From: Leptolyngbya sp. CCY15150
GTDB lineage: Bacteria; Cyanobacteriota; Cyanobacteriia; RECH01
Direction: 5' to 3'
Length of the DNA stretch: 56,085 nt
Assembly (NCBI RefSeq): GCF_016888135.1
Contig: NZ_JACSWB010000289.1
Location: forward strand, 1-56,085
This document shows positions 1 to 56,085 of the stretch, piece after piece. Numbering within the stretch: the stretch's first letter is position 1; each line of letters begins with the position of its first letter. The translations under genes and the position numbers were made by a program. Below the pieces are notes generated by a model. The model made no database searches. It worked only from the letters and a program-made list of their open reading frames with translations, and was not told where the DNA came from.

Positions 1-2
1 AG

Positions 3-956
3 GTGCGGCTCTCCTTCACCAATTTCGACCGTAATGGCATCGCGGGCGATCGCGGTACGGCCAATTTGGTCATCCTCGACAACTCATCGGTTGAACCGCC
101 GCCGGGCGGAGTGCCTATCTACAACTTCACGGCTCAGCGCTACCGAATTCGGGAAGGCGATAGCCGCCGGCGCATCAGTGAGGTGGAAATCCGGCGTACG
201 GGCAACCTTGACATTGGTTCAGCCGTTTCGGTGAACATCCGAGGTGTGACTCGCAATCCCGCCACGCCGGGGCAGGATCTCTTGGCAGGGCCGATTCGAG
301 TGCGCTTTAGACCAGGAGAAGAAATCAAACGGGTGCCGATCGCGATCTTGGGCGATCGCACCTTTGAACCCCATGAAGTAGCGCGTCTAACCCTATCTAA
401 CTTCAATCAAGGTGGGCGAGGTGGGCCACAGCGCTGGACGCGGTTGGTGATTGTAAACGATGATCCACGGCCGCCGGTTGGCCCCCGTTGCCCCCTGGGC
501 GATCGCCTCGTGGGAGACGATCAAGACAACGTGTTGCGCGGGGGGGCTGCTCGCGATACGCTCATTGGCCGTGGCGGCGACGATCGCCTCGTGGGCGGTG
601 CCTGTAACGATCGCTTAATCGGCGGCTCAGGCGACGATATCTTAGACGGTGGTGGCGGCAACGATGTCTTGATTGGCGGGCCGGGCAACGATACCCTCAT
701 CGGCGGTACAGGCAAAAACACCTTTATCTTTGAAGATGTTCTTCATGGGGTAGATGTCATTCAGGACTTCAAGCCCGGTCACGATCGGATTGATCTGCGC
801 AGGCTAGGCATCCGCTACCGCGACCTGACCATTGGCCCTTCGATTGGCCTGGGGTTAAATCGCTCGACGGTGATTAGTGTCAACGGAAATAACCTGGCCG
901 TGTTGAGAGGCATTGACCGTAGCGAGATATCTGCTCGTCGCGATTTCCTCCTTTGA
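3..956 (+). CDS. Calx-beta / RTX calcium-binding repeat protein, 5'-partial
   Basis: The reading frame is open from the window edge, so only the C-terminal 317 residues are seen and the GTG at position 3 is probably not the true start. Residues 1-28 look like the end of one Calx-beta unit, and residues 40-155 form a second one, closing with the usual VxVxxDD-like ending (LVIVNDD). Residues 166-245 are a run of RTX nonapeptides of the GGxGxDxLx type (for example [20 protein letters not shown]), known to bind calcium in secreted type I substrates. The last 80 residues contain the FxFED...D.I.DF.pG.D.IDL signature that follows RTX blocks. It is probably an extracellular or surface protein. The substrate or partner cannot be told from this part. 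Confidence 0.85.
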
Positions 957-1013
957 CGGCACGGCTTCCAGTAGAACGGTCGAGCGCTCCGGCGGTCTGC
1001 CCCTTTGAGCCAT

Positions 1014-1051
1014 AAAAAACGAGCATGGGTGATATACCCGTGCTCGTTTTT
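1014..1051. terminator. Bidirectional Rho-independent terminator
   Basis: A near-perfect hairpin: A-run plus CGAGCATGGGT at 1014-1030, a 5-base loop GATAT, and ACCCGTGCTCGTTTTT at 1036-1051, with one T-G wobble. It lies between two convergent genes (ends at 956 and 1100) and has an A-run on one side and a T-run on the other, so it can serve both. Confidence 0.9.
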
Positions 1052-1099
1052 AAATGTCAGTCAGTCTAGTCGCACACCTAGGAAGCGATCGCCCTAGGT

Positions 1100-2677
1100 T
1101 TAGCCATTATCCCGGAAGGACGATAGCCATTGACGCATTTGCTCGGCAGCAATATCGCGGCCACCTAGACCAAAGGCGATGGCAATAGCCACAGCGATCG
1201 CGCCTAGGAGTAAACCGAAGGCTAAGTTGACGATATTGGTGGCAATGCCCATCTGCTGAAGTGCCATAGCCGACACCAGCACAATGATGGAAATTCGTGC
1301 CGTTTGACCCACAATCCGAGATTGACGGCCACCAGAGCTGACGATCAAACTGAAGGCAATGTTCGCAAGGTATAGACCAACGCCGAACACCGCAATGCCC
1401 ACTAAGACTTGCCCGGAGACGGTGAGGATACCCTGCACCAACACAGTCAGTTGTTGGAACTGGAGCACCTCCGTAGCAGCCACAGCACCAATGAGCAGAA
1501 TGCCAATCAACACCAGCAGACCCACAATTTCAGAGGGCGTGCGGTATGGAATGGTTTCTTCTTGGAGCATTGTTGGTGTTTCTCCAGGCGCAGGAGCTGC
1601 ACCGGGGACATCCGATGGCGGAGTAGAGAGGGATCTGGGTAGGCCCAGCCAGGTTAAGACATTGTTGAACCCAACCCCTGCCAAAAGACTGGAGGCGAGA
1701 TCGGCGACAAATCGACCGATCACATAAAACACCACCATAATGATGGCGGCAGTGAAAATCTTCGGCATGGCCGCCAAGATTTGATCCAGCATGGCCACGG
1801 CTGGGTCAGAAATAGCGCTGATTTCTAAGGCCCGCAAGGCGGCAACTGCCGTAGGGATCAACACTAAAACATAGGTGACGGTGCCGACCAAGCTAGAGAG
1901 AGACAGCGTTCCGGCTGCTTCCGTCAAGCCCATACGGGTACCCAGGCGATCGATCCCCGTGGCGCTGAGAAGATTGGTGACAATGCCGCGCACGATGCGG
2001 GCAATCAGCCAACCCACAGCCCCAATAATGACAGCGGTCAAAATCTTGGGCAGGGCAGACAGGATTTGATCCAGAAGATTTTGGACTGGGGCGAGGGGCC
2101 CTTGCAGATCCAAAACATCTAGAACGAGGGGTAGGAAAAATAGGAAAACAAACCAGTACAGCGCATTGGCCAACGTTTCGTTGAGCACAATCGGTGATTC
2201 ACTGACTTCTGTTCCCGTTTGTTCGGCAAGCTGATCATCGAGACGAAATCGCTGCAGGCCGCGGAGGACAAACAAGCGGACGATCGTTGCCAACAGCCAT
2301 GCAACTCCTAGTAGAATGGCAGCGCCGCCAATCTTAGGCAGATAGCTGAAGATCTGATCTAGGAAATTATTCAGCGGCTGAGACACGACATCTAGTCTCA
2401 GCGCCTGCAAAAAGGCCACGATGACGAAGGCCATCACAATCCAGTAGATCGCGGTTGAGATCCACTTTTCTGTGGGTAGCTTGGTGCCATCGGGGCGATC
2501 GCCCATGACCCAGCCCGCAATGCGGTTATCGATATCGGTACGGCCTAGGATGCCGCGAGTAGCAGCGGCAATGGCAGTGGCAATAATCCACCCCACCACC
2601 AAAATAGCGATCGCACCCATGAGGCTAGGTAGGAAGCCCCCAAGCTGCGATCCAAGGGTTTCAAGGAATCCATTCAT
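1100..2677 (-). CDS. Multi-repeat membrane protein of the mechanosensitive channel (TM_helix) group
   Basis: A 525-residue integral membrane protein. It holds about five copies of a conserved unit of the kind LDQILSALPKILTAVIIGAVG followed by WLIARIVRG, spaced by roughly 90-120 residues. This is the conserved TM-helix repeat found in a cyanobacterial branch annotated as mechanosensitive ion channel. It lacks a recognisable full MscS beta domain, so calling it a working channel is inference. The C-terminal end (LGGRDIAAEQMRQWLSSF) resembles the segment just after the pore helix in MscS-like proteins. The ATG start is taken because the first repeat follows at once (FLETLGSQLGGFLPSLMGAI). It is convergent with the RTX gene and divergent from the SRPBCC gene. 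Confidence 0.75.
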   Translation of the reverse strand: MNGFLETLGSQLGGFLPSLMGAIAILVVGWIIATAIAAATRGILGRTDIDNRIAGWVMGDRPDGTKLPTEKWISTAIYWIVMAFVIVAFLQALRLDVVSQPLNNFLDQIFSYLPKIGGAAILLGVAWLLATIVRLFVLRGLQRFRLDDQLAEQTGTEVSESPIVLNETLANALYWFVFLFFLPLVLDVLDLQGPLAPVQNLLDQILSALPKILTAVIIGAVGWLIARIVRGIVTNLLSATGIDRLGTRMGLTEAAGTLSLSSLVGTVTYVLVLIPTAVAALRALEISAISDPAVAMLDQILAAMPKIFTAAIIMVVFYVIGRFVADLASSLLAGVGFNNVLTWLGLPRSLSTPPSDVPGAAPAPGETPTMLQEETIPYRTPSEIVGLLVLIGILLIGAVAATEVLQFQQLTVLVQGILTVSGQVLVGIAVFGVGLYLANIAFSLIVSSGGRQSRIVGQTARISIIVLVSAMALQQMGIATNIVNLAFGLLLGAIAVAIAIAFGLGGRDIAAEQMRQWLSSFRDNG

Positions 2678-3123
2678 AATGCTTAACTAAAGACTCTCCA
2701 ACGCACTTCTAAAATACTGGCTCTCACCCTGACCAACCCATACAACCGACATGAAGTACAGAAGGCGAGTGAGCGAATAATAACGAATCGCTGAAGATTT
2801 AGGCCTAGCCGGTCTAGCAACTTTATGAACGGCAAGCTAGACCAGACATCTAGTCTGGGAACGGGCGAGGAACTCAGGATCCTAGTTGGCTAGTAGACGC
2901 GATGGCTCAACGTCATGCCAGCTCTTGGCGATCGCACCAATGATGTGATTGCCATCTTGAAAAAGGTCGAAACTCTTGGTGCTAGCTTTTAGGATAGATC
3001 TAGGCAAAGACACTAAATCTTCACGGGTAATTTATACCCTGTCTTCGGGGAATTATCTACCCTACATCGGTAGATTCCTGACTTGGGTGAGGATGACCAG
3101 CATCTCAAGGGTAATTAGGCATA
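2678..3123. other. 446-bp divergent spacer with nested inverted repeats
   Basis: No convincing gene. GGTCTAGC at 2811-2818 pairs perfectly with GCTAGACC at 2836-2843 (17-base loop). The right arm overlaps a second hairpin, CCAGAC 2842-2847 with GTCTGG 2853-2858, so the two cannot form together. Neither is followed by a T-run. The region must contain promoters for both flanking genes, but no clear -35/-10 pair could be chosen. Confidence 0.5.
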
Positions 3124-3600
3124 ATGTCGTTGGACATGGCAGAGCAGTATCAAATTTTTGAACAGAGTATCGATATCCAGGCGAGCGCTACGTCCGTGGA
3201 GCAATGCTTTACAGACCTAGGGCTCATGCACCGCTGGCTCAACCCTGCCCTGCGCTGCGAGCCGGTGGGCGATTGGCGAACAGAGGTCGGCAGTCGCAGC
3301 CGTTTTGTCATTCAAGTTCCCTTGCTGATGCCTGCTCTACAGAGCGTGGTGGTGGAGCGGGAGCCAGGGCTTGTGGTGTGGCAGTTTGAGGGATTTTTCA
3401 AGGGACGCGATCGCTGGGAATGCTGTCCCAGTGAGGTGGGCACCCGTTTGCTGAATCGGTTTGAGTTTGTGATCCCCAATGGTTTAGTCCGCTATGGATT
3501 CAACACCTTCGCGGCGGATTGGACGAAAGCGGACATGAAAGCCCAATTGCGGCGGTTGAAGCGGGTGGCGGAGGAGGTTTACCAACAGACGGCACGCTAG
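3124..3600 (+). CDS. SRPBCC family protein
   Basis: A 158-residue protein with the START-like SRPBCC layout: an opening strand (FEQSIDIQASATSVEQCFTDLGLMHRW), a central beta sheet with a VVVEREPGLVVWQFEG segment, and a long C-terminal helix (MKAQLRRLKRVAEEVYQQ). Members bind lipids or other hydrophobic ligands in a deep pocket; the ligand here is unknown. Homologues in cyanobacteria are usually annotated only as SRPBCC family. The start could be the ATG at 3124 or the one four codons later at 3136, which begins closer to the conserved part. No strong ribosome binding site decides between them. It stands alone, convergent with the helicase gene. Confidence 0.75.
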   Translation: MSLDMAEQYQIFEQSIDIQASATSVEQCFTDLGLMHRWLNPALRCEPVGDWRTEVGSRSRFVIQVPLLMPALQSVVVEREPGLVVWQFEGFFKGRDRWECCPSEVGTRLLNRFEFVIPNGLVRYGFNTFAADWTKADMKAQLRRLKRVAEEVYQQTAR

Positions 3601-3610
3601 GGATCAACTC

Positions 3611-3645
3611 CCTTCGCCCTCGGGGGAGGGGTTGGGGGTGAGGGT
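3611..3645. repeat. Dispersed C/G-rich repeat, copy 1
   Basis: The minus strand reads ACCCTCACCCCCAACCCCTC and then CCCCGAGGG. It matches the short pyrimidine-rich element also seen at 13599, 36452 and 47471 in this window. Such elements are common in spacers of cyanobacterial genomes. It sits between two convergent gene ends. Confidence 0.6.
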
Positions 3646-3726
3646 CATAAAGTTTGTCTATTAACCAGACCAGTATTCTCTGGGATGAACGATCTAGGAC
3701 AAACGCTGCTCAACCCTCAATCCTGA

Positions 3727-5223
3727 CTAAAAAGGCGGTTCCTCGTCCGGCATCTGCCATTCAGCTCCAGCCTCTGCCGCGCGACGGCTCGGGGCATCGA
3801 TGGCAGTATCTGTGGCATAGGGATCGGGGACAAGCTCAAGCTGGGCCGGCCGGGCCTTCGACTGCATATGTCGTCGCTTGGAAACCCCTTCCTCCGCTGT
3901 TTCTTCCGCAATCACCTCGTAGAGAATAGCGTGTTTCTGTCCATCACTGCGGCGCAAAATCCGCCCGAGCCGCTGAATATATTCTCGACTCGAACCCGTG
4001 CCCGAGAGCAGGATGGCGATGCTAGCCTCCGGCACATCCACGCCTTCGTTGAGCACATGGGACGCGACCAAGATGCGGTACTGCCCCTCTCGAAAGCGCT
4101 GCAAACTATCGTGGCGTTCTTTGACTGGGGTTTGATGGGTGAGGGCGGGGATCAAGAAGTCTTGGGAAATGCGATAGACGGTGGCGTTGTCATTGGTGAA
4201 AATCAGGGTCTGAGCTGGATAGTGCTGCGCTAGCAAATCGTTGAGCACCCGCAATTTCCCTTCCGTGCCTAGGGCGATCGCTTTCGATTCTCGATGGGCC
4301 AGCATAGCTCGTCGGCCAGCTTTGGAACGAGCGCTAGCTTGAACAAACCGCTGCCAGCCCTGGAGGCTGCCAAGCCAAATATTTTCCTGTTGTAAAAATT
4401 TATTGCGGCGCTGAATCAACTGATCATAGCGATCGCGTTCCTGGGCAGACAGGGCTACTTTAATCTGCACCACCTCATGGTGGGATAGGGAGTGCCCGGC
4501 CAGATCATCGGGGGTACGCAGGTAGACGACGGGCCCGAGCAGATCGTCTAAATCCGTATGGCGGCCATCGCTGCGATCGGGGGTAGCCGTCAGGCCTAAT
4601 CGATAGGGAGCGATCGCATATTCGGCGATCACTCGGTTAAAGTCGCTGGGCAGATGATGGCATTCATCGCAGATCAACAGACCGTATTGATTGCCCAACC
4701 GTTCTGCATGGATCGCGGCGCTGTCGTAGGTGGACACCAAAATAGGAGAGCGATCGCGGGAACCACCGCCGAGTAGACCCACCTCCACATCGGGAAAGGC
4801 TGCCGTCAGGTGGGCATACCACTGATGCATCAAATCTAGGGTGGGTACGGTGATCAAGGTGCTGCGCGGCGTGGCCTGCATGGCCAGTTGGGCCAGGTAG
4901 GTTTTGCCGGCGGCGGTGGGTAGAACGACAACTCCCCGCCGTCCCTGGCTCATCCAGGCTTGGAGCGCTTCCTGCTGATGGGGATAGGGCGTAAGGCTGA
5001 CGGCAGGCGTGAGATCAAGGCGATCGAATCCACGGGCGCGATCGTCAATGGTGGCTCCATCGGCCTGCAGGGTTTCGATGAGGGGACGATAGTGCAGCGC
5101 TGGAATGCGAAACCGCTCGATGCGATCATCCCAAACGGCGTGATCGACCCAGGCTTTGCCTCGGGGCGGCGGGTGAAGAATGAGCGTACCGCGATCGAAG
5201 GTGAGGGTGGGGGTGCGCGCCAT
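3727..5223 (-). CDS. XPB/Rad25-like DEAD/DEAH-box DNA helicase
   Basis: A 498-residue superfamily 2 helicase. Motif I (LPTAAGKT) is at residues 101-108, motif II is DECHH at 186-190, motif III is LTATP at 211-215, and motif VI is QRLGRILRR at 417-425. Arg-Leu-Gly-Arg-Ile-Leu-Arg-Arg and the short N-terminal damage-recognition-like region are typical of bacterial and archaeal XPB relatives, ATP-driven DNA translocases linked to repair or duplex opening. The C-terminal tail (residues 440-498) is polar and acidic. XPB relatives are often encoded beside a Bax1-type nuclease; none is adjacent here. The ATG start gives the expected N-terminus; no clear ribosome binding site is seen. Confidence 0.85.
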   Translation of the reverse strand: MARTPTLTFDRGTLILHPPPRGKAWVDHAVWDDRIERFRIPALHYRPLIETLQADGATIDDRARGFDRLDLTPAVSLTPYPHQQEALQAWMSQGRRGVVVLPTAAGKTYLAQLAMQATPRSTLITVPTLDLMHQWYAHLTAAFPDVEVGLLGGGSRDRSPILVSTYDSAAIHAERLGNQYGLLICDECHHLPSDFNRVIAEYAIAPYRLGLTATPDRSDGRHTDLDDLLGPVVYLRTPDDLAGHSLSHHEVVQIKVALSAQERDRYDQLIQRRNKFLQQENIWLGSLQGWQRFVQASARSKAGRRAMLAHRESKAIALGTEGKLRVLNDLLAQHYPAQTLIFTNDNATVYRISQDFLIPALTHQTPVKERHDSLQRFREGQYRILVASHVLNEGVDVPEASIAILLSGTGSSREYIQRLGRILRRSDGQKHAILYEVIAEETAEEGVSKRRHMQSKARPAQLELVPDPYATDTAIDAPSRRAAEAGAEWQMPDEEPPF

Positions 5224-5618
5224 GGTGCCTAACAGAAACCTTGAACTATTGGAACTCTAGCGCGCTCTGGCCTGCGTCGGTTAGTTAGAGCTATCGTCCT
5301 GTAAGTGGGCATTCTCCTGTAACGCATCGTCTCATGAGGGTTTGACGCATTACGTCTACGCCCAACGCATCCCACTGGGACTGAGCCTGTCGATGGCGAT
5401 CGCCCTATGAGAATCCCCTCGATGACCTAGCTTTAGACATCAAGGGGATTGAGGTTGTTCAGGTAAACCGCTAGGCCAGGCAGATTGTGACTCTGATGCT
5501 TTTCTACATAAGGAGGCTAGGAGATGCCCATAGGAATCACCGCTGCGTCCAATCGTGCCTGTCCTGAGTGACCTGAGTGATCTATAACTGATTGATCTTT
5601 ATCAGAAGAGGCGATCGC
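5224..5618. other. 395-bp spacer with a hairpin and a degenerate dispersed repeat
   Basis: No gene seen. The stretch 5344-5373 resembles, in the opposite orientation, the TAACGCACC-type repeat seen at 31728-31756, and 5318-5330 (TGTAACGCATCGT) is identical to 31761-31773. Farther on, AATCCCCTCGATG at 5412-5424 pairs with CATCAAGGGGATT at 5438-5450 with one mismatch and a 13-base loop. That hairpin is downstream of apcF and could be its transcription end, but there is no T-run. Confidence 0.5.
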
Positions 5619-6128
5619 TTAGATATTGACTTCGCTAAGTTCACGGGTCATGTGGTCGAAGGGTTGGTCTACGAACGCCGTATTTTCAATCCCCGCATCA
5701 GCCAACATCTCTTTCACCATGGCTTTCATGATTTGAATACCCATGACGGTAGGGCCGATGGGCACGCTCAGCGAGTTGTAGGTTTCGCGCAGCCCTTGCA
5801 AGACCCGCTCATCTAATACATCCGTGTTGCCAGCCACTAAAGCATAGGTGGCATAGCGCAGGTAGTAGTCCATATCCCGCAGGCAAGCGGCATAGCGACG
5901 GGTGGTATAAGCATTGCCGCCTGGGCGGATCAGCTCAGGAACCTGCTCAAAGAGAGTAGACCCAGCGCGCTTGACCACGTTGGATGAATTGGCGTTAATA
6001 ATGGCTGCTGCCTGAACTCGGGACACCCCAGACTCAAAGTAGGACTTTAGGGTATCGAGAGCATCGCGGTCAAAGTATCGGCCAGTGACGTCGTAGTTTT
6101 GAATTAGGCTCGTGACTGCGTCCCGCAT
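5619..6128 (-). CDS. apcF: Allophycocyanin subunit beta-18 (core terminal emitter region)
   Basis: A 169-residue phycobiliprotein starting MRDAVTSLIQNYDVTGRYFD, the ApcF signature. ApcF replaces one ApcB in the phycobilisome core trimer that carries the ApcE terminal emitter and helps pass energy to photosystem II. Cys82 (in RRYAACLRD) is the chromophore attachment site, and Asn72 occupies the position methylated in beta subunits. Length matches the family exactly. The ATG at 6128 is preceded by GGGAGA (6137-6142 on the complement), a well-placed ribosome binding site. It stands alone, as is common for apcF, apart from the main apc operon. A promoter must lie in the 6129-6350 stretch but was not pinned down. 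Confidence 0.95.
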   Translation of the reverse strand: MRDAVTSLIQNYDVTGRYFDRDALDTLKSYFESGVSRVQAAAIINANSSNVVKRAGSTLFEQVPELIRPGGNAYTTRRYAACLRDMDYYLRYATYALVAGNTDVLDERVLQGLRETYNSLSVPIGPTVMGIQIMKAMVKEMLADAGIENTAFVDQPFDHMTRELSEVNI

Positions 6129-6577
6129 GAAGTTTGTCTCCCAACAATTCCTAACAAATGTTTACTATAGGTCGCGGCGCTCTCACAAAACTGAGGAACA
6201 CCTCTAAGGGGGCAATGGAGCCAATCTAGACAGCCTAGCCCCTCATGACATAGCGATCGCTCCCCTAAGGCTGCCGTCTCGCTCACAATAAGGAATGAAT
6301 TTCAGACATAAGTGTATCATGCGAGGTTGGCTGTAATCGGGATTCAGCCTAGCCTTCAGCCCTTGAGGATTGTTAAGTTTTGTATGGACTGGGTCAATAG
6401 CGGCAGCCGATTGTCCAGCGAGTTGCTGCTATCGGGGCAGTTGACGCCGATTGAGCCCAGACAGGAGTCGGCACGATTCTGAGACCGAGGGGCGATCACG
6501 AGGCCATGAATCTTTAGGGTGAACCTTAAGAATTCCACAGAATTCCACCCCAAATTATCAGCCGACATCGAGGTTTT

Positions 6578-6619
6578 GTAGTACTTGATACAAAACGTGG
6601 TCAACCCAATTTCTAGGAT
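6578..6619 (+). promoter_or_regulatory. NtcA-activated class II promoter of glnA
   Basis: GTA at 6578-6580, eight bases, then TAC at 6589-6591 gives the exact NtcA consensus GTAN8TAC. After 22 bases comes TAGGAT (6614-6619), matching the TAN3T -10 box. This spacing, with the site replacing a -35 box, is the known architecture of NtcA-activated nitrogen-control promoters. Transcription would start near 6626. A TATAAA at 6628 might be an alternative -10 box. Confidence 0.85.
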
Positions 6620-6880
6620 GATTCAGGTATAAAAGCATCTTCCCTGGCCTAATCCCCATAGCTCTCTCAATGAACGTGCTTGAGAAAGCCTCTTTGAAGG
6701 GACGGTCAGAGGGGCGATCGCTCCTCAACGGCATCTGTTAATTTGGTTCACTGGGCGATCGCCAAGTCTAGGCGAATCTTCAACTGGGTGGTGGTCTAGC
6801 CCTCCGTGACCGAGTTCCCAATCCGCTAGTTTGTTGTCCCTCACACGTTGTTTGTTCTGCAACCGCAGCCTGGAAACTAA

Positions 6881-6884
6881 GGAG
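6881..6884 (+). promoter_or_regulatory. Ribosome binding site of glnA
   Basis: AAGGAG (6879-6884) lies six bases before the ATG at 6891 and fixes the start of the glutamine synthetase gene. Confidence 0.8.
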
Positions 6885-6890
6885 TAATTC

Positions 6891-8312
6891 ATGACCAAAA
6901 CTGCACAAGATGTCTTGAACATGCTCGGCCCTGACAAGATCAAGATGGTCGATCTGAAGTTCATTGACATGCCAGGGATCTGGCAACATCTCACGCTGTA
7001 CTATGACCAGATTGATGAAAGCAGCTTTGTAGATGGTGTGCCATTTGATGGGTCGAGTATCCGGGGCTGGAAGGCAATCAACGAGTCGGACATGATGATG
7101 GTGCCCGACCCAGATTCTGCCTGGGTAGATCCCTTCATGGCAGAGCCTACCCTAAGCTTGATCTGCACCATCAAAGAGCCCCGCACCGGCGAACTCTACG
7201 AGCGCTGCCCCAGAGCGATCGCCTACAAGGCGGTTGATTACCTAAAATCTACTGGGCTAGGCGACACCGCCTACTTTGGCCCTGAAGCTGAGTTCTTCGT
7301 GTTTGAAGATGTGCGCTTCGACCAAACCGAAAACTCCAGCTACTACTACGTAGACAGCGTGGAAGGACGTTGGAACTCCGGCAAGGAAGAGCCCGGCGGC
7401 AACCTGGGCTACAAGCCTCGCTACAAAGAAGGCTACTTCCCCGTAGCTCCCACCGACACCCTGCAGGACATTCGTACCGAAATGCTGCTGACCATGGCAG
7501 ACTGCGGTGTCCCCATTGAAAAGCACCACCACGAAGTGGCAACCGGTGGTCAGTGTGAACTAGGGTTCCGCTTTGCTGAGTTGATCCAAGCCGCCGACTA
7601 CTTGATGACCTACAAGTACTGCATCAAGAATGTGGGTCGTAAGTATGGCAAGACGGTCACCTTCATGCCCAAGCCCTTGTTTAACGACAACGGTTCCGGG
7701 ATGCACACCCACCAGTCGATCTGGAATGATGGGCAGCCGCTGTTTGCCGGTGACCAATACGCCGGGCTGAGCCAAATGGCCCTGTACTACATCGGCGGTA
7801 TTCTCAAGCACGCTCCAGCGCTGCTAGCCTTCACCAACCCCACCACCAACTCCTACAAGCGCTTGGTGCCTGGTTTTGAAGCGCCAGTGAACCTGGCCTA
7901 CTCCCAAGGCAACCGCTCGGCGTCCGTGCGGATTCCCCTGGCGGGTGATAGCCCCAAGGCTAAGCGTCTAGAGTTCCGCTGTCCCGATGCCACCTCCAAC
8001 CCCTACCTGGCCTTTGCTGCCATGCTCTGTGCAGGGATTGACGGCATCAAGAACCAAATTGATCCTGGCGATCCGTTGGATGTGGACATCTACGACCTCA
8101 GCCCTGAAGAGCTAGCTAAGATTCCTTCCACCCCTGGCTCGCTGCTCGATGCCCTCAAGGCTCTGGAAGCGGATCACGAATTCCTCACCGTGGGTGGCGT
8201 CTTCACCGAAGACTTCATCACCAACTGGATTGAATACAAGCTCGACAACGACGTGAACCCGATGCGTCTCCGTCCCCACCCCTACGAGTTCGCGCTCTAC
8301 TACGACGTATAG
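6891..8312 (+). CDS. glnA: Glutamine synthetase type I
   Basis: A 473-residue GSI enzyme that makes glutamine from glutamate, ammonia and ATP in the cytosol, the entry of nitrogen in the GS-GOGAT cycle. The beta-grasp N-domain has [14 protein letters not shown]; the catalytic part has the metal-ligand stretch EAEFFVFED, the [15 protein letters not shown] block, [12 protein letters not shown], and NRSASVRIP. The tyrosine region [14 protein letters not shown] matches the loop that is adenylylated in enterobacteria, although cyanobacteria are known to control GS by small inactivating proteins instead. Length is standard. Expression should rise under nitrogen limitation through the NtcA site upstream. 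A strong terminator follows at 8358, so it is probably transcribed alone. Confidence 0.97.
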
Positions 8313-8357
8313 ACCAGACTCGTTAACGTCTAGGAAAATTCACGGGTTAGCATTGAC

Positions 8358-8400
8358 ATCGGGGAGGGTTCAGGACGGTCTGAGCCATCCCCGATTTTTT
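8358..8400 (+). terminator. Rho-independent terminator of glnA
   Basis: ATCGGGGA at 8358-8365 pairs with TCCCCGAT at 8387-8394; an inner stem GGTTCAG/CTGAGCC continues it, and TTTTTT follows at 8395-8400. Confidence 0.92.
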
Positions 8401-8681
8401 GATGCAGGTGTCTGGGTGCTGGGGGCAATCCTGTAAATTGTCTGAGGTTCGGGTCACATCTGGGCGATCGCCCCCTAGGATAGCCTATAGGTGTGGTGCC
8501 GTCCCCTGGGTGGGATGTGCCCAGCGATTGAACGCTCAAGTTTACGACCCGTTGCCCTGACGAGTCTCGACCCTGTTGCTAGAACGACGCTTAGGCAAGG
8601 CTCATCGTTCAGTTGCGCGCAACATTCGCATCGTGCCGCTGCCCAGAGAGTTATAAAGACGTTTGCCTTGGATATGCTTTT
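8401..8681. other. Promoter region of the GH57 gene
   Basis: No gene seen. A TATAAA lies at 8652-8657, about 25 bases before the chosen ATG, and could be a -10 box with a very short leader. Confidence 0.3.
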
Positions 8682-11387
8682 ATGGTGACTCATTTCCCCC
8701 ATTCTTCCGCCTCGGCTGAGGTGAACGCTGATACCCATCCCGATCCGCTGCGCGTGGCGATGGGTGTGTATGTGACGGTTCATGGTCACTTTTATCAGCC
8801 GCCTCGGGAAAATCCCTACCTAGATGCAATTGAGCGCCAGCCCAGCGCCGCACCCTTCCACGACTGGAATGAGCGCATCCATCATGAATGCTACCGCCCC
8901 AACGCCTTTGCGCGGATTTTGAACGACCAGGGCGAACTGGTGGGGCTGGTGAACAATTTTGAATACATCAGCTTCAACATTGGCCCCACGCTGATGAGCT
9001 GGCTAGAGCGCCATGATGTGGAAACCTACCAGCGCATTCTGGCTGCCGATCGCCAAAGCTGCGATCGCCTCCAGGGTCACGGTAACGCCATTGCCCAGGT
9101 GTATAACCACATCATTTTGCCCCTGGCCAACGAGCGGGATAAACATACGCAAATTCGCTGGGGCAAGGCAGATTTCTACTCTCGCTTTGGGCGTGACCCG
9201 GAGGGCATGTGGCTGGCGGAAACGGCCGTGGATGCTGATACGGTGAAGGCGTTGGTGGCGGAGGGCATTCGCTTCATTGTCCTAGCTCCCTCCCAGGCCC
9301 AGCGCTGTCGGCTGATTCCCCATGACAACGAAGCGGCCCATGCCGACTGGCGAGAAGTGGGCGGCAGTCAGATCGATCCCACCCAGCCCTATCGCTGCTT
9401 TGTGCCAGGGGGCGATCGCCAACGGGATTACCTCGATATCTTTTTCTACGACGGCCCCATCTCCCGCGATATGGGCTTTAACGAAGTCTTGAGCAGTTCC
9501 CAGCATTTTGCCGGTCGGATTGGTCAGGCCGTCCGGGGCGATCGCGCCTCCCAGCTCATTTCCGCCGCCACCGATGGTGAAACCTTCGGGCACCATAAAG
9601 CTGGACGCGAAAAAGCCGTGGCCTATGCCGTGGCGGTGGAGTTTCCCCGTCGAGGCTGGACGGTGACCAACTATGCCCATTACCTGAGCATTTGTCCGCC
9701 CACCTGGGAAGTAGAACTCAAGCCGGTGACGGCCTGGAGCTGTTCCCATGGGATCGATCGCTGGCAGGATGACTGCGGCTGTGGTGGTGGTGGCCTGTGG
9801 CACCAAAAATGGCGGCGACCGCTGCGGGATTCCCTCGATTGGTTGCGCGATCGCCTCGTGACCATCTACGAAGAAGTGGGTGCTCAGCTTTTTGGCGATC
9901 CCTGGAGCGCTCGGGATAACTACATTCAGGTAATTCGCGATCGCACCCCCGAAAACATCGCCGAATTTTTTGCCGCACACCAAGACCATCCCCTCACCGA
10001 AGCCGAACGGGTAGACGCCCTGCGCTTGCTGGAAATGCAGCGCCATTCCCTATTGATGTACACCAGTTGCGGCTGGTTTTTTGAAGAAATTTCCCGCCCT
10101 GAGGGCGTCCAGATTCTTCGCTATGCCGCCCGCGCCATTGAGCTAGCGGCGGATGTCACCGGCATTCAGCTTGAGCCAGAATTTTTGCGGCGTTTGTCGG
10201 CGGCTCCCAGCAATGTGGAGACTTACCAGGATGGAGCAGACCTGTACCATCAGTTGGTGGTGTCGTCCCAGATTACCCACAACCAGGTGGCAGCCCACTA
10301 TGCCATTAGCTCCCTGTTCACCGCCTATGCCAAGCAACAGCGCATCTATTGCTATACCGCCCATCAGGTGGATTACCAACTGCAGCGGATTGGCGCGCTG
10401 ACCTTAGCGGTGGGGCAAGTGGTGCTGACCTCAGATATCACCCAGGAACGCGCTGACCTGATGCTGGCGGTGCTGCATTTGGGCGGTTGGGACTTCCATT
10501 GCTGCATCCAAACCTTTCCCGGACGACGGCTCTATAGCCAGATGAAGCAGGATATTTTCGACTCCCTGCAGCAGGCCAGCGCCGCCCATGTGATTCTAGC
10601 CATGAGCCGGGCCTTTGGCGATCAGTCCTACAGCTTACAAACCCTCTTCGCAGAAGAACGCCATCGGATCATGCGGCTGCTGACCCAGGAAACCCTGACC
10701 CGATTGGATCAGCTCTATACCCAGGTCTACCGCGATAACTATGGCGTCCTGATGGCCTTCCAGCGAGATGAGCTGGATCCACCCCAAGAGCTAAAAGTGG
10801 CGGCGGAAATTGCCATCACCCATCGGGCTATGGGCGCGGTGCGATCGCTAGAGCGAGATACGGGCGACTTCTCCCATCTCAACCTGCAGCAATGCCTCGG
10901 CTACGTAGCAGATTTGGACGCGATCGCCACCGAGGCCAACTCCTTCCGCTGCGATCTACGCCTTCCCCAGGCCAAGCAGGTGATTGAACAACTGGTGATC
11001 CGCACCCTTTGGCATCTGTTCCATAGCGCCGAGGCGGATGTGGCAGACGAGATGATTCCTTGGCTAGAGCACCTGATTCAAGTGGGCGATCGCCTCCATC
11101 TAGGCCTATCCCTAGATCGGGCCCAGGAGCTATACCTGAAGAGCTTTAACACCCAACTCTTGCCCCAACTCAAGCAATGGCGACAGGCCGGTCTAGAGCC
11201 GCCCCATCCCCTGCCAGCTTGGTCATTGGCCCACATTGGCCGCCTGTTGGAGCTGGGGAGAACCCTGGCCATTGACGTCCCCTTTTGGCTAGAGCATATT
11301 GACCAACTGGAGAGCATCGCCTTTCAGGATCATGTGGAGGTAGAACAGCTATCCCAAGGACGGATAGTGGATCCTGAGGTGGGTTAG
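8682..11387 (+). CDS. Glycoside hydrolase family 57 protein with DUF3536 region
   Basis: A large protein of 901 residues from the ATG chosen here; a TTG at 8613 would add 23 residues that look non-conserved. The family block begins soon after this start with VYVTVHGHFYQPPRENPY. GH57 landmarks are present: the HGHFYQPP entry motif, GMWLAETAVD (the WxxE-type nucleophile region) and ATDGETFGHH (the acid residue region), so a retaining alpha-glycan hydrolase or transferase fold is likely. The remaining 450 residues correspond to the DUF3536 part found in large cytosolic cyanobacterial GH57 proteins. The natural substrate is not known; storage glucan handling is inference. The M28 peptidase gene begins eight bases after its stop, so the two are probably cotranscribed. 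Confidence 0.88.
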   Translation: MVTHFPHSSASAEVNADTHPDPLRVAMGVYVTVHGHFYQPPRENPYLDAIERQPSAAPFHDWNERIHHECYRPNAFARILNDQGELVGLVNNFEYISFNIGPTLMSWLERHDVETYQRILAADRQSCDRLQGHGNAIAQVYNHIILPLANERDKHTQIRWGKADFYSRFGRDPEGMWLAETAVDADTVKALVAEGIRFIVLAPSQAQRCRLIPHDNEAAHADWREVGGSQIDPTQPYRCFVPGGDRQRDYLDIFFYDGPISRDMGFNEVLSSSQHFAGRIGQAVRGDRASQLISAATDGETFGHHKAGREKAVAYAVAVEFPRRGWTVTNYAHYLSICPPTWEVELKPVTAWSCSHGIDRWQDDCGCGGGGLWHQKWRRPLRDSLDWLRDRLVTIYEEVGAQLFGDPWSARDNYIQVIRDRTPENIAEFFAAHQDHPLTEAERVDALRLLEMQRHSLLMYTSCGWFFEEISRPEGVQILRYAARAIELAADVTGIQLEPEFLRRLSAAPSNVETYQDGADLYHQLVVSSQITHNQVAAHYAISSLFTAYAKQQRIYCYTAHQVDYQLQRIGALTLAVGQVVLTSDITQERADLMLAVLHLGGWDFHCCIQTFPGRRLYSQMKQDIFDSLQQASAAHVILAMSRAFGDQSYSLQTLFAEERHRIMRLLTQETLTRLDQLYTQVYRDNYGVLMAFQRDELDPPQELKVAAEIAITHRAMGAVRSLERDTGDFSHLNLQQCLGYVADLDAIATEANSFRCDLRLPQAKQVIEQLVIRTLWHLFHSAEADVADEMIPWLEHLIQVGDRLHLGLSLDRAQELYLKSFNTQLLPQLKQWRQAGLEPPHPLPAWSLAHIGRLLELGRTLAIDVPFWLEHIDQLESIAFQDHVEVEQLSQGRIVDPEVG

Positions 11388-11395
11388 GAGACATA

Positions 11396-12400
11396 ATGCG
11401 TCAGAAACGTTGGTTGGCCCTGCTGCTGGTGCTGGGCGTCGTCCTTGGTATCTTGGGTGGCCATCGGCTTTTGGATGATCGGCTGATAGCCCAGGATTCT
11501 ATGGCGGAGCACGTGAGCGCAGTCCCAAGCCTAGCGCTAAGGCATGTTGATCCTGAGCGGCTCATGGCGGATGTTGCTGCCCTGTCCTTTCCTCGGGTAG
11601 AAGAGGGCGATCGCCTGCAAGCCCTCGATTATCTAGAGCAGTCGCTCACGGAATCAGGATGGCAGACCCAGCGGTTGCCCTTTGCCGAGGGTGTCAACCT
11701 AGTGGCCCATCTCGGTTCATCCTCACCAGGGAGCGATCGCTTGCTCTTGGGGGCCCACTACGACACGGTTGCCCAGTCTCCCGGCGCAGATGACAATGCC
11801 AGTGCGTTAGCCGTTGTCCTAGAAGTGGCTCGCTTGCTGAGTACGGGAAACATTCAGACCGAGCGATCGCTGACCCTGGCTATTTTTGATCAAGAAGAAA
11901 CGGGATTGCTGGGCAGCCGCGCCTTGGCTGCGGATACAGACCAGCTCCAAAAACTCCAAGGCGCGATCATCTTGGATATGGTCGGCTATGCTTGCCATCG
12001 TCCCGGCTGCCAAACCTATCCTGGTCAATTACCCCTGAACCCGGTGAGCGATCGCGGCGACTTTCTCGCGGTGATTGGCGATCGCCCCCATCCAGACCTA
12101 GTGCAGGCCTTTGCCCCCGCAGACAGCGATCGCACCCCGCCTATTCTCAGCCTGCTGGTGCCAGCGGAGAGTACCCTGCTGCCCGACGTAGCCCGCAGTG
12201 ACCATGCCGCTTTTTGGGAACAGGGCATCGGCGCAGTTTTGGTGACCGACACCGCCAACTTTCGCAATCCCCACTATCACCAGGTTAGCGATCGCCCCGA
12301 AACCCTAGATCGCGACTTTTTCACCGCATCGGCCCAGCGAGTTTGGGACGCGATCGCCACCTTGATGACGGCGACAAGTACGACAGATGAACCCCTGTAG
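11396..12400 (+). CDS. M28 family zinc peptidase, exported or membrane-anchored
   Basis: A 334-residue peptidase with an N-terminal signal or anchor (KRWLALLLVLGVVLGILGG). The two-zinc aminopeptidase pattern is visible: GAHYDTV gives the first His and Asp, GADDNASA the bridging Asp, FDQEETGLLGS the catalytic Glu pair, LDMVGYA the next Asp, and a C-terminal HYHQVSD the last His. Such enzymes release N-terminal residues from peptides; the site of action would be the periplasm or outer face of the membrane. The gene starts eight bases after the GH57 gene, which points to cotranscription but not to a shared pathway I can name. Confidence 0.88.
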   Translation: MRQKRWLALLLVLGVVLGILGGHRLLDDRLIAQDSMAEHVSAVPSLALRHVDPERLMADVAALSFPRVEEGDRLQALDYLEQSLTESGWQTQRLPFAEGVNLVAHLGSSSPGSDRLLLGAHYDTVAQSPGADDNASALAVVLEVARLLSTGNIQTERSLTLAIFDQEETGLLGSRALAADTDQLQKLQGAIILDMVGYACHRPGCQTYPGQLPLNPVSDRGDFLAVIGDRPHPDLVQAFAPADSDRTPPILSLLVPAESTLLPDVARSDHAAFWEQGIGAVLVTDTANFRNPHYHQVSDRPETLDRDFFTASAQRVWDAIATLMTATSTTDEPL

Positions 12401-13055
12401 GTAACCCTAGAGCGATCGTGGGAACAGTGGCAATTGTCAGCGATCGCCATGGACTATGGGACAAAAACCTGCAAGTCTGGGATCTGGCCTGAAGGTGGAT
12501 TTCCTATAATTAAACTAGCGTCGTGTCTCCAACATGATCCGTTAGGTTCATGGAGAGGCACACCGTCAATCAAATCGTTATGCAAATGCTGTTATGGTAG
12601 CTCGGTTGGGATCATTGACTAAACCGTTGATGCTCCTAGGCTGCTTCACATCCTGAGTCAGCTTGGCTCTATCAACGTCACCTGTTGAACACAAACCCCA
12701 TCTAAAGCCATTCTATTGAGATTGACTTAGCTCTAGCGTTTATTCAAAGCATCGGTGGTTGTTTGAACCCACGGCACGCTTAGGTTTCACAGACGGCCTT
12801 CGTCTAAGATGCTGGCGGCGATCGCTCGTGATCGGCGAAAACCAATCGCACGACCAAGCCACGTTAGGGATTGACGTAGGGTTGACGTAGGTCTCCCTAT
12901 GACAGCAGTCCATGGAGCATGGGACATCGGTGATGATCAACGGGCGCGATCGCCCAGAAGCCAGGCTTGCTCAAGGATTTGCCCCGTTTGCTATCCCCTG
13001 TTCAACGCCTGAGTCCATGACATCAGATTAAGTCCACTTATTACGTTTGACCTTT
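12401..13055. other. 655-bp spacer without a supported gene
   Basis: No protein or RNA gene is convincing. TATAAT at 12506-12511 looks like a -10 box without a good -35 partner, and may start a transcript into the spacer. A D-arm-like string near 12597 has no matching T-arm, so it is not a tRNA. Confidence 0.4.
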
Positions 13056-13574
13056 ATGGCTAGTCTTACAAACCGTCTTTCTATCTTTGTAGACGGGAAC
13101 AATATGTTCTATGCCCAGCAAAAAAATGGCTGGTTCTTTGACCCCAAACGGGTTCTAGAGTATTTTACTAATCCTTCCGATGTGCGCCTGATCAATGCCT
13201 TTTGGTATACCGGGCTCAAGGATGCCCAAGACCAGCGGGGCTTTCGGGATGCGTTGATTAGCCTAGGCTATACGGTGCGCACCAAGATCCTGAAAGAATA
13301 TTATGACGATACCTCGGGGCGCTATTCCCAAAAGGCCAATCTTGATATTGAGATCGTCGTGGATATGTTCAACACGGTGGATCAGTACGATTGCGTCATT
13401 TTGTTTAGCGGTGATGGCGATTTTGAGCGGGCGATTGAACTGCTGCGCTCCAAGAATACCCACATCACGGTGGTGTCTACAGAAGGCATGATTGCTCGGG
13501 AACTGCGCAACGCCACCGATCGCTATATTGACCTCAATGACATCCGCCCCCAAATTGAGAAGGTAGACGGTTAA
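13056..13574 (+). CDS. NYN domain (LabA/DUF88-type) putative RNase
   Basis: A 172-residue protein made almost wholly of one PIN-like NYN domain. The first acidic site is in IFVDGNNMFY, the second is in KANLDIEIVVDMF, and the third is LFSGDGDFERAIE; these Asp residues form the metal-binding pocket of NYN nucleases. The last block (ITVVSTEGMIARELRNATDRYIDL) matches the LabA/DUF88 branch, in which the cyanobacterial LabA protein affects circadian output. It may cleave RNA, but this gene need not be labA itself. The ATG at 13056 is preferred over a TTG at 13047 because the domain starts directly behind it. Confidence 0.85.
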   Translation: MASLTNRLSIFVDGNNMFYAQQKNGWFFDPKRVLEYFTNPSDVRLINAFWYTGLKDAQDQRGFRDALISLGYTVRTKILKEYYDDTSGRYSQKANLDIEIVVDMFNTVDQYDCVILFSGDGDFERAIELLRSKNTHITVVSTEGMIARELRNATDRYIDLNDIRPQIEKVDG

Positions 13575-13930
13575 CCCATCGCTGGCATCCTATCAACAGC
13601 CCCTCATCTCCAACCCCTGACGCCTAGCATGGGAGAAGGGGAGCCCTATCTCCATCCCTCTACCTTGTGGGCAGAAGCATGGAGGTGAGACAGGTGAGGG
13701 GCCTAGCCTCTTAGGCTCTCGACCTTGGAATACCTCGATCGGAAACTGAAGGCTTAGAATAGGTTGTAGTTGGTCTATCAACTTGCGGTAGACCATGTTA
13801 ATCAAGGCATGTCCGTCTACCGTGAAAGGTCTAACGACCACCTATGATCAGCGGAGAAGAGCCTTGATCGTTCGCAACATAATGTCCATGACTGCTATTG
13901 TCCAAGTTTTGAATACTTAGTGAATCACCC
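13575..13930. other. 356-bp spacer with dispersed repeat and leuA promoter
   Basis: Holds a C/G-rich repeat at 13599-13649 and then leuA upstream sequence. No gene is supported. No strong ribosome binding site is seen just before the leuA ATG. Confidence 0.45.
13599..13649. repeat. Dispersed C/G-rich repeat, copy 2
   Basis: GCCCCTCATCTCCAACCCCT, a short variable middle, then GGGAGAAGGGGAGCCC. Same family as the copies at 3611, 36452 and 47471, and able to fold through its CCCCT and AGGGG parts. Confidence 0.55.
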
Positions 13931-15556
13931 ATGAACACCCAGTCTCAGCCCGACCGCATTATCATTTTCGATACGACGCTTCGCGATGGTGAACAATCAC
14001 CCGGTGCAACGCTGAACGTCGAAGAAAAGCTAGCGATCGCTCGGCAACTGGCACGACTGGGTGTAGACGTGATTGAAGCCGGATTTCCCTTTGCTAGCCC
14101 TGGCGACTTTGAAGCGGTGCAGAAAATTGCCCAGCAGGTGGGCACGGAGGATGGCCCGACGATCTGCGGACTAGCCCGCGCCACCCGGCAAGATATCCAG
14201 GCGGCGGCCGATGCCGTCAGTCCGGCAGCCAAGCCCCGGATTCACACTTTCATCGCCACGTCGGATATTCACTTGGAATATAAGCTGCGCAAGACCCGCG
14301 CCGAGGTGTTGGCGATCGCTGAAGAGATGGTGGGCTTCGCCAAGTCCTTTGTAGACGATGTGGAATTTTCGCCGGAAGATGCCGGTCGCTCTGATCCCGA
14401 ATTTTTGTATCAAGTGTTGGAACGGGCGATCGCCGCTGGAGCCACCACCATTAATATCCCCGACACCGTCGGCTATACAACGCCTAGCGAATTTGGGGCG
14501 ATCATTCGCGGCATCACCGAACATGTGCCCAACATTGACCAAGCGATTATTTCCGTCCATGGTCACAATGACTTGGGCTTAGCGGTAGCCAACTTCCTGG
14601 AAGCCGTGAAGAATGGCGCTCGCCAGCTTGAATGCACCATCAACGGCATTGGCGAACGGGCCGGCAATGCGGCACTGGAAGAATTGGTGATGGCGCTGCA
14701 CGTGCGTCGTCAGTACTTCAATCCTTTCTTGGGTCGCCCCGCCGAATCGGAAGCACCCCTCACCAACATCGACACCCGGCAGATCTACAAGACCTCCCGC
14801 ATGGTCTCCAACTTGACGGGCATGTTTGTGCAGCCCAACAAAGCGATCGTGGGTGCCAATGCCTTTGCCCATGAGTCTGGTATTCACCAAGATGGCGTCC
14901 TCAAGCATAAGCTCACCTACGAAATCATGGATGCCCAGTCCATTGGGCTCACCGATAACCAAATTGTCTTGGGCAAGCATTCCGGACGCAATGCCTTCCG
15001 CACCCGCCTCAAGGAGCTAGGCTTTGAGTTGGGCGATCAGGAACTCAATCGCGCCTTTCTCCGCTTTAAAGAGTTGGCGGACAAGAAGAAAGAGATCACC
15101 GATTGGGATCTGGAAGCGATCGTCAACGATGAAATTCAACATACCCCGGCGCGCTACCAGCTTGAGCACCTGCAGGTGTCCTGCGGCGATCATTCTAAAC
15201 CCACGGCAACGGTCACCCTATTGACCCCCGATGGTCAAGAACTCACCGATGCGGCGATTGGTACAGGGCCCGTGGATGCGGTCTATCGCGCCATCAACCG
15301 GGTCATTGACCTGCCCAATGAGCTGATTGAGTTCTCCGTGCAGTCGGTGACCGCAGGCATTGATGCCATTGGGGAAGTGACGGTGCGAGTGCGCCATGAG
15401 GATCGGATTTTCTCCGGGCACTCCGCCAACACCGATATTGTGGTGGCCTCCGCCCATGCCTACGTAAATGCCCTGAACCGCCTGTCTTTTGTGCTGGAAC
15501 AGGGGCGATCGCTCCATCCCCAGCATCCCGTGACCGCAGCGGTTGCCCAAGCCTAG
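13931..15556 (+). CDS. leuA: 2-isopropylmalate synthase
   Basis: A 541-residue enzyme that condenses acetyl-CoA with 2-oxoisovalerate, the first committed step of leucine synthesis, in the cytosol. The TIM-barrel start [12 protein letters not shown] (residues 14-25) and the metal-binding HGHND (210-214) are intact. [12 protein letters not shown] and the flexible subdomain follow. The C-terminal third (from about residue 400) is the regulatory domain where leucine binds in the family. Length agrees with cyanobacterial and other long bacterial LeuA proteins. The terminator directly behind suggests a single-gene unit. Confidence 0.95.
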
Positions 15557-15576
15557 GGATTGCTCTAAGCTGAGTA

Positions 15577-15622
15577 CGCAAGCAGATCCTGACCCCACCC
15601 GGGGTCTGCTTGCGCTGTTTTC
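15577..15622 (+). terminator. Rho-independent terminator of leuA
   Basis: CGCAAGCAGA at 15577-15586 pairs perfectly with TCTGCTTGCG at 15605-15614, with a C-rich loop, and is followed by CTGTTTTCT. Confidence 0.88.
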
Positions 15623-15749
15623 TATCCTGATGAAGGTAGCTTGATCACGGCAGAAAACCGTTCTGTCCCCGGCTGTGCTTAGCGCTTATTCTTTAATCAG
15701 AAAAAATACTGAAGCTTTTGAGAGTACGTAGTATTCAGCACTTGAATTT

Positions 15750-16043
15750 ATGCGGGTAATACTGAGCGATCGCCTCCTATTAATACATAAGGATGATGTC
15801 CCACAGTTCAAAAAAGGGGGATCAACCGTCCGCAATACTTTCTTTTGGGCGCTCCGCTCCATTGCCGGCACTGCACCCCGCGATCGCGATTGGGAGTTTG
15901 AGGCAGAGGTCTGGATAGCCCTAAGTCGCCTGCTGATCAGCTTTAGCGAGTCTGGGTATTTGCCGCTGTCGGAAACCATGCTGGAATTTGATGATGAGGT
16001 TGACATTCCAGATATTTTACGTGGTGCTTCAATTCGCCGCTGA
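15750..16043 (+). CDS. Small protein of unknown function
   Basis: A 97-residue frame with an ordinary mixed, partly acidic composition. The C-terminal part (SESGYLPLSETMLEFDDEVD) looks like a real protein surface rather than a frame shadow. I recognise no family and no transmembrane part. Upstream, AATACT at 15705-15710 and AGTATT at 15730-15735 form an inverted repeat just before the start, which could be an operator. No good ribosome binding site is visible. The opposite-strand frame at 15686-16006 is low-complexity and serine-rich and is less likely. Confidence 0.45.
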   Translation: MRVILSDRLLLIHKDDVPQFKKGGSTVRNTFFWALRSIAGTAPRDRDWEFEAEVWIALSRLLISFSESGYLPLSETMLEFDDEVDIPDILRGASIRR

Positions 16044-16461
16044 TAGGCTCGGTTTTATGAAGCATAAGTGAAGTTCTCACCCAAATTCACTAAAGGTTAA
16101 AAAAAAGACTTAACCCAGAGAATTGAAGTTGATATGGTGAAGAAGTCAGGCACGATTTCTGCGTCGCCCCCATCCTTGCGCAGAATGATAGGTTGAACAG
16201 CTCAACTAAGATGTCGTGCAGAAGACGCTCTGAACTCACCATCCATCTTCATTAACGAGCTGAATATAAAAATTTAACAGGCTGTTGATAGACCAAGAGA
16301 CATGATTGCCATGAGGTCATGCTTTAACTCCCAGGCTATGTAGCCGAGGGCATGACAGGATAGCTGGCAATCCGATCAAGAAGAGCCTTCTATATATTCA
16401 AGCTAAGCATTACGCTCTAAGCGAAAAAACACTGAGATACCGACTGCATTCAGGAGACACC
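16044..16461. other. 418-bp leader of the exosortase substrate gene
   Basis: No gene. A GGTTAA/TTAACC inverted repeat lies at 16095-16100 and 16110-16115 around an A-run; the stem is AT-rich and short. The promoter for the PEP-CTERM gene should lie here. CAGGAGAC at 16450-16457 gives an acceptable ribosome binding site for the ATG at 16462. Confidence 0.45.
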
Positions 16462-17544
16462 ATGAAGTTCACAGCATTTCTACCATCTTTGTTGGCTGCG
16501 AGTAGTGTAGCGATCGCCACAGCTCTACCCGCCACGGCTGCCACCCTAGTGACCGGCTCAACCGATATCTATCAGTTTGAAAATACGCTGCCAACAGGAG
16601 ATAGCAATCTCTCCGGTGATTCCTTTGCAGATGCATTTCGCTTTCGAGTCACATCATCCTCGGAAGGCACTGTGCTCTTCCGGTTCTTAGTCGCTCCACC
16701 CAGCAGCGCAAACTACTTTGTCAGCCAGATTTACTTCAACTACTTCAACCCAGACGCCACATCGCCCCTCCTTTCTGACCCTGTGATTGGCGTCAACAAC
16801 GTTGGAGTTGTCAATTTCCAAGCAACCTCCGGCAACTTGTCTCAGGGTGACGATCCAGGCGTTGGTTTCCTGGCTGAAAACACCTTCTTCAGCGCAGGCG
16901 TCAACACCAGCAACACAGTTAACCGATTAAGTGGCGGAGAGACCCTAGGCATTCGTTTTACGGGAGATTTGGCAGCAGTGTTGGTCGCCCTTGAGTCCAA
17001 CACTCTGAGAATTGGTTTAGATGTGCAAGGCTTTCCTGATGGCAGTGATTCGTTTGTGAGTGGTTCATCGCCAGTCGTCGAAGAACCACCAGTTGTCGAA
17101 GAGCCACCCGTGGTTGAAGAACCGCCAGTTGTCGAAGAGCCACCCGTGGTTGAAGAGCCACCCGTCGTCGAAGAGCCGCCAGTCGTCGAAGAACCGCCAG
17201 TCGTCGAAGAACCACCCATCGTTGAAGAACCACCCGTGGTTGAAGAGCCGCCGGTCGTTGAAGAACCCGTGGTCGAAGAACCGCCGGTCATCGAGGAGCC
17301 CGTAGTCGAAGAGCCGCCGGTTGTTGAAGAACCCGTGGTCGAAGAACCGCCGGTCGTTGAAGAACCCGTAGTCGAAGAACCACCCGTCGTTGAAGAACCC
17401 GTCGTTGAAGAGCCGCCCGTGGTTGAAGACCCCGTGGTCAGCCAACCTCCTATTGAAGAAGTGCCTGAACCCATGACCCTTTTGGGTACGGGGCTAGCGA
17501 TTGGCTTCGGAGCATGGTTCAAGCGTCGCCAACGTAACGCCTAG
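16462..17544 (+). CDS. PEP-CTERM sorting-domain protein with Pro-Val-Glu repeat stalk
   Basis: A 360-residue exported protein. Residues 1-26 are a signal peptide (LLAASSVAIATALPATA, cut likely after Ala). Residues 27-200 are a probable beta-rich domain of unknown family. From residue 204 to about 323 runs a rigid, strongly acidic stalk of PPVVEE units. The end is a PEP-CTERM tag: VPEP, a hydrophobic helix (LLGTGLAIGFGAWF) and a basic KRRQR tail, which is the known recognition and cleavage signal for exosortases. The exosortase gene starts 60 bases downstream, so this is very probably a dedicated substrate. The stalk would hold the N-terminal domain away from the membrane or wall; that role is inference. 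Confidence 0.9.
   Translation: MKFTAFLPSLLAASSVAIATALPATAATLVTGSTDIYQFENTLPTGDSNLSGDSFADAFRFRVTSSSEGTVLFRFLVAPPSSANYFVSQIYFNYFNPDATSPLLSDPVIGVNNVGVVNFQATSGNLSQGDDPGVGFLAENTFFSAGVNTSNTVNRLSGGETLGIRFTGDLAAVLVALESNTLRIGLDVQGFPDGSDSFVSGSSPVVEEPPVVEEPPVVEEPPVVEEPPVVEEPPVVEEPPVVEEPPVVEEPPIVEEPPVVEEPPVVEEPVVEEPPVIEEPVVEEPPVVEEPVVEEPPVVEEPVVEEPPVVEEPVVEEPPVVEDPVVSQPPIEEVPEPMTLLGTGLAIGFGAWFKRRQRNA
17071..17430 (+). repeat. In-gene tandem repeat coding PPVVEE units
   Basis: Eleven 6-residue units (18 bp; the first shows as PVVEE after Ser) run from 17071 to 17265, one of them with Ile in place of the first Val. From 17266 to 17430 the period changes to 33 bp: five copies of an 11-residue PVVEE-PPVVEE pair. 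Codons vary between units (GTC/GTG/GTT/GTA, GAA/GAG), so the repeat is kept at protein level and is not a fresh DNA expansion. Confidence 0.9.
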
Positions 17545-17603
17545 ATTCGGTTGAAGGTAGGGTTTGGACAGAGACGATCCAAACCCTGACACCAAGGGGC
17601 ACC

Positions 17604-18464
17604 ATGCATCATTTTTCTGGGATATCTCAAAAATCTATCCAGCAGCCTGAGTTTTGGCTCATGGGCTTATCAGGCTGCCTTGCGGCTATTTTGCTCACGC
17701 TGACATGGCGAGTGGATGAATCCGATCATGTCGGCATGATGCTGTTGTTTTACATGGCGATCGCTTCTCTCATCCAAGATCGCTGTGGGCAACTCTGCCT
17801 GAAGTCCAACCTAGGCGCTACCTTGTTGGGGGGTGGGCTTGTAGGCTGGATGTTGGCCTACAGCCTTTCCATGCCTGAGCAGTTCAATCATTTTGTGCGT
17901 GTTGCGCCCTTTATCGCTGGAGTCGGGTTAGCGTTGCTGGCGGCTGGATTTTCTGGTCTACGGCAGTTTTGGCGAGAGTTAACCATCCTCTTCTTTCTGG
18001 GCATTCCGAGAGTTCTCATCGCTTCAGCCGTCGATATTTCTCCCCTGACCGCTAAGTTTTCGGCATTCCTGCTCTGGTATACCGGCTTTGACGTCACTCG
18101 TGATACCGTATTTGTGCGCTTGCCGGGAGGTGCCGTTCAAGTTTACGAAGGTTGTTCTGGCTTAGAAGCGATGACCTATCTGTTGGGCTTGGCGGTAGTG
18201 TTTATGATGATGTTTCCACTATCTCGACCGAAGAAAATTTTGACGCCCATCGTAGCAATCGCCCTGGGTTTTGTCGTCAACGCGATTCGGGTGGCGCTGA
18301 TGGCCGTTTTGGCCGCCGCCAACAACAAACCAGCCTTTGACTATTGGCATGAAGGCACCGGCTCGCTGATCTTTGCGATCGCGTCTGTAATCCTATTTGG
18401 CGCATTCTGTTTACTGCTGCTGCGTCGTGAACGTCCAGATACATCTCTTCCCACACAGTTTTGA
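17604..18464 (+). CDS. crtA: Cyanoexosortase A
   Basis: A 286-residue polytopic membrane transpeptidase-like enzyme with about eight hydrophobic helices. The exosortase active site is complete: Cys184 in VYEGCSGLE, Arg229 in NAIRVAL and His249 in YWHEGTGS. Exosortases cut PEP-CTERM proteins at the membrane and are thought to transfer them to an extracellular polysaccharide or other anchor. The sequence around Cys and the size match the cyanobacterial A-type family, for which the symbol crtA (unrelated to carotenoid CrtA) is in use. It is 60 bases after a PEP-CTERM gene, and its stop codon touches the next start, so a transcription unit is likely. Confidence 0.9.
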   Translation: MHHFSGISQKSIQQPEFWLMGLSGCLAAILLTLTWRVDESDHVGMMLLFYMAIASLIQDRCGQLCLKSNLGATLLGGGLVGWMLAYSLSMPEQFNHFVRVAPFIAGVGLALLAAGFSGLRQFWRELTILFFLGIPRVLIASAVDISPLTAKFSAFLLWYTGFDVTRDTVFVRLPGGAVQVYEGCSGLEAMTYLLGLAVVFMMMFPLSRPKKILTPIVAIALGFVVNAIRVALMAVLAAANNKPAFDYWHEGTGSLIFAIASVILFGAFCLLLLRRERPDTSLPTQF

Positions 18465-19150
18465 TGTCTATGCGGGTGCTGCGATCACTAAGAACCGTTG
18501 GACTCGTGCTGTTGTGCGGTAGTGCCGTGGTGGTTCTTGGGCGGGTGATGCTGGCTCCAGCGTCTCAGTATGTGCCGGCTACGTCCTATGAGTTTCCAGA
18601 TGTAGTTCCTGGATCTGATGGATCAGGATCTGATGGACATTGGCAGGCCACAGCCTCTAGCGCAACTCTGCCGGATGTAGATTTCTTAATGGCTGCTGCC
18701 CAGTATGACTATCGCCAGGGCGATCGCTCTCTCAAGGCAGACGCTTGGTATTTAACCTCAACGGATGGGGATGTGGCCACGCTCCTAGCCGCCCATTCGC
18801 CCCAGCTTGCCGATCTCACGCTGCAGCCCTATCAGGATGGGGACAATGTATATGCGATCGCCCAGGATCCTTCCCAAGATAGGCTGTACCTCACGGCCTG
18901 TATTGCCGTCAATGGCGACAGTACCGTCACGGCTGAGCAGTTTCAAGACACACGCCGCCTCAGTCGCCTGTCTGCTGTGCAAATCCTAGAATGGTTGATG
19001 GGACAACGACGCATCGAAGACTATCGCTGTCTGTGGACTTTGTTGTCCATCCCAACATCGCCAACCACCCAACCCCAGGATCAGGCTATGCTTCAAGCAG
19101 CCTGGCAGTCATGGCACAGGTGGTGGGCTGTCCACTATCCAGTGCGGTAG
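18464..19150 (+). CDS. Cyanoexosortase A system-associated protein
   Basis: A 228-residue protein with an N-terminal membrane anchor (VGLVLLCGSAVVVLGRVML) and an outer domain. It has no catalytic signature that I can name. Proteins of this place and shape always accompany cyanoexosortase A and resemble, in position, the EpsI-like partner of other exosortases. The ATG at 18464 shares its A with the exosortase stop TGA; a TTG at 18461 and an ATG at 18470 are alternatives. The overlap implies translational coupling. Assignment rests on gene order and general features more than on motifs. Confidence 0.8.
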   Translation: MSMRVLRSLRTVGLVLLCGSAVVVLGRVMLAPASQYVPATSYEFPDVVPGSDGSGSDGHWQATASSATLPDVDFLMAAAQYDYRQGDRSLKADAWYLTSTDGDVATLLAAHSPQLADLTLQPYQDGDNVYAIAQDPSQDRLYLTACIAVNGDSTVTAEQFQDTRRLSRLSAVQILEWLMGQRRIEDYRCLWTLLSIPTSPTTQPQDQAMLQAAWQSWHRWWAVHYPVR

Positions 19151-19219
19151 CCTAGAGCTTGTCTAGGATGGGCTTATACTTAATCGTTTATCTTTTTCCC
19201 TTCAACAATTCAACGATCT

Positions 19220-19948
19220 ATGGCAAATTCTAGTGATGATTTACCTCAAATTATTGAGGGAATGCGGCAGTTTAACCTGAGTATCTCCAAGTCCATTGCG
19301 CCGTTTCGCTGGGTGGGCTATGGTCTGCTAGTCCTAGCGTTTCTGAGCTGGGTTGCATTTCTCACACCCCTAAACTTGATGAACCCAACCTGGGAATTTC
19401 AGGCGATCGGGGGATTGGTGGAGCGAGTTCCCGTTCTGTTGCTAGCCTTCTTGCTGATCTTCTTTGGCGAGATGAGTTTTCGTAAACCCTGGGAACGTCC
19501 GATCATCCATACCTTGTCCTGGCTATGCCTGGTCTTGGGTCTGCTATTTTTCCTGATGATGCCCCTGGGTATTGTGAACACATTTCGCATCAATCAGCAA
19601 AATGCTGTCACGGCGACAACGGAATACAATCGCCAGCTTGAGGAAGCAGCTAATCTTGAGGCAGAGTTAGACCGGGCTAGCACCGCAGATATTTTGGCAT
19701 TTCTGGAATCCCAAGGGGCAGAAGTTAATCTAGATAATCCAGATCAGGTGAAAGACCTTCTGCGGGATGAGATTAATGCTGGACGCGCTAGCCTAACGGA
19801 AGACTATAACGAATTGCGGGCTAACCAAAGGCTATCTCTCTTTAAAAATTCTGTGCAGTGGAACCTGGGAGCCTTACTTTCAGGAGTCTTACTCGTTTAT
19901 ATCTGGCGATCGACAGCTTGGGCCCGAGGTAAGCATGAGGGTAGCTAG
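19220..19948 (+). CDS. HpsJ-like protein, cyanoexosortase A-associated
   Basis: A 242-residue membrane protein with hydrophobic segments at about residues 30-50, 72-84, 98-120 and 215-232. Between the third and fourth lies a soluble alpha-helical region (residues 130-210) rich in Glu and Ala that could form a coiled coil. The pattern NPTWEFQAIGGLVERVPVLLLAF is typical of HpsJ-family proteins. HpsJ was defined in the hormogonium polysaccharide gene set of filamentous cyanobacteria, and one branch is found beside cyanoexosortase A, as here. It begins 69 bases after the partner gene and may be part of the same unit. It ends eight bases from a convergent gene. Confidence 0.8.
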   Translation: MANSSDDLPQIIEGMRQFNLSISKSIAPFRWVGYGLLVLAFLSWVAFLTPLNLMNPTWEFQAIGGLVERVPVLLLAFLLIFFGEMSFRKPWERPIIHTLSWLCLVLGLLFFLMMPLGIVNTFRINQQNAVTATTEYNRQLEEAANLEAELDRASTADILAFLESQGAEVNLDNPDQVKDLLRDEINAGRASLTEDYNELRANQRLSLFKNSVQWNLGALLSGVLLVYIWRSTAWARGKHEGS

Positions 19949-19956
19949 CATGAGCC

Positions 19957-20652
19957 TTACCCTTGGTCTAACGCACGCTTAATCTGGTAGTGGAGAAATA
20001 CCTCGTCAGCGATCGCTTCAACGGATAACAGGGCCAACCTAGGAGCGATCGCTTGGGCATAGCCGCTGCCGTCTAAGGGTGTGGGGGCACAACGGCCGCC
20101 CAGCAAGAGGGGACAAACGGTTAACCAAAGATCATCGACAAGGTCGGCGGCGAGGAGAGATGAGACGAGCTGTCCGCCGCCACCTACCACAAGTTTCTGA
20201 ATACCCTGGGCGCTGATTAAGGCGATCGCTTGCCGAAGATCCAAGGGGGTGGCCGGATCAGGACTGGCGACGAAGAGCTGCTCAAACTCAGGGCGATCGC
20301 GCCACTGATCCGCTGCTGGCTCGCTAGTCAACAGCCAGCGCTTTACCGACTGGGAGAAGAAGCGATCGCTAGGGTTCAACTGTCCCGATGCCGAACAGAC
20401 AATCTGCACCGGTTGAGACGGCTGCCCCCGCTCCTGCCGCTGGGCCAACAGATGGGGCTGTTTGACGAGCAAGGTGGTGCCGTAGGAACGCAGGGTGCCT
20501 GCACCGATCAGAACGGCATCAGCCTCAGCCCAGCGGGTTTCCAAATGAAGGCGATCGCGCTCCGAGCCAAAGCGGGCAGGCGATCGCTGGTCATCGGCAA
20601 TTTTTCCGTCGGCACTCATGGCTAGGACGACGGTGACTTGCAGCCTAGACAA
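19957..20652 (-). CDS. RibD C-terminal-like reductase (dihydrofolate reductase fold)
   Basis: A 231-residue protein equal to the reductase half of RibD, without the N-terminal deaminase. It opens with VTVVLAMSADGKIAD, the start of the substrate and NADPH pocket, followed by DAVLIGAGTLRSYG, and GIQKLVVGGGGQLVSSLL provides the glycine-rich cofactor loop. The family reduces the ribosylaminopyrimidine intermediate in riboflavin synthesis, though stand-alone copies may reduce other compounds. It starts only three bases after the secA stop, so it is probably the second gene of a secA transcript. The function in flavin synthesis is inferred from the fold only. Confidence 0.82.
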   Translation of the reverse strand: MSRLQVTVVLAMSADGKIADDQRSPARFGSERDRLHLETRWAEADAVLIGAGTLRSYGTTLLVKQPHLLAQRQERGQPSQPVQIVCSASGQLNPSDRFFSQSVKRWLLTSEPAADQWRDRPEFEQLFVASPDPATPLDLRQAIALISAQGIQKLVVGGGGQLVSSLLAADLVDDLWLTVCPLLLGGRCAPTPLDGSGYAQAIAPRLALLSVEAIADEVFLHYQIKRALDQG

Positions 20653-20655
20653 TTC

Positions 20656-23568
20656 CTAGACCACCTCGGAGGACTTCTTCGGAGCGGGCTGAGCCTGCGG
20701 CTGGAACTGGAAGAGGGAGTAGACCACATTCCGACGAATGGAGGTCATCATCTCTAGGAACAGCTCGTAGCCCTCGCTCTTATATTCAATCAACGGATCT
20801 TTTTGCCCGTAGCCGCGTAGACCCACCGACTCTCGCAGGGCATCCATTTGCTGCAAATGCTCCCGCCAGAGGGTATCAATTTGCTGCAGGATGAAAAAGC
20901 GCTCCGCTTGGCGCATCAGACCCGGCTGAATTTGATCCACCTGGGCTTCCTTCATGTCGTAGGCGATGCGCACCTGTTCATGCAGGAAGGTTTTCATCTC
21001 ACCCATGGATAGATCGTCAATCTGCTCCGGCTCCAAATCCGCCAACAGATAGACAAACTCTTTGGACTTGTTCACCAAGCTTTGCAGATCCCACTCTTCC
21101 GGCGGCAAATCCGGGTTGATGTAGGCATCGACAATGTCATCCATGGTGCGCTCGGCGTATTTAATCACCTGTTCCTTCAGGTCTTGCCCTTCTAGCACCC
21201 GTCGCCGCTCGGCGTAGATGGCCCGCCGCTGGTTGTTCATCACTTCGTCATATTCAAAGACCTGCTTCCGGATGTCGTAGTAGTAGGTCTCAACCTTTTT
21301 CTGGGCTCCTTCCAGCGATCGCGTCAACATCCCCGACTCAATGGGCATATCTTCTTCAACCCGGAAGGCATTCATCAACACGGCAACGCGATCGCCCCCG
21401 AAAATCCGCAGCAGGTTATCTTGCAAACTGAGGAAAAACTTGGTGGAACCAGGGTCACCCTGCCGTCCAGCCCGACCGCGCAACTGGTTATCAATCCGGC
21501 GCGACTCGTGGCGCTCGGTGCCAATCACGTGCAGACCGCCGAGGTTGATCACCTCATCATGTTCTGCATGGGTGAAGCGCTCATACTCTAGGCGCACGAG
21601 ATTGCAGGCGTCCCGCATCTTCAGCAGCACCGCATCGTCTGTGGGCGCTTTTTCGGCCGCCGTGGCGATGATGTCTTCCGCCTTGAGTTCAGAGAGCGAT
21701 CGCTCGCCGTAGGTGGCCACGGCAAAATCCACAGCCTCTCGCAGGGTCGCTTCTGCTTCCTGGGAAAGATCCGTGGGGAAAATTTGGGGCGACGCCTTCC
21801 AGGTCTTGGCCTTCTTGCCTGGCGTAAAGCCCTGACCCTTGCCCCGACCGCCGGCCATCACCTTGGTCACCGAAACCGAGTCTTCATTCTCAGGCTGAAC
21901 AATCCGGGGCATGAAATATTCCCGCACCTTCAGACGAGACATGTAGTCCGCGTTCCCACCCAGGATGATGTCTGTTCCGCGCCCCGCCATGTTGGTGGCG
22001 ATGGTGACGGTGCCCTTACGTCCAGCCTGGGCCACAATTTCTGATTCCCGCTCGACGTTCTCCGGCTTCGCATTCAGCAGACTATGGGGAACGCTTTGCT
22101 CAGACAGCAGCTTGGATAGAACCTCCGATTTTTCCACGCTGGTGGTTCCCACCAACACCGGCCGTCCTTGCTCGTGCATCTCCGCACATTCCAGGGCGAT
22201 CGCCTGCCACTTAGCCTCTTCGGTTTTGTAGACCACATCCGACAGATCTTGGCGGCGCGTGGGACGATTGGTGGGAATAATCGTCACTTCTAGGTTGTAG
22301 ATTTTTTCAAATTCAGCCTCTTCCGTCTTCGCTGTGCCGGTCATGCCCGCCAGCTTGGGATAGAGCAGGAAGAAATTTTGGTAGGTAATGGTGGCTAGGG
22401 TTTGGGTTTCTGGCTGAATTTCTACCCCTTCCTTGGCTTCGATGGCTTGGTGTAGACCATCGCTCCAGCGCCGTCCCGGCATCACCCGTCCGGTAAACTC
22501 ATCCACGATCACGATTTCGCCATCGCGGACGATGTAGTTCACATCTTTGGTGAACAGTTCATTGGCCTTAATGGCATTGAAAATATAGTGGGCCCAAGGG
22601 TTGTCTGGATCAAAGAGATCCTTCACCTCCAGCATATTTTCCGCTTCAATAAAGCCCTCGTCTGACAGAAGGACGTTGCGCGCCTTCTCATCAACCTCGT
22701 AGTACCATTCGGTGCGTTCTTGGGCACTTTGAGACTCGCGGAAATATTGGGCAGCCTGATCGCGATCGCCCTCACTTTGCAACTGCTCTGCTTGGGCCTT
22801 CTTCTGTTCTGTTTCCCGGAGAGCAGCCTGCTTAGAGCGCCAAAAATGACTGGCCACCTCGGCAGCCTTGATGTATTTTTCGCTGGGGCGTTCCACCTGC
22901 CCAGAAATAATCAGCGGCGTGCGGGCTTCGTCAATCAGCACCGAATCTACTTCATCAATGATGCAATAGTTAAACGGCCGCTGCACCACGTCGGCCATGG
23001 CGGTGGCCATGTTGTCTCGTAGATAGTCAAACCCCAGTTCACTGTTGGTGCCGTAGGTGATATCGCAGGCGTAGTTCTGCTTCCGCTCCGTTGGGCTCAT
23101 GCCCTGCTGAATCAGCCCCACGGAGAGACCTAGAAATCGGTGTACCTGCCCCATCCACTCCGCGTCCCGCCGAGCTAGGTAGTCGTTCACCGTGATCACG
23201 TGAACGCCTTTACCCTCCAGGGCATTCAGATAGGCCGGCAGGGTGGATACGAGGGTTTTGCCTTCCCCGGTCTTCATCTCAGCAATTTGCCCGTCATGCA
23301 GCACCATCCCACCAATGAGCTGCACGTCGAAGTGGCGCATACCCAACACGCGCCGCCCCGCTTCCCGCACAACGGCAAAGGCTTCTGGCAATAACGCATC
23401 AAGGGTCTCGCCCTTTTCAATCCGCTGCCGAAACTCGCCAGTTTTGGCCTTGAGATCGTCATCCGACAGAACTTGGATCTCTTCTTCTAGCAAATTGATG
23501 TCAACGACATCAGGCTGGTATTTTTTCAGCTTGCGTGCGTTGGGGTCGCCTAGCAGTTTCTTGAGCAT
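20656..23568 (-). CDS. secA: Preprotein translocase ATPase SecA
   Basis: A 970-residue protein-export motor that drives secretory proteins through SecYEG at both plasma and thylakoid membranes in cyanobacteria. The N-terminal NBD1 has Walker [12 protein letters not shown] and Walker [20 protein letters not shown]2 has TTSVEKSE and [14 protein letters not shown] and ends with [12 protein letters not shown]. Compared with E. coli, an extra stretch is inserted between those last two blocks (from [12 protein letters not shown] to about HAEHDEV), as is usual in cyanobacteria and plastids. The C-terminal zinc-binding tail with its Cys pair is absent, also usual in this group. The ATG start gives the conserved first residues [16 protein letters not shown]. 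Confidence 0.97.
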
Positions 23569-23786
23569 GGTGGGGATGAGTATATAAAGACGGTCGGCAG
23601 GAGGATAGCAGTTTTTAATAACTGGATGGCTGGGGCGATCGCGGCCATGGTGACCTGACCTACAACAGAGGGGCGATCGCTGGGCTCAAAAATATCCATC
23701 AACGTAGTGCCTCGGCTGAAAACCGAAGTATCTTCATACTATCACTTGCCTTAGACGGCGGCAGTGCGGTTAACCCCGCCTCGCGA

Positions 23787-24371
23787 TCATTGCCATTCGG
23801 CGGTGAGCTGGCGATAGTTATAGTCTTCAGCACCAATGTGGCAGGCGGTACAACTGTTGGCGGTGATGGGGGCGGAGAACTCCACCTGAGGGTGAAGGGC
23901 AGCAAAGTAGCGGGATGTATTCAGTCTATAGGGAACGGTTTCTCCATCGCGCAGGGGGCGAGAGAAGTCGCGCAGATAGTCCCAGATCTGGACGGTTTGG
24001 GTGGGCAACTGCTGGGGTAGAATCACGCCATAGTGCTGCGGATCCTGCAGAAGCTGCCGCCAGGTTTCATCGGGCATGACGGCGGGGGGCAGGGGTAGGT
24101 GGCAACCAGCACAGGTTTCCAGATAGCGCCGTTGCCCTAGGTGGTAGTCTTCCGGCACCGGATCGACGGTGCCAATACTGGGACGTTCGGGTAACGCAAG
24201 GGGAGCGGTCTGGGTATCGGACTGAGCGATCGCTTGCGGGCTAGAAGCCAGGGCAGGACGAGTTTGCGTCAGACCTAGACTCAGCAGGACGCTCAACAAA
24301 CCCACAAGCATGACCACAATCAGGCGGGGCGATCGCCCCCGAGATGGCGAAGCGAAATCAAAACGGGCCAT
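23787..24371 (-). CDS. Diheme cytochrome c, exported
   Basis: A 194-residue protein with a signal peptide (VVMLVGLLSVLLSLGL, cut near ALA-SS), so it acts in the lumen or periplasm. It has two c-type heme sites: CAGCH at residues 87-91 and CTACH at 174-178. The spacing of over 80 residues and the ending GAEDYNYRQLTAEW match a cyanobacterial diheme family whose partner and exact electron route are not established. It is not cytochrome c6 or c-550. It is separated from secA by 218 bases. An inverted repeat lies 56 bases before its start. Confidence 0.85.
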   Translation of the reverse strand: MARFDFASPSRGRSPRLIVVMLVGLLSVLLSLGLTQTRPALASSPQAIAQSDTQTAPLALPERPSIGTVDPVPEDYHLGQRRYLETCAGCHLPLPPAVMPDETWRQLLQDPQHYGVILPQQLPTQTVQIWDYLRDFSRPLRDGETVPYRLNTSRYFAALHPQVEFSAPITANSCTACHIGAEDYNYRQLTAEWQ

Positions 24372-24700
24372 AGATAACAGACACTAGGAATCAACAGAGG
24401 AGCACCCCATGGGTCGCAAGATTCAGGACTTGTTGACCTAGGGTTGACAAGTCTCCCACTCCCACCACAGCATATCAGGCAAGACTCCCATCCGCCCATT
24501 GGGGGCATAGGCACTCTTTCGCAGGGGACGGGTTACTGTCGGGACGGTCTAGGGCCCAGGCTGGGTGTACCTAGATGCAGGACTAGACGCAGATGAGGAG
24601 CCGTAGTTTCCCTAGGGGCGATCGCCCCTCTGCACCCGTTAGAATCTATCCGGTGGGACGATGAGTACCCTCTCGTAGTATTAACCTCGTTAAATCATCT
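24372..24700. other. 329-bp divergent spacer with two palindromes
   Basis: No gene. GACTTGT at 24427-24433 pairs with ACAAGTC at 24447-24453; inside it ACC and GGT can also pair, giving a near-symmetric 27-base element 56 bases upstream of the cytochrome gene. A perfect 16-base palindrome AGGGGCGATCGCCCCT at 24614-24629 is a HIP1 octamer with extended arms. Confidence 0.5.
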
Positions 24701-25186
24701 ATGGATTGTCGTCATATTCAGGCTCGGGTGTACGATGACCGAGGTCAGGGTCATGCCTTGGTGCAGGATCTTGATCTTCAGCAGGTGCAAACCCTGTTTC
24801 GCCACACGGCGTTTTGGGCACAGGATCGCAGCGTAGACGAATGGGCGATCGCCTTAGCCAACAGCCGCCCCATTGCCACGCTATGGGACAGCGATCGCTT
24901 GATTGGCTTTGCCCGAGCCACCTCCGACGGCATCTACCGCGCCACTATTTGGGACGTGGTGGTGCATGACGATTATCAAGGAGCTGGACTGGGGCGCAAG
25001 CTGGTGGAAACCGTGCTCACCCATCCCCACGTAAACCGCGTGGAGCGGGTGTACCTAATGACGACTCACCAGCAGCAGTTTTACGAGCGCATCGGCTTTG
25101 CAGAAAACCAAACCACCACCATGGTGCTGCACAACCAGAGGATTGAAGCGGATGCCCTCACCGCTTGGAGCTTAGAGAGTCTCTAG
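24701..25186 (+). CDS. GNAT family N-acetyltransferase
   Basis: A 161-residue protein with the GNAT fold. The acetyl-CoA pyrophosphate loop is DDYQGAGLGRKLVE (motif A, Q/RxxGxG), preceded by the strand IWDVVVHD and followed by the motif B region ERVYLMTTHQQQFYERIGF. The substrate amine is unknown. It is close to small plastid- and cyanobacteria-type GNAT proteins. The ATG at 24701 lies soon after TTAACC-rich sequence with no evident ribosome binding site. It is convergent with pepA, with 41 bases between the stops. Confidence 0.85.
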   Translation: MDCRHIQARVYDDRGQGHALVQDLDLQQVQTLFRHTAFWAQDRSVDEWAIALANSRPIATLWDSDRLIGFARATSDGIYRATIWDVVVHDDYQGAGLGRKLVETVLTHPHVNRVERVYLMTTHQQQFYERIGFAENQTTTMVLHNQRIEADALTAWSLESL

Positions 25187-25227
25187 GTTCCAAGACTCAG
25201 CTCCAAGGCGGGAGACGGCATTCAGCC

Positions 25228-26700
25228 TTAATTCAGCACCCAGTTCACCAAGGTGCGCACCGCAAAGCCGGTGCCGCCGGGGTTGTTGTAGCCATCTTCC
25301 TTCTCTGTCCACACGGGGCCGGCCACATCGAGGTGGGCCCAGGGTGTTGTGGTGACAAACTGTTTGAGGAACAGGGCTGCCGTGATCGCCCCACCAGCTC
25401 GGGGGCCGGTGTTTTTCATGTCGGCCACAACCGACTTGAGCCCATCAAAGTATTTTTCCTCCATGGGCAGCCGCCAGACTTTTTCCCCGGCTTGCTGGGC
25501 AGCCTGGGTCAACTCCTGGGCGATCGCCTCCTGGTCACTCCACAGCCCCGCCACGTCATCCCCGAGGGCGACGATGCAGGCTCCGGTGAGGGTGGCTAGA
25601 TCGACCATGGCGTCTACGCCGAGCTTGTCAGTATAGACCAGGGCATCGGCGAGGGTGAGGCGGCCTTCTGCGTCGGTGTTGTTGACTTCAATGGTTTTGC
25701 CGTTGGATGCGGTCAAAATATCACCGGGGTGCATGGCCCGACCGCTGATCATATTTTCCGTAGCAGCGCTGATGAAGTGAACCTCCACGTCGGGCTTCAG
25801 GAGAGCGATCGCCTTGGCTGCTCCCAGGGTGGCGGCGGCACCGCCCATATCGGTTTTCATCATCTCAATGCCGCTGCCCGAGGGCTTGATATTCAGTCCA
25901 CCGGAATCGAAGGTGAGCCCTTTGCCAATAATCGCCACTTTGCGCCGAGGGGTGCCCTTGGGGCGATAGGTGAGGTGAATAAATTTGGGCGGCAGATCAG
26001 ACGCTTGGGCCACGCCTAGAAATGCTCCCATGCCCAGCTTTTCACAATCCTCTTTTTCTAGGATCTTCAGGTCTAGGCCATGGTCTTGGGCGATCGCTTG
26101 GGCCGTCTCTGCCAGGGTAATGGGCGTGACCACATTGGCGGGAGCCGACACCAGTTCACGGGCTAGGATCACCCCTTGGCAAATGGTTTTGGCACGGGCG
26201 ATCGCGGCCTCTTGTCCTGCCAGGCCGAGTAAATCAACCCGCTTTAGTTTTAAGTCTGCGCCATCGGAGGACGACTTGAAGCGGATATCCTGGTTGGCCG
26301 CTAGCTCCATACCTTCGGTGATCGCTTGGGCCGATGCTGCCGAATCACCTTGCCATACCGGAAAACTCAGCCCTAGGGTTTGACATTTTTCGCGCTTCGC
26401 CACCCGCAGAGCACTGGCCGCGCCCCGTCGTAGGTGATCCAGCGAGAGGGCGTCTGTTTTGCCTAAACCAATCACCGCTACCTTCCGGATGGCGCTCTGT
26501 CCACCCACCCGGGTCACGGCACTGCTGCCCAGCTTGCCCTTGAACTCGCTTTCCTCAATCAGCTCCGCCAATGCGCCTTCCAGCACATGATCGAGAGCAA
26601 TCAGGTCGTCATTGAGGGCGATCGCTTCTTCAGCGAGGCCAATGGCTAGGCAATCGCCCGCCCAGTCTACTCTTGATGTCTCTATACCTTGAAAATCCAT
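25228..26700 (-). CDS. pepA: Leucyl aminopeptidase (M17)
   Basis: A two-zinc cytosolic aminopeptidase, 490 residues from the ATG at 26700. A TTG at 26724 would add eight residues with no family support. The catalytic M17 signature [15 protein letters not shown] is intact, as are the metal-binding parts [15 protein letters not shown] and KTDMGGAA. The C-terminal half is the catalytic domain; the N-terminal domain (about residues 1-170) is the usual M17 hexamer part. It frees N-terminal residues, preferentially Leu, from peptides. The end of the protein ([29 protein letters not shown]) is typical. Confidence 0.95.
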
Positions 26701-27634
26701 AACTCTTTGCACATTACAACACAACTGATTGGGCCGAGGTTACAGCCCTCTTCTTTCGCCACCATAAAGGCTAGAAGCGCTTCACGACTCTGGTAGAGTT
26801 CTCGTAGGTGAAGAGTAAGGTCGTACAACGAAGAGACGGCGTGAATGCCGACTGACCCCACTCCACATTCATCCCCGTTGAGAACCATCCCCACAGGAAT
26901 CCGTGTCTTCAGTATTGCCTAGTTTTACCGAGAAATTGGGGGCAGCTATCCGAATTCTTGCTGAAGCTCGGTCGTGGCGCACGTCAAGCCTAAAGGCGTC
27001 TCATCCTATCCCTGGAGGCGATCGCTGCCCCAGCTTCGGTCAACGCAATACCCAAGAGGTGACGAATATTACATTTCCATTGCCTAGAGTTTGAGATGGT
27101 TCTGAATAGCGTGGGGCAGCGATCGCCCGATCTAGCCCACCTACTTCGACCCAACAACGAACCATCAGGAATCAGCCAACGTCTAACATCATGCCAGGAA
27201 TCTACAGCGTTTCTAGGTCTATAGATAAAAATGATCTAACTTAGGCATGGTGGGGGCAAGCTGATCGCAGCGGTGGCGTCTAGTTGCACCCAACGACAAG
27301 CGGGCTTGACCGCAGCCCCATGACCGAGCCCATCCATCCTGTCAAAGTCGTCCACAGCGCTGTTCATCTGTAAGTTGATGGTCGTCTTGGGTATAGACCC
27401 TTTCGACATAGACCATCGTTATCCTGGCCAAGCATCTAGGTTTTGCTGCATCTACAACGTTTCCCTAATCAACTCCTAATTGGCTGTAGGTATCGAATAG
27501 GTATCCAAGGGAGACGTACGTCAACCCCGCCCCACTTGTTGATGGAAGGACGATCGACTGCGATCGCCCTTTTCTTGGCTTAGGTGCATAGGGCCAGCCT
27601 ACGGTTTAGACCACTCACTCCTGATGCATTCTGA
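26701..27634. other. 934-bp spacer without a supported gene
   Basis: The largest non-coding gap of the window. It has pepA upstream sequence on one side and the leader of the GGDEF-EAL gene on the other. A 70-codon frame on the minus strand (26682-26894), whose end overlaps the first codons of pepA, and a 63-codon plus frame at 26903 were considered and not accepted. No tRNA or known small RNA was recognised. Confidence 0.4.
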
Positions 27635-30600
27635 ATGATTAATGACATGAACCGTGATACCCAGGGCCTGGTGCAGGTGTTGCCCTTGTCGGCAGGATTA
27701 ATGGATCAACTGCGCACCCAGTTTGCAGATGGACAGATTGACCCTGCAGGTGGGGCCATCGACTCAGAGCTTTACGCCACAATTATTCACCATCAGTCTC
27801 AGCTCATGCGGCTGATCAACTCGTTACCGGGCATGATCTTCACCGCCAATCCCGATCCAGAGTGGTCGATTACCTACCTGAGTGATGGTTGCCATGGGCT
27901 GTTGGGCTATCACAGCCATGAACTGATCGGCAGCGATCGCCTCCTGTCCTACACCGACATCACCTATGAGGCCGATCGCCCCCATGTATTTGAGACCATC
28001 AACCAAGCGATCGATCAGCACCAACCCTATGTGATGGACTATCGCGTGCGCACCCGATCGGGGGAAACCAAGTGGCTGTGGGAGCAGGGCTATGGGCTCT
28101 ATGACGATCAGGGGAACGTGCTAGGGCTAGAAGGGTTTATCACCGATATCAGCGTCCAGAAGCAGGCGGAACAAGCGCTGCGGGATCAATCTCAGTTGCT
28201 GAAGCTGATTTTGGATCATGTGCCCCAGTATATTTTCTGGAAAGATCGACAGTCGGTCTATCAAGGGGTGAACCAAGCCTGGGCAGATCATCTAGGGTTG
28301 GCGAGTCCAGATGCGGTGGTGGGCAAAACCGATGCAGATTTTTGGGATGCAGATACGGCAGCGGATCATCGTCAGCGCGATCGCGTGGTCATGGAGCGCG
28401 ATCGCGCCCAGCTCCACCTCGTCCACAAAGAATGCCTGCCCAACGGCCAAGATCGCTGGAAAGACGTCAGCCGCATCCCCATGCACGATGAGGCCGGTAA
28501 CGTGGTGGGCATCCTCGGTACTTTTGAAGACATCACCGATCGCATCCAGGCCGATGAACTGCTGCGGGAGAGTGAACGGCGCTATCGATTACTCGCCGAA
28601 CATTCCACCGACCTGATTTCCCGCCACACCCTCAACGGTGTGTATCTCTACGCATCCCCAGCAGCCCAGCGGCTCTTGGGCTACCATCCCCATGAACTGC
28701 TGGGCAGGCAGGTGCATCACTTGGTGCATCCGATGGATCAACCCACGTTCACCCAACTGCATCAGCGTTTGCTCACCGATACCACCTGCCAGCATGAACG
28801 CCTCACCTATCGCATGCGTCGCCAAGATGGCAGCTATTGCTGGTTTGAAACCACCAGTGAGGTGATTCGCGATCGCACCTCCGGCATGGTGCAGGAAATT
28901 ATCGCCATCTCCCGCGATGTCACCGAACGGCAGCGGGCCGCGATTTGGCTCGATCACCAAAAGCAGGTGCTAGAGATGATTGCCACCGATCGCCCCCTCA
29001 CGGAAACCCTCACGGTGTTGGTTCATGCCATTGAGCAACAGTCGAAGGGTATGGTGGGCTCCATTTTGCTCGCGGATCTTGAACAGCAGGCGCTCTATAC
29101 GGGGGCAGCTCCCAACTTGCCAGCGGCCTACTGCGATCGCATTGATGGCCTAGCGATCGCTCCCAACATGGGCGGCTGTGGCACTGCGGCCTATCGTCGC
29201 CAGCGGGTGGTGGTGCAGGATACCTATACTGATCCTCTGTGGCAAAACTTCCGCGACCTGGCCCGGCAGTATCGGCTGCGATCCTGTTGGTCGAGTCCAA
29301 TTTTGTCGTCCCAAGGCCAGGTGTTGGGAACCTTTGCCCTCTATGCCCACGAGATGCGATCGCCCCAGGATGAGGACTGGCATCGCATTGATACCGCTAG
29401 TCAGCTGGCTGGGATTGCCATTGTCCGCAAGCAGATGGACGAACGGCTACGACAAACGGAAACCAAGTATCGCAGTATTTTTGAAAACGCTGTGGAAGGC
29501 ATTTTCCAAACCACCGCCGATGGGCATTATGTGACCGTCAACCCCATGCTGGCTCGCATCTATGGCTATGAGTCGCCGGAGGAATTAATGGCAGAACTCA
29601 CCAATATTCGCCAGCAGCTCTACGTCAACATGGTGCGCCGGGATGAGTTTGAGCACTTGATGCAGGTGGAGGGTACGGTGTGGGGCTTCGAGTCCCAGGT
29701 ATACCGCAAAGATGGCAGCATTATTTGGATCTCGGAATGCGCTCGGGCAATCTACGACGAAGCCGGAACCGTCATCCGTTATGAAGGCACGGTGGAAGAC
29801 ATCACCCAGCGCAAGCTGCAAGAAGCAGAACTCCTCAAGCACGATCGCCTCATGGAGGGCGTCGCCACCGCCAGCCACCACCTGCTCACCAGCTCTGATT
29901 TCAACAGCACCCTGCAAATCGTGCTGAAAATTTTGGGACAGGCCGTGGAAGCCGATCGCACCTATATTTACGAAAATCATCCCCATCCCGAAACCGGAGA
30001 ACTCTGTATGAGTATGCGGTTTGAATGGGTCAGCCCTGGGGCCAAACCCAGTATTCATCAAGATCATTGGCAAAATCAGCGCTACAACAACTTCGGGCTA
30101 GAGCGCTGGTACACCACCTTTTGCCAAGGGCAGCCCATTCATGGTGCCGTCACAGACTTTCCCGAATCAGAACAGGCCTTACTCAATCGCGATCGCATTC
30201 GGGCCTTGATTATGTTCCCGATTGTGATCGACGATCACCTCTGGGGCTATATCGGCTTTGATGATTGCCACCGCGATCGCCAATGGACACCCAGCGAAGC
30301 CTCGATCCTGTCTACCATTGCCGCCAGCCTCAGCGGAGCGTTCAAGCGCCAGCAGACCGAAGCGCAAATGCGCTACCAGGCGTTCCACGACGCCCTCACC
30401 GGTTTGCCTAACCGAAACCGCTTTGAGCAATGTTTACCAGAGGCGATCGCCGCCGCTCAGGAGAGCAACACCATGGTGGCAGTAGCCTTTCTTGACCTCG
30501 ATCGCTTCAAAATCATCAACGATACCCTCGGCCATGCCACCGGCGACCAGCTTTTACAGCAGGTGACCCAGCGCATGCAGACCTGCCTCAGTGATGATCA

Positions 30601-31699
30601 GGTGATGGCTCGCTGGGGGGGCGACGAGTTTACCCTGCTCTTGCCCCATCTGCAATCTGCCCAGACTGCTGCCGATACGGCTGGACGGATTACGGCGGGC
30701 CTCAGACCCGCGTTTTACATTAACGGTCAGGAATTACACATCAGCATCAGCATTGGCATTGCCATGTATCCCCAGGATGGTCAGGATCTAGAAACCCTGC
30801 TGAAAAATGCTGACGCTGCCCTCTATCGAGTCAAAGACCAAGGACGGGATCACTACCAGTTTTACACCGCCACCATCCACTCCCAGGCCTCCGAGCGGCT
30901 GATTCTCAATAATCACCTCTACCATGCCCTAGAGCGCCAGGAATTTGTGGTGCATTATCAACCCCAAGTGGAAGCCCACACGGGGCGAATTACCCAAGTG
31001 GAAGCACTGTTGCGCTGGCAGCATTCGTCCTTGGGGTTAATTGCTCCTCAAACCTTCATTAGCTTGGCAGAAGACAATGGACTGATTGTGCCAATTGGGG
31101 AATGGGTGCTGCGCACCGCTTGCCAACAAAGCCAGCGCTGGTCTGAGCAAGGGCTGCCGCCCATCCCGATCGCCGTCAACCTATCGGCCCGACAGTTTCA
31201 GGCCCCAGGGCTACCGCAAGCGATCGCCACCATTCTCCATGAAACGGGCGTAGACCCCGATTTGCTGGAGCTAGAAATCACGGAAACGGCCGTGATGGAC
31301 AATCTAGACTACACGTCGCAAACCCTGCACCACCTGCGGCGGATGGGGGTACGCATTGCCCTAGATGACTTTGGCAGCGGTCACTCGTCCCTCAACTATC
31401 TGCGACATTTCCCTCTGCAAAGCCTCAAAATCGATCGCGCCTTTGTGAAGGATATTGCCACCAATTCCAGCGATGAGGCGATCATTGCCGCCATTGTCAC
31501 CCTGGGTAAGGGTCTGAACTTGACGGTGGTAGCGGAAGGTGTGGAAACCAGCGATCAAATGGAAAAGCTGCGATCGCTTCACTGTGACATCATGCAAGGC
31601 TATTGGTTTAGCCCACCCCTCTCGGCCGACGAGACCACCAACCTGCTCGCGCAGCAATCCCCGTCATCAAATGAACCATCATCGAGCAATCAGGGTTGA
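27635..31699 (+). CDS. PAS/GAF sensor diguanylate cyclase-phosphodiesterase
   Basis: A 1354-residue cytosolic signalling protein with no clear membrane segment. Domains in order: PAS (about 58-180), PAS (187-305), PAS (312-435), GAF (445-600), PAS (607-730), GAF (745-905), GGDEF (910-1080) and EAL (1095-1340). GGDEF is intact at residues 995-999, so cyclic-di-GMP synthesis is possible. EAL is intact at 1123-1125 (EALLRW), with NLSARQF, ELEITETAVM, DDFGSGHSS, KIDRAFV and AEGVE all present, so breakdown is possible too. No RxxD inhibitory site sits at the usual place before GGDEF. No Cys in the GAF domains is clearly set as a bilin site. It stands alone, convergent with pheS. Confidence 0.92.
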   Translation: MINDMNRDTQGLVQVLPLSAGLMDQLRTQFADGQIDPAGGAIDSELYATIIHHQSQLMRLINSLPGMIFTANPDPEWSITYLSDGCHGLLGYHSHELIGSDRLLSYTDITYEADRPHVFETINQAIDQHQPYVMDYRVRTRSGETKWLWEQGYGLYDDQGNVLGLEGFITDISVQKQAEQALRDQSQLLKLILDHVPQYIFWKDRQSVYQGVNQAWADHLGLASPDAVVGKTDADFWDADTAADHRQRDRVVMERDRAQLHLVHKECLPNGQDRWKDVSRIPMHDEAGNVVGILGTFEDITDRIQADELLRESERRYRLLAEHSTDLISRHTLNGVYLYASPAAQRLLGYHPHELLGRQVHHLVHPMDQPTFTQLHQRLLTDTTCQHERLTYRMRRQDGSYCWFETTSEVIRDRTSGMVQEIIAISRDVTERQRAAIWLDHQKQVLEMIATDRPLTETLTVLVHAIEQQSKGMVGSILLADLEQQALYTGAAPNLPAAYCDRIDGLAIAPNMGGCGTAAYRRQRVVVQDTYTDPLWQNFRDLARQYRLRSCWSSPILSSQGQVLGTFALYAHEMRSPQDEDWHRIDTASQLAGIAIVRKQMDERLRQTETKYRSIFENAVEGIFQTTADGHYVTVNPMLARIYGYESPEELMAELTNIRQQLYVNMVRRDEFEHLMQVEGTVWGFESQVYRKDGSIIWISECARAIYDEAGTVIRYEGTVEDITQRKLQEAELLKHDRLMEGVATASHHLLTSSDFNSTLQIVLKILGQAVEADRTYIYENHPHPETGELCMSMRFEWVSPGAKPSIHQDHWQNQRYNNFGLERWYTTFCQGQPIHGAVTDFPESEQALLNRDRIRALIMFPIVIDDHLWGYIGFDDCHRDRQWTPSEASILSTIAASLSGAFKRQQTEAQMRYQAFHDALTGLPNRNRFEQCLPEAIAAAQESNTMVAVAFLDLDRFKIINDTLGHATGDQLLQQVTQRMQTCLSDDQVMARWGGDEFTLLLPHLQSAQTAADTAGRITAGLRPAFYINGQELHISISIGIAMYPQDGQDLETLLKNADAALYRVKDQGRDHYQFYTATIHSQASERLILNNHLYHALERQEFVVHYQPQVEAHTGRITQVEALLRWQHSSLGLIAPQTFISLAEDNGLIVPIGEWVLRTACQQSQRWSEQGLPPIPIAVNLSARQFQAPGLPQAIATILHETGVDPDLLELEITETAVMDNLDYTSQTLHHLRRMGVRIALDDFGSGHSSLNYLRHFPLQSLKIDRAFVKDIATNSSDEAIIAAIVTLGKGLNLTVVAEGVETSDQMEKLRSLHCDIMQGYWFSPPLSADETTNLLAQQSPSSNEPSSSNQG

Positions 31700-31727
31700 A
31701 ACGGGCGATCGCCTGCTGTACCAGTAG

Positions 31728-31756
31728 GGTGCAGTTAGGCGCAGCCGTAACGCACC
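31728..31756. repeat. Dispersed hairpin repeat of the TAACGCACC type
   Basis: GGTGC-A-GTTA-GGC, loop GCA, GCC-G-TAAC-GCACC: a 12-bp stem with one bulged base on each side. Such GGTGCGTTA...TAACGCACC elements are scattered through cyanobacterial spacers. It sits between two convergent gene ends and may help to end transcription. Confidence 0.6.
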
Positions 31757-31789
31757 GTCTTGTAACGCATCGTGTGACACACCGTCTTG

Positions 31790-32794
31790 CTAAAACTGCC
31801 GCAGGAAGCGCAGATCGCTCGTGTAAAGACGGCGAATATCGTCAATCCGATGCTGCACCATGGCAAACCGCTCGACGCCAAAGCCCGCCGCAAATCCCGT
31901 GTAGACCTCTGGGTCATAGCCCACCGATTTAAGCACATTGGGATCCACCATGCCGCAGCCCAAGACTTCAAGCCATTGCCCTTTCCATTGCACATCCACC
32001 TCCGCCGATGGTTCGGTGAAGGGGAAGAAGCTGGGACGGAAGCGAATGGGCAGATCGCCAAACATGGCTTCCAAAAATACCTTGATGGTGCCCTTCAGAT
32101 CGGTGAACGTTAGGCCTTCATCAATGGCCAAAAGCTCAATTTGATGGAACACCGCTGCGTGGGTTGCATCAACGGTGTCTCGACGATATACGCGCCCCGG
32201 AGCCGCCACCCGAATCGGAGGATCATGCTCCTCCATATAGCGGATCTGCACCGATGAGGTGTGGGTGCGCAGTAGGTTGCCATCGGGCAGGTAGAAGGTG
32301 TCCTGCATATCGCGGGCAGGGTGATCCGCTGGGGTATTGAGCGCCTCGAAGTTATAGTAGTCGGTTTCCATTTCGGGCCCTTGGGCCACGGTATAGCCTA
32401 GCCCCACCAACACATCCAGCGATCGCTCAATGGTGCTCGACAAGGGATGGCTGTGCCCTTGGGGACGATAGACCCCCGGCATGGTTACATCTAGAGTCTC
32501 GGCGGCTAAACGCGCCTCAATGGCAGCGGCAGCCAGCGCCCCGCGCTTTTCATCCAGCGCCGTTTGCACGACCTGTTTCACCTCATTAGCCAGGGCTCCA
32601 ATCTGAGGGCGATCGCTAGGATCAAGCTTCCCCATCCCTCCCAATACCTTGGAGAGCTGCCCCTTTTTGCCCAAATACTGAATGCGCAGCGGCTCCAACT
32701 GCTCCAGATTCTCGGACTGGGCGATCGCCTGCTGGGCCTCCTGTTGCAATGTATTCAACTGAGATTCTAGATCGCGGGTGGTTGTGCTAGTCAT
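31790..32794 (-). CDS. pheS: Phenylalanine-tRNA ligase alpha subunit
   Basis: A 334-residue class II aminoacyl-tRNA synthetase alpha chain that, with PheT, charges tRNA-Phe. The N-terminal coiled coil (residues 1-85) binds tRNA. Motif 2 lies in [21 protein letters not shown], with [15 protein letters not shown] behind it, and motif 3 in [13 protein letters not shown]. Length is normal. The stop at 31790 follows FLRQF, the usual family ending. pheT is not in the window, as is common in cyanobacteria where the two genes are apart. Confidence 0.97.
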
Positions 32795-33123
32795 GGATTA
32801 AAACTGCTAAGACCGGTGGTGTAGAGCTAGGTTCTAAGGGAACCCTGAAGGCAGTTGCCTAGAGAATCATCCCATGGTTCTGTCCATCGTTCTGGCCATG
32901 GCTCTGGATCGAAACCCTGTCATCTGACATGCTGATCTTACATGCTAAGATGCCCGCCACGTCAGGGATTGAACGCCCTTAGAAAATTGCCCCTACTCAA
33001 CTCTAACAGCAGGACTGAGCAATGGCGATCGCCCCATCCCCATCCGCCGCCGTTTCAATCTCAACAATACCCCTACAATAAGGCCTGTGCCCCGTTCCAC
33101 TCCCTGCCCATCGACCTTTCCCC
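32795..33123. other. 329-bp divergent spacer between pheS and surE
   Basis: No gene. A GGTTC/GAACC mini-hairpin lies near 32830, in the pheS leader on the minus strand. No T-box or other known leader motif was recognised. Confidence 0.4.
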
Positions 33124-33969
33124 ATGAATATTCTGATTAGCAACGACGACGGTATTTTTGCCCAAGGCATTCGCACCTTAGCCAACACCCTCGTGGCGGC
33201 TGGTCATACCGTGACGGTGGTCTGCCCCGACCGCGAGCGATCGGCCACCGGCCATGGTCTCACTCTACACAAACCCATCCGCGTGGAGCGTGTCGAGTCT
33301 GTGTTCCATGACCCCATTCAGGCCTGGGCCTGTTCGGGCACGCCATCCGACTGCGTGAAGCTGGCCCTGGGCACCCTCCTGGATCAGCCGCCCGATATCG
33401 TATGTTCAGGCATCAACCATGGCTCCAATCTAGGTACCGATATTCTCTACTCGGGCACCGTCTCCGCTGCCATGGAAGGCGTGATGGAAGGGATTCCCAG
33501 CGTAGCCTTCAGCCTCGCCAGCTTTTCCTCCCAAGACTTTCAGCCCGCCGCCAACTTTGCCAAAACCCTACTGCATCACCTCAGCCAGCATCCTTTGCCC
33601 CATCTCATGCTCTTAAACGTCAACATTCCAGCGGTGCGCGCCGCCGATATTGCCGGGGTGAAGATTACCCAGCAAGGCATTCGCCGCTATACAGATTTGT
33701 TTGAACAACGCATCGATCCGCGCGGCAAGATTTATTATTGGTTGGCAGGAGAAGTGTTGGAAGAGGTTGATGATCCGTCCTTTAATCCTACTGTTAAACT
33801 AGAGGGTAAGCATCCTGAGGGCTTAGAGGTGCCATTGGAGATTGTAGAGACGGATGTTCGAGCTATTCAACATCGCTACATTACAGTGACCCCCCTTCAA
33901 TTTAACCTGACGAGTCCTTCAGGGTTGCAGACCTTGCAAGGTTGGCATACAGACTGGCTGACCTGCTAA
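33124..33969 (+). CDS. surE: 5'/3'-nucleotidase SurE
   Basis: A 281-residue metal-dependent phosphatase that dephosphorylates nucleoside monophosphates. The catalytic N-terminal block [10 protein letters not shown] gives the Asp-Asp pair (residues 8 and 9); [14 protein letters not shown] supplies the loop Ser, and [19 protein letters not shown] is the core metal and phosphate site. It is a little longer than the usual 250-270 residues, with the extra part at the C-terminal end. The ATG at 33124 is fixed by MNILISNDD being the invariant start of the family. Confidence 0.95.
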
Positions 33970-34281
33970 GTTAAACTAGGGCGGGTAGAGGTTAACCACC
34001 CTGTATCTACCAAAGTTTACGTTGTAGGGTGATCATTCAATATTTTCAGGGTAGCGCCGAAACCAATCCATCCATCATACTCAGTGTAGTCTAGGAGCTA
34101 GGCTGCACATTTACAGAGCAAGCTTAGGGACAAGGGTTCTAAGCCATGTATTGTAAAAATTTCTACTTGGTTTCCGCATCCGCTAGAGTTCTGGGGTAAA
34201 ACTGGCTATATTCGAAATGGTTTTAGCCACCTATCTCGGCTCACTGTCTATGATTCGATAGAACCTTGGCAAGGGATATTC
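33970..34281. other. 312-bp spacer
   Basis: No gene. GGTAGA at 33984-33989 and TCTACC at 34006-34011 form a short inverted repeat around GGTTAACC just behind surE; no T-run follows, so a terminator is doubtful. Confidence 0.4.
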
Positions 34282-35178
34282 ATGTCTAACGCACAAGATC
34301 AATTCATTGTTCGTTTCTGGGGAGTGAGGGGCAGTATTGCATGTCCAGGACCCGAGACTGTGCGCTACGGTGGAAACACCTCCTGTGTTGAGATGCAGGT
34401 CGCAGGACATCGCATCGTGTTTGATGGTGGAACAGGGTTGCGCGTTCTAGGGCAAGAGCTGATGTCCCAAATTCCGGTGGAAGGACACCTCTTTTTCACT
34501 CACTCTCACTGGGATCACATTCAAGGCTTTCCGTTTTTCACTCCAGCTTTTGTGAAAGGGAATCACTTTAATATTTATGGCGCAGTGGCTCCCAATGGTT
34601 CAACCATTGAGCAGCGTTTGAATGACCAAATGCTCCACCCCAACTTCCCCGTGCCGCTACAGATTATGGGATCACAAATGGCGTTTTGTGATTTAGAGGT
34701 AGGGGAACCGGTGCAAATTGGCGATGTGCTGGTGGAGAATGCTCTGCTCAATCATCCGGGTGAAGCCGTGGGCTACCGGGTGAACTGGAATGGCTATGCT
34801 GCCGCCTACATCACTGATACAGAGCATTACACCGATCGCCTCGATGAAAACGTCATGTGGCTGGCCCGTGATGCCGATGTGATGATCTACGACTCGACCT
34901 ACACGGATGACGAATATTATTCAGAAAAGTCGAGCAAGGTTGGCTGGGGGCATTCCACCTGGCAAGAGGCGGTGAAGGTGGCAAAGGCTGCCAATGTCAA
35001 AAAGTTAGTCATTTTCCACCATGACCCCCTGCACTGTGATCAGTTCATGGATGGCATCAAAGACGTTACGTCTAAGCAATTTGCAAACAGCGTGGTGGCC
35101 TGGGAAGGCTTGACCATTGATGTGGTTCATGATCGCCAAGCTGCTGGCGGATCGACCCAGGAAGCGCTACCGACTTAA
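34282..35178 (+). CDS. Metallo-beta-lactamase-fold hydrolase
   Basis: A 298-residue MBL-fold protein. The zinc motif HxHxDH is THSHWDH (His74, His76, Asp78, His79); NHPGEAVGYRV holds the next His, AAYITDTEH the bridging Asp, and FHHDPLH the last His. The start FWGVRGSIACPGPETVRYGGNTSC is characteristic of a phosphodiesterase-like branch related to RNase Z and PDE proteins. The reaction is unknown; cleavage of a cyclic nucleotide or other phosphodiester is possible. The start ATG lies behind AAGGGATATTC. It is convergent with truB. Confidence 0.87.
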   Translation: MSNAQDQFIVRFWGVRGSIACPGPETVRYGGNTSCVEMQVAGHRIVFDGGTGLRVLGQELMSQIPVEGHLFFTHSHWDHIQGFPFFTPAFVKGNHFNIYGAVAPNGSTIEQRLNDQMLHPNFPVPLQIMGSQMAFCDLEVGEPVQIGDVLVENALLNHPGEAVGYRVNWNGYAAAYITDTEHYTDRLDENVMWLARDADVMIYDSTYTDDEYYSEKSSKVGWGHSTWQEAVKVAKAANVKKLVIFHHDPLHCDQFMDGIKDVTSKQFANSVVAWEGLTIDVVHDRQAAGGSTQEALPT

Positions 35179-35299
35179 GCCTGTCCCCCAAAAGCTCAGG
35201 AGCCGCCCTATCTTGTTAGAGCGGGAGCTCATTGGTGCTGGAAGTCTGTGTCCAGTCAGCGATCACTGCGGCCTTAGCCTCTAACTAGGGTTTGGGCGG

Positions 35300-36217
35300 C
35301 TAAGGATCATAGACAACTCGGGGGCGCAAGCGGGGAGGCTCATCGGCTTCACTGGGGTCAATCCATTCACCGATACCCAGGAAACAATGATCCTCTCCAT
35401 GCACTCGATAGTGTAGGTGGGTGGTCGCGGGAGCGATCGCCACCTTTTGTCCTTGCTGCCAGCGCCGGGCAGTTTCCCCATCAAGGACTAGGGGCGGCAG
35501 GTGCTGGAGAGCTTGCTCAGGGGGAATCAACAGGTTTTTGCCAGCCGTCCAGCTTGACAGGAGGTCATCTAGGGTGATGCTCTCTTCTAGGACAAAGCCG
35601 CTACTGCGCGTGCGGATCAGGTGGGCCAGGGCTGCTCCGGTCTGGAGCTGGGCACCAAGATCGCGGGCGATCGCTCGAATATAGGTGCCGGCACTACAGG
35701 CGATCGCCACCTCCAGTTCGGGATAGGGCAGCGATCGCCAGGCCAGCACCTCGATGCTGTAGACCGTCACGGTGCGGATGGGAATGTCTACCACCTGCCC
35801 AGCCCGAGCCAAGTCGTAGGCGCGTTTTCCATCCACCGAAATCGCGCTGTACTGCGGTGGAATTTGGTCAATTTGTCCCTCAAAGCTGGGGAGGATGGCC
35901 GTCACGTCATCCAGGGTGAGATGGGGTACTGGAGCTTCAGCGATCACCTCACCGTCTAGGTCATCGGTGGTGGTGGTCACGCCAAAGCGGATGGTGGCGC
36001 GGTAGGCCTTATCCGAGCTGAGGTAGTTAATCAGGCGCGTTGCCCGTCCCACAGCGATCGGCAAGACCCCTACAGCAGCGGGATCTAGGGTGCCGCCATG
36101 GCCAACCCGCTTCTGGGATAGAATCCGGCGCACCTTGGCCACGCAATCGTGGGACGTCCAGCCCGCTAGTTTATACAGGTTTAGAAAGCCTTGAGAAGTC
36201 ACAGCTTGAGGAGTCAC
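35300..36217 (-). CDS. truB: tRNA pseudouridine(55) synthase TruB
   Basis: A 305-residue enzyme that makes pseudouridine 55 in the T-loop of tRNAs. The start FLNLYKLAGWTSHDCVAKVRR and the active-site block VGHGGTLDPAAVGVLPIAVGRAT (catalytic Asp in LDP) are clear. KAYRATIRFG, PPQYSAISVDGKRAYDLAR and SAGTYIRAIARDLG are the other family blocks. The C-terminal part is a short PUA-like tail. The ATG at 36217 puts eight residues before the conserved part. Confidence 0.96.
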   Translation of the reverse strand: MTPQAVTSQGFLNLYKLAGWTSHDCVAKVRRILSQKRVGHGGTLDPAAVGVLPIAVGRATRLINYLSSDKAYRATIRFGVTTTTDDLDGEVIAEAPVPHLTLDDVTAILPSFEGQIDQIPPQYSAISVDGKRAYDLARAGQVVDIPIRTVTVYSIEVLAWRSLPYPELEVAIACSAGTYIRAIARDLGAQLQTGAALAHLIRTRSSGFVLEESITLDDLLSSWTAGKNLLIPPEQALQHLPPLVLDGETARRWQQGQKVAIAPATTHLHYRVHGEDHCFLGIGEWIDPSEADEPPRLRPRVVYDP

Positions 36218-36640
36218 AGTATTAATCGATCGCCATCCTTAGATCTTGTCCGCTAAGCGCTGGGGTGCAAGCCTGCCCCGAGCAAATCTGCCTCGTCTAT
36301 GCTACCGTTGCGGGGTACGTTAGGCCCAAGTTCGCTACCGATCCTCAGCCTCGTCGTTCATTCTGAGCTAGATGAAGATGACAGATAGAGTTCGACAGAC
36401 TCAGGCTAAACTCTGGTTGATGAACGAAACGTGTTAACCAGACGCTCGAAAGCCCTCACCTCCAGCCCCTCTCCCAAGGGCCATACACTTTCGCCAGTTA
36501 ACCAAGGCTGAACCAGACTCAGGCTGAACGGTATCGGTCATCGCCCAACGAGTAGGGGCTGCTGCTATAACGGTCTTGAACTCACCTTGAAGAGCCGTTG
36601 TTACAGGCGATCGCCCCCTGAACCCTATGATGTTCTAGCC
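36218..36640. other. 423-bp spacer with dispersed repeat
   Basis: No gene seen. It contains the C/G-rich repeat at 36452-36480 and two similar strings, CAGACTCAGGCTAAAC near 36405 and CAGACTCAGGCTGAAC near 36513, suggesting a decayed local duplication of about 100 bases period. Confidence 0.45.
36452..36480. repeat. Dispersed C/G-rich repeat, copy 3
   Basis: GCCCTCACCTCCAGCCCCTC then TCCCAAGGG. Same family as copies at 3611 (opposite strand), 13599 and 47471. Confidence 0.55.
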
Positions 36641-37243
36641 ATGGACGAGATCTTTTCCCCTCGTGACTATCAAGACACTAGTGTAGGCTGGCAGGTGCAG
36701 CAAGCTACCCAGCAGGTCAGTGAGTGGCTCGAAGCACAATGGAGCACGGTGCAGCCCGATGTACCCATGCCCCAGGTGACACCGCCAGACTGGCTGCTGC
36801 GGACTCTATTCATCATCATCATCGGCGGATTGCTGGGCTGGTTAGGCTGGCAGTTTTATCGAGAATTTGCGCCCCAGATCCAAGCGTGGCTAGGGCGGGG
36901 TATCGGCGATCGCCGTCCTAGCCAACCCAGCACCCCACCCCATCGCGCCCCCGAGATCTGGGTACAGCAAGCGCGCCAAGCTCAGCAAGCTGGTAACTAT
37001 CGTGAGGCCTGCCGCTGCCTGTATATGGCCATGCTCAGCCAGCTCAGCGATCAAGAGGTTATTCGGCTGGAGGCCAGCCGCACCGATGGCGAATATCGAG
37101 CCCTGCTTTTGACGGTGGCGGATCCGGCCCCCTACTACCTGCTGCTGGCGATCCATGAACAGCTTTGCTTTAGCAGTCAAGGGATTTCTGCTGCAGAATG
37201 GGAGCGCTGTTGGGCCGCCTATCAGGAGCTGCCGTCCCCATGA
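36641..37243 (+). CDS. DUF4129 domain protein
   Basis: A 200-residue protein with one transmembrane segment (WLLRTLFIIIIGGLLGWLGW, about residues 47-68) and a cytosolic C-terminal DUF4129 domain (ARQAQQAGNYREACRCLYMAML...), which elsewhere forms the tail of transglutaminase-like proteins in MoxR clusters. Function unknown. The ATG at 36641 is preferred to an upstream start at 36587, which would add 18 residues of no known family. Its TGA overlaps the ATG of the next gene by four bases (ATGA), so translation is coupled. Confidence 0.82.
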   Translation: MDEIFSPRDYQDTSVGWQVQQATQQVSEWLEAQWSTVQPDVPMPQVTPPDWLLRTLFIIIIGGLLGWLGWQFYREFAPQIQAWLGRGIGDRRPSQPSTPPHRAPEIWVQQARQAQQAGNYREACRCLYMAMLSQLSDQEVIRLEASRTDGEYRALLLTVADPAPYYLLLAIHEQLCFSSQGISAAEWERCWAAYQELPSP

Positions 37244-38490
37244 GCCATCGCAAACGACCATGGATACTCGGGGCGCTGGCGATCGCTGCTCTGCTGCTGC
37301 TGACCCTCGGGCTAGCTCCGGGCGGCTCTAACTTGCAGGGGTCTACCTACAGCCGTACGCCCTTTGGCTATGGGGCCTGGTATGCCCAAATGCGCCAAGA
37401 TTGCAGTCTTGATATTCGCCGCTGGCAGCGATCGCTCGACGACTTGCCAGGTTTTTATCGTGAGGAACAGGAACCGCCACCCCAAGCCATCACGCTCCTG
37501 CGGTTCTACGGTGAGTTTATGCAGCCATGGGTCTTACAGAGCAGAACTCCCGAAGATTGGGTGAGTCGGGGTAATGTGATCATCCATGTGGGGGTGCGAT
37601 CGCCTGCCACCCGTGCTCCCTTTCGCAGCCAGGTAGACACATCGGTGGGTCCGGTGCAGGTTGAGACTCGCCGCCGGGCCAATCTAGATGATCTAGATGA
37701 ACCCCAGGAGGACTTGGGCACTGTTGAACAGGTGTCGATGACCTTGCCGACCGCAGCCGATGACGCGGCGATCGCCGATGAGTATGGCACCTTAGTCTGG
37801 CAGGAGGCTGTGGGAGCAGGACGGGTGATCTATGTGGTGCCGCCGTTTCTCGCCGCCAATGCCTACCAAACGACCCTCCAGAACTTCGACTATCTCACTC
37901 AGTTGGTCACCGAACCGGGCCTACCGATTCTGGTGGATGAATTTCTGCACGGCTATTCTGGGGATGTTGAGCAGGAGGCGATCGCTGAGCCAGAGGCAGC
38001 CTGTCCACCCCGCCCCGAGCTCCAGGGTTTTTCGGCGGAAGAGCTGCCGCCCCTGCCGCCGCCGCCCACCCTCTGGGGCTACCTAGCCAAGACGCCCCTA
38101 GTGATTGTGGCAACCCAAGCGATCGCCATACTGCTGCTGCTGATATGGGATCAAAATCGGCGGTTTGGCCCACCCCAGAGGATTCCCTCAGTCACCGTAG
38201 ACAACAGTCAGGCCTATATCAACGCCTTGGCTGGGGTGCTGATCAAAGCTGGCTGTCAGCCGTTTATGGTGAACCTCATCCTCCAAGCAGAGCGACGGCG
38301 ACTGCAGCAATTCCTGGGGCTCCACGGTCAAGATCTCTCCCCAGAGGCGATCGCCCAAGCTTGGAGCCAGCAAACCCGTCAGCCCCCCGGCGATGTGTTG
38401 GCGCTCCTCACCCCTAGGCAGTCCATGAGCCAGCAAGACTTGCTACTCTGGTTGAGAACGATTCAGCGCGTTCGCCAGGCTACCAACTAA
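37240..38490 (+). CDS. DUF4350 domain protein
   Basis: A 416-residue protein with a first membrane segment at the N-terminus (WILGALAIAALLLLTLGLAP) and a second one near residue 285 (TPLVIVATQAIAILLLLIW). Between them is the DUF4350 part (GSTYSRTPFGYGAWYAQMRQ onward), which is exported. The last 110 residues are cytosolic and helical. DUF4350 proteins are regular members of MoxR-DUF58 clusters but have no fixed function. The ATG at 37240 is inside the stop of the previous gene; an earlier in-frame start at 37198 is unlikely. Confidence 0.82.
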   Translation: MSHRKRPWILGALAIAALLLLTLGLAPGGSNLQGSTYSRTPFGYGAWYAQMRQDCSLDIRRWQRSLDDLPGFYREEQEPPPQAITLLRFYGEFMQPWVLQSRTPEDWVSRGNVIIHVGVRSPATRAPFRSQVDTSVGPVQVETRRRANLDDLDEPQEDLGTVEQVSMTLPTAADDAAIADEYGTLVWQEAVGAGRVIYVVPPFLAANAYQTTLQNFDYLTQLVTEPGLPILVDEFLHGYSGDVEQEAIAEPEAACPPRPELQGFSAEELPPLPPPPTLWGYLAKTPLVIVATQAIAILLLLIWDQNRRFGPPQRIPSVTVDNSQAYINALAGVLIKAGCQPFMVNLILQAERRRLQQFLGLHGQDLSPEAIAQAWSQQTRQPPGDVLALLTPRQSMSQQDLLLWLRTIQRVRQATN

Positions 38491-38512
38491 CCCATCTCTC
38501 TGCCCCTAGTTC

Positions 38513-38561
38513 CTATCGATTTCTGTTGACTTCTATCGATTTCTGATTCCTATCGACTCCT
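38513..38561. repeat. Short direct repeats between DUF4350 and MoxR genes
   Basis: CTATCGATTTCTG occurs at 38513-38525 and 38533-38545, and a partial third copy CTATCGACTCCT at 38550-38561. Repeat step is 17-20 bases. This may be a fixed slippage product; a binding site is possible. Confidence 0.5.
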
Positions 38562-38627
38562 CATTAATCCAGAGCTCTACCCCGTCTCTGACGGCTGCCC
38601 CTCTCATTTGCTGCCCCTCTCTGCCCC

Positions 38628-39593
38628 ATGAGTTCTTCCCCTGTGAACCATCCTTCCTCGCTCTTCGAACGCCTCAACACCACCATCAGCCGCATTGTGG
38701 TGGGACAAACCACCGTTGTCCACCACCTCATGGTGGCGCTGCTGTCGGGGGGACATGTGATTCTAGAAGGCGTGCCGGGGACAGGTAAAACCCTAACGGT
38801 GAAAGCCTTGTCCCAGTTGATCAAAGCCGATTTTCGCCGCATTCAGCTCACCCCCGATGTCTTGCCCTCGGATATTCTCGGGACTAACATTTTTGACCTG
38901 AATACCCGCAGCTTTAGCCTAAAGCGCGGGCCGGTGTTTACCGAGATCCTGCTGGCCGACGAAATTAACCGCACGCCGCCCAAAACCCAATCGGCACTGC
39001 TAGAAGCCATGGAGGAGCAGCAGGTCACCCTGGATGGCGATCGCTTGCTGTTGCCAGATTTATTCTGGGTGATTGCCACCCAAAATTCCCTGGAGTTTGA
39101 AGGTACCTATCCCTTGCCAGAGGCGCAGCTCGATCGCTTCTTGTTCAAACTCGTGGTGGACTATCCCAGCCCTAGTGCCGAACGCCAGATGCTGGCCAAT
39201 GCCCAATCGGGACTGCAAACCAAGCGGGTGAATCTAGAGCAACTGAAGCCCATCGCTACCGTGGAGCACATTCTCACCGCTCGCCGACTGGTGCAGCAGG
39301 TGGAGGTGGCAGATCCCCTGCTCGATTACCTGATGACCTTAGTGCAGCGCACTCGCCAGCATCCTGACCTGTCCTTAGGAGCTTCCCCCCGGTCTGCGGT
39401 TGCTTGGCTCCAGGCCAGCAAGGCCCATGCTTGGCTGGAAGGACGCAGTTTTGTCACCCCCGATGACCTAAAAGCGATCGCCCCTCCCCTGTTGCGCCAC
39501 CGACTGATTCTGCGCCCAGAAGCTCAGCTAGATGGGCTGCAAGCCGAGCCGATCATTGCTGCCATCCTCAGCCAAGTGCCCGTACCGCGATGA
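38628..39593 (+). CDS. MoxR family AAA+ ATPase
   Basis: A 321-residue AAA+ protein. Walker A is GVPGTGKT (residues 48-55), Walker B LLADEINR (about 108-115), sensor 1 is WVIATQNSLEFEGTYPLPEAQLDRF, and SPRSAVAWLQASKAHA gives sensor 2. MoxR proteins are chaperone-like ATPases that act with partners carrying von Willebrand A or DUF58 domains to insert cofactors or mature membrane proteins. The DUF58 gene overlaps its end by four bases. The start gives MSSSPVNHPSSLFERL; the domain itself begins at about residue 13. Confidence 0.93.
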   Translation: MSSSPVNHPSSLFERLNTTISRIVVGQTTVVHHLMVALLSGGHVILEGVPGTGKTLTVKALSQLIKADFRRIQLTPDVLPSDILGTNIFDLNTRSFSLKRGPVFTEILLADEINRTPPKTQSALLEAMEEQQVTLDGDRLLLPDLFWVIATQNSLEFEGTYPLPEAQLDRFLFKLVVDYPSPSAERQMLANAQSGLQTKRVNLEQLKPIATVEHILTARRLVQQVEVADPLLDYLMTLVQRTRQHPDLSLGASPRSAVAWLQASKAHAWLEGRSFVTPDDLKAIAPPLLRHRLILRPEAQLDGLQAEPIIAAILSQVPVPR

Positions 39594-40918
39594 TTCCCTC
39601 CCGCCAGACCTACCTGATTTTGCTGCTGGTTACGGCCTTGGGGGTTGGCTTGGCTACCCTCACCCAGTCCGCCATGCCGACCGCGACCGTGCAGCCCATT
39701 GCCTTGCTGCTTTTGGGGGTGGATATCGGCATCGTGGTTGCCATGATCTTGGATAGCTGGCGAGTTCGTCCCCACCGGGTCACGGTTGAGCGCAGCTTGG
39801 ACGATCGCCTCTCCATTGGGCGTGAGAATTTGGTGCAGGTGACGGTGACCACAGGCGATCGCCCTGCTGTGGTGCAACTTCGTGACACGTACCCCGCCGT
39901 TTTTACCGCTACCCCGCCACAGTTTTTCCTAACTCTGCCCGCCCATCATCAAGAAACCTTGACCTACACGATTTTCCCCACCGCGCGGGGAGACTATGCC
40001 TGGGGCAAGATCTATCTGCGGCAGCGGGGGGCTTGGGGGCTGGGCTGGGATAGCTGGACGGTGGATCAAGCCCGGAGCGTGGCGGTTTTTCCTGATCTGA
40101 TTGGGCTGCGATCGCTGTCCATTCGCCTCACCTTGCAAACCAGCGGCAGCATCCGTCGAGCCCGCCGCCAGGGGATGGGGACTGAATTTGCCGAACTGCG
40201 AGACTACGGCACTGGTGATGATCCAAGGTTGATTGACTGGAAGGCCACCGCCCGCCGCAACCGTCCCCTGATTCGTGTGCTTGAACCCGAACAGGAACAA
40301 ACCCTGATGATTTTGCTGGATCGGGGTCGCTTGATGACCGCTCAAGTGGAGGGATTGAAGCGATTTGACTGGGCTCTCAATGCCACTCTTTCCCTGTCCC
40401 TTGCGGCACTGCAACGGGGCGATCGCGTCGGGGTAGGCGTGTTTGATCGGCAGATGCATAGGTGGATTCCCCCCGATCGCGGCTCCCAGCAGTTGCCCAA
40501 ACTGCTCCGTTGCCTGACGCCCATTCAACCGGTCTTACTGGAGCCCGACTACCTCGATGCCGTGAGCCAGGTGACCCGTCAACAAACCCGGCGCGCCTTG
40601 GTGGTGCTGCTCACCGACATTATTGACCAAACGGCGTCCAGTGACGTGCTGTCGGCCATGGGGCGGTTGACGCCGCGCTACCTGCCCTTTTGCGTCGCCC
40701 TGCGCGATCCCTACATTGATCGCCAGGCCCAAGCGCCCAGTCCAACGGTAGAGGCAGGCTATGCCCGCGCCGTGGCCCTCGATTTACTGCAGCAGCGCCA
40801 CCTGGCCCTGGCCCTCCTACAGCGGCGCGGCGCACTGATTCTGGATGCCCCCGCCCATCAGATCACCGATCAACTCGTGGATCGCTACCTGCAACTCAAA
40901 GCCCGTAGCCAACTTTGA
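39590..40918 (+). CDS. DUF58 domain protein
   Basis: A 442-residue protein with two N-terminal membrane helices (about residues 6-22 and 32-50) and a cytosolic DUF58 domain, which belongs to the von Willebrand A-like fold. The central DUF58 motif is visible: ELRDYGTGDDPRLIDWKATARRN, followed by MILLDRGRLM, a MIDAS-like strand. Partner of MoxR in many bacteria. The ATGA overlap with moxR implies coupling and a common complex. Confidence 0.9.
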   Translation: MIPSRQTYLILLLVTALGVGLATLTQSAMPTATVQPIALLLLGVDIGIVVAMILDSWRVRPHRVTVERSLDDRLSIGRENLVQVTVTTGDRPAVVQLRDTYPAVFTATPPQFFLTLPAHHQETLTYTIFPTARGDYAWGKIYLRQRGAWGLGWDSWTVDQARSVAVFPDLIGLRSLSIRLTLQTSGSIRRARRQGMGTEFAELRDYGTGDDPRLIDWKATARRNRPLIRVLEPEQEQTLMILLDRGRLMTAQVEGLKRFDWALNATLSLSLAALQRGDRVGVGVFDRQMHRWIPPDRGSQQLPKLLRCLTPIQPVLLEPDYLDAVSQVTRQQTRRALVVLLTDIIDQTASSDVLSAMGRLTPRYLPFCVALRDPYIDRQAQAPSPTVEAGYARAVALDLLQQRHLALALLQRRGALILDAPAHQITDQLVDRYLQLKARSQL

Positions 40919-41023
40919 CCGACTTTCCGACATAATAAGTCCAAGCTAGTTGCGTCTAGCTGCGTTCAAACCAGTGGGCGATCGCCCCTGGGTTCATCCC
41001 GGTTAGTTCCGCCATTGTCTTGT

Positions 41024-42685
41024 ATGAGCCAGGATTTTCTCCAGATTCAAAACCTGCGGGTTGCCTATCCGCCTTCCTCCCGCGCCCAGCACCGCCAGGC
41101 CTCGACCGAGGACTGGGCCGTCAATGACGTATCGTTGTCCATCGCGGCTGGACAACGGCTGGGGCTGGTGGGAGAATCCGGCTGCGGAAAATCTACCCTG
41201 GGGCGGGCGGTGCTGCAACTGCTGCCCCCCCGGAGCCAAGTGGATGGCCAGGTGCTGTTTCAGGGGCAATCGGTGTTTGACCTATCGCCCCCGGCCCTGC
41301 GCAAGTTTCGGGGAGAAGCGATCGCCCTGATTTTCCAAGACCCCATGACCCGGCTGAATCCGCTGATGACCGTGGGGTGGCACTGTATGGAAACCCTGCG
41401 CGCCCATCACCCCCACCTCAGCCCACGGCAACTGCGGGAAAAAACGGTGGAAGCGCTGGAAACGGTCAATATTCCCGCCAACCGCTGGATGCAGTATCCC
41501 CATGAGTTTAGCGGCGGTATGCGGCAGCGGGTAGCCATTGCCTTGGCCCTGCTGCTCGAACCGAAAATGATTGTGGCCGATGAACCCACCACGAGTCTGG
41601 ACGTTACCGTTTCTGCCCAAATTCTCACCGAACTGACCCGCCTTTGCGACCAACGCCAGATGGGGCTGCTGCTGATTTCCCATGACTTGGCTCTGGTGGG
41701 AGAATATTGCGATCGCTTGGCGGTGATGTATGAGGGCAAGCTGGTGGAGATGGGCGAGGTAGACACGGTGTTGACGAGTCCTCAGCATCCCTATACGCGA
41801 TCGCTGCTCCAGGCCGCTCGGTTGCTCCAGGCCAGCGAAGGGGCGATCGCTTCCCAGGAGCCAGCGAAGGAACCGATTCTCAAGTTACGCCATCTCAAGC
41901 AGCACTTCACCCTAGAAGATAATCCCATTGCTCGCCTGCTGACGCGATCGCCCCGCCGCACCATTAAGGCCGTAGATGGAGTGGATCTAGATCTGTATCC
42001 AGGAGAAATCCTGGGGCTGGTGGGTGAGTCGGGCTGCGGCAAAAGCACCCTCTCCCGCACCATCCTGCACCTGCTGCGTCCCACCAGCGGCACCGTCGAA
42101 TTCCTCGGGCAGGACCTCACCCAGATGGATCGGCAGCATCTGCGCCAGCAGCGTCGCCAGATGCAGATGATCTTCCAAGACCCCCATGCCTGCCTCAATC
42201 CCATGATGACCATTGGGCAGAGCATTACCGATCCGCTGCTGGTACATCGGTTGGCCGACGCGACGGAAGCCAAGCGCCGGGTCTATGCCATGCTGGAGCG
42301 GGTGGGTTTAGATCCCAAGGAATATTACCCGCGCTATCCCAGCGATCTCTCCGGCGGACAGCAGCAGCGGGTGGCGATCGCCCGCGCCCTGATCACCCAG
42401 CCCAAGCTGCTGATCTGCGACGAGCCGGTGAGTATGCTGGATGCCAGTGTCCAGGCCCAGGTGCTGGATCTGATGCTTGACCTGAAGCGCGACTTTGACC
42501 TCACCTACCTATTTATCACCCATGATCTTTGGGTGGCTCGTTTCCTCTGCGATCGCATTGCCGTGATGAATGCTGGCAAGATCGTAGAACTAGGGGCAAC
42601 GGCCGACCTCTTTGCCCATCCCCAACATCCCTACACCCAAACTCTCCTGAGTGCCGCACCCCTGCTGGCTCGCGGTGACGGGTAG
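41024..42685 (+). CDS. Fused two-domain peptide/Opp-type ABC transporter ATPase
   Basis: A 553-residue protein with two complete ABC ATPase domains, like a DppD-DppF fusion. Domain 1: Walker A GESGCGKST (from residue 50), signature FSGGMRQRVAIALALL, Walker B MIVADEPTTSLD. Domain 2: Walker A GESGCGKST (from about 334), signature LSGGQQQRVAIARAL, Walker B LLICDEPVSMLD. The ends of both domains (HPYTRSLLQAAR and HPYTQTLLSAAP) are the Opp/Dpp-type oligopeptide transporter tail. It would power import of peptides or nickel-like substrates with permeases encoded elsewhere; none is in this window. ATG 41024 is taken in place of a TTG three codons earlier. Confidence 0.92.
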   Translation: MSQDFLQIQNLRVAYPPSSRAQHRQASTEDWAVNDVSLSIAAGQRLGLVGESGCGKSTLGRAVLQLLPPRSQVDGQVLFQGQSVFDLSPPALRKFRGEAIALIFQDPMTRLNPLMTVGWHCMETLRAHHPHLSPRQLREKTVEALETVNIPANRWMQYPHEFSGGMRQRVAIALALLLEPKMIVADEPTTSLDVTVSAQILTELTRLCDQRQMGLLLISHDLALVGEYCDRLAVMYEGKLVEMGEVDTVLTSPQHPYTRSLLQAARLLQASEGAIASQEPAKEPILKLRHLKQHFTLEDNPIARLLTRSPRRTIKAVDGVDLDLYPGEILGLVGESGCGKSTLSRTILHLLRPTSGTVEFLGQDLTQMDRQHLRQQRRQMQMIFQDPHACLNPMMTIGQSITDPLLVHRLADATEAKRRVYAMLERVGLDPKEYYPRYPSDLSGGQQQRVAIARALITQPKLLICDEPVSMLDASVQAQVLDLMLDLKRDFDLTYLFITHDLWVARFLCDRIAVMNAGKIVELGATADLFAHPQHPYTQTLLSAAPLLARGDG

Positions 42686-43071
42686 CATCCCTAGCTTTTG
42701 GGATCGAGTCACCCTAGTCATCCCGCGATCCGTTCCTCTGAGAATTGCGGGATTCTCCAAGAGCGATCGCCCCCATGGAGCACCAGACTGGTATGATCAA
42801 AAAACCTTTGGACTCGGTGAGTCCAGCAACCCCAGGCTGTCACTCAGCTCTCATGTGGGCTGCGGTTATCGCTCCATCTCCAAAGTCTGCCGGTGCCCCG
42901 CCAGTTCCCCTGCTTCGCCCGTTATACTGATCACTCAGTACCGATCTACATTGGCTCGGTCTGTCTACGATGGTGTGTGGGATTGATCGATTGAGAAATC
43001 CGGCTCCATCGCCTCTGATTCACGACGTCATTCGCCATCCAACCTAGTTATAGGTCTGCACAGGATCCTTC
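42686..43071. other. 386-bp spacer upstream of aar, without ado
   Basis: No gene of any length supported. In many cyanobacteria the ado gene lies just upstream of aar; no ferritin-like ADO sequence is found here on either strand. The region should hold the aar promoter, which I could not place. Confidence 0.6.
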
Positions 43072-44109
43072 ATGTTTGGTCTCATCGGTCACCTTACCAG
43101 TCTTCAACACGCTCAATCTGTCGCTCATGATTTGGGCTATCCCGAATACGCCGACCAGGACTTAGATTTCTGGTGTAGCGCTCCGCCACAAATCGTAGAC
43201 ACCATCAAAGTTACAAGTCTCACCGGTCAACAGATCGAAGGGTACTACGTTGAATCTTGCTTTTTGCCAGAAATGCTAGCCGCTCGGCGCATTAAGGCGG
43301 CCACCCGCAAGATTATCAATGCCATGGCCCACGCCCAAAAGCACAACATTGACATTACGGCCTTGGGCGGCTTCTCATCGATCATCTTCGAGAATTTTAA
43401 TCTCCAGCAGATTAAGCAGGTGCGCAACGTCAAGCTAGAGTTTGAGCGGTTTACCACCGGCAACACCCACACCGCCTACATTATCTGCCGGCAGGTGGAG
43501 CAGTCTGCTCCCAAGCTGGGCATTGATTTATCCCAAGCTACCGTAGCGGTCTGCGGCGCGACGGGCGATATTGGCAGCGCGGTTTGTCGCTGGTTGGATG
43601 CCCGCACCGATGTCAAAGAATTGCTGCTGGTGGCCCGGAATACGGAGCGACTTCAAGCGCTACAGGATGAGCTGGGTCGCGGCAAAATTTTGAGCCTAGA
43701 AGAGGCGCTACCCCAGGCGGATGTGGTGGTTTGGGTGGCGAGTATGCCCAAGGGGGTGGAGATTAATCCTGAAACCCTCAAGCATCCCTGCTTGCTGATT
43801 GACGGAGGCTATCCCAAAAACTTGGCTACCCAGCTTCAGCATCCCGAGATCCACGTGCTCAATGGCGGCATTGTGGAACATTCCTTGGATATTGACTGGA
43901 AGATCATGCAAATCGTCAATATGGACGTGCCATCGCGGCAGCTATTTGCCTGTTTTGCCGAGTCGATGCTGCTGGAATTTGAAAAGCTGTACACCAACTT
44001 TTCCTGGGGACGCAATCAAATCACCCTCGACAAGATGGATTTGATTGGCCAAGCCTCCATCAAGCATGGGTTCCGTCCCTTGCTAGCCCAGCCTAGCGGT
44101 ACAGCTTAG
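43072..44109 (+). CDS. aar: Long-chain acyl-[acyl-carrier-protein] reductase
   Basis: A 345-residue NADPH enzyme that reduces acyl-ACP to fatty aldehyde, the first step of cyanobacterial alkane synthesis. [20 protein letters not shown] is the family start. The cofactor loop is [12 protein letters not shown] (about residue 160), and Cys294 (in LFACFAE) matches the acyl-thioester cysteine described in the S. elongatus enzyme. Length is standard. The next genes are accA, SDR and folE, the same order as around the alkane genes of S. elongatus, which shows this is the orthologous place. The usual next-door partner ado is missing, so the aldehyde must go to an oxygenase encoded elsewhere or to another fate. 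Confidence 0.96.
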
Positions 44110-44206
44110 GCCTGCAGAGGGGAAACGGCTGCTCCGGCGATCGCTTCCCCCATCCCGCAACCTTGTCTCATGGTTATTTGTTTCCCAGGTTTTTCCCCCA
44201 CCCACC

Positions 44207-45190
44207 ATGGTTACTCCTGAACGCAAGCCCATTCTTCTTGACTTCGAGAAGCCCCTCGTTGAGTTAGAGTCTCGCATCGATCAAATCCGCAGCCTTGCCG
44301 AAGAGAACGATGTCGATGTTTCGGAGCAGCTCCGGCAGCTAGAGACGCGGGCCAGCCAGCTCCGCCAGGAAATCTTCAGCAGTCTGACGCCCTCCCAGCG
44401 GCTGCAGGTGGCACGGCATCCGCGGCGTCCAAGCACCCTCGACTACATTCAGTCCATGACCGATGAATGGATTGAGCTGCATGGCGATCGCTGCACGGGC
44501 GTGGATGACAAGGCCTTGGTGGGCGGCATTGGTCGGCTTGATGGTCGGCCGATTATGATGCTAGGACACCAAAAAGGACGCGATACCAAGGATAACGTCG
44601 CCCGCAACTTTGGCATGGCCTCCCCCGGTGGCTACCGTAAAGCCATGCGGTTGATGAACCATGCTAACCGCTTTGGTATGCCCATCCTCACCTTTATCGA
44701 CACCCCCGGAGCCTATCCAGGCGTGGAAGGAGAACGGTTGGGGCAGGGGGAAGCGATCGCCTATAACCTCCGGGAAATGTTTCGCCTCGACGTACCCATC
44801 CTCTGCACCGTGATTGGGGAAGGTGGCTCCGGCGGTGCCCTGGGCGTGGGCGTAGGCGATCGCCTGTTGATGTTCGAGCATTCGGTCTACACCGTAGCCA
44901 GCCCAGAAGCCTGTGCCGCCATTCTTTGGAAAGATGCGGGCAAATCTCCCCAGGCCGCCGAAGCCCTGCGGATTACCGCCAAGGATCTCAAAAATCTGAG
45001 TATTTTGGATGAGATTGTGCCAGAACCCATTGGGGGAGCCCATTCCGATCCAGTGGCCGCCACGAGCAGCCTCAAGGCAGCTCTGCTTCGACATCTGGCA
45101 GAACTAAACCGCATGAGCAACGCCGAGCGGCGCGAGCGACGCTACCAAAAATTCCGGCAGATTGGCGTTTTTCAGGTGCCGGCCGCCTAG
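44207..45190 (+). CDS. accA: Acetyl-CoA carboxylase carboxyltransferase subunit alpha
   Basis: A 327-residue alpha chain of the carboxyltransferase that forms malonyl-CoA, the start of fatty acid synthesis. It has the family start ([16 protein letters not shown]), the [15 protein letters not shown] strand and the GxGG oxyanion part [19 protein letters not shown]-terminal [15 protein letters not shown] is typical. It lies 97 bases behind aar, putting acyl-chain supply and acyl-ACP use in one neighbourhood. accD is not in the window. Confidence 0.97.
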
Positions 45191-45650
45191 ATGCTCGTTC
45201 AGCCAGCGGGGGCGATCGCTATACTCATCATTGATGAATCTCAATCAGTAGACCAGGAGTGACCGGCCGCAGGGTTCGATGCCAGTGTTATAATCCCAAA
45301 GGTGGTTAGCAATAATTGTTTACAATTGAGTTGTCTGCATCCTAGTTCACGCTCTCCCTAGGATATAGACAGGGACAAGATAACGATGCTAGCCGCAGAC
45401 GCAGAGCGTCTTCCATGGTTTTCTAGAGCGCCATCGTTACGGAGAAGCAAATCGTTCCCGTCCTCGTGATTCAAGATTACATCCCACATGAGCGAACCCT
45501 CGCAATTAACCCCGGCTCACAATTATCTGAGTCAATCGTGGTGACGTCTGCACTCAAGGGTTAGCGGTTTACACCTTATTTAGACCGAGTCTCTTCACCG
45601 TTGAGAGCAACTTTCTCTATGACACCACTGATGTTCATTCGGACTTGTTC
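45191..45650. other. 460-bp spacer with inverted repeats
   Basis: No gene. AATTGT-TT-ACAATT at 45314-45327 is an AT-rich palindrome of regulator-site size. GACGC-AGA-GCGTC near 45398 makes a small hairpin. The promoter of the SDR gene should lie here. Confidence 0.45.
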
Positions 45651-46376
45651 ATGGATATTCAACAGCGCCACCGGGCTCTAATTACTGGAGCTAGTAGTGG
45701 CATTGGCAAAGCCACGGCTCTTGCCTTTGCCCAAGCCGGTGTGGATCTAGTCTTACTAAGCCGTTCTAAAGATAACCTGCTCAAGGTTGCCGATGAGGCG
45801 CGATCGCATCAAGTTGATGTACAGATCCATCCTCTTGACCTAACCAACCTAGAGCAGATTCAGCCCGCCATTGCGGCGATCGCCCAACAGGGTGAGCCGA
45901 TTACCATCTTGGTGAACAATGCCGGCATGGGCTACACCGGCACGCTAGTGGATACGTCATTGAAGGACTGGCAGGCCGTTTTAACCCTTAACCTCACCAG
46001 CGTTTTCCAGTGTATTCAGGGCATTCTACCGTCCATGCGCGATCGCCAACAGGGCACCATCATCAACGTCGGCTCTATTGCTGGCCATCAGGCCTTTCCC
46101 GGCTGGGGTGCCTACAACGTCAGTAAAGCTGGGCTGATTGCCCTATCGAAGACCCTGGCCGCCGAAGAGCGCAGTCATGGCATTCGAGTCACGCTGATTA
46201 CCCCCGGAGCCGTGAATACGCCCATTTGGGATACCGATACGGTGCAAGCTGACTTTAACCGTACCAGTATGCTAACCCCCGAGATTGTAGCCCAGACGAT
46301 TGTTCAGGCTGCCCTGCTGCCCGCTCAGGCCGTCATCGATGAACTCGTGGTGATGCCCAGTGCCGGCGCACTTTAG
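45651..46376 (+). CDS. SDR family NAD(P)-dependent oxidoreductase
   Basis: A 241-residue Rossmann-fold short-chain dehydrogenase. Cofactor loop TGASSGIGKA at the N-terminus, NNAGMGYTG in the middle, Ser in VGSIAGHQ, and the catalytic YxxxK in YNVSK are all intact, so it is an active-type classical SDR. Substrate unknown. An SDR of this type regularly sits between accA and folE in cyanobacteria. ATG 45651 is preferred to a TTG two codons earlier. Confidence 0.88.
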   Translation: MDIQQRHRALITGASSGIGKATALAFAQAGVDLVLLSRSKDNLLKVADEARSHQVDVQIHPLDLTNLEQIQPAIAAIAQQGEPITILVNNAGMGYTGTLVDTSLKDWQAVLTLNLTSVFQCIQGILPSMRDRQQGTIINVGSIAGHQAFPGWGAYNVSKAGLIALSKTLAAEERSHGIRVTLITPGAVNTPIWDTDTVQADFNRTSMLTPEIVAQTIVQAALLPAQAVIDELVVMPSAGAL

Positions 46377-46507
46377 CATTTCAGTCCACTCTGAAATATT
46401 GCGTAGGCGTTGCTGCCTCAACCTAGGACATCGTCTCTAGGGCAACCGCTGTGGAGTAACGCCCCCATCGTTTCCCGCTTAACAGGTTCTTTATTGCACA
46501 TTTGCTC

Positions 46508-47233
46508 ATGACTATCGCCTCTTCCAATAACTCGAACGGCCTCAATAGCAAAGGGCTTGCCAATTCCCTGACCCCCAGCGAAGCCAAGCCAGCGCCTGAA
46601 ACCCGCCCCGATCGCAATACCATCAACGGTCAAGCTTCCACTCCCCACCCCACAACCGAAGAAGCTAAAGAGCAGATGATGGATGCGGTGCGGACTATTC
46701 TTCTGGGCGTTGGAGAAGACCCAGAACGGGAAGGTCTCCTCAAGACCCCTAAGCGGGTTGCCGAGGCTATGCACTTTCTCACCAGTGGCTATCAGCAATC
46801 CCTAGAGGAGCTGGTGAATGGAGCCATTTTTGATGAGGGCCACAATGAAATGGTGCTCGTCCGCGACATCAATGTATTTAGCCTCTGCGAACACCATATG
46901 CTGCCCTTTATGGGTAAGGTGCATGTCGCTTACATTCCTAACGAAAAGGTGGTTGGGCTAAGTAAGTTAGCGCGGATTGTGGAAATGTATTCCCGTCGCC
47001 TGCAGGTGCAAGAGCGGCTCACCCGTCAGGTGGCAGAAGCGGTGCAGACCATTCTCGATCCGCGTGGGGTGGCTGTGGTCATGGAAGCGAGCCACATGTG
47101 TATGGTGATGCGCGGTGTGCAAAAGCCGGGCTCTTGGACGGTGACCAGCGCCATGGTGGGTGTGTTTCAAGAGGATCACAAAACTCGCGAGGAGTTCCTC
47201 AGCCTCATTCGCCACCAGCCTGCCTTTTTCTAG
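46508..47233 (+). CDS. folE: GTP cyclohydrolase I
   Basis: A 241-residue enzyme that turns GTP into dihydroneopterin triphosphate, first step to folate and pterins. The N-terminal 50 residues are polar and non-conserved. The catalytic domain starts near [31 protein letters not shown]. Zinc and active-site residues are in [21 protein letters not shown], and [10 protein letters not shown] with [10 protein letters not shown] complete it. ATG 46508 is used instead of a TTG at 46502. Confidence 0.96.
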
Positions 47234-47470
47234 ATGACCCTTAGGATTATGCCAGGAGCGATCGCCCCTGAGGAGATCCCTGAGGTTTAGCCTAGGCAAA
47301 AACCGTTCTTAATGTTGAACCGTTAGCTTAAGGAATAAGCACTAGCATGTCCTAGGCATGCTGTTCCTCTTGCTCACGTGCCGCCCCTGTTCTGCAAAGA
47401 CTGGGGGCTTTTTGCTGGCGATCGCTCCCCCACCCCAAGGTCTATAGATCCCTTGCCTGAACCAAGACCC

Positions 47471-47510
47471 GCACCCCCAATCCCTTTCCCAGCCAGGGTG
47501 AGGGGTGAGA
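47471..47510. repeat. Dispersed C/G-rich repeat, copy 4
   Basis: GCACCCCCAATCCCTTTCCC then AGCCAGGGTGAGGGGTGAG; its two sides are partly complementary. Same family as copies at 3611, 13599 and 36452. Confidence 0.5.
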
Positions 47511-47744
47511 GACATTAAGACGGCGCTGGATCCTAAACAGAGCATGAGCACTACCCGAGAGAGATGGCAGGAGCGATGGGCGCTGCTACACTGAAAAACG
47601 ATTTCCCCCAACCGGAATAGCCTAGATCAGGGATTAGACCAGGATCGAGGGCGATCGCCTTTGGAGCAACGAGCCGCCAACAGCGATCGCTCCAGATTAT
47701 AGGAGTAGCTCACCCAAACTTGATACTATAAGGCGGCAGGGGCA

Positions 47745-47798
47745 CCTGAACTATTCAGTCCGTTGAGTCCATTGAGTCCATTGAAATGATTGTTCAGG
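47745..47798. repeat. Triple 9-bp tandem repeat inside a 7-bp inverted repeat
   Basis: GTCCGTTGA, GTCCATTGA, GTCCATTGA follow each other at 47758-47784. CCTGAAC at 47745-47751 and its complement GTTCAGG at 47792-47798 flank them. This lies about 150 bases before the chosen response regulator start and may be a regulator binding region. Confidence 0.6.
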
Positions 47799-47929
47799 AT
47801 CGTATACGAATCAATCCGGTTGCATCATAGCTTGGCTTGAATTCCTATGGATATATCATGTCAAGCACAGAGCTTATGTGAGCACAGACGTGGGTACAGA
47901 CCGATGTGTTCGCCCCACCCAACTTGCTG

Positions 47930-47935
47930 AAGGAG
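47930..47935 (+). promoter_or_regulatory. Ribosome binding site deciding the response regulator start
   Basis: AAGGAG lies eight bases before the ATG at 47944, which argues against the GTG at 47878. Confidence 0.75.
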
Positions 47936-47943
47936 ACCACTGG

Positions 47944-48879
47944 ATGGACATTGTGATCCCTGGAATTGACGACATTAGCCAACAACTGCAACAGGTTGAA
48001 CAAGCCAAAAAGCCAAAAATGCTGGTGGTGGATGATGAGCCGGACAACTTAGACTTGCTCTACCGCACCTTTCGCCGTCATTTCAATGTGCTCAAGGCGG
48101 AAAGTGGCGGCGCTGCCCTAGATATTTTGGCCCAAGAGGGCGAGGTGGCGGTGATTATTTCTGACCAGCGGATGCCGGAAATGAAAGGGACGGAGTTCCT
48201 CAGCAAAACCGTGGTGCAGTTTCCCAACACCATGCGGATTATCCTCACCGGGTTTACGGATGTGGAGGATTTGGTGGAGGCGATTAACTCTGGGCAGGTC
48301 TACAAATATATCACCAAGCCCTGGGATCCATCGGAGCTGAAAACGGTGGTGCAGCGGGCGGTGGAAAGCTACGAATTGCAAAAGCAGCGATCGGACGACC
48401 TGAAGCGCGCCCAGGCCCAAACCCATCTCCTCAGCGCCATTGTGCGGGTGACCCAGCGATCGGTGGATCATCAAGCGCGTCTGGATACCATTGTGGAGGC
48501 GCTGTGCAGCAGTTTTTCTGCCGATCGCTGCATCTTACAGATGGTGTGCGATGCTGCTTTGACGGAGGTGTATAGCAGCAATCAACCGGGAGCCGCCGAT
48601 TGGCTGCAGCAGGATCCCCTAGCTCAACAAGCGATCGCTCAGCAGGTGATTCGTGGCGTCATTCAAGTCAGCCAAGATCCAGATCTATCCCAGCTTGATT
48701 CCTATGCTCAGGAAGGGATTCAGTCCCATGTGGTGATTCCCATTATTTTCCAAGAAGCGGTGATGGCGGTGATTTCGCTGCAGTGGGTCAATCTTTGCCC
48801 GCTCCGTCCTGAAGAACTGCAGTTGCTATACCTCTCAGCTCAGCAAATTGGTCTAGCAATTTCCTGCACCTGCCGCTAG
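47944..48879 (+). CDS. Response regulator with REC and GAF domains
   Basis: A 311-residue two-domain regulator. The receiver domain (about residues 25-145) has the acidic pair VVDDEPDN, the phosphate-accepting Asp in VIISDQRMPEMKG, the conserved Thr in ILTGFTD and the Lys in YITKPWDP. SDQRMPEMKGTEFL is common in regulators of cyclic-di-GMP and related systems. A helical linker follows, then a GAF domain (about 180-305). It has no DNA-binding or enzymatic output, so it probably works through protein contacts. No histidine kinase is adjacent. Confidence 0.88.
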   Translation: MDIVIPGIDDISQQLQQVEQAKKPKMLVVDDEPDNLDLLYRTFRRHFNVLKAESGGAALDILAQEGEVAVIISDQRMPEMKGTEFLSKTVVQFPNTMRIILTGFTDVEDLVEAINSGQVYKYITKPWDPSELKTVVQRAVESYELQKQRSDDLKRAQAQTHLLSAIVRVTQRSVDHQARLDTIVEALCSSFSADRCILQMVCDAALTEVYSSNQPGAADWLQQDPLAQQAIAQQVIRGVIQVSQDPDLSQLDSYAQEGIQSHVVIPIIFQEAVMAVISLQWVNLCPLRPEELQLLYLSAQQIGLAISCTCR

Positions 48880-48937
48880 ATCTAGGATGGTTCCATCGAC
48901 GCGGTAGGATGGCAGAGATATATACCAGGGTTGGTCT

Positions 48938-49642
48938 ATGAGGTCTCCGGTGGCTCCCGACGGCGTCCAGGCATTATTTAACCGAATTGCGCCCGTCTAC
49001 GATCAGTTAAATGACGGTCTCAGTCTAGGCCTGCATCGGGTCTGGAAGCTGATGACTGTGCAGTGGAGCGGGGCGATGCCAGGCGCAACCTGTCTTGATG
49101 TCTGCTGCGGCAGTGGCGATGTTACCCAACTTTTGGCCCAGCAGGTGGGCCCCAACGGTCGGGTAGTTGGGGTTGATTTTGCGGCCTCTCAATTAGCGAT
49201 CGCTCAACAGCGCAACGATCAGCGGCGATCGCCCTTACCGATTACCTGGGTGGAAGGCGATGCGCTCCATCTCCCCTTTGACGACAGCACCTTTGATGCA
49301 GCCACCATGAGCTACGGGTTGCGCAACGTCGCTTCTATTCCCGATAGCTTGCGGGAACTGCACCGTGTTCTGAAGCCCGGCGCAACGGTGGCCATCCTTG
49401 ATTTTCATCGTCCTAGCAGTGACCTAGTGCGGCAGTTCCAGCGCTGGTACTTGGCCACCGTGGTCGTCCCCATGGCCAAAGATTTAGGTATGGAAGATGA
49501 GTATGCTTACTTAGCCCCCAGTATCGATCGCTTTCCCATCGGCGCAGAACAGCGGGCGATCGCTCACCAGGTTGGCTTTCGTCAGGCAATCCATTACGCG
49601 ATCGCGGGCGGATTAATGGGCGTTTTGGTCGCGACTCGGTGA
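48938..49642 (+). CDS. menG: Demethylphylloquinone / demethylmenaquinone methyltransferase
   Basis: A 234-residue SAM-dependent methyltransferase of the UbiE/MenG family. FNRIAPVYDQLNDGLSLGLHRVWK is the family start; the SAM motif is CLDVCCGSGDVTQLLA; TMSYGLRNVASIPDSLRELHRVLKPGA is the second family block. In cyanobacteria it performs the last methylation of phylloquinone (vitamin K1), the photosystem I electron carrier. The N-terminal ATG gives a normal-length protein. It lies 58 bases after the response regulator gene. Confidence 0.93.
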   Translation: MRSPVAPDGVQALFNRIAPVYDQLNDGLSLGLHRVWKLMTVQWSGAMPGATCLDVCCGSGDVTQLLAQQVGPNGRVVGVDFAASQLAIAQQRNDQRRSPLPITWVEGDALHLPFDDSTFDAATMSYGLRNVASIPDSLRELHRVLKPGATVAILDFHRPSSDLVRQFQRWYLATVVVPMAKDLGMEDEYAYLAPSIDRFPIGAEQRAIAHQVGFRQAIHYAIAGGLMGVLVATR

Positions 49643-49763
49643 ATCCCGCCGAAGCTGAGCAAAAATCGCTATTTAGGTAGAAGACAGGCATCTATTCAAA
49701 AATGATAGGGTAAGCATAGATTAGCCCTGGTCATAGGGCACCCATTTATCCCGATCGCCTCTT

Positions 49764-51002
49764 TTGCCCTTGGACGCTTCCACCCTACTGCTGATTGCTG
49801 CACCTCCCATTGTGGGCGGCATCATTGGCTATTTCACCAATGATCTAGCCATCAAAATGCTATTTCGTCCCTATCGTCCCCTCTACATCGCCGGACGACG
49901 ATTGCCCTTTACCCCAGGCTTGATTCCCAGCAACCAGGAACGGCTGGCCAAGCGAATCGCCGACACGATTATGGGGTCGCTGCTGACCCCCGCCGAGCTG
50001 CAAAACCTAGCGCGGCGCTTATTGCAAACCGAGCGGATGCAGTCGGCCATTCTCTGGCTGCTGCGGCTGGCCCTAGAACAACTCCAGGCCCGAGATGATC
50101 GGGGTACTAGCAAAATTGTCGCCAATATCCTGCGGGATTTATTGGGGCGATCGCTCCTGCGCTTGGTGCGGGTCTGGGCTAGGCAGGAAGACTTTTTAGC
50201 CCCGCAGCTCAACCAGATTTTTGACCAAGTCTTGCTAGAGTTTCAGCTCTCCGAGGTGCAGGCAGAGCAACTGTCCGACTGGTTGCTGAACGTGGTGCTG
50301 CCCCCGGATGTCTTGCGAGTGACCCTGATCGACTTTCTCACCGATCGCAACATTCAGGTGATCGACGAAGGCTTTCGCGAAAAAACCAGCGGCACCTACT
50401 GGGTGGTCGCCAACCTCTTTGGTCTACGCAACACCCTCACCCGCCTACGCACCTACTGCCTTGATGAAAAAGAGGCCACCAATACCCGGATCACCGAGCT
50501 CATTCAGGCCTTGGGCATCAAAGGGCGGTTGACCGAGTGGCTGCAAAACCTCTCCATGCAAAACCTGCCGGTTTCCACCGTCCGCCGACTGCGCAGCACC
50601 ATGCGCGAGACCGTGCGCGACTATGTGAGCAACCGAGGTGCCGATCTTTTGGAAGGATTGGGCGAATCGGTGGATTGGGACAGCACCGCCGACCTCTTGC
50701 TCAATCGCCTGCAAAGCTCAGATGCCGTCTATACATCCCTAGAACCCGTCAGTAAAGAACTGGCGCTGGTGCTAGAGCAATATCTAGAACGCGATTTAGA
50801 AAACATTGTGGCCCAGGCTATTCCCATTCTCGACATCGACCAAGTGATCATCGACCGGGTGCGGGCCACATCTCCCCGAGACTTGGAACTGGCCATTCAA
50901 GGGATTGTCCGCAATGAACTGCAAGCGATCGTCAACCTAGGCGGCATCCTCGGTTTCACCATCGGTCTCTTCCAAGCGGTGATCCTCTATTTCCGCGGAT
51001 AG
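49764..51002 (+). CDS. DUF445 family membrane-associated protein
   Basis: A 412-residue protein with a membrane helix at each end ([20 protein letters not shown] at the start and [18 protein letters not shown] at the end) and a long helical middle part. [19 protein letters not shown] is the DUF445 start motif, and [21 protein letters not shown] follows. Function unknown. No ATG is in frame between the preceding stop at 49734 and the conserved part, so translation starts at a TTG, at 49764 or 49770. Confidence 0.85.
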
Positions 51003-51036
51003 TTAATCCTCGTGATTCGTGCAAGGGCCAGGCAAA

Positions 51037-51260
51037 TTGACATCCTCTCTACTCAATCGCTAGACGATAGGAGTGGAGATTTCTTGGATTACTCCAAAAA
51101 CTTCCTGCTTCTCTGGCTCATGCCTAGATACCCAAGCAAGCCTGGATCCCCCTGGTCAGAACGCCTCCACAGGCTGTTTGTTTTACGTCCACTTGGTGCC
51201 CCCAAGCAGGACGGATCTAAAGAGTTGTGTTTGGCTTTGCTCTATACAGGTTGTCAGTGT
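51037..51260 (-). mobile_element. Orphan right end of a TnpB-type (IS200/IS605, IS1341-like) element
   Basis: Read on the minus strand, the segment ends with a hairpin and then GAGGATGTCAA (51047-51037 on the complement). The hairpin arms are TCTCCACTC (51071-51079) and GAGTAGAGA (51046-51054), a 9-bp stem with one wobble and a 16-base loop. This hairpin plus GGATGTCAA, preceded by GCAGGAAGTTTTTGGAGTAA (51088-51107), is what I know from right ends of cyanobacterial tnpB elements, which also encode the guide RNA. A short stretch upstream (QVDVKQTACGGVLTR on the minus strand, about 51158-51202) looks like a translated tail. No intact tnpB or tnpA is present. The left limit is not defined; 51260 is a guess. 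Confidence 0.5.
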
Positions 51261-51531
51261 CTTAACCGTTCTCTGAGCCGCCTACTGGATGAGCCATCCG
51301 TATTGTTTCTGCGCTTTACCGCTAAAGTAATGGTATCAGTCAGTTGTAGATTTCGGCGCTATTCCTTCTCTCACGATCCCATGGTTCAGGGATGCACCTC
51401 AATCTACGCGTCCTACACCACCAGCCTAGTCAAAGATTATGGCTGGTGTACTGGTCGGCTTTTGATAAGAGATAGACTGGGGCGTTGCCCTTAGGGCTTG
51501 AGTCGTCCGTTGCTGCATCGAGGATGCCGAT
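51261..51531. other. Remainder of the spacer before ycf66
   Basis: No gene supported. It is covered by a 160-codon plus frame (51012-51494) that I treat as a non-coding passage through the mobile-element relic. Confidence 0.4.
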
Positions 51532-52893
51532 ATGTTTGCGTATGGTTTAGCGATACTGGTGGGTTTGGGAAGCCTGACATTTTACATGGCAGCATTTTTC
51601 ATCCCAGAAGTGCATCGCCGTCAAGATATAGCTTGGAGCGGCGTCGGCATGTTCTATGCCTTGGCGCTGTGGATTTATGGCGATCGCCTCCAGGGTGGCC
51701 TCTTGGTGGGACAAACGGCCAGTGTGGTGCTGCTGCTCTGGTTGGGATGGCAACTGCTGATCCTGCGCCGACAAACCACCCCCCTTGAGCAACAAACCGA
51801 CTTGCCAGAAGGCGCTACCGTGATTCCAGGCTTGGAGCGCCAACCTGCGGTATCTGCTGGTCAGCCGACTCGCCAGACCAGCAAACAGTCAAGTAACCAA
51901 TCCAGCAAACAGTCGAGTAAGCAGTCCACTCCAAAGGCGGCACCACCGGCTCAAGCAGCCCCAGCCAGTCCAGCCGCGCCGATTGCCGCCCCGTCTGCCA
52001 CCGATACTCCTGCCCCTGCATTTCCCCAGGTTGACTCGGTTACCCCCGCCGCCGTCGAGTCTGCTGCGGTACCCACGGCCACAGAAGCGATCGCTCCTCC
52101 ACCTCCAACTCAAACAGAAGCAAGCAGCCCCACACCATCAGCAGCTAGCCCATCTTCCCCAACGGCAACCACCCCATCTTCTCCGTTAGAAGCAACTCCA
52201 TCAGAAGCAACCCCATCAGAAGCAACTCCATCAAACCCTATCCAAGCAGCCGCTACCCCATCAGAACCGACTTCATCAAAACCTATCCAGGCTCCCAGAC
52301 CAGAAACATCCAACCAGCCATCCCCCAGATCTGAACAACCTGCAAGGGCGGCTCAGACCGAGTCCCGACCAACGGCATCTCCAGCAGCAGCGTCCCAGCC
52401 GCGATCGCCCCAGCCCAACCAACGCCCACCTCAGCGATCCAGCTCACCTCCTCCATCCTCTCGTCCCCCTAGTCCAGCCAGACAACCTCAGCCAGCACCA
52501 CCTCAAGCCGCCACCACCCAACCCGACCCGTCCCCTACCAAGACGGTCAAAACTCCTCAGCCAACGCCTCAAGCAACTCCTCAGCCCAAAACACCTGCAC
52601 CCCAGCCCAAAAAAGCGACAGGCCCCATGGGTCGTCTGAGAAACTTATTTCAGCGTTCCGCACCAGCAAAACCATCTGCCAAACCGTCTACCCCCGTTGG
52701 GGAGATTGAAGAACTGGAAGAAGGTTGGGATGATTGGAATGAAGAAGCACCGCCCTCACCCACCAGCGATCGCCGTGATCCATCCCGTACGCCCACAGGC
52801 GATCGCCCGCCTCAGGTCTTAAAAGCTGAACTGATTTCCCAGAAAGATGAAGCTTCCTTACCTTCACCCTACGAGGAAGAGTCCAGTATTTGA
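51532..52893 (+). CDS. ycf66: Ycf66 family protein with long disordered tail
   Basis: A 453-residue protein. Residues 1-90 are the Ycf66 domain: three hydrophobic helices (YGLAILVGLGSLTFYMAAFF, IAWSGVGMFYALALWIYG, VVLLLWLGWQLLILRR) as in algal plastid Ycf66. From about residue 95 to 365 runs a Pro/Ser/Ala/Thr/Gln-rich stretch with short repeats (QSSKQSSKQS, and SEATPSEATPSEATPSNP near residues 221-240) that must be disordered. A short conserved basic-acidic part follows (GRLRNLFQRSAPAKP, EELEEGWDDWNEE). Plastid forms lack the long insert. Function is unknown; a thylakoid role is inferred from its distribution. Confidence 0.9.
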   Translation: MFAYGLAILVGLGSLTFYMAAFFIPEVHRRQDIAWSGVGMFYALALWIYGDRLQGGLLVGQTASVVLLLWLGWQLLILRRQTTPLEQQTDLPEGATVIPGLERQPAVSAGQPTRQTSKQSSNQSSKQSSKQSTPKAAPPAQAAPASPAAPIAAPSATDTPAPAFPQVDSVTPAAVESAAVPTATEAIAPPPPTQTEASSPTPSAASPSSPTATTPSSPLEATPSEATPSEATPSNPIQAAATPSEPTSSKPIQAPRPETSNQPSPRSEQPARAAQTESRPTASPAAASQPRSPQPNQRPPQRSSSPPPSSRPPSPARQPQPAPPQAATTQPDPSPTKTVKTPQPTPQATPQPKTPAPQPKKATGPMGRLRNLFQRSAPAKPSAKPSTPVGEIEELEEGWDDWNEEAPPSPTSDRRDPSRTPTGDRPPQVLKAELISQKDEASLPSPYEEESSI

Positions 52894-53080
52894 GAGCGAT
52901 CGCCCTCTGATATCTGGAAAGAAACAGATGTTAGATAGATTATCCCAGCCATCCCAGATTTCATCTAGTCCACCATACTTTTATCGTCTCCAGCCTCTTC
53001 CTGCATCCAAACCCTAGAATTCCCTGACATTTGTTCTGATCTCGCCTACTATTGTCTCGATATCAAACCCTGGCAACCTA

Positions 53081-53086
53081 AGGAGA
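53081..53086 (+). promoter_or_regulatory. Ribosome binding site of mscL
   Basis: AAGGAG lies eleven bases before the ATG at 53097. Confidence 0.65.
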
Positions 53087-53096
53087 TACAACTCTT

Positions 53097-53540
53097 ATGA
53101 GCATTCGGCGCGGACGACAGGCCACCACTGGCTTTTTCTCAGATTTTCGTGATTTTATCATGCGGGGCAACGTCATCGATCTCGCCGTTGCGGTGATCAT
53201 TGGCGGTGCGTTCGGCAATGTGATTAATTCCCTCGTAGCAGACATTCTGACGCCTGCTATTCTCAATCCAGCCATGCAGGCAGCGGGCGTAGATAAGCTA
53301 GCAGACCTGAGTGCAGCGGGTATTCAGTATGGTTTGTTCTTAGCAGCCATTATTAACTTTATCGTCATTGCCTTCTGTATGTTCTTGGTGGTGCGATCGT
53401 TTACGGCAATGAAAAATCGCGTGAAGCGAGCGGAGGAGGTTGAAGCAGCAGAAGCCCCACCGGATCCTGCCATCGTAGCCCAAGAACGTCTAACCCAGGC
53501 AATTGAACGATTAACCAGCGTCATGGAACGGCCCCAGTAG
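53097..53540 (+). CDS. mscL: Large-conductance mechanosensitive channel MscL
   Basis: A 147-residue channel that opens under membrane tension and releases solutes on hypo-osmotic shock. FSDFRDFIMRGNVIDLAVAVIIGGAFGNVINSLVADILTPAI is TM1 with its pore-lining glycines, GIQYGLFLAAIINFIVIAFCMFLVVRSF is TM2, and the C-terminal helix (RVKRAEEVEAAEAPPDPAIVAQERLTQAIERL) forms the bundle inside the cell. The loop between TM1 and TM2 is short. Length is near the usual 130-150. Confidence 0.95.
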   Translation: MSIRRGRQATTGFFSDFRDFIMRGNVIDLAVAVIIGGAFGNVINSLVADILTPAILNPAMQAAGVDKLADLSAAGIQYGLFLAAIINFIVIAFCMFLVVRSFTAMKNRVKRAEEVEAAEAPPDPAIVAQERLTQAIERLTSVMERPQ

Positions 53541-53575
53541 GTTAGAACCGAGAAGCGATCGCTCTTTATTCAACA

Positions 53576-53609
53576 TCTAGAGGGCGATCGCTCATGGCAT
53601 GTTGCGAAG
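53576..53609. repeat. 34-bp direct repeat, left copy
   Basis: TCTAGAGGGCGATCGCTCAT then GGCATGTTGCGAAG. A second copy with one changed base (GTAT for GCAT) is at 54170-54203. Each copy lies upstream of one of two paralogous genes, showing that the duplicated unit included the promoter side. Confidence 0.9.
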
Positions 53610-53702
53610 TGTTGCATTTACTCCTCGGATCATGATAGTAAGCTATTCATAGAACAGACACCACAAAGCGTAGCTTCTACTTATCTTGCTGGATCAACAA
53701 TT

Positions 53703-54107
53703 ATGACGAATTCGTCTCGACCAAGACTCTATACTCGAAGAACCAAATGGTATAACTTAGCTTACCTAGTATTAATTACTCTCATATGGAGCACGGTGGT
53801 CATCACGCCAAGTCCCTCTGTCATAGGAGTTGTTTTAGGCAGCATCATACCCGTGACGGGAGTCGCAGCCATCGTTGGAATCATCTTAGATAAAGCCTGG
53901 GCAAAGTGGGCAGCGATCGCCGCCTATGGCTTCTTGAGTTTCATCCTCATTGCAGGATTTGTGTCTTCCTTCCTACAACCTAGTCTAGCCAGTACCGTTG
54001 GCGACGATGGGCTCAGAGCTTCTAGAATCATGATGCTTCTCATCCTCGCTGTCACGCTTCTAGGCATGGGTTCACTCATGAAGAAACGACCTGCTGCCCC
54101 GGTCTGA
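53703..54107 (+). CDS. Small membrane protein, first of a tandem paralog pair
   Basis: A 134-residue protein with four likely membrane helices (about residues 19-37, 45-63, 66-90 and 107-125). The start MTNSSRPRLYTRRTKWYNLAYL is shared with the next gene, as are VGIILDKAWAKWAAIAAYGF and the end LMKKRPAAP. I recognise no named family. Both genes keep reading frame and start, so both are probably used. The ATG at 53703 is in a spacing from the 34-bp repeat (93 bases) different from that of copy two (27 bases), so part of the leader has been lost or gained. Confidence 0.72.
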   Translation: MTNSSRPRLYTRRTKWYNLAYLVLITLIWSTVVITPSPSVIGVVLGSIIPVTGVAAIVGIILDKAWAKWAAIAAYGFLSFILIAGFVSSFLQPSLASTVGDDGLRASRIMMLLILAVTLLGMGSLMKKRPAAPV

Positions 54108-54169
54108 GGAGCTGTGAATGCTCAGCGGGACTGGGTTGATAAGGGAGGCGATAGCTCTTGACTTGACTA

Positions 54170-54203
54170 TCTAGAGGGCGATCGCTCATGGTATGTTGCG
54201 AAG
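54170..54203. repeat. 34-bp direct repeat, right copy
   Basis: Matches 53576-53609 at 33 of 34 bases. Lies 27 bases before the second paralog. Confidence 0.9.
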
Positions 54204-54230
54204 ATAGTTCATCTAATTCTAAGCTCATCT

Positions 54231-54662
54231 ATGACAAATTCTTCTCAGCCAAAGCTCTATACTCGCACGACGAAATGGTACAACCTAGCTTATCTGGCAT
54301 TCATTGCTTTTACATCGAGCACGCTGGTGATCACAACTGTTTTGGGCACCTATGAAGACACAGACGTCTCTGGTGTAGAAGTCATTCGTTCTGGTGCCAT
54401 GGCAGTGGTGGGAATTGCCGCGATCGTTGGCATTAGCTTAGATAAAACCTGGTCAAGATGGGCAGCGATCGCCACCTATGGCTGCTTCATCTTTGTGCTG
54501 ATTGAGGGATTCGTAAATTCTTTGCTGGCAGACTCTGCTCTGACGATGGCTCTTGGCTCAAGTGCGCTCATAGCTTTTAGAGGCTTGCGAATAGTCATGA
54601 TCATCCCAGCACTGGTGGGCGTTGGCTTGCTGATGGACAAACGATCTGCTGACCCTACCTAA
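54231..54662 (+). CDS. Small membrane protein, second of a tandem paralog pair
   Basis: A 143-residue membrane protein with the same four-helix plan as its neighbour. It shares LYTRTTKWYNLAYL, VVGIAAIVGISLDKTW and GLLMDKRSADP with the first copy, and adds about nine residues in the first outer loop (TYEDTDVSGVEVIRSG). Coding identity is well below that of the 34-bp repeat upstream, so either the genes diverged faster or the repeat is constrained. Function unknown. Confidence 0.72.
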   Translation: MTNSSQPKLYTRTTKWYNLAYLAFIAFTSSTLVITTVLGTYEDTDVSGVEVIRSGAMAVVGIAAIVGISLDKTWSRWAAIATYGCFIFVLIEGFVNSLLADSALTMALGSSALIAFRGLRIVMIIPALVGVGLLMDKRSADPT

Positions 54663-54761
54663 GAATCTATGCATGCTCAACGGAGCTGGGTTGGAAGGGA
54701 TCGCCACACTGCGCGCAAGGGGTGGCGATCGCAACGGTACGCCAAGAGAGCAGCTCACAGG

Positions 54762-55103
54762 TTAGAAAGGCATTCTGCCTGAAGACAGCATTTTATAGCC
54801 CCCAGTCATCGCCACTAGCGCCACAAAAAACTGCCAGAGACTGGTTGGGTTCAGAACGGCTCGGCTGCTAGCAAAGACACAAATAATACCAGCCGCAACA
54901 AAGATCCAGCCGATGCTTTTAGCACCCAAAGGTAAGATCACCAGAGCCAGAACGCCTACGACAAGAAGCAGGATAGATAAATCGGCTGCAATACCTCTCC
55001 AAAAATAGGGCGAGACGTTCGTGGTGAAAAAGATATTTCTTCCCAAGAAGTAAATTCCCAGCAACAGCAGCGCAAAGCCTATCAGTTGAATTAAAAATCT
55101 CAT
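54762..55103 (-). CDS. Small membrane protein of unknown function
   Basis: A 113-residue protein with four hydrophobic helices (LIQLIGFALLLLGIYFL, IAADLSILLLVVGVLALVIL, IGWIFVAAGIICVFA, LWQFFVALVAMTGGYKML). Length, start (MRFLIQ) and spacing look genuine. No family recognised. It is convergent with the paralog pair. A likely -10 box, TATATATTCT, lies 80 bases upstream on the other strand, so its promoter is not clear. Confidence 0.65.
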   Translation of the reverse strand: MRFLIQLIGFALLLLGIYFLGRNIFFTTNVSPYFWRGIAADLSILLLVVGVLALVILPLGAKSIGWIFVAAGIICVFASSRAVLNPTSLWQFFVALVAMTGGYKMLSSGRMPF

Positions 55104-55281
55104 GGCGGTGTCTCGCAGTTAACAACGTATAAACATGGTGATCCTCAAGCAAGGTAAGTGAGGCGCTTAGTGTTTGCGTCCCGATATATATTCTACAGGC
55201 TGGGCTAGCGGAGAGCGATCGCTTTCCTACTTGATAAACGCTAGGTTAGGATACCGGATATGATCAAAGATAGGGAATTCA

Positions 55282-55770
55282 TTAACAGACCCCATCCTCT
55301 TGCTCACAGGCACCAATACTCACCCAACTACTGGATCCATCAGCCCAATGTTCCTTTTTCCAGATAGGAGCATTATGTTTGAGCGTATCGATCGCATATT
55401 GGCAGGCAGCGAACGCCTCAGAACGATGGGGACTGCCGACGGCTACCAAGACACTAATATCGCCCACCGCCAAGCGTCCGGTGCGATGGCGAATCACGGT
55501 ATGGGTAATCGGCCATCGCTGGCGAATATCGGCGGCGATTTGCTGAAAAACGCGAATAGCCATCGGCTCGTAGGCCTGATATTCCAGCGCCACCACCGGA
55601 CGCCCCTCAGTTTGATTGCGCACCATGCCGCTCATCACCACGATCGCTCCATTGGCTGCATCATCGGCTAAGCCATAGACCTCGTCTAGGGACAGCGGTG
55701 CGAAGGTGATCGCGACGTGATCAGCTTCCAGGATAGGAGCTTGCAGGAGTTGAGATCGAGATACATCCAT
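55282..55770 (-). CDS. moaE: Molybdopterin synthase catalytic subunit
   Basis: A 162-residue protein from the ATG at 55770; a TTG at 55791 would add seven residues. MoaE with MoaD sulfurates cyclic pyranopterin phosphate to make molybdopterin. Family blocks are GAIVVMSGMVRNQTEGRPV, LEYQAYEPMA, IRHRTGRLAVGD, and AVGSPHRSEAFAACQYAID; the catalytic Lys region is LKHNAPIWKKE. Normal length. moaD is not seen next to it. Confidence 0.93.
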   Translation of the reverse strand: MDVSRSQLLQAPILEADHVAITFAPLSLDEVYGLADDAANGAIVVMSGMVRNQTEGRPVVALEYQAYEPMAIRVFQQIAADIRQRWPITHTVIRHRTGRLAVGDISVLVAVGSPHRSEAFAACQYAIDTLKHNAPIWKKEHWADGSSSWVSIGACEQEDGVC

Positions 55771-55846
55771 CGACAATAGCCTAGAGCGCAATACAACTAT
55801 TATTGTGCGCTATTTACCCTGGGCGATGGATCACGCAAGGTACTGG

Positions 55847-55981
55847 CTAGAATCCTAGGACACAGGCGATCGTTTTTTGCCCTTGGCGTTTGCAGGTTTC
55901 CATCCGCCCTTGCGCATGAACCACCAATCCAGCAATTACAACTACTATAATCACAAACACAATGAGGCCACCGTCTTTCAT
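55847..55981 (-). CDS. 44-residue single-helix membrane protein
   Basis: A short frame not usually reported. It starts at ATG 55981 with MKDGGLIVFVIIVVVIAGLV, a signal-anchor-like helix, then HAQGRMETCKRQGQKTIACV with two Cys, and ends at 55847. AGGGGAG lies seven bases before the ATG, the best ribosome binding site in this part, which supports it as a real gene. Function unknown. It might be secreted after cleavage near HAQ, or stay in the membrane. Confidence 0.6.
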   Translation of the reverse strand: MKDGGLIVFVIIVVVIAGLVVHAQGRMETCKRQGQKTIACVLGF

Positions 55982-56085
55982 GCCTTGTCTCCCCTAGAGT
56001 TGATCCCTGCCAACAGATAGCATCATCGCTCTATCCGGCGAGAAAATCTGTCGCCTACGAAATACCTGGATGGTAAGAACGTAGT
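55982..56085. other. Upstream edge, unassigned
   Basis: Leader of the 44-residue gene; nothing else recognised. Confidence 0.3.

Follow-up and report, generated by a model that had tools for sequence, protein, structure and literature searches.

TnpB guide RNAs have been described as coming from the end of an element that carries tnpB, and a DNA stretch that resembles such an end but has no nuclease gene raises the question of whether it is a dead relic or encodes an RNA that is used in trans. Positions 51003-51260 of the window (the whole stretch of Leptolyngbya sp. CCY15150 DNA analysed, 56,085 nucleotides) had been read in an initial annotation as an orphan TnpB right end with a guide-RNA-like hairpin on the minus strand. 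The comparative evidence presented here favours the use of a putative guide RNA in trans.

The locus carries a complete element without tnpB

A search of the own genome (G000) with 51003-51531 returned a second copy, G000:C278:127038-127465, which is 95% identical, matches exactly 51037-51467 and has flanks that differ from those of the window copy. The two copies differ by 20 substitutions and one 3-base gap, and both insertion sites are uninterrupted in the congeners G001 and G002. With slashes marking the junctions, the window site reads ..CTATCTCTAT/TTTGCCTGGCCC.. when empty in the congeners and ..CTATCTCTTAT/CAAAAGCC...GTCAA/TTTGCCTGGCCC.. when filled, the window copy having one extra T before TAT compared with the congeners. 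The C278 site, which lies between putative ndhI and ndhG (names from translation), reads ..CCCAACTAT/CAGCCG.. when empty (AATTAT in G001) and ..CCCAACTAT/CAAAAGCC...GTCAA/CAGCCG.. when filled. From the comparison of empty and filled sites, the element is 428 bp long and sits 3' of (C/T)TAT without target duplication; the empty sites in the two congeners thus fix the ends of the element, the motif and the position of the guide (51036 downward). By the same site comparison, the insertion is recent and the element is young.

49764-51002, plus strand: DUF445 gene, convergent neighbour outside the element (PF04286, 211 bits)
51017-51036, minus strand: predicted 20-nt guide TTTGCCTGGCCCTTGCACGA, identical (20/20 nt) to the empty site beside CTAT in both congeners
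51037-51464, minus strand: complete tnpB-less IS200/IS605-type element, 428 bp, CAAAAGCC...GTCAA (second copy and uninterrupted sites in G001 and G002)
51046-51078, minus strand: right-end hairpin before GGATGTCAA (sequence)
51419-51448, minus strand: left-end hairpin CACCAGCC...GGCTGGTG (sequence; the own tnpB elements have a similar left-end hairpin)
51465-51467, minus strand: target motif TAT, directly left of the element, which also ends the left side of the empty sites (empty and filled sites)

The minus-strand hairpins and the terminal GGATGTCAA lie where the initial annotation had placed them, with the end at 51037, and the proposed tnpB-type right end is borne out by the last 75 nt (51037-51111), which match two own-genome tnpB right ends at 85% and 82%. 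These matches, at the ends of contigs C239 and C240, have E values of 2.1e-17 and 4.4e-10 in the own-genome search, so the likeness is more than chance. As had also been claimed, there is no nuclease gene within the element, and its arrangement corresponds to that of a TnpB guide RNA. The description as an orphan right end does not hold, because the element has both of its ends, two congeners lack the insertion and the interior appears to be an RNA gene conserved in other cyanobacteria; likewise, the feature does not stop at 51260, since the 95% copy and the congener empty sites extend the whole element over 51037-51464. The guide start at 51036 fits both the right end and the empty-site match next to CTAT, while the guide itself (51036-51017) falls beyond the DUF445 stop codon, in the spacer, and not, as supposed, inside the 3' end of that gene.

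The element has a hairpin at each end and conserved terminal bases, as well as insertion 3' of a short fixed motif without duplication (two empty sites, each in two congeners), and a related autonomous element with a Y1 tnpA exists outside the own genome (L193, described below). Judged from these sequence comparisons, it is a real, miniature, protein-free, non-autonomous element of the IS200/IS605 type, and its putative guide-RNA gene is self-contained. A plain repeat search of 50600-51700 found no repeats, and the window element had no match among phages and plasmids. A further right-end-like relic is present in the own genome (L084, G000:C174:261087-261158), with no left end seen beside it. 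Elsewhere in the window, the plus strand encodes a Ycf66-like N-terminus (PF07444) with a long tail rich in proline, alanine and serine behind it (51532-52893), and two neighbouring paralogous frames, 49% identical and with no Pfam family (53703-54107 and 54231-54662).

The plus-strand frame is very unlikely to be a gene

A 160-codon frame on the plus strand (51012-51494) overlaps the element, and the initial annotation had named its conservation as a protein as an observation that would speak against a guide RNA. The frame is also open in the second own copy, and one relative (L032) matches it weakly over residues 9-160 in a single frame (30%, E 8e-7). However, the 20 substitutions between the own copies fall 8/6/6 over the codon positions, with 1 synonymous and 19 not, in most relatives the match does not stay in one frame, Pfam and NCBIfam gave no family for it, and the insertion that bears it is absent from the congeners. 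We therefore rejected a protein-coding plus frame on the basis of the substitution pattern and the frame changes in relatives, and give the idea practically no credence.

The interior of the element resembles a conserved RNA

The interior has a common layout: a TANNAT box, two 5' hairpins and then a core that is shared with tnpB-borne guide RNAs.

51017-51325, minus strand: predicted transcript, guide-RNA scaffold plus 20-nt guide (from the comparisons)
51311-51323, minus strand: 5' hairpin P1 AGCGGTAAAGCGC, the weakest helix (family comparison)
51287-51299, minus strand: hairpin P2 GGATGGCTCATCC (family comparison)
51186-51213, minus strand: hairpin P3 CGTCCTGCTTGGGGGCACCAAGTGGACG, the most covarying helix (covariation)
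51104-51173, minus strand: core domain closed by P4 (51170-51173 with 51104-51107, CCTG/CAGG), with P5 and P6 inside (covariation)
51081-51100, minus strand: hairpin P7 (own-copy comparison)

The core, from P3 to GCAGGAA, was examined in alignment A3, which holds 24 tnpB-less and 4 tnpB-borne sequences, a set of 28 from 32 sequences inspected. L032 and T_C207 fell out because the end pattern did not recognise them, and two were removed manually: L039, which a contig end truncates, and L040, whose sequence before the core is odd; L126, L139, L141 and identical copies were not included. For a structure predicted from this same alignment, 13 of the 19 pairs have changes on both sides, 93.2% of the cells are paired against 72.1% in shuffled alignments, and the covariation score is 0.566 against 0.181 (0/500 shuffles; slid controls 0.059-0.177). 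One P3 pair, for example, is GC in 11, UA in 10 and CG in 6 sequences. Within these alignments, the both-sides changes in the core are hard to explain other than by a conserved fold, and the scaffold has its sequence and structure in common with tnpB-borne scaffolds. In P7, the pair 51099/51082 is T-A in the window copy and C-G in the second own copy, both sides having changed.

The 5' helices were compared in alignment A2, with 12 of 13 sequences (L047 was left out for its extra hairpin and the visibly misaligned L034 was kept). P1, P2 and P3 together scored 0.137 against 0.064 in shuffled alignments (0/500), and both sides had changed in 6 pairs, where shuffling gave 2.1 (2/500). P3 is the strongest of the three, the covariation of P1 and P2 is modest, and P1 has no both-sides change. 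The extra hairpins P1 and P2 are absent from the tnpB elements examined. The fold of the single 51003-51260 sequence is unremarkable (z -1.76, equalled by 9 of 200 shuffles); the evidence for structure lies in the family alignments. Rfam 15 had no match over the window at gathering scores, and none for 51000-51500 at E up to 10. Taken as a comparative result, the interior is an RNA gene rather than decayed tnpB.

A putative promoter box precedes the RNA

51330-51335, minus strand: putative -10 box TACCAT, 4/6 to TATAAT (family comparison)

A hexamer with at least 4/6 identity to TATAAT is located 4-15 nt upstream of P1 in 19 of 20 sequences, with P1 assigned by eye. The mean score of these 20 sequences is 4.70 of 6, compared with a mean of 3.32 and a highest value of 3.9 in single-base shuffles (0/2000). 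The test left out L126, L128 and L135 as well as L122, L123, L134, L139 and L141, the last five coming from G258 and G217, where no clear -10 box was apparent by inspection; these five constitute a distinct subgroup with the same core and a different 5' region. In the window copy the box has only 4/6 identity and a scan for a complete sigma-70 promoter found none, both of which we count against the guide-RNA reading.

Related tnpB-less elements occur across cyanobacteria

At the DNA level, 10 of 388 genomes of the class gave matches, and the loci fetched comprise 10 distinct places without a TnpB frame and 4 tnpB-borne ones (in G149 and G302), which have only their right part in common with the element. 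Scanning one genome per species with an exact pattern gave 23 stretches, all cyanobacterial, 18 of them in Baaleninema simplex PCC 7105. We also built a covariance model, R1, that covers 165 positions, from P1 up to where the core begins, and was trained on tnpB-less members. R1 matches 18 of the 388 genomes at 31 or more places, copy numbers being lower bounds because at most 7 candidates per genome were scored. G292 has at least five identical-scoring copies, two of which were read and are the same element with different flanks, and G258 has at least four. With a home-made TnpB profile built from 19 frames, 29 of the 30 fetched R1 loci lack a TnpB frame within ~1.5 kb, or less where a contig ends, a preference that is partly built in by the training set; the exception, L136, is a tnpB-borne element that R1 still matches. 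An omega RNA is encoded in or next to its tnpB gene, which is not the case for the element studied here.

The family is largest in B. simplex (G388), where 18 full-length copies (433-480 bp) with left end, TATAAT box and P1 occupy 17 distinct sites, two copies sharing flanks, and five more members are shortened or have no recognised left end. Among these 23 members there are 21 different guides, and the copies with a recognised left end are preceded by CTAT or CTAC (CTAY). L152 and L163, at different places on contig C4, have the same 20-nt right flank and hence the same predicted guide. L047 and L059 carry an extra segment of ~45 bp in the 5' RNA domain with the hairpin GGTGGCGAACTCGGTTCGCCACC, whose core is opposite in orientation to that in other copies (e.g. 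L051), as if flipped. A further 18 matches in this genome cover the right 74-80 bp alone (86-89% identity); all seven that were fetched (L165-L171) have TnpB frames, some of them broken (L165, L168). The two congeners of the window strain hold derivatives of the element: L021 in G001, of ~170 bp, keeps the left end, -10 box, P1 and right end, and L022 in G002, of ~65 bp, has its left end fused to its right end.

Possible TnpB and transposase partners

The Pfam TnpB domain occurs four times in the own genome. The left halves of tnpB elements on C208 and C209 and the right halves on C239 and C240 share a 96-bp overlap whichever way they are paired, and these contigs end inside the elements, from which we infer that the assembly split two tnpB elements whose ends resemble those of the small one. 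The left-end matches, which precede the tnpB genes on C209 and C208, are weak (E 0.058 and 0.76), and this is counted against the guide-RNA reading. For guided_TnpB the own TnpB reaches 248 bits (cut-off 100). It can be aligned with solved TnpB chains and in this alignment retains the D/E/D-type motifs, which we take to be the catalytic residues. With a protein gene absent and a guide-RNA-like gene kept, the element probably borrows the TnpB of its larger relatives in the same genome for its own protection or spread.

TnpB (PF07282) was found in 18 of 18 R1-positive and 31 of 56 R1-negative genomes (Fisher p 3.1e-4), the negatives being a non-random sample made up of G001-G003 and 53 genomes from the top of the list. 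The test left out G058 (R1-negative, DNA-search-positive, 13 TnpB matches) and G388 and G392 (outside the R1 scan), and it counted G389, G390 and G391 as G160, G045 and G343; in the TnpB scan, 1 of 41 positive genomes fell below the Pfam cut-off. This co-occurrence could reflect general IS load. The B. simplex genome has 117 TnpB-domain matches.

The own genome yielded two Y1 genes, both of the REP-associated type (80.9 and 79.8 bits; cut-off 80), and no usual TnpA, a finding that also counts against the guide-RNA reading; it is therefore doubtful that the element is mobile there at present. A REP-associated-type tyrosine transposase gene lies just beyond the window (G000:C289:68842-69180). 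The B. simplex element matches four Acaryochloris plasmids in part. In pREC2 of Acaryochloris marina (L193), a complete tnpA+tnpB element has a matching left end (91.7% over 46-48 bp) and the same core, which places the parent in IS200/IS605. L192 has a TnpB fragment only; L194 gave no TnpB-profile match and only its right end was seen.

A dead element, a decoy or a guide used in trans

The element could be an ordinary dead MITE, i.e. an internally deleted IS605 element that was moved in trans by TnpA and whose RNA-like parts are inherited and unused. The tiny core-less derivatives in the congeners (L021, about 170 bp; L022, about 65 bp), the missing usual TnpA in the own genome and the weak -10 box of the window copy are what such an element would lead one to expect, but the strong covariation lies in the inner core, away from the ends, the place of the -10 box is kept in 19 of 20 sequences, P7 has changed on both sides between two copies of one genome, and P1 and P2 replace the tnpB coding sequence instead of decaying from it. 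We regard this explanation as unlikely, while still giving it some weight. Less probable again, and in our estimate quite improbable, is that the RNA is made and captured by TnpB but has a role other than guiding cleavage, either diluting TnpB-omega-RNA complexes as a decoy or regulating TnpB or neighbouring genes. The extra 5' hairpins and the many B. simplex copies with different flanks would suit such a role, whereas the guide side is intact (right-end hairpin, GTCAA, flank and CTAY motif) and the empty site is a perfect match.

Considering all of this, it is probable that the element is a mobile, trans-acting TnpB guide-RNA (omega-RNA) gene that exploits TnpB made by other elements. The predicted guide is directly 3' of the right end and matches the empty site beside the target motif. 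A putative promoter inside the element would drive a transcript from near P1 through the right end into the flank, TnpB of a full-length relative would bind the scaffold in trans, and the flank would serve as the guide. The complex would then cut copies of the locus that lack the element (CTAT plus guide match), and repair from an element-bearing sister copy would restore the element there; a Y1 transposase may also act in trans, for movement.

For a wider proposal our confidence is evenly divided. It holds that cyanobacteria have a family of TnpB guide-RNA genes dedicated to acting in trans. They would be mobile and protein-free, and would bring a promoter of their own and a specialised 5' domain in the RNA that would free the guide RNA from having to be cut out of tnpB mRNA. 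Such genes would be parasites of TnpB's drive, each insertion would be a new guide, and one TnpB could be programmed by many elements, like a dispersed CRISPR array. To our knowledge, a stand-alone TnpB scaffold that bears a promoter and a 5' domain of its own and is spread over cyanobacteria would be new: no tnpB-less omega-RNA element was found by title or abstract in the literature searched, a search outside which most subscription papers lie. With a widespread guide-RNA-only element, nuclease and guide would be genetically separate as they are in CRISPR systems, and selfish elements would be seen to exploit the gene drive of another element; TnpB programming in trans becomes testable, and natural compact stand-alone scaffolds are on offer.

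Comparison with known systems

Guide RNAs apart from their nuclease, and MITEs, are known as classes. Weinberg in 2009 and Altae-Tran in 2021 are said to have reported copies of the HEARO / IscB omega RNA without the ORF. Such copies resemble our case in that the guide RNA of a transposon nuclease is present without the nuclease gene, but the nuclease family is another one, the element described here has no Rfam match, and IscB guides are at the 5' end of the RNA (in the part of PMC9755519 consulted).

For ISDra2, the sections of PMC8612924 consulted describe how the right-end guide RNA directs TnpB to the motif plus flank, and how cutting of the empty donor leads to the element being copied back. 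According to the same sections, IS200/IS605 elements with tnpB (ISDra2) share with the small element the right end as scaffold and the flank as guide, 3' of a short motif and without duplication. The tnpA+tnpB element of A. marina pREC2 shares its ends and core. In contrast to IS200/IS605 elements with tnpB, the small element has neither tnpA nor tnpB but a putative promoter of its own, and the P1-P2 domain, not tnpB coding sequence, is upstream of its core.

In plasmids TnpB acts as a gene drive, for which the cutting of copies that lack the element has been proposed (excerpts of PMC11870625); the terms 'in trans', 'non-autonomous' and 'MITE' are absent from the main text of that paper. There, by those excerpts, TnpB is inside the element, whereas here it would come from elsewhere. 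Finally, bacterial IS-derived MITEs are likewise short, non-coding, moved in trans and present in several near-identical copies, but the interior of the small element appears to be a conserved structured RNA gene and not leftover sequence.
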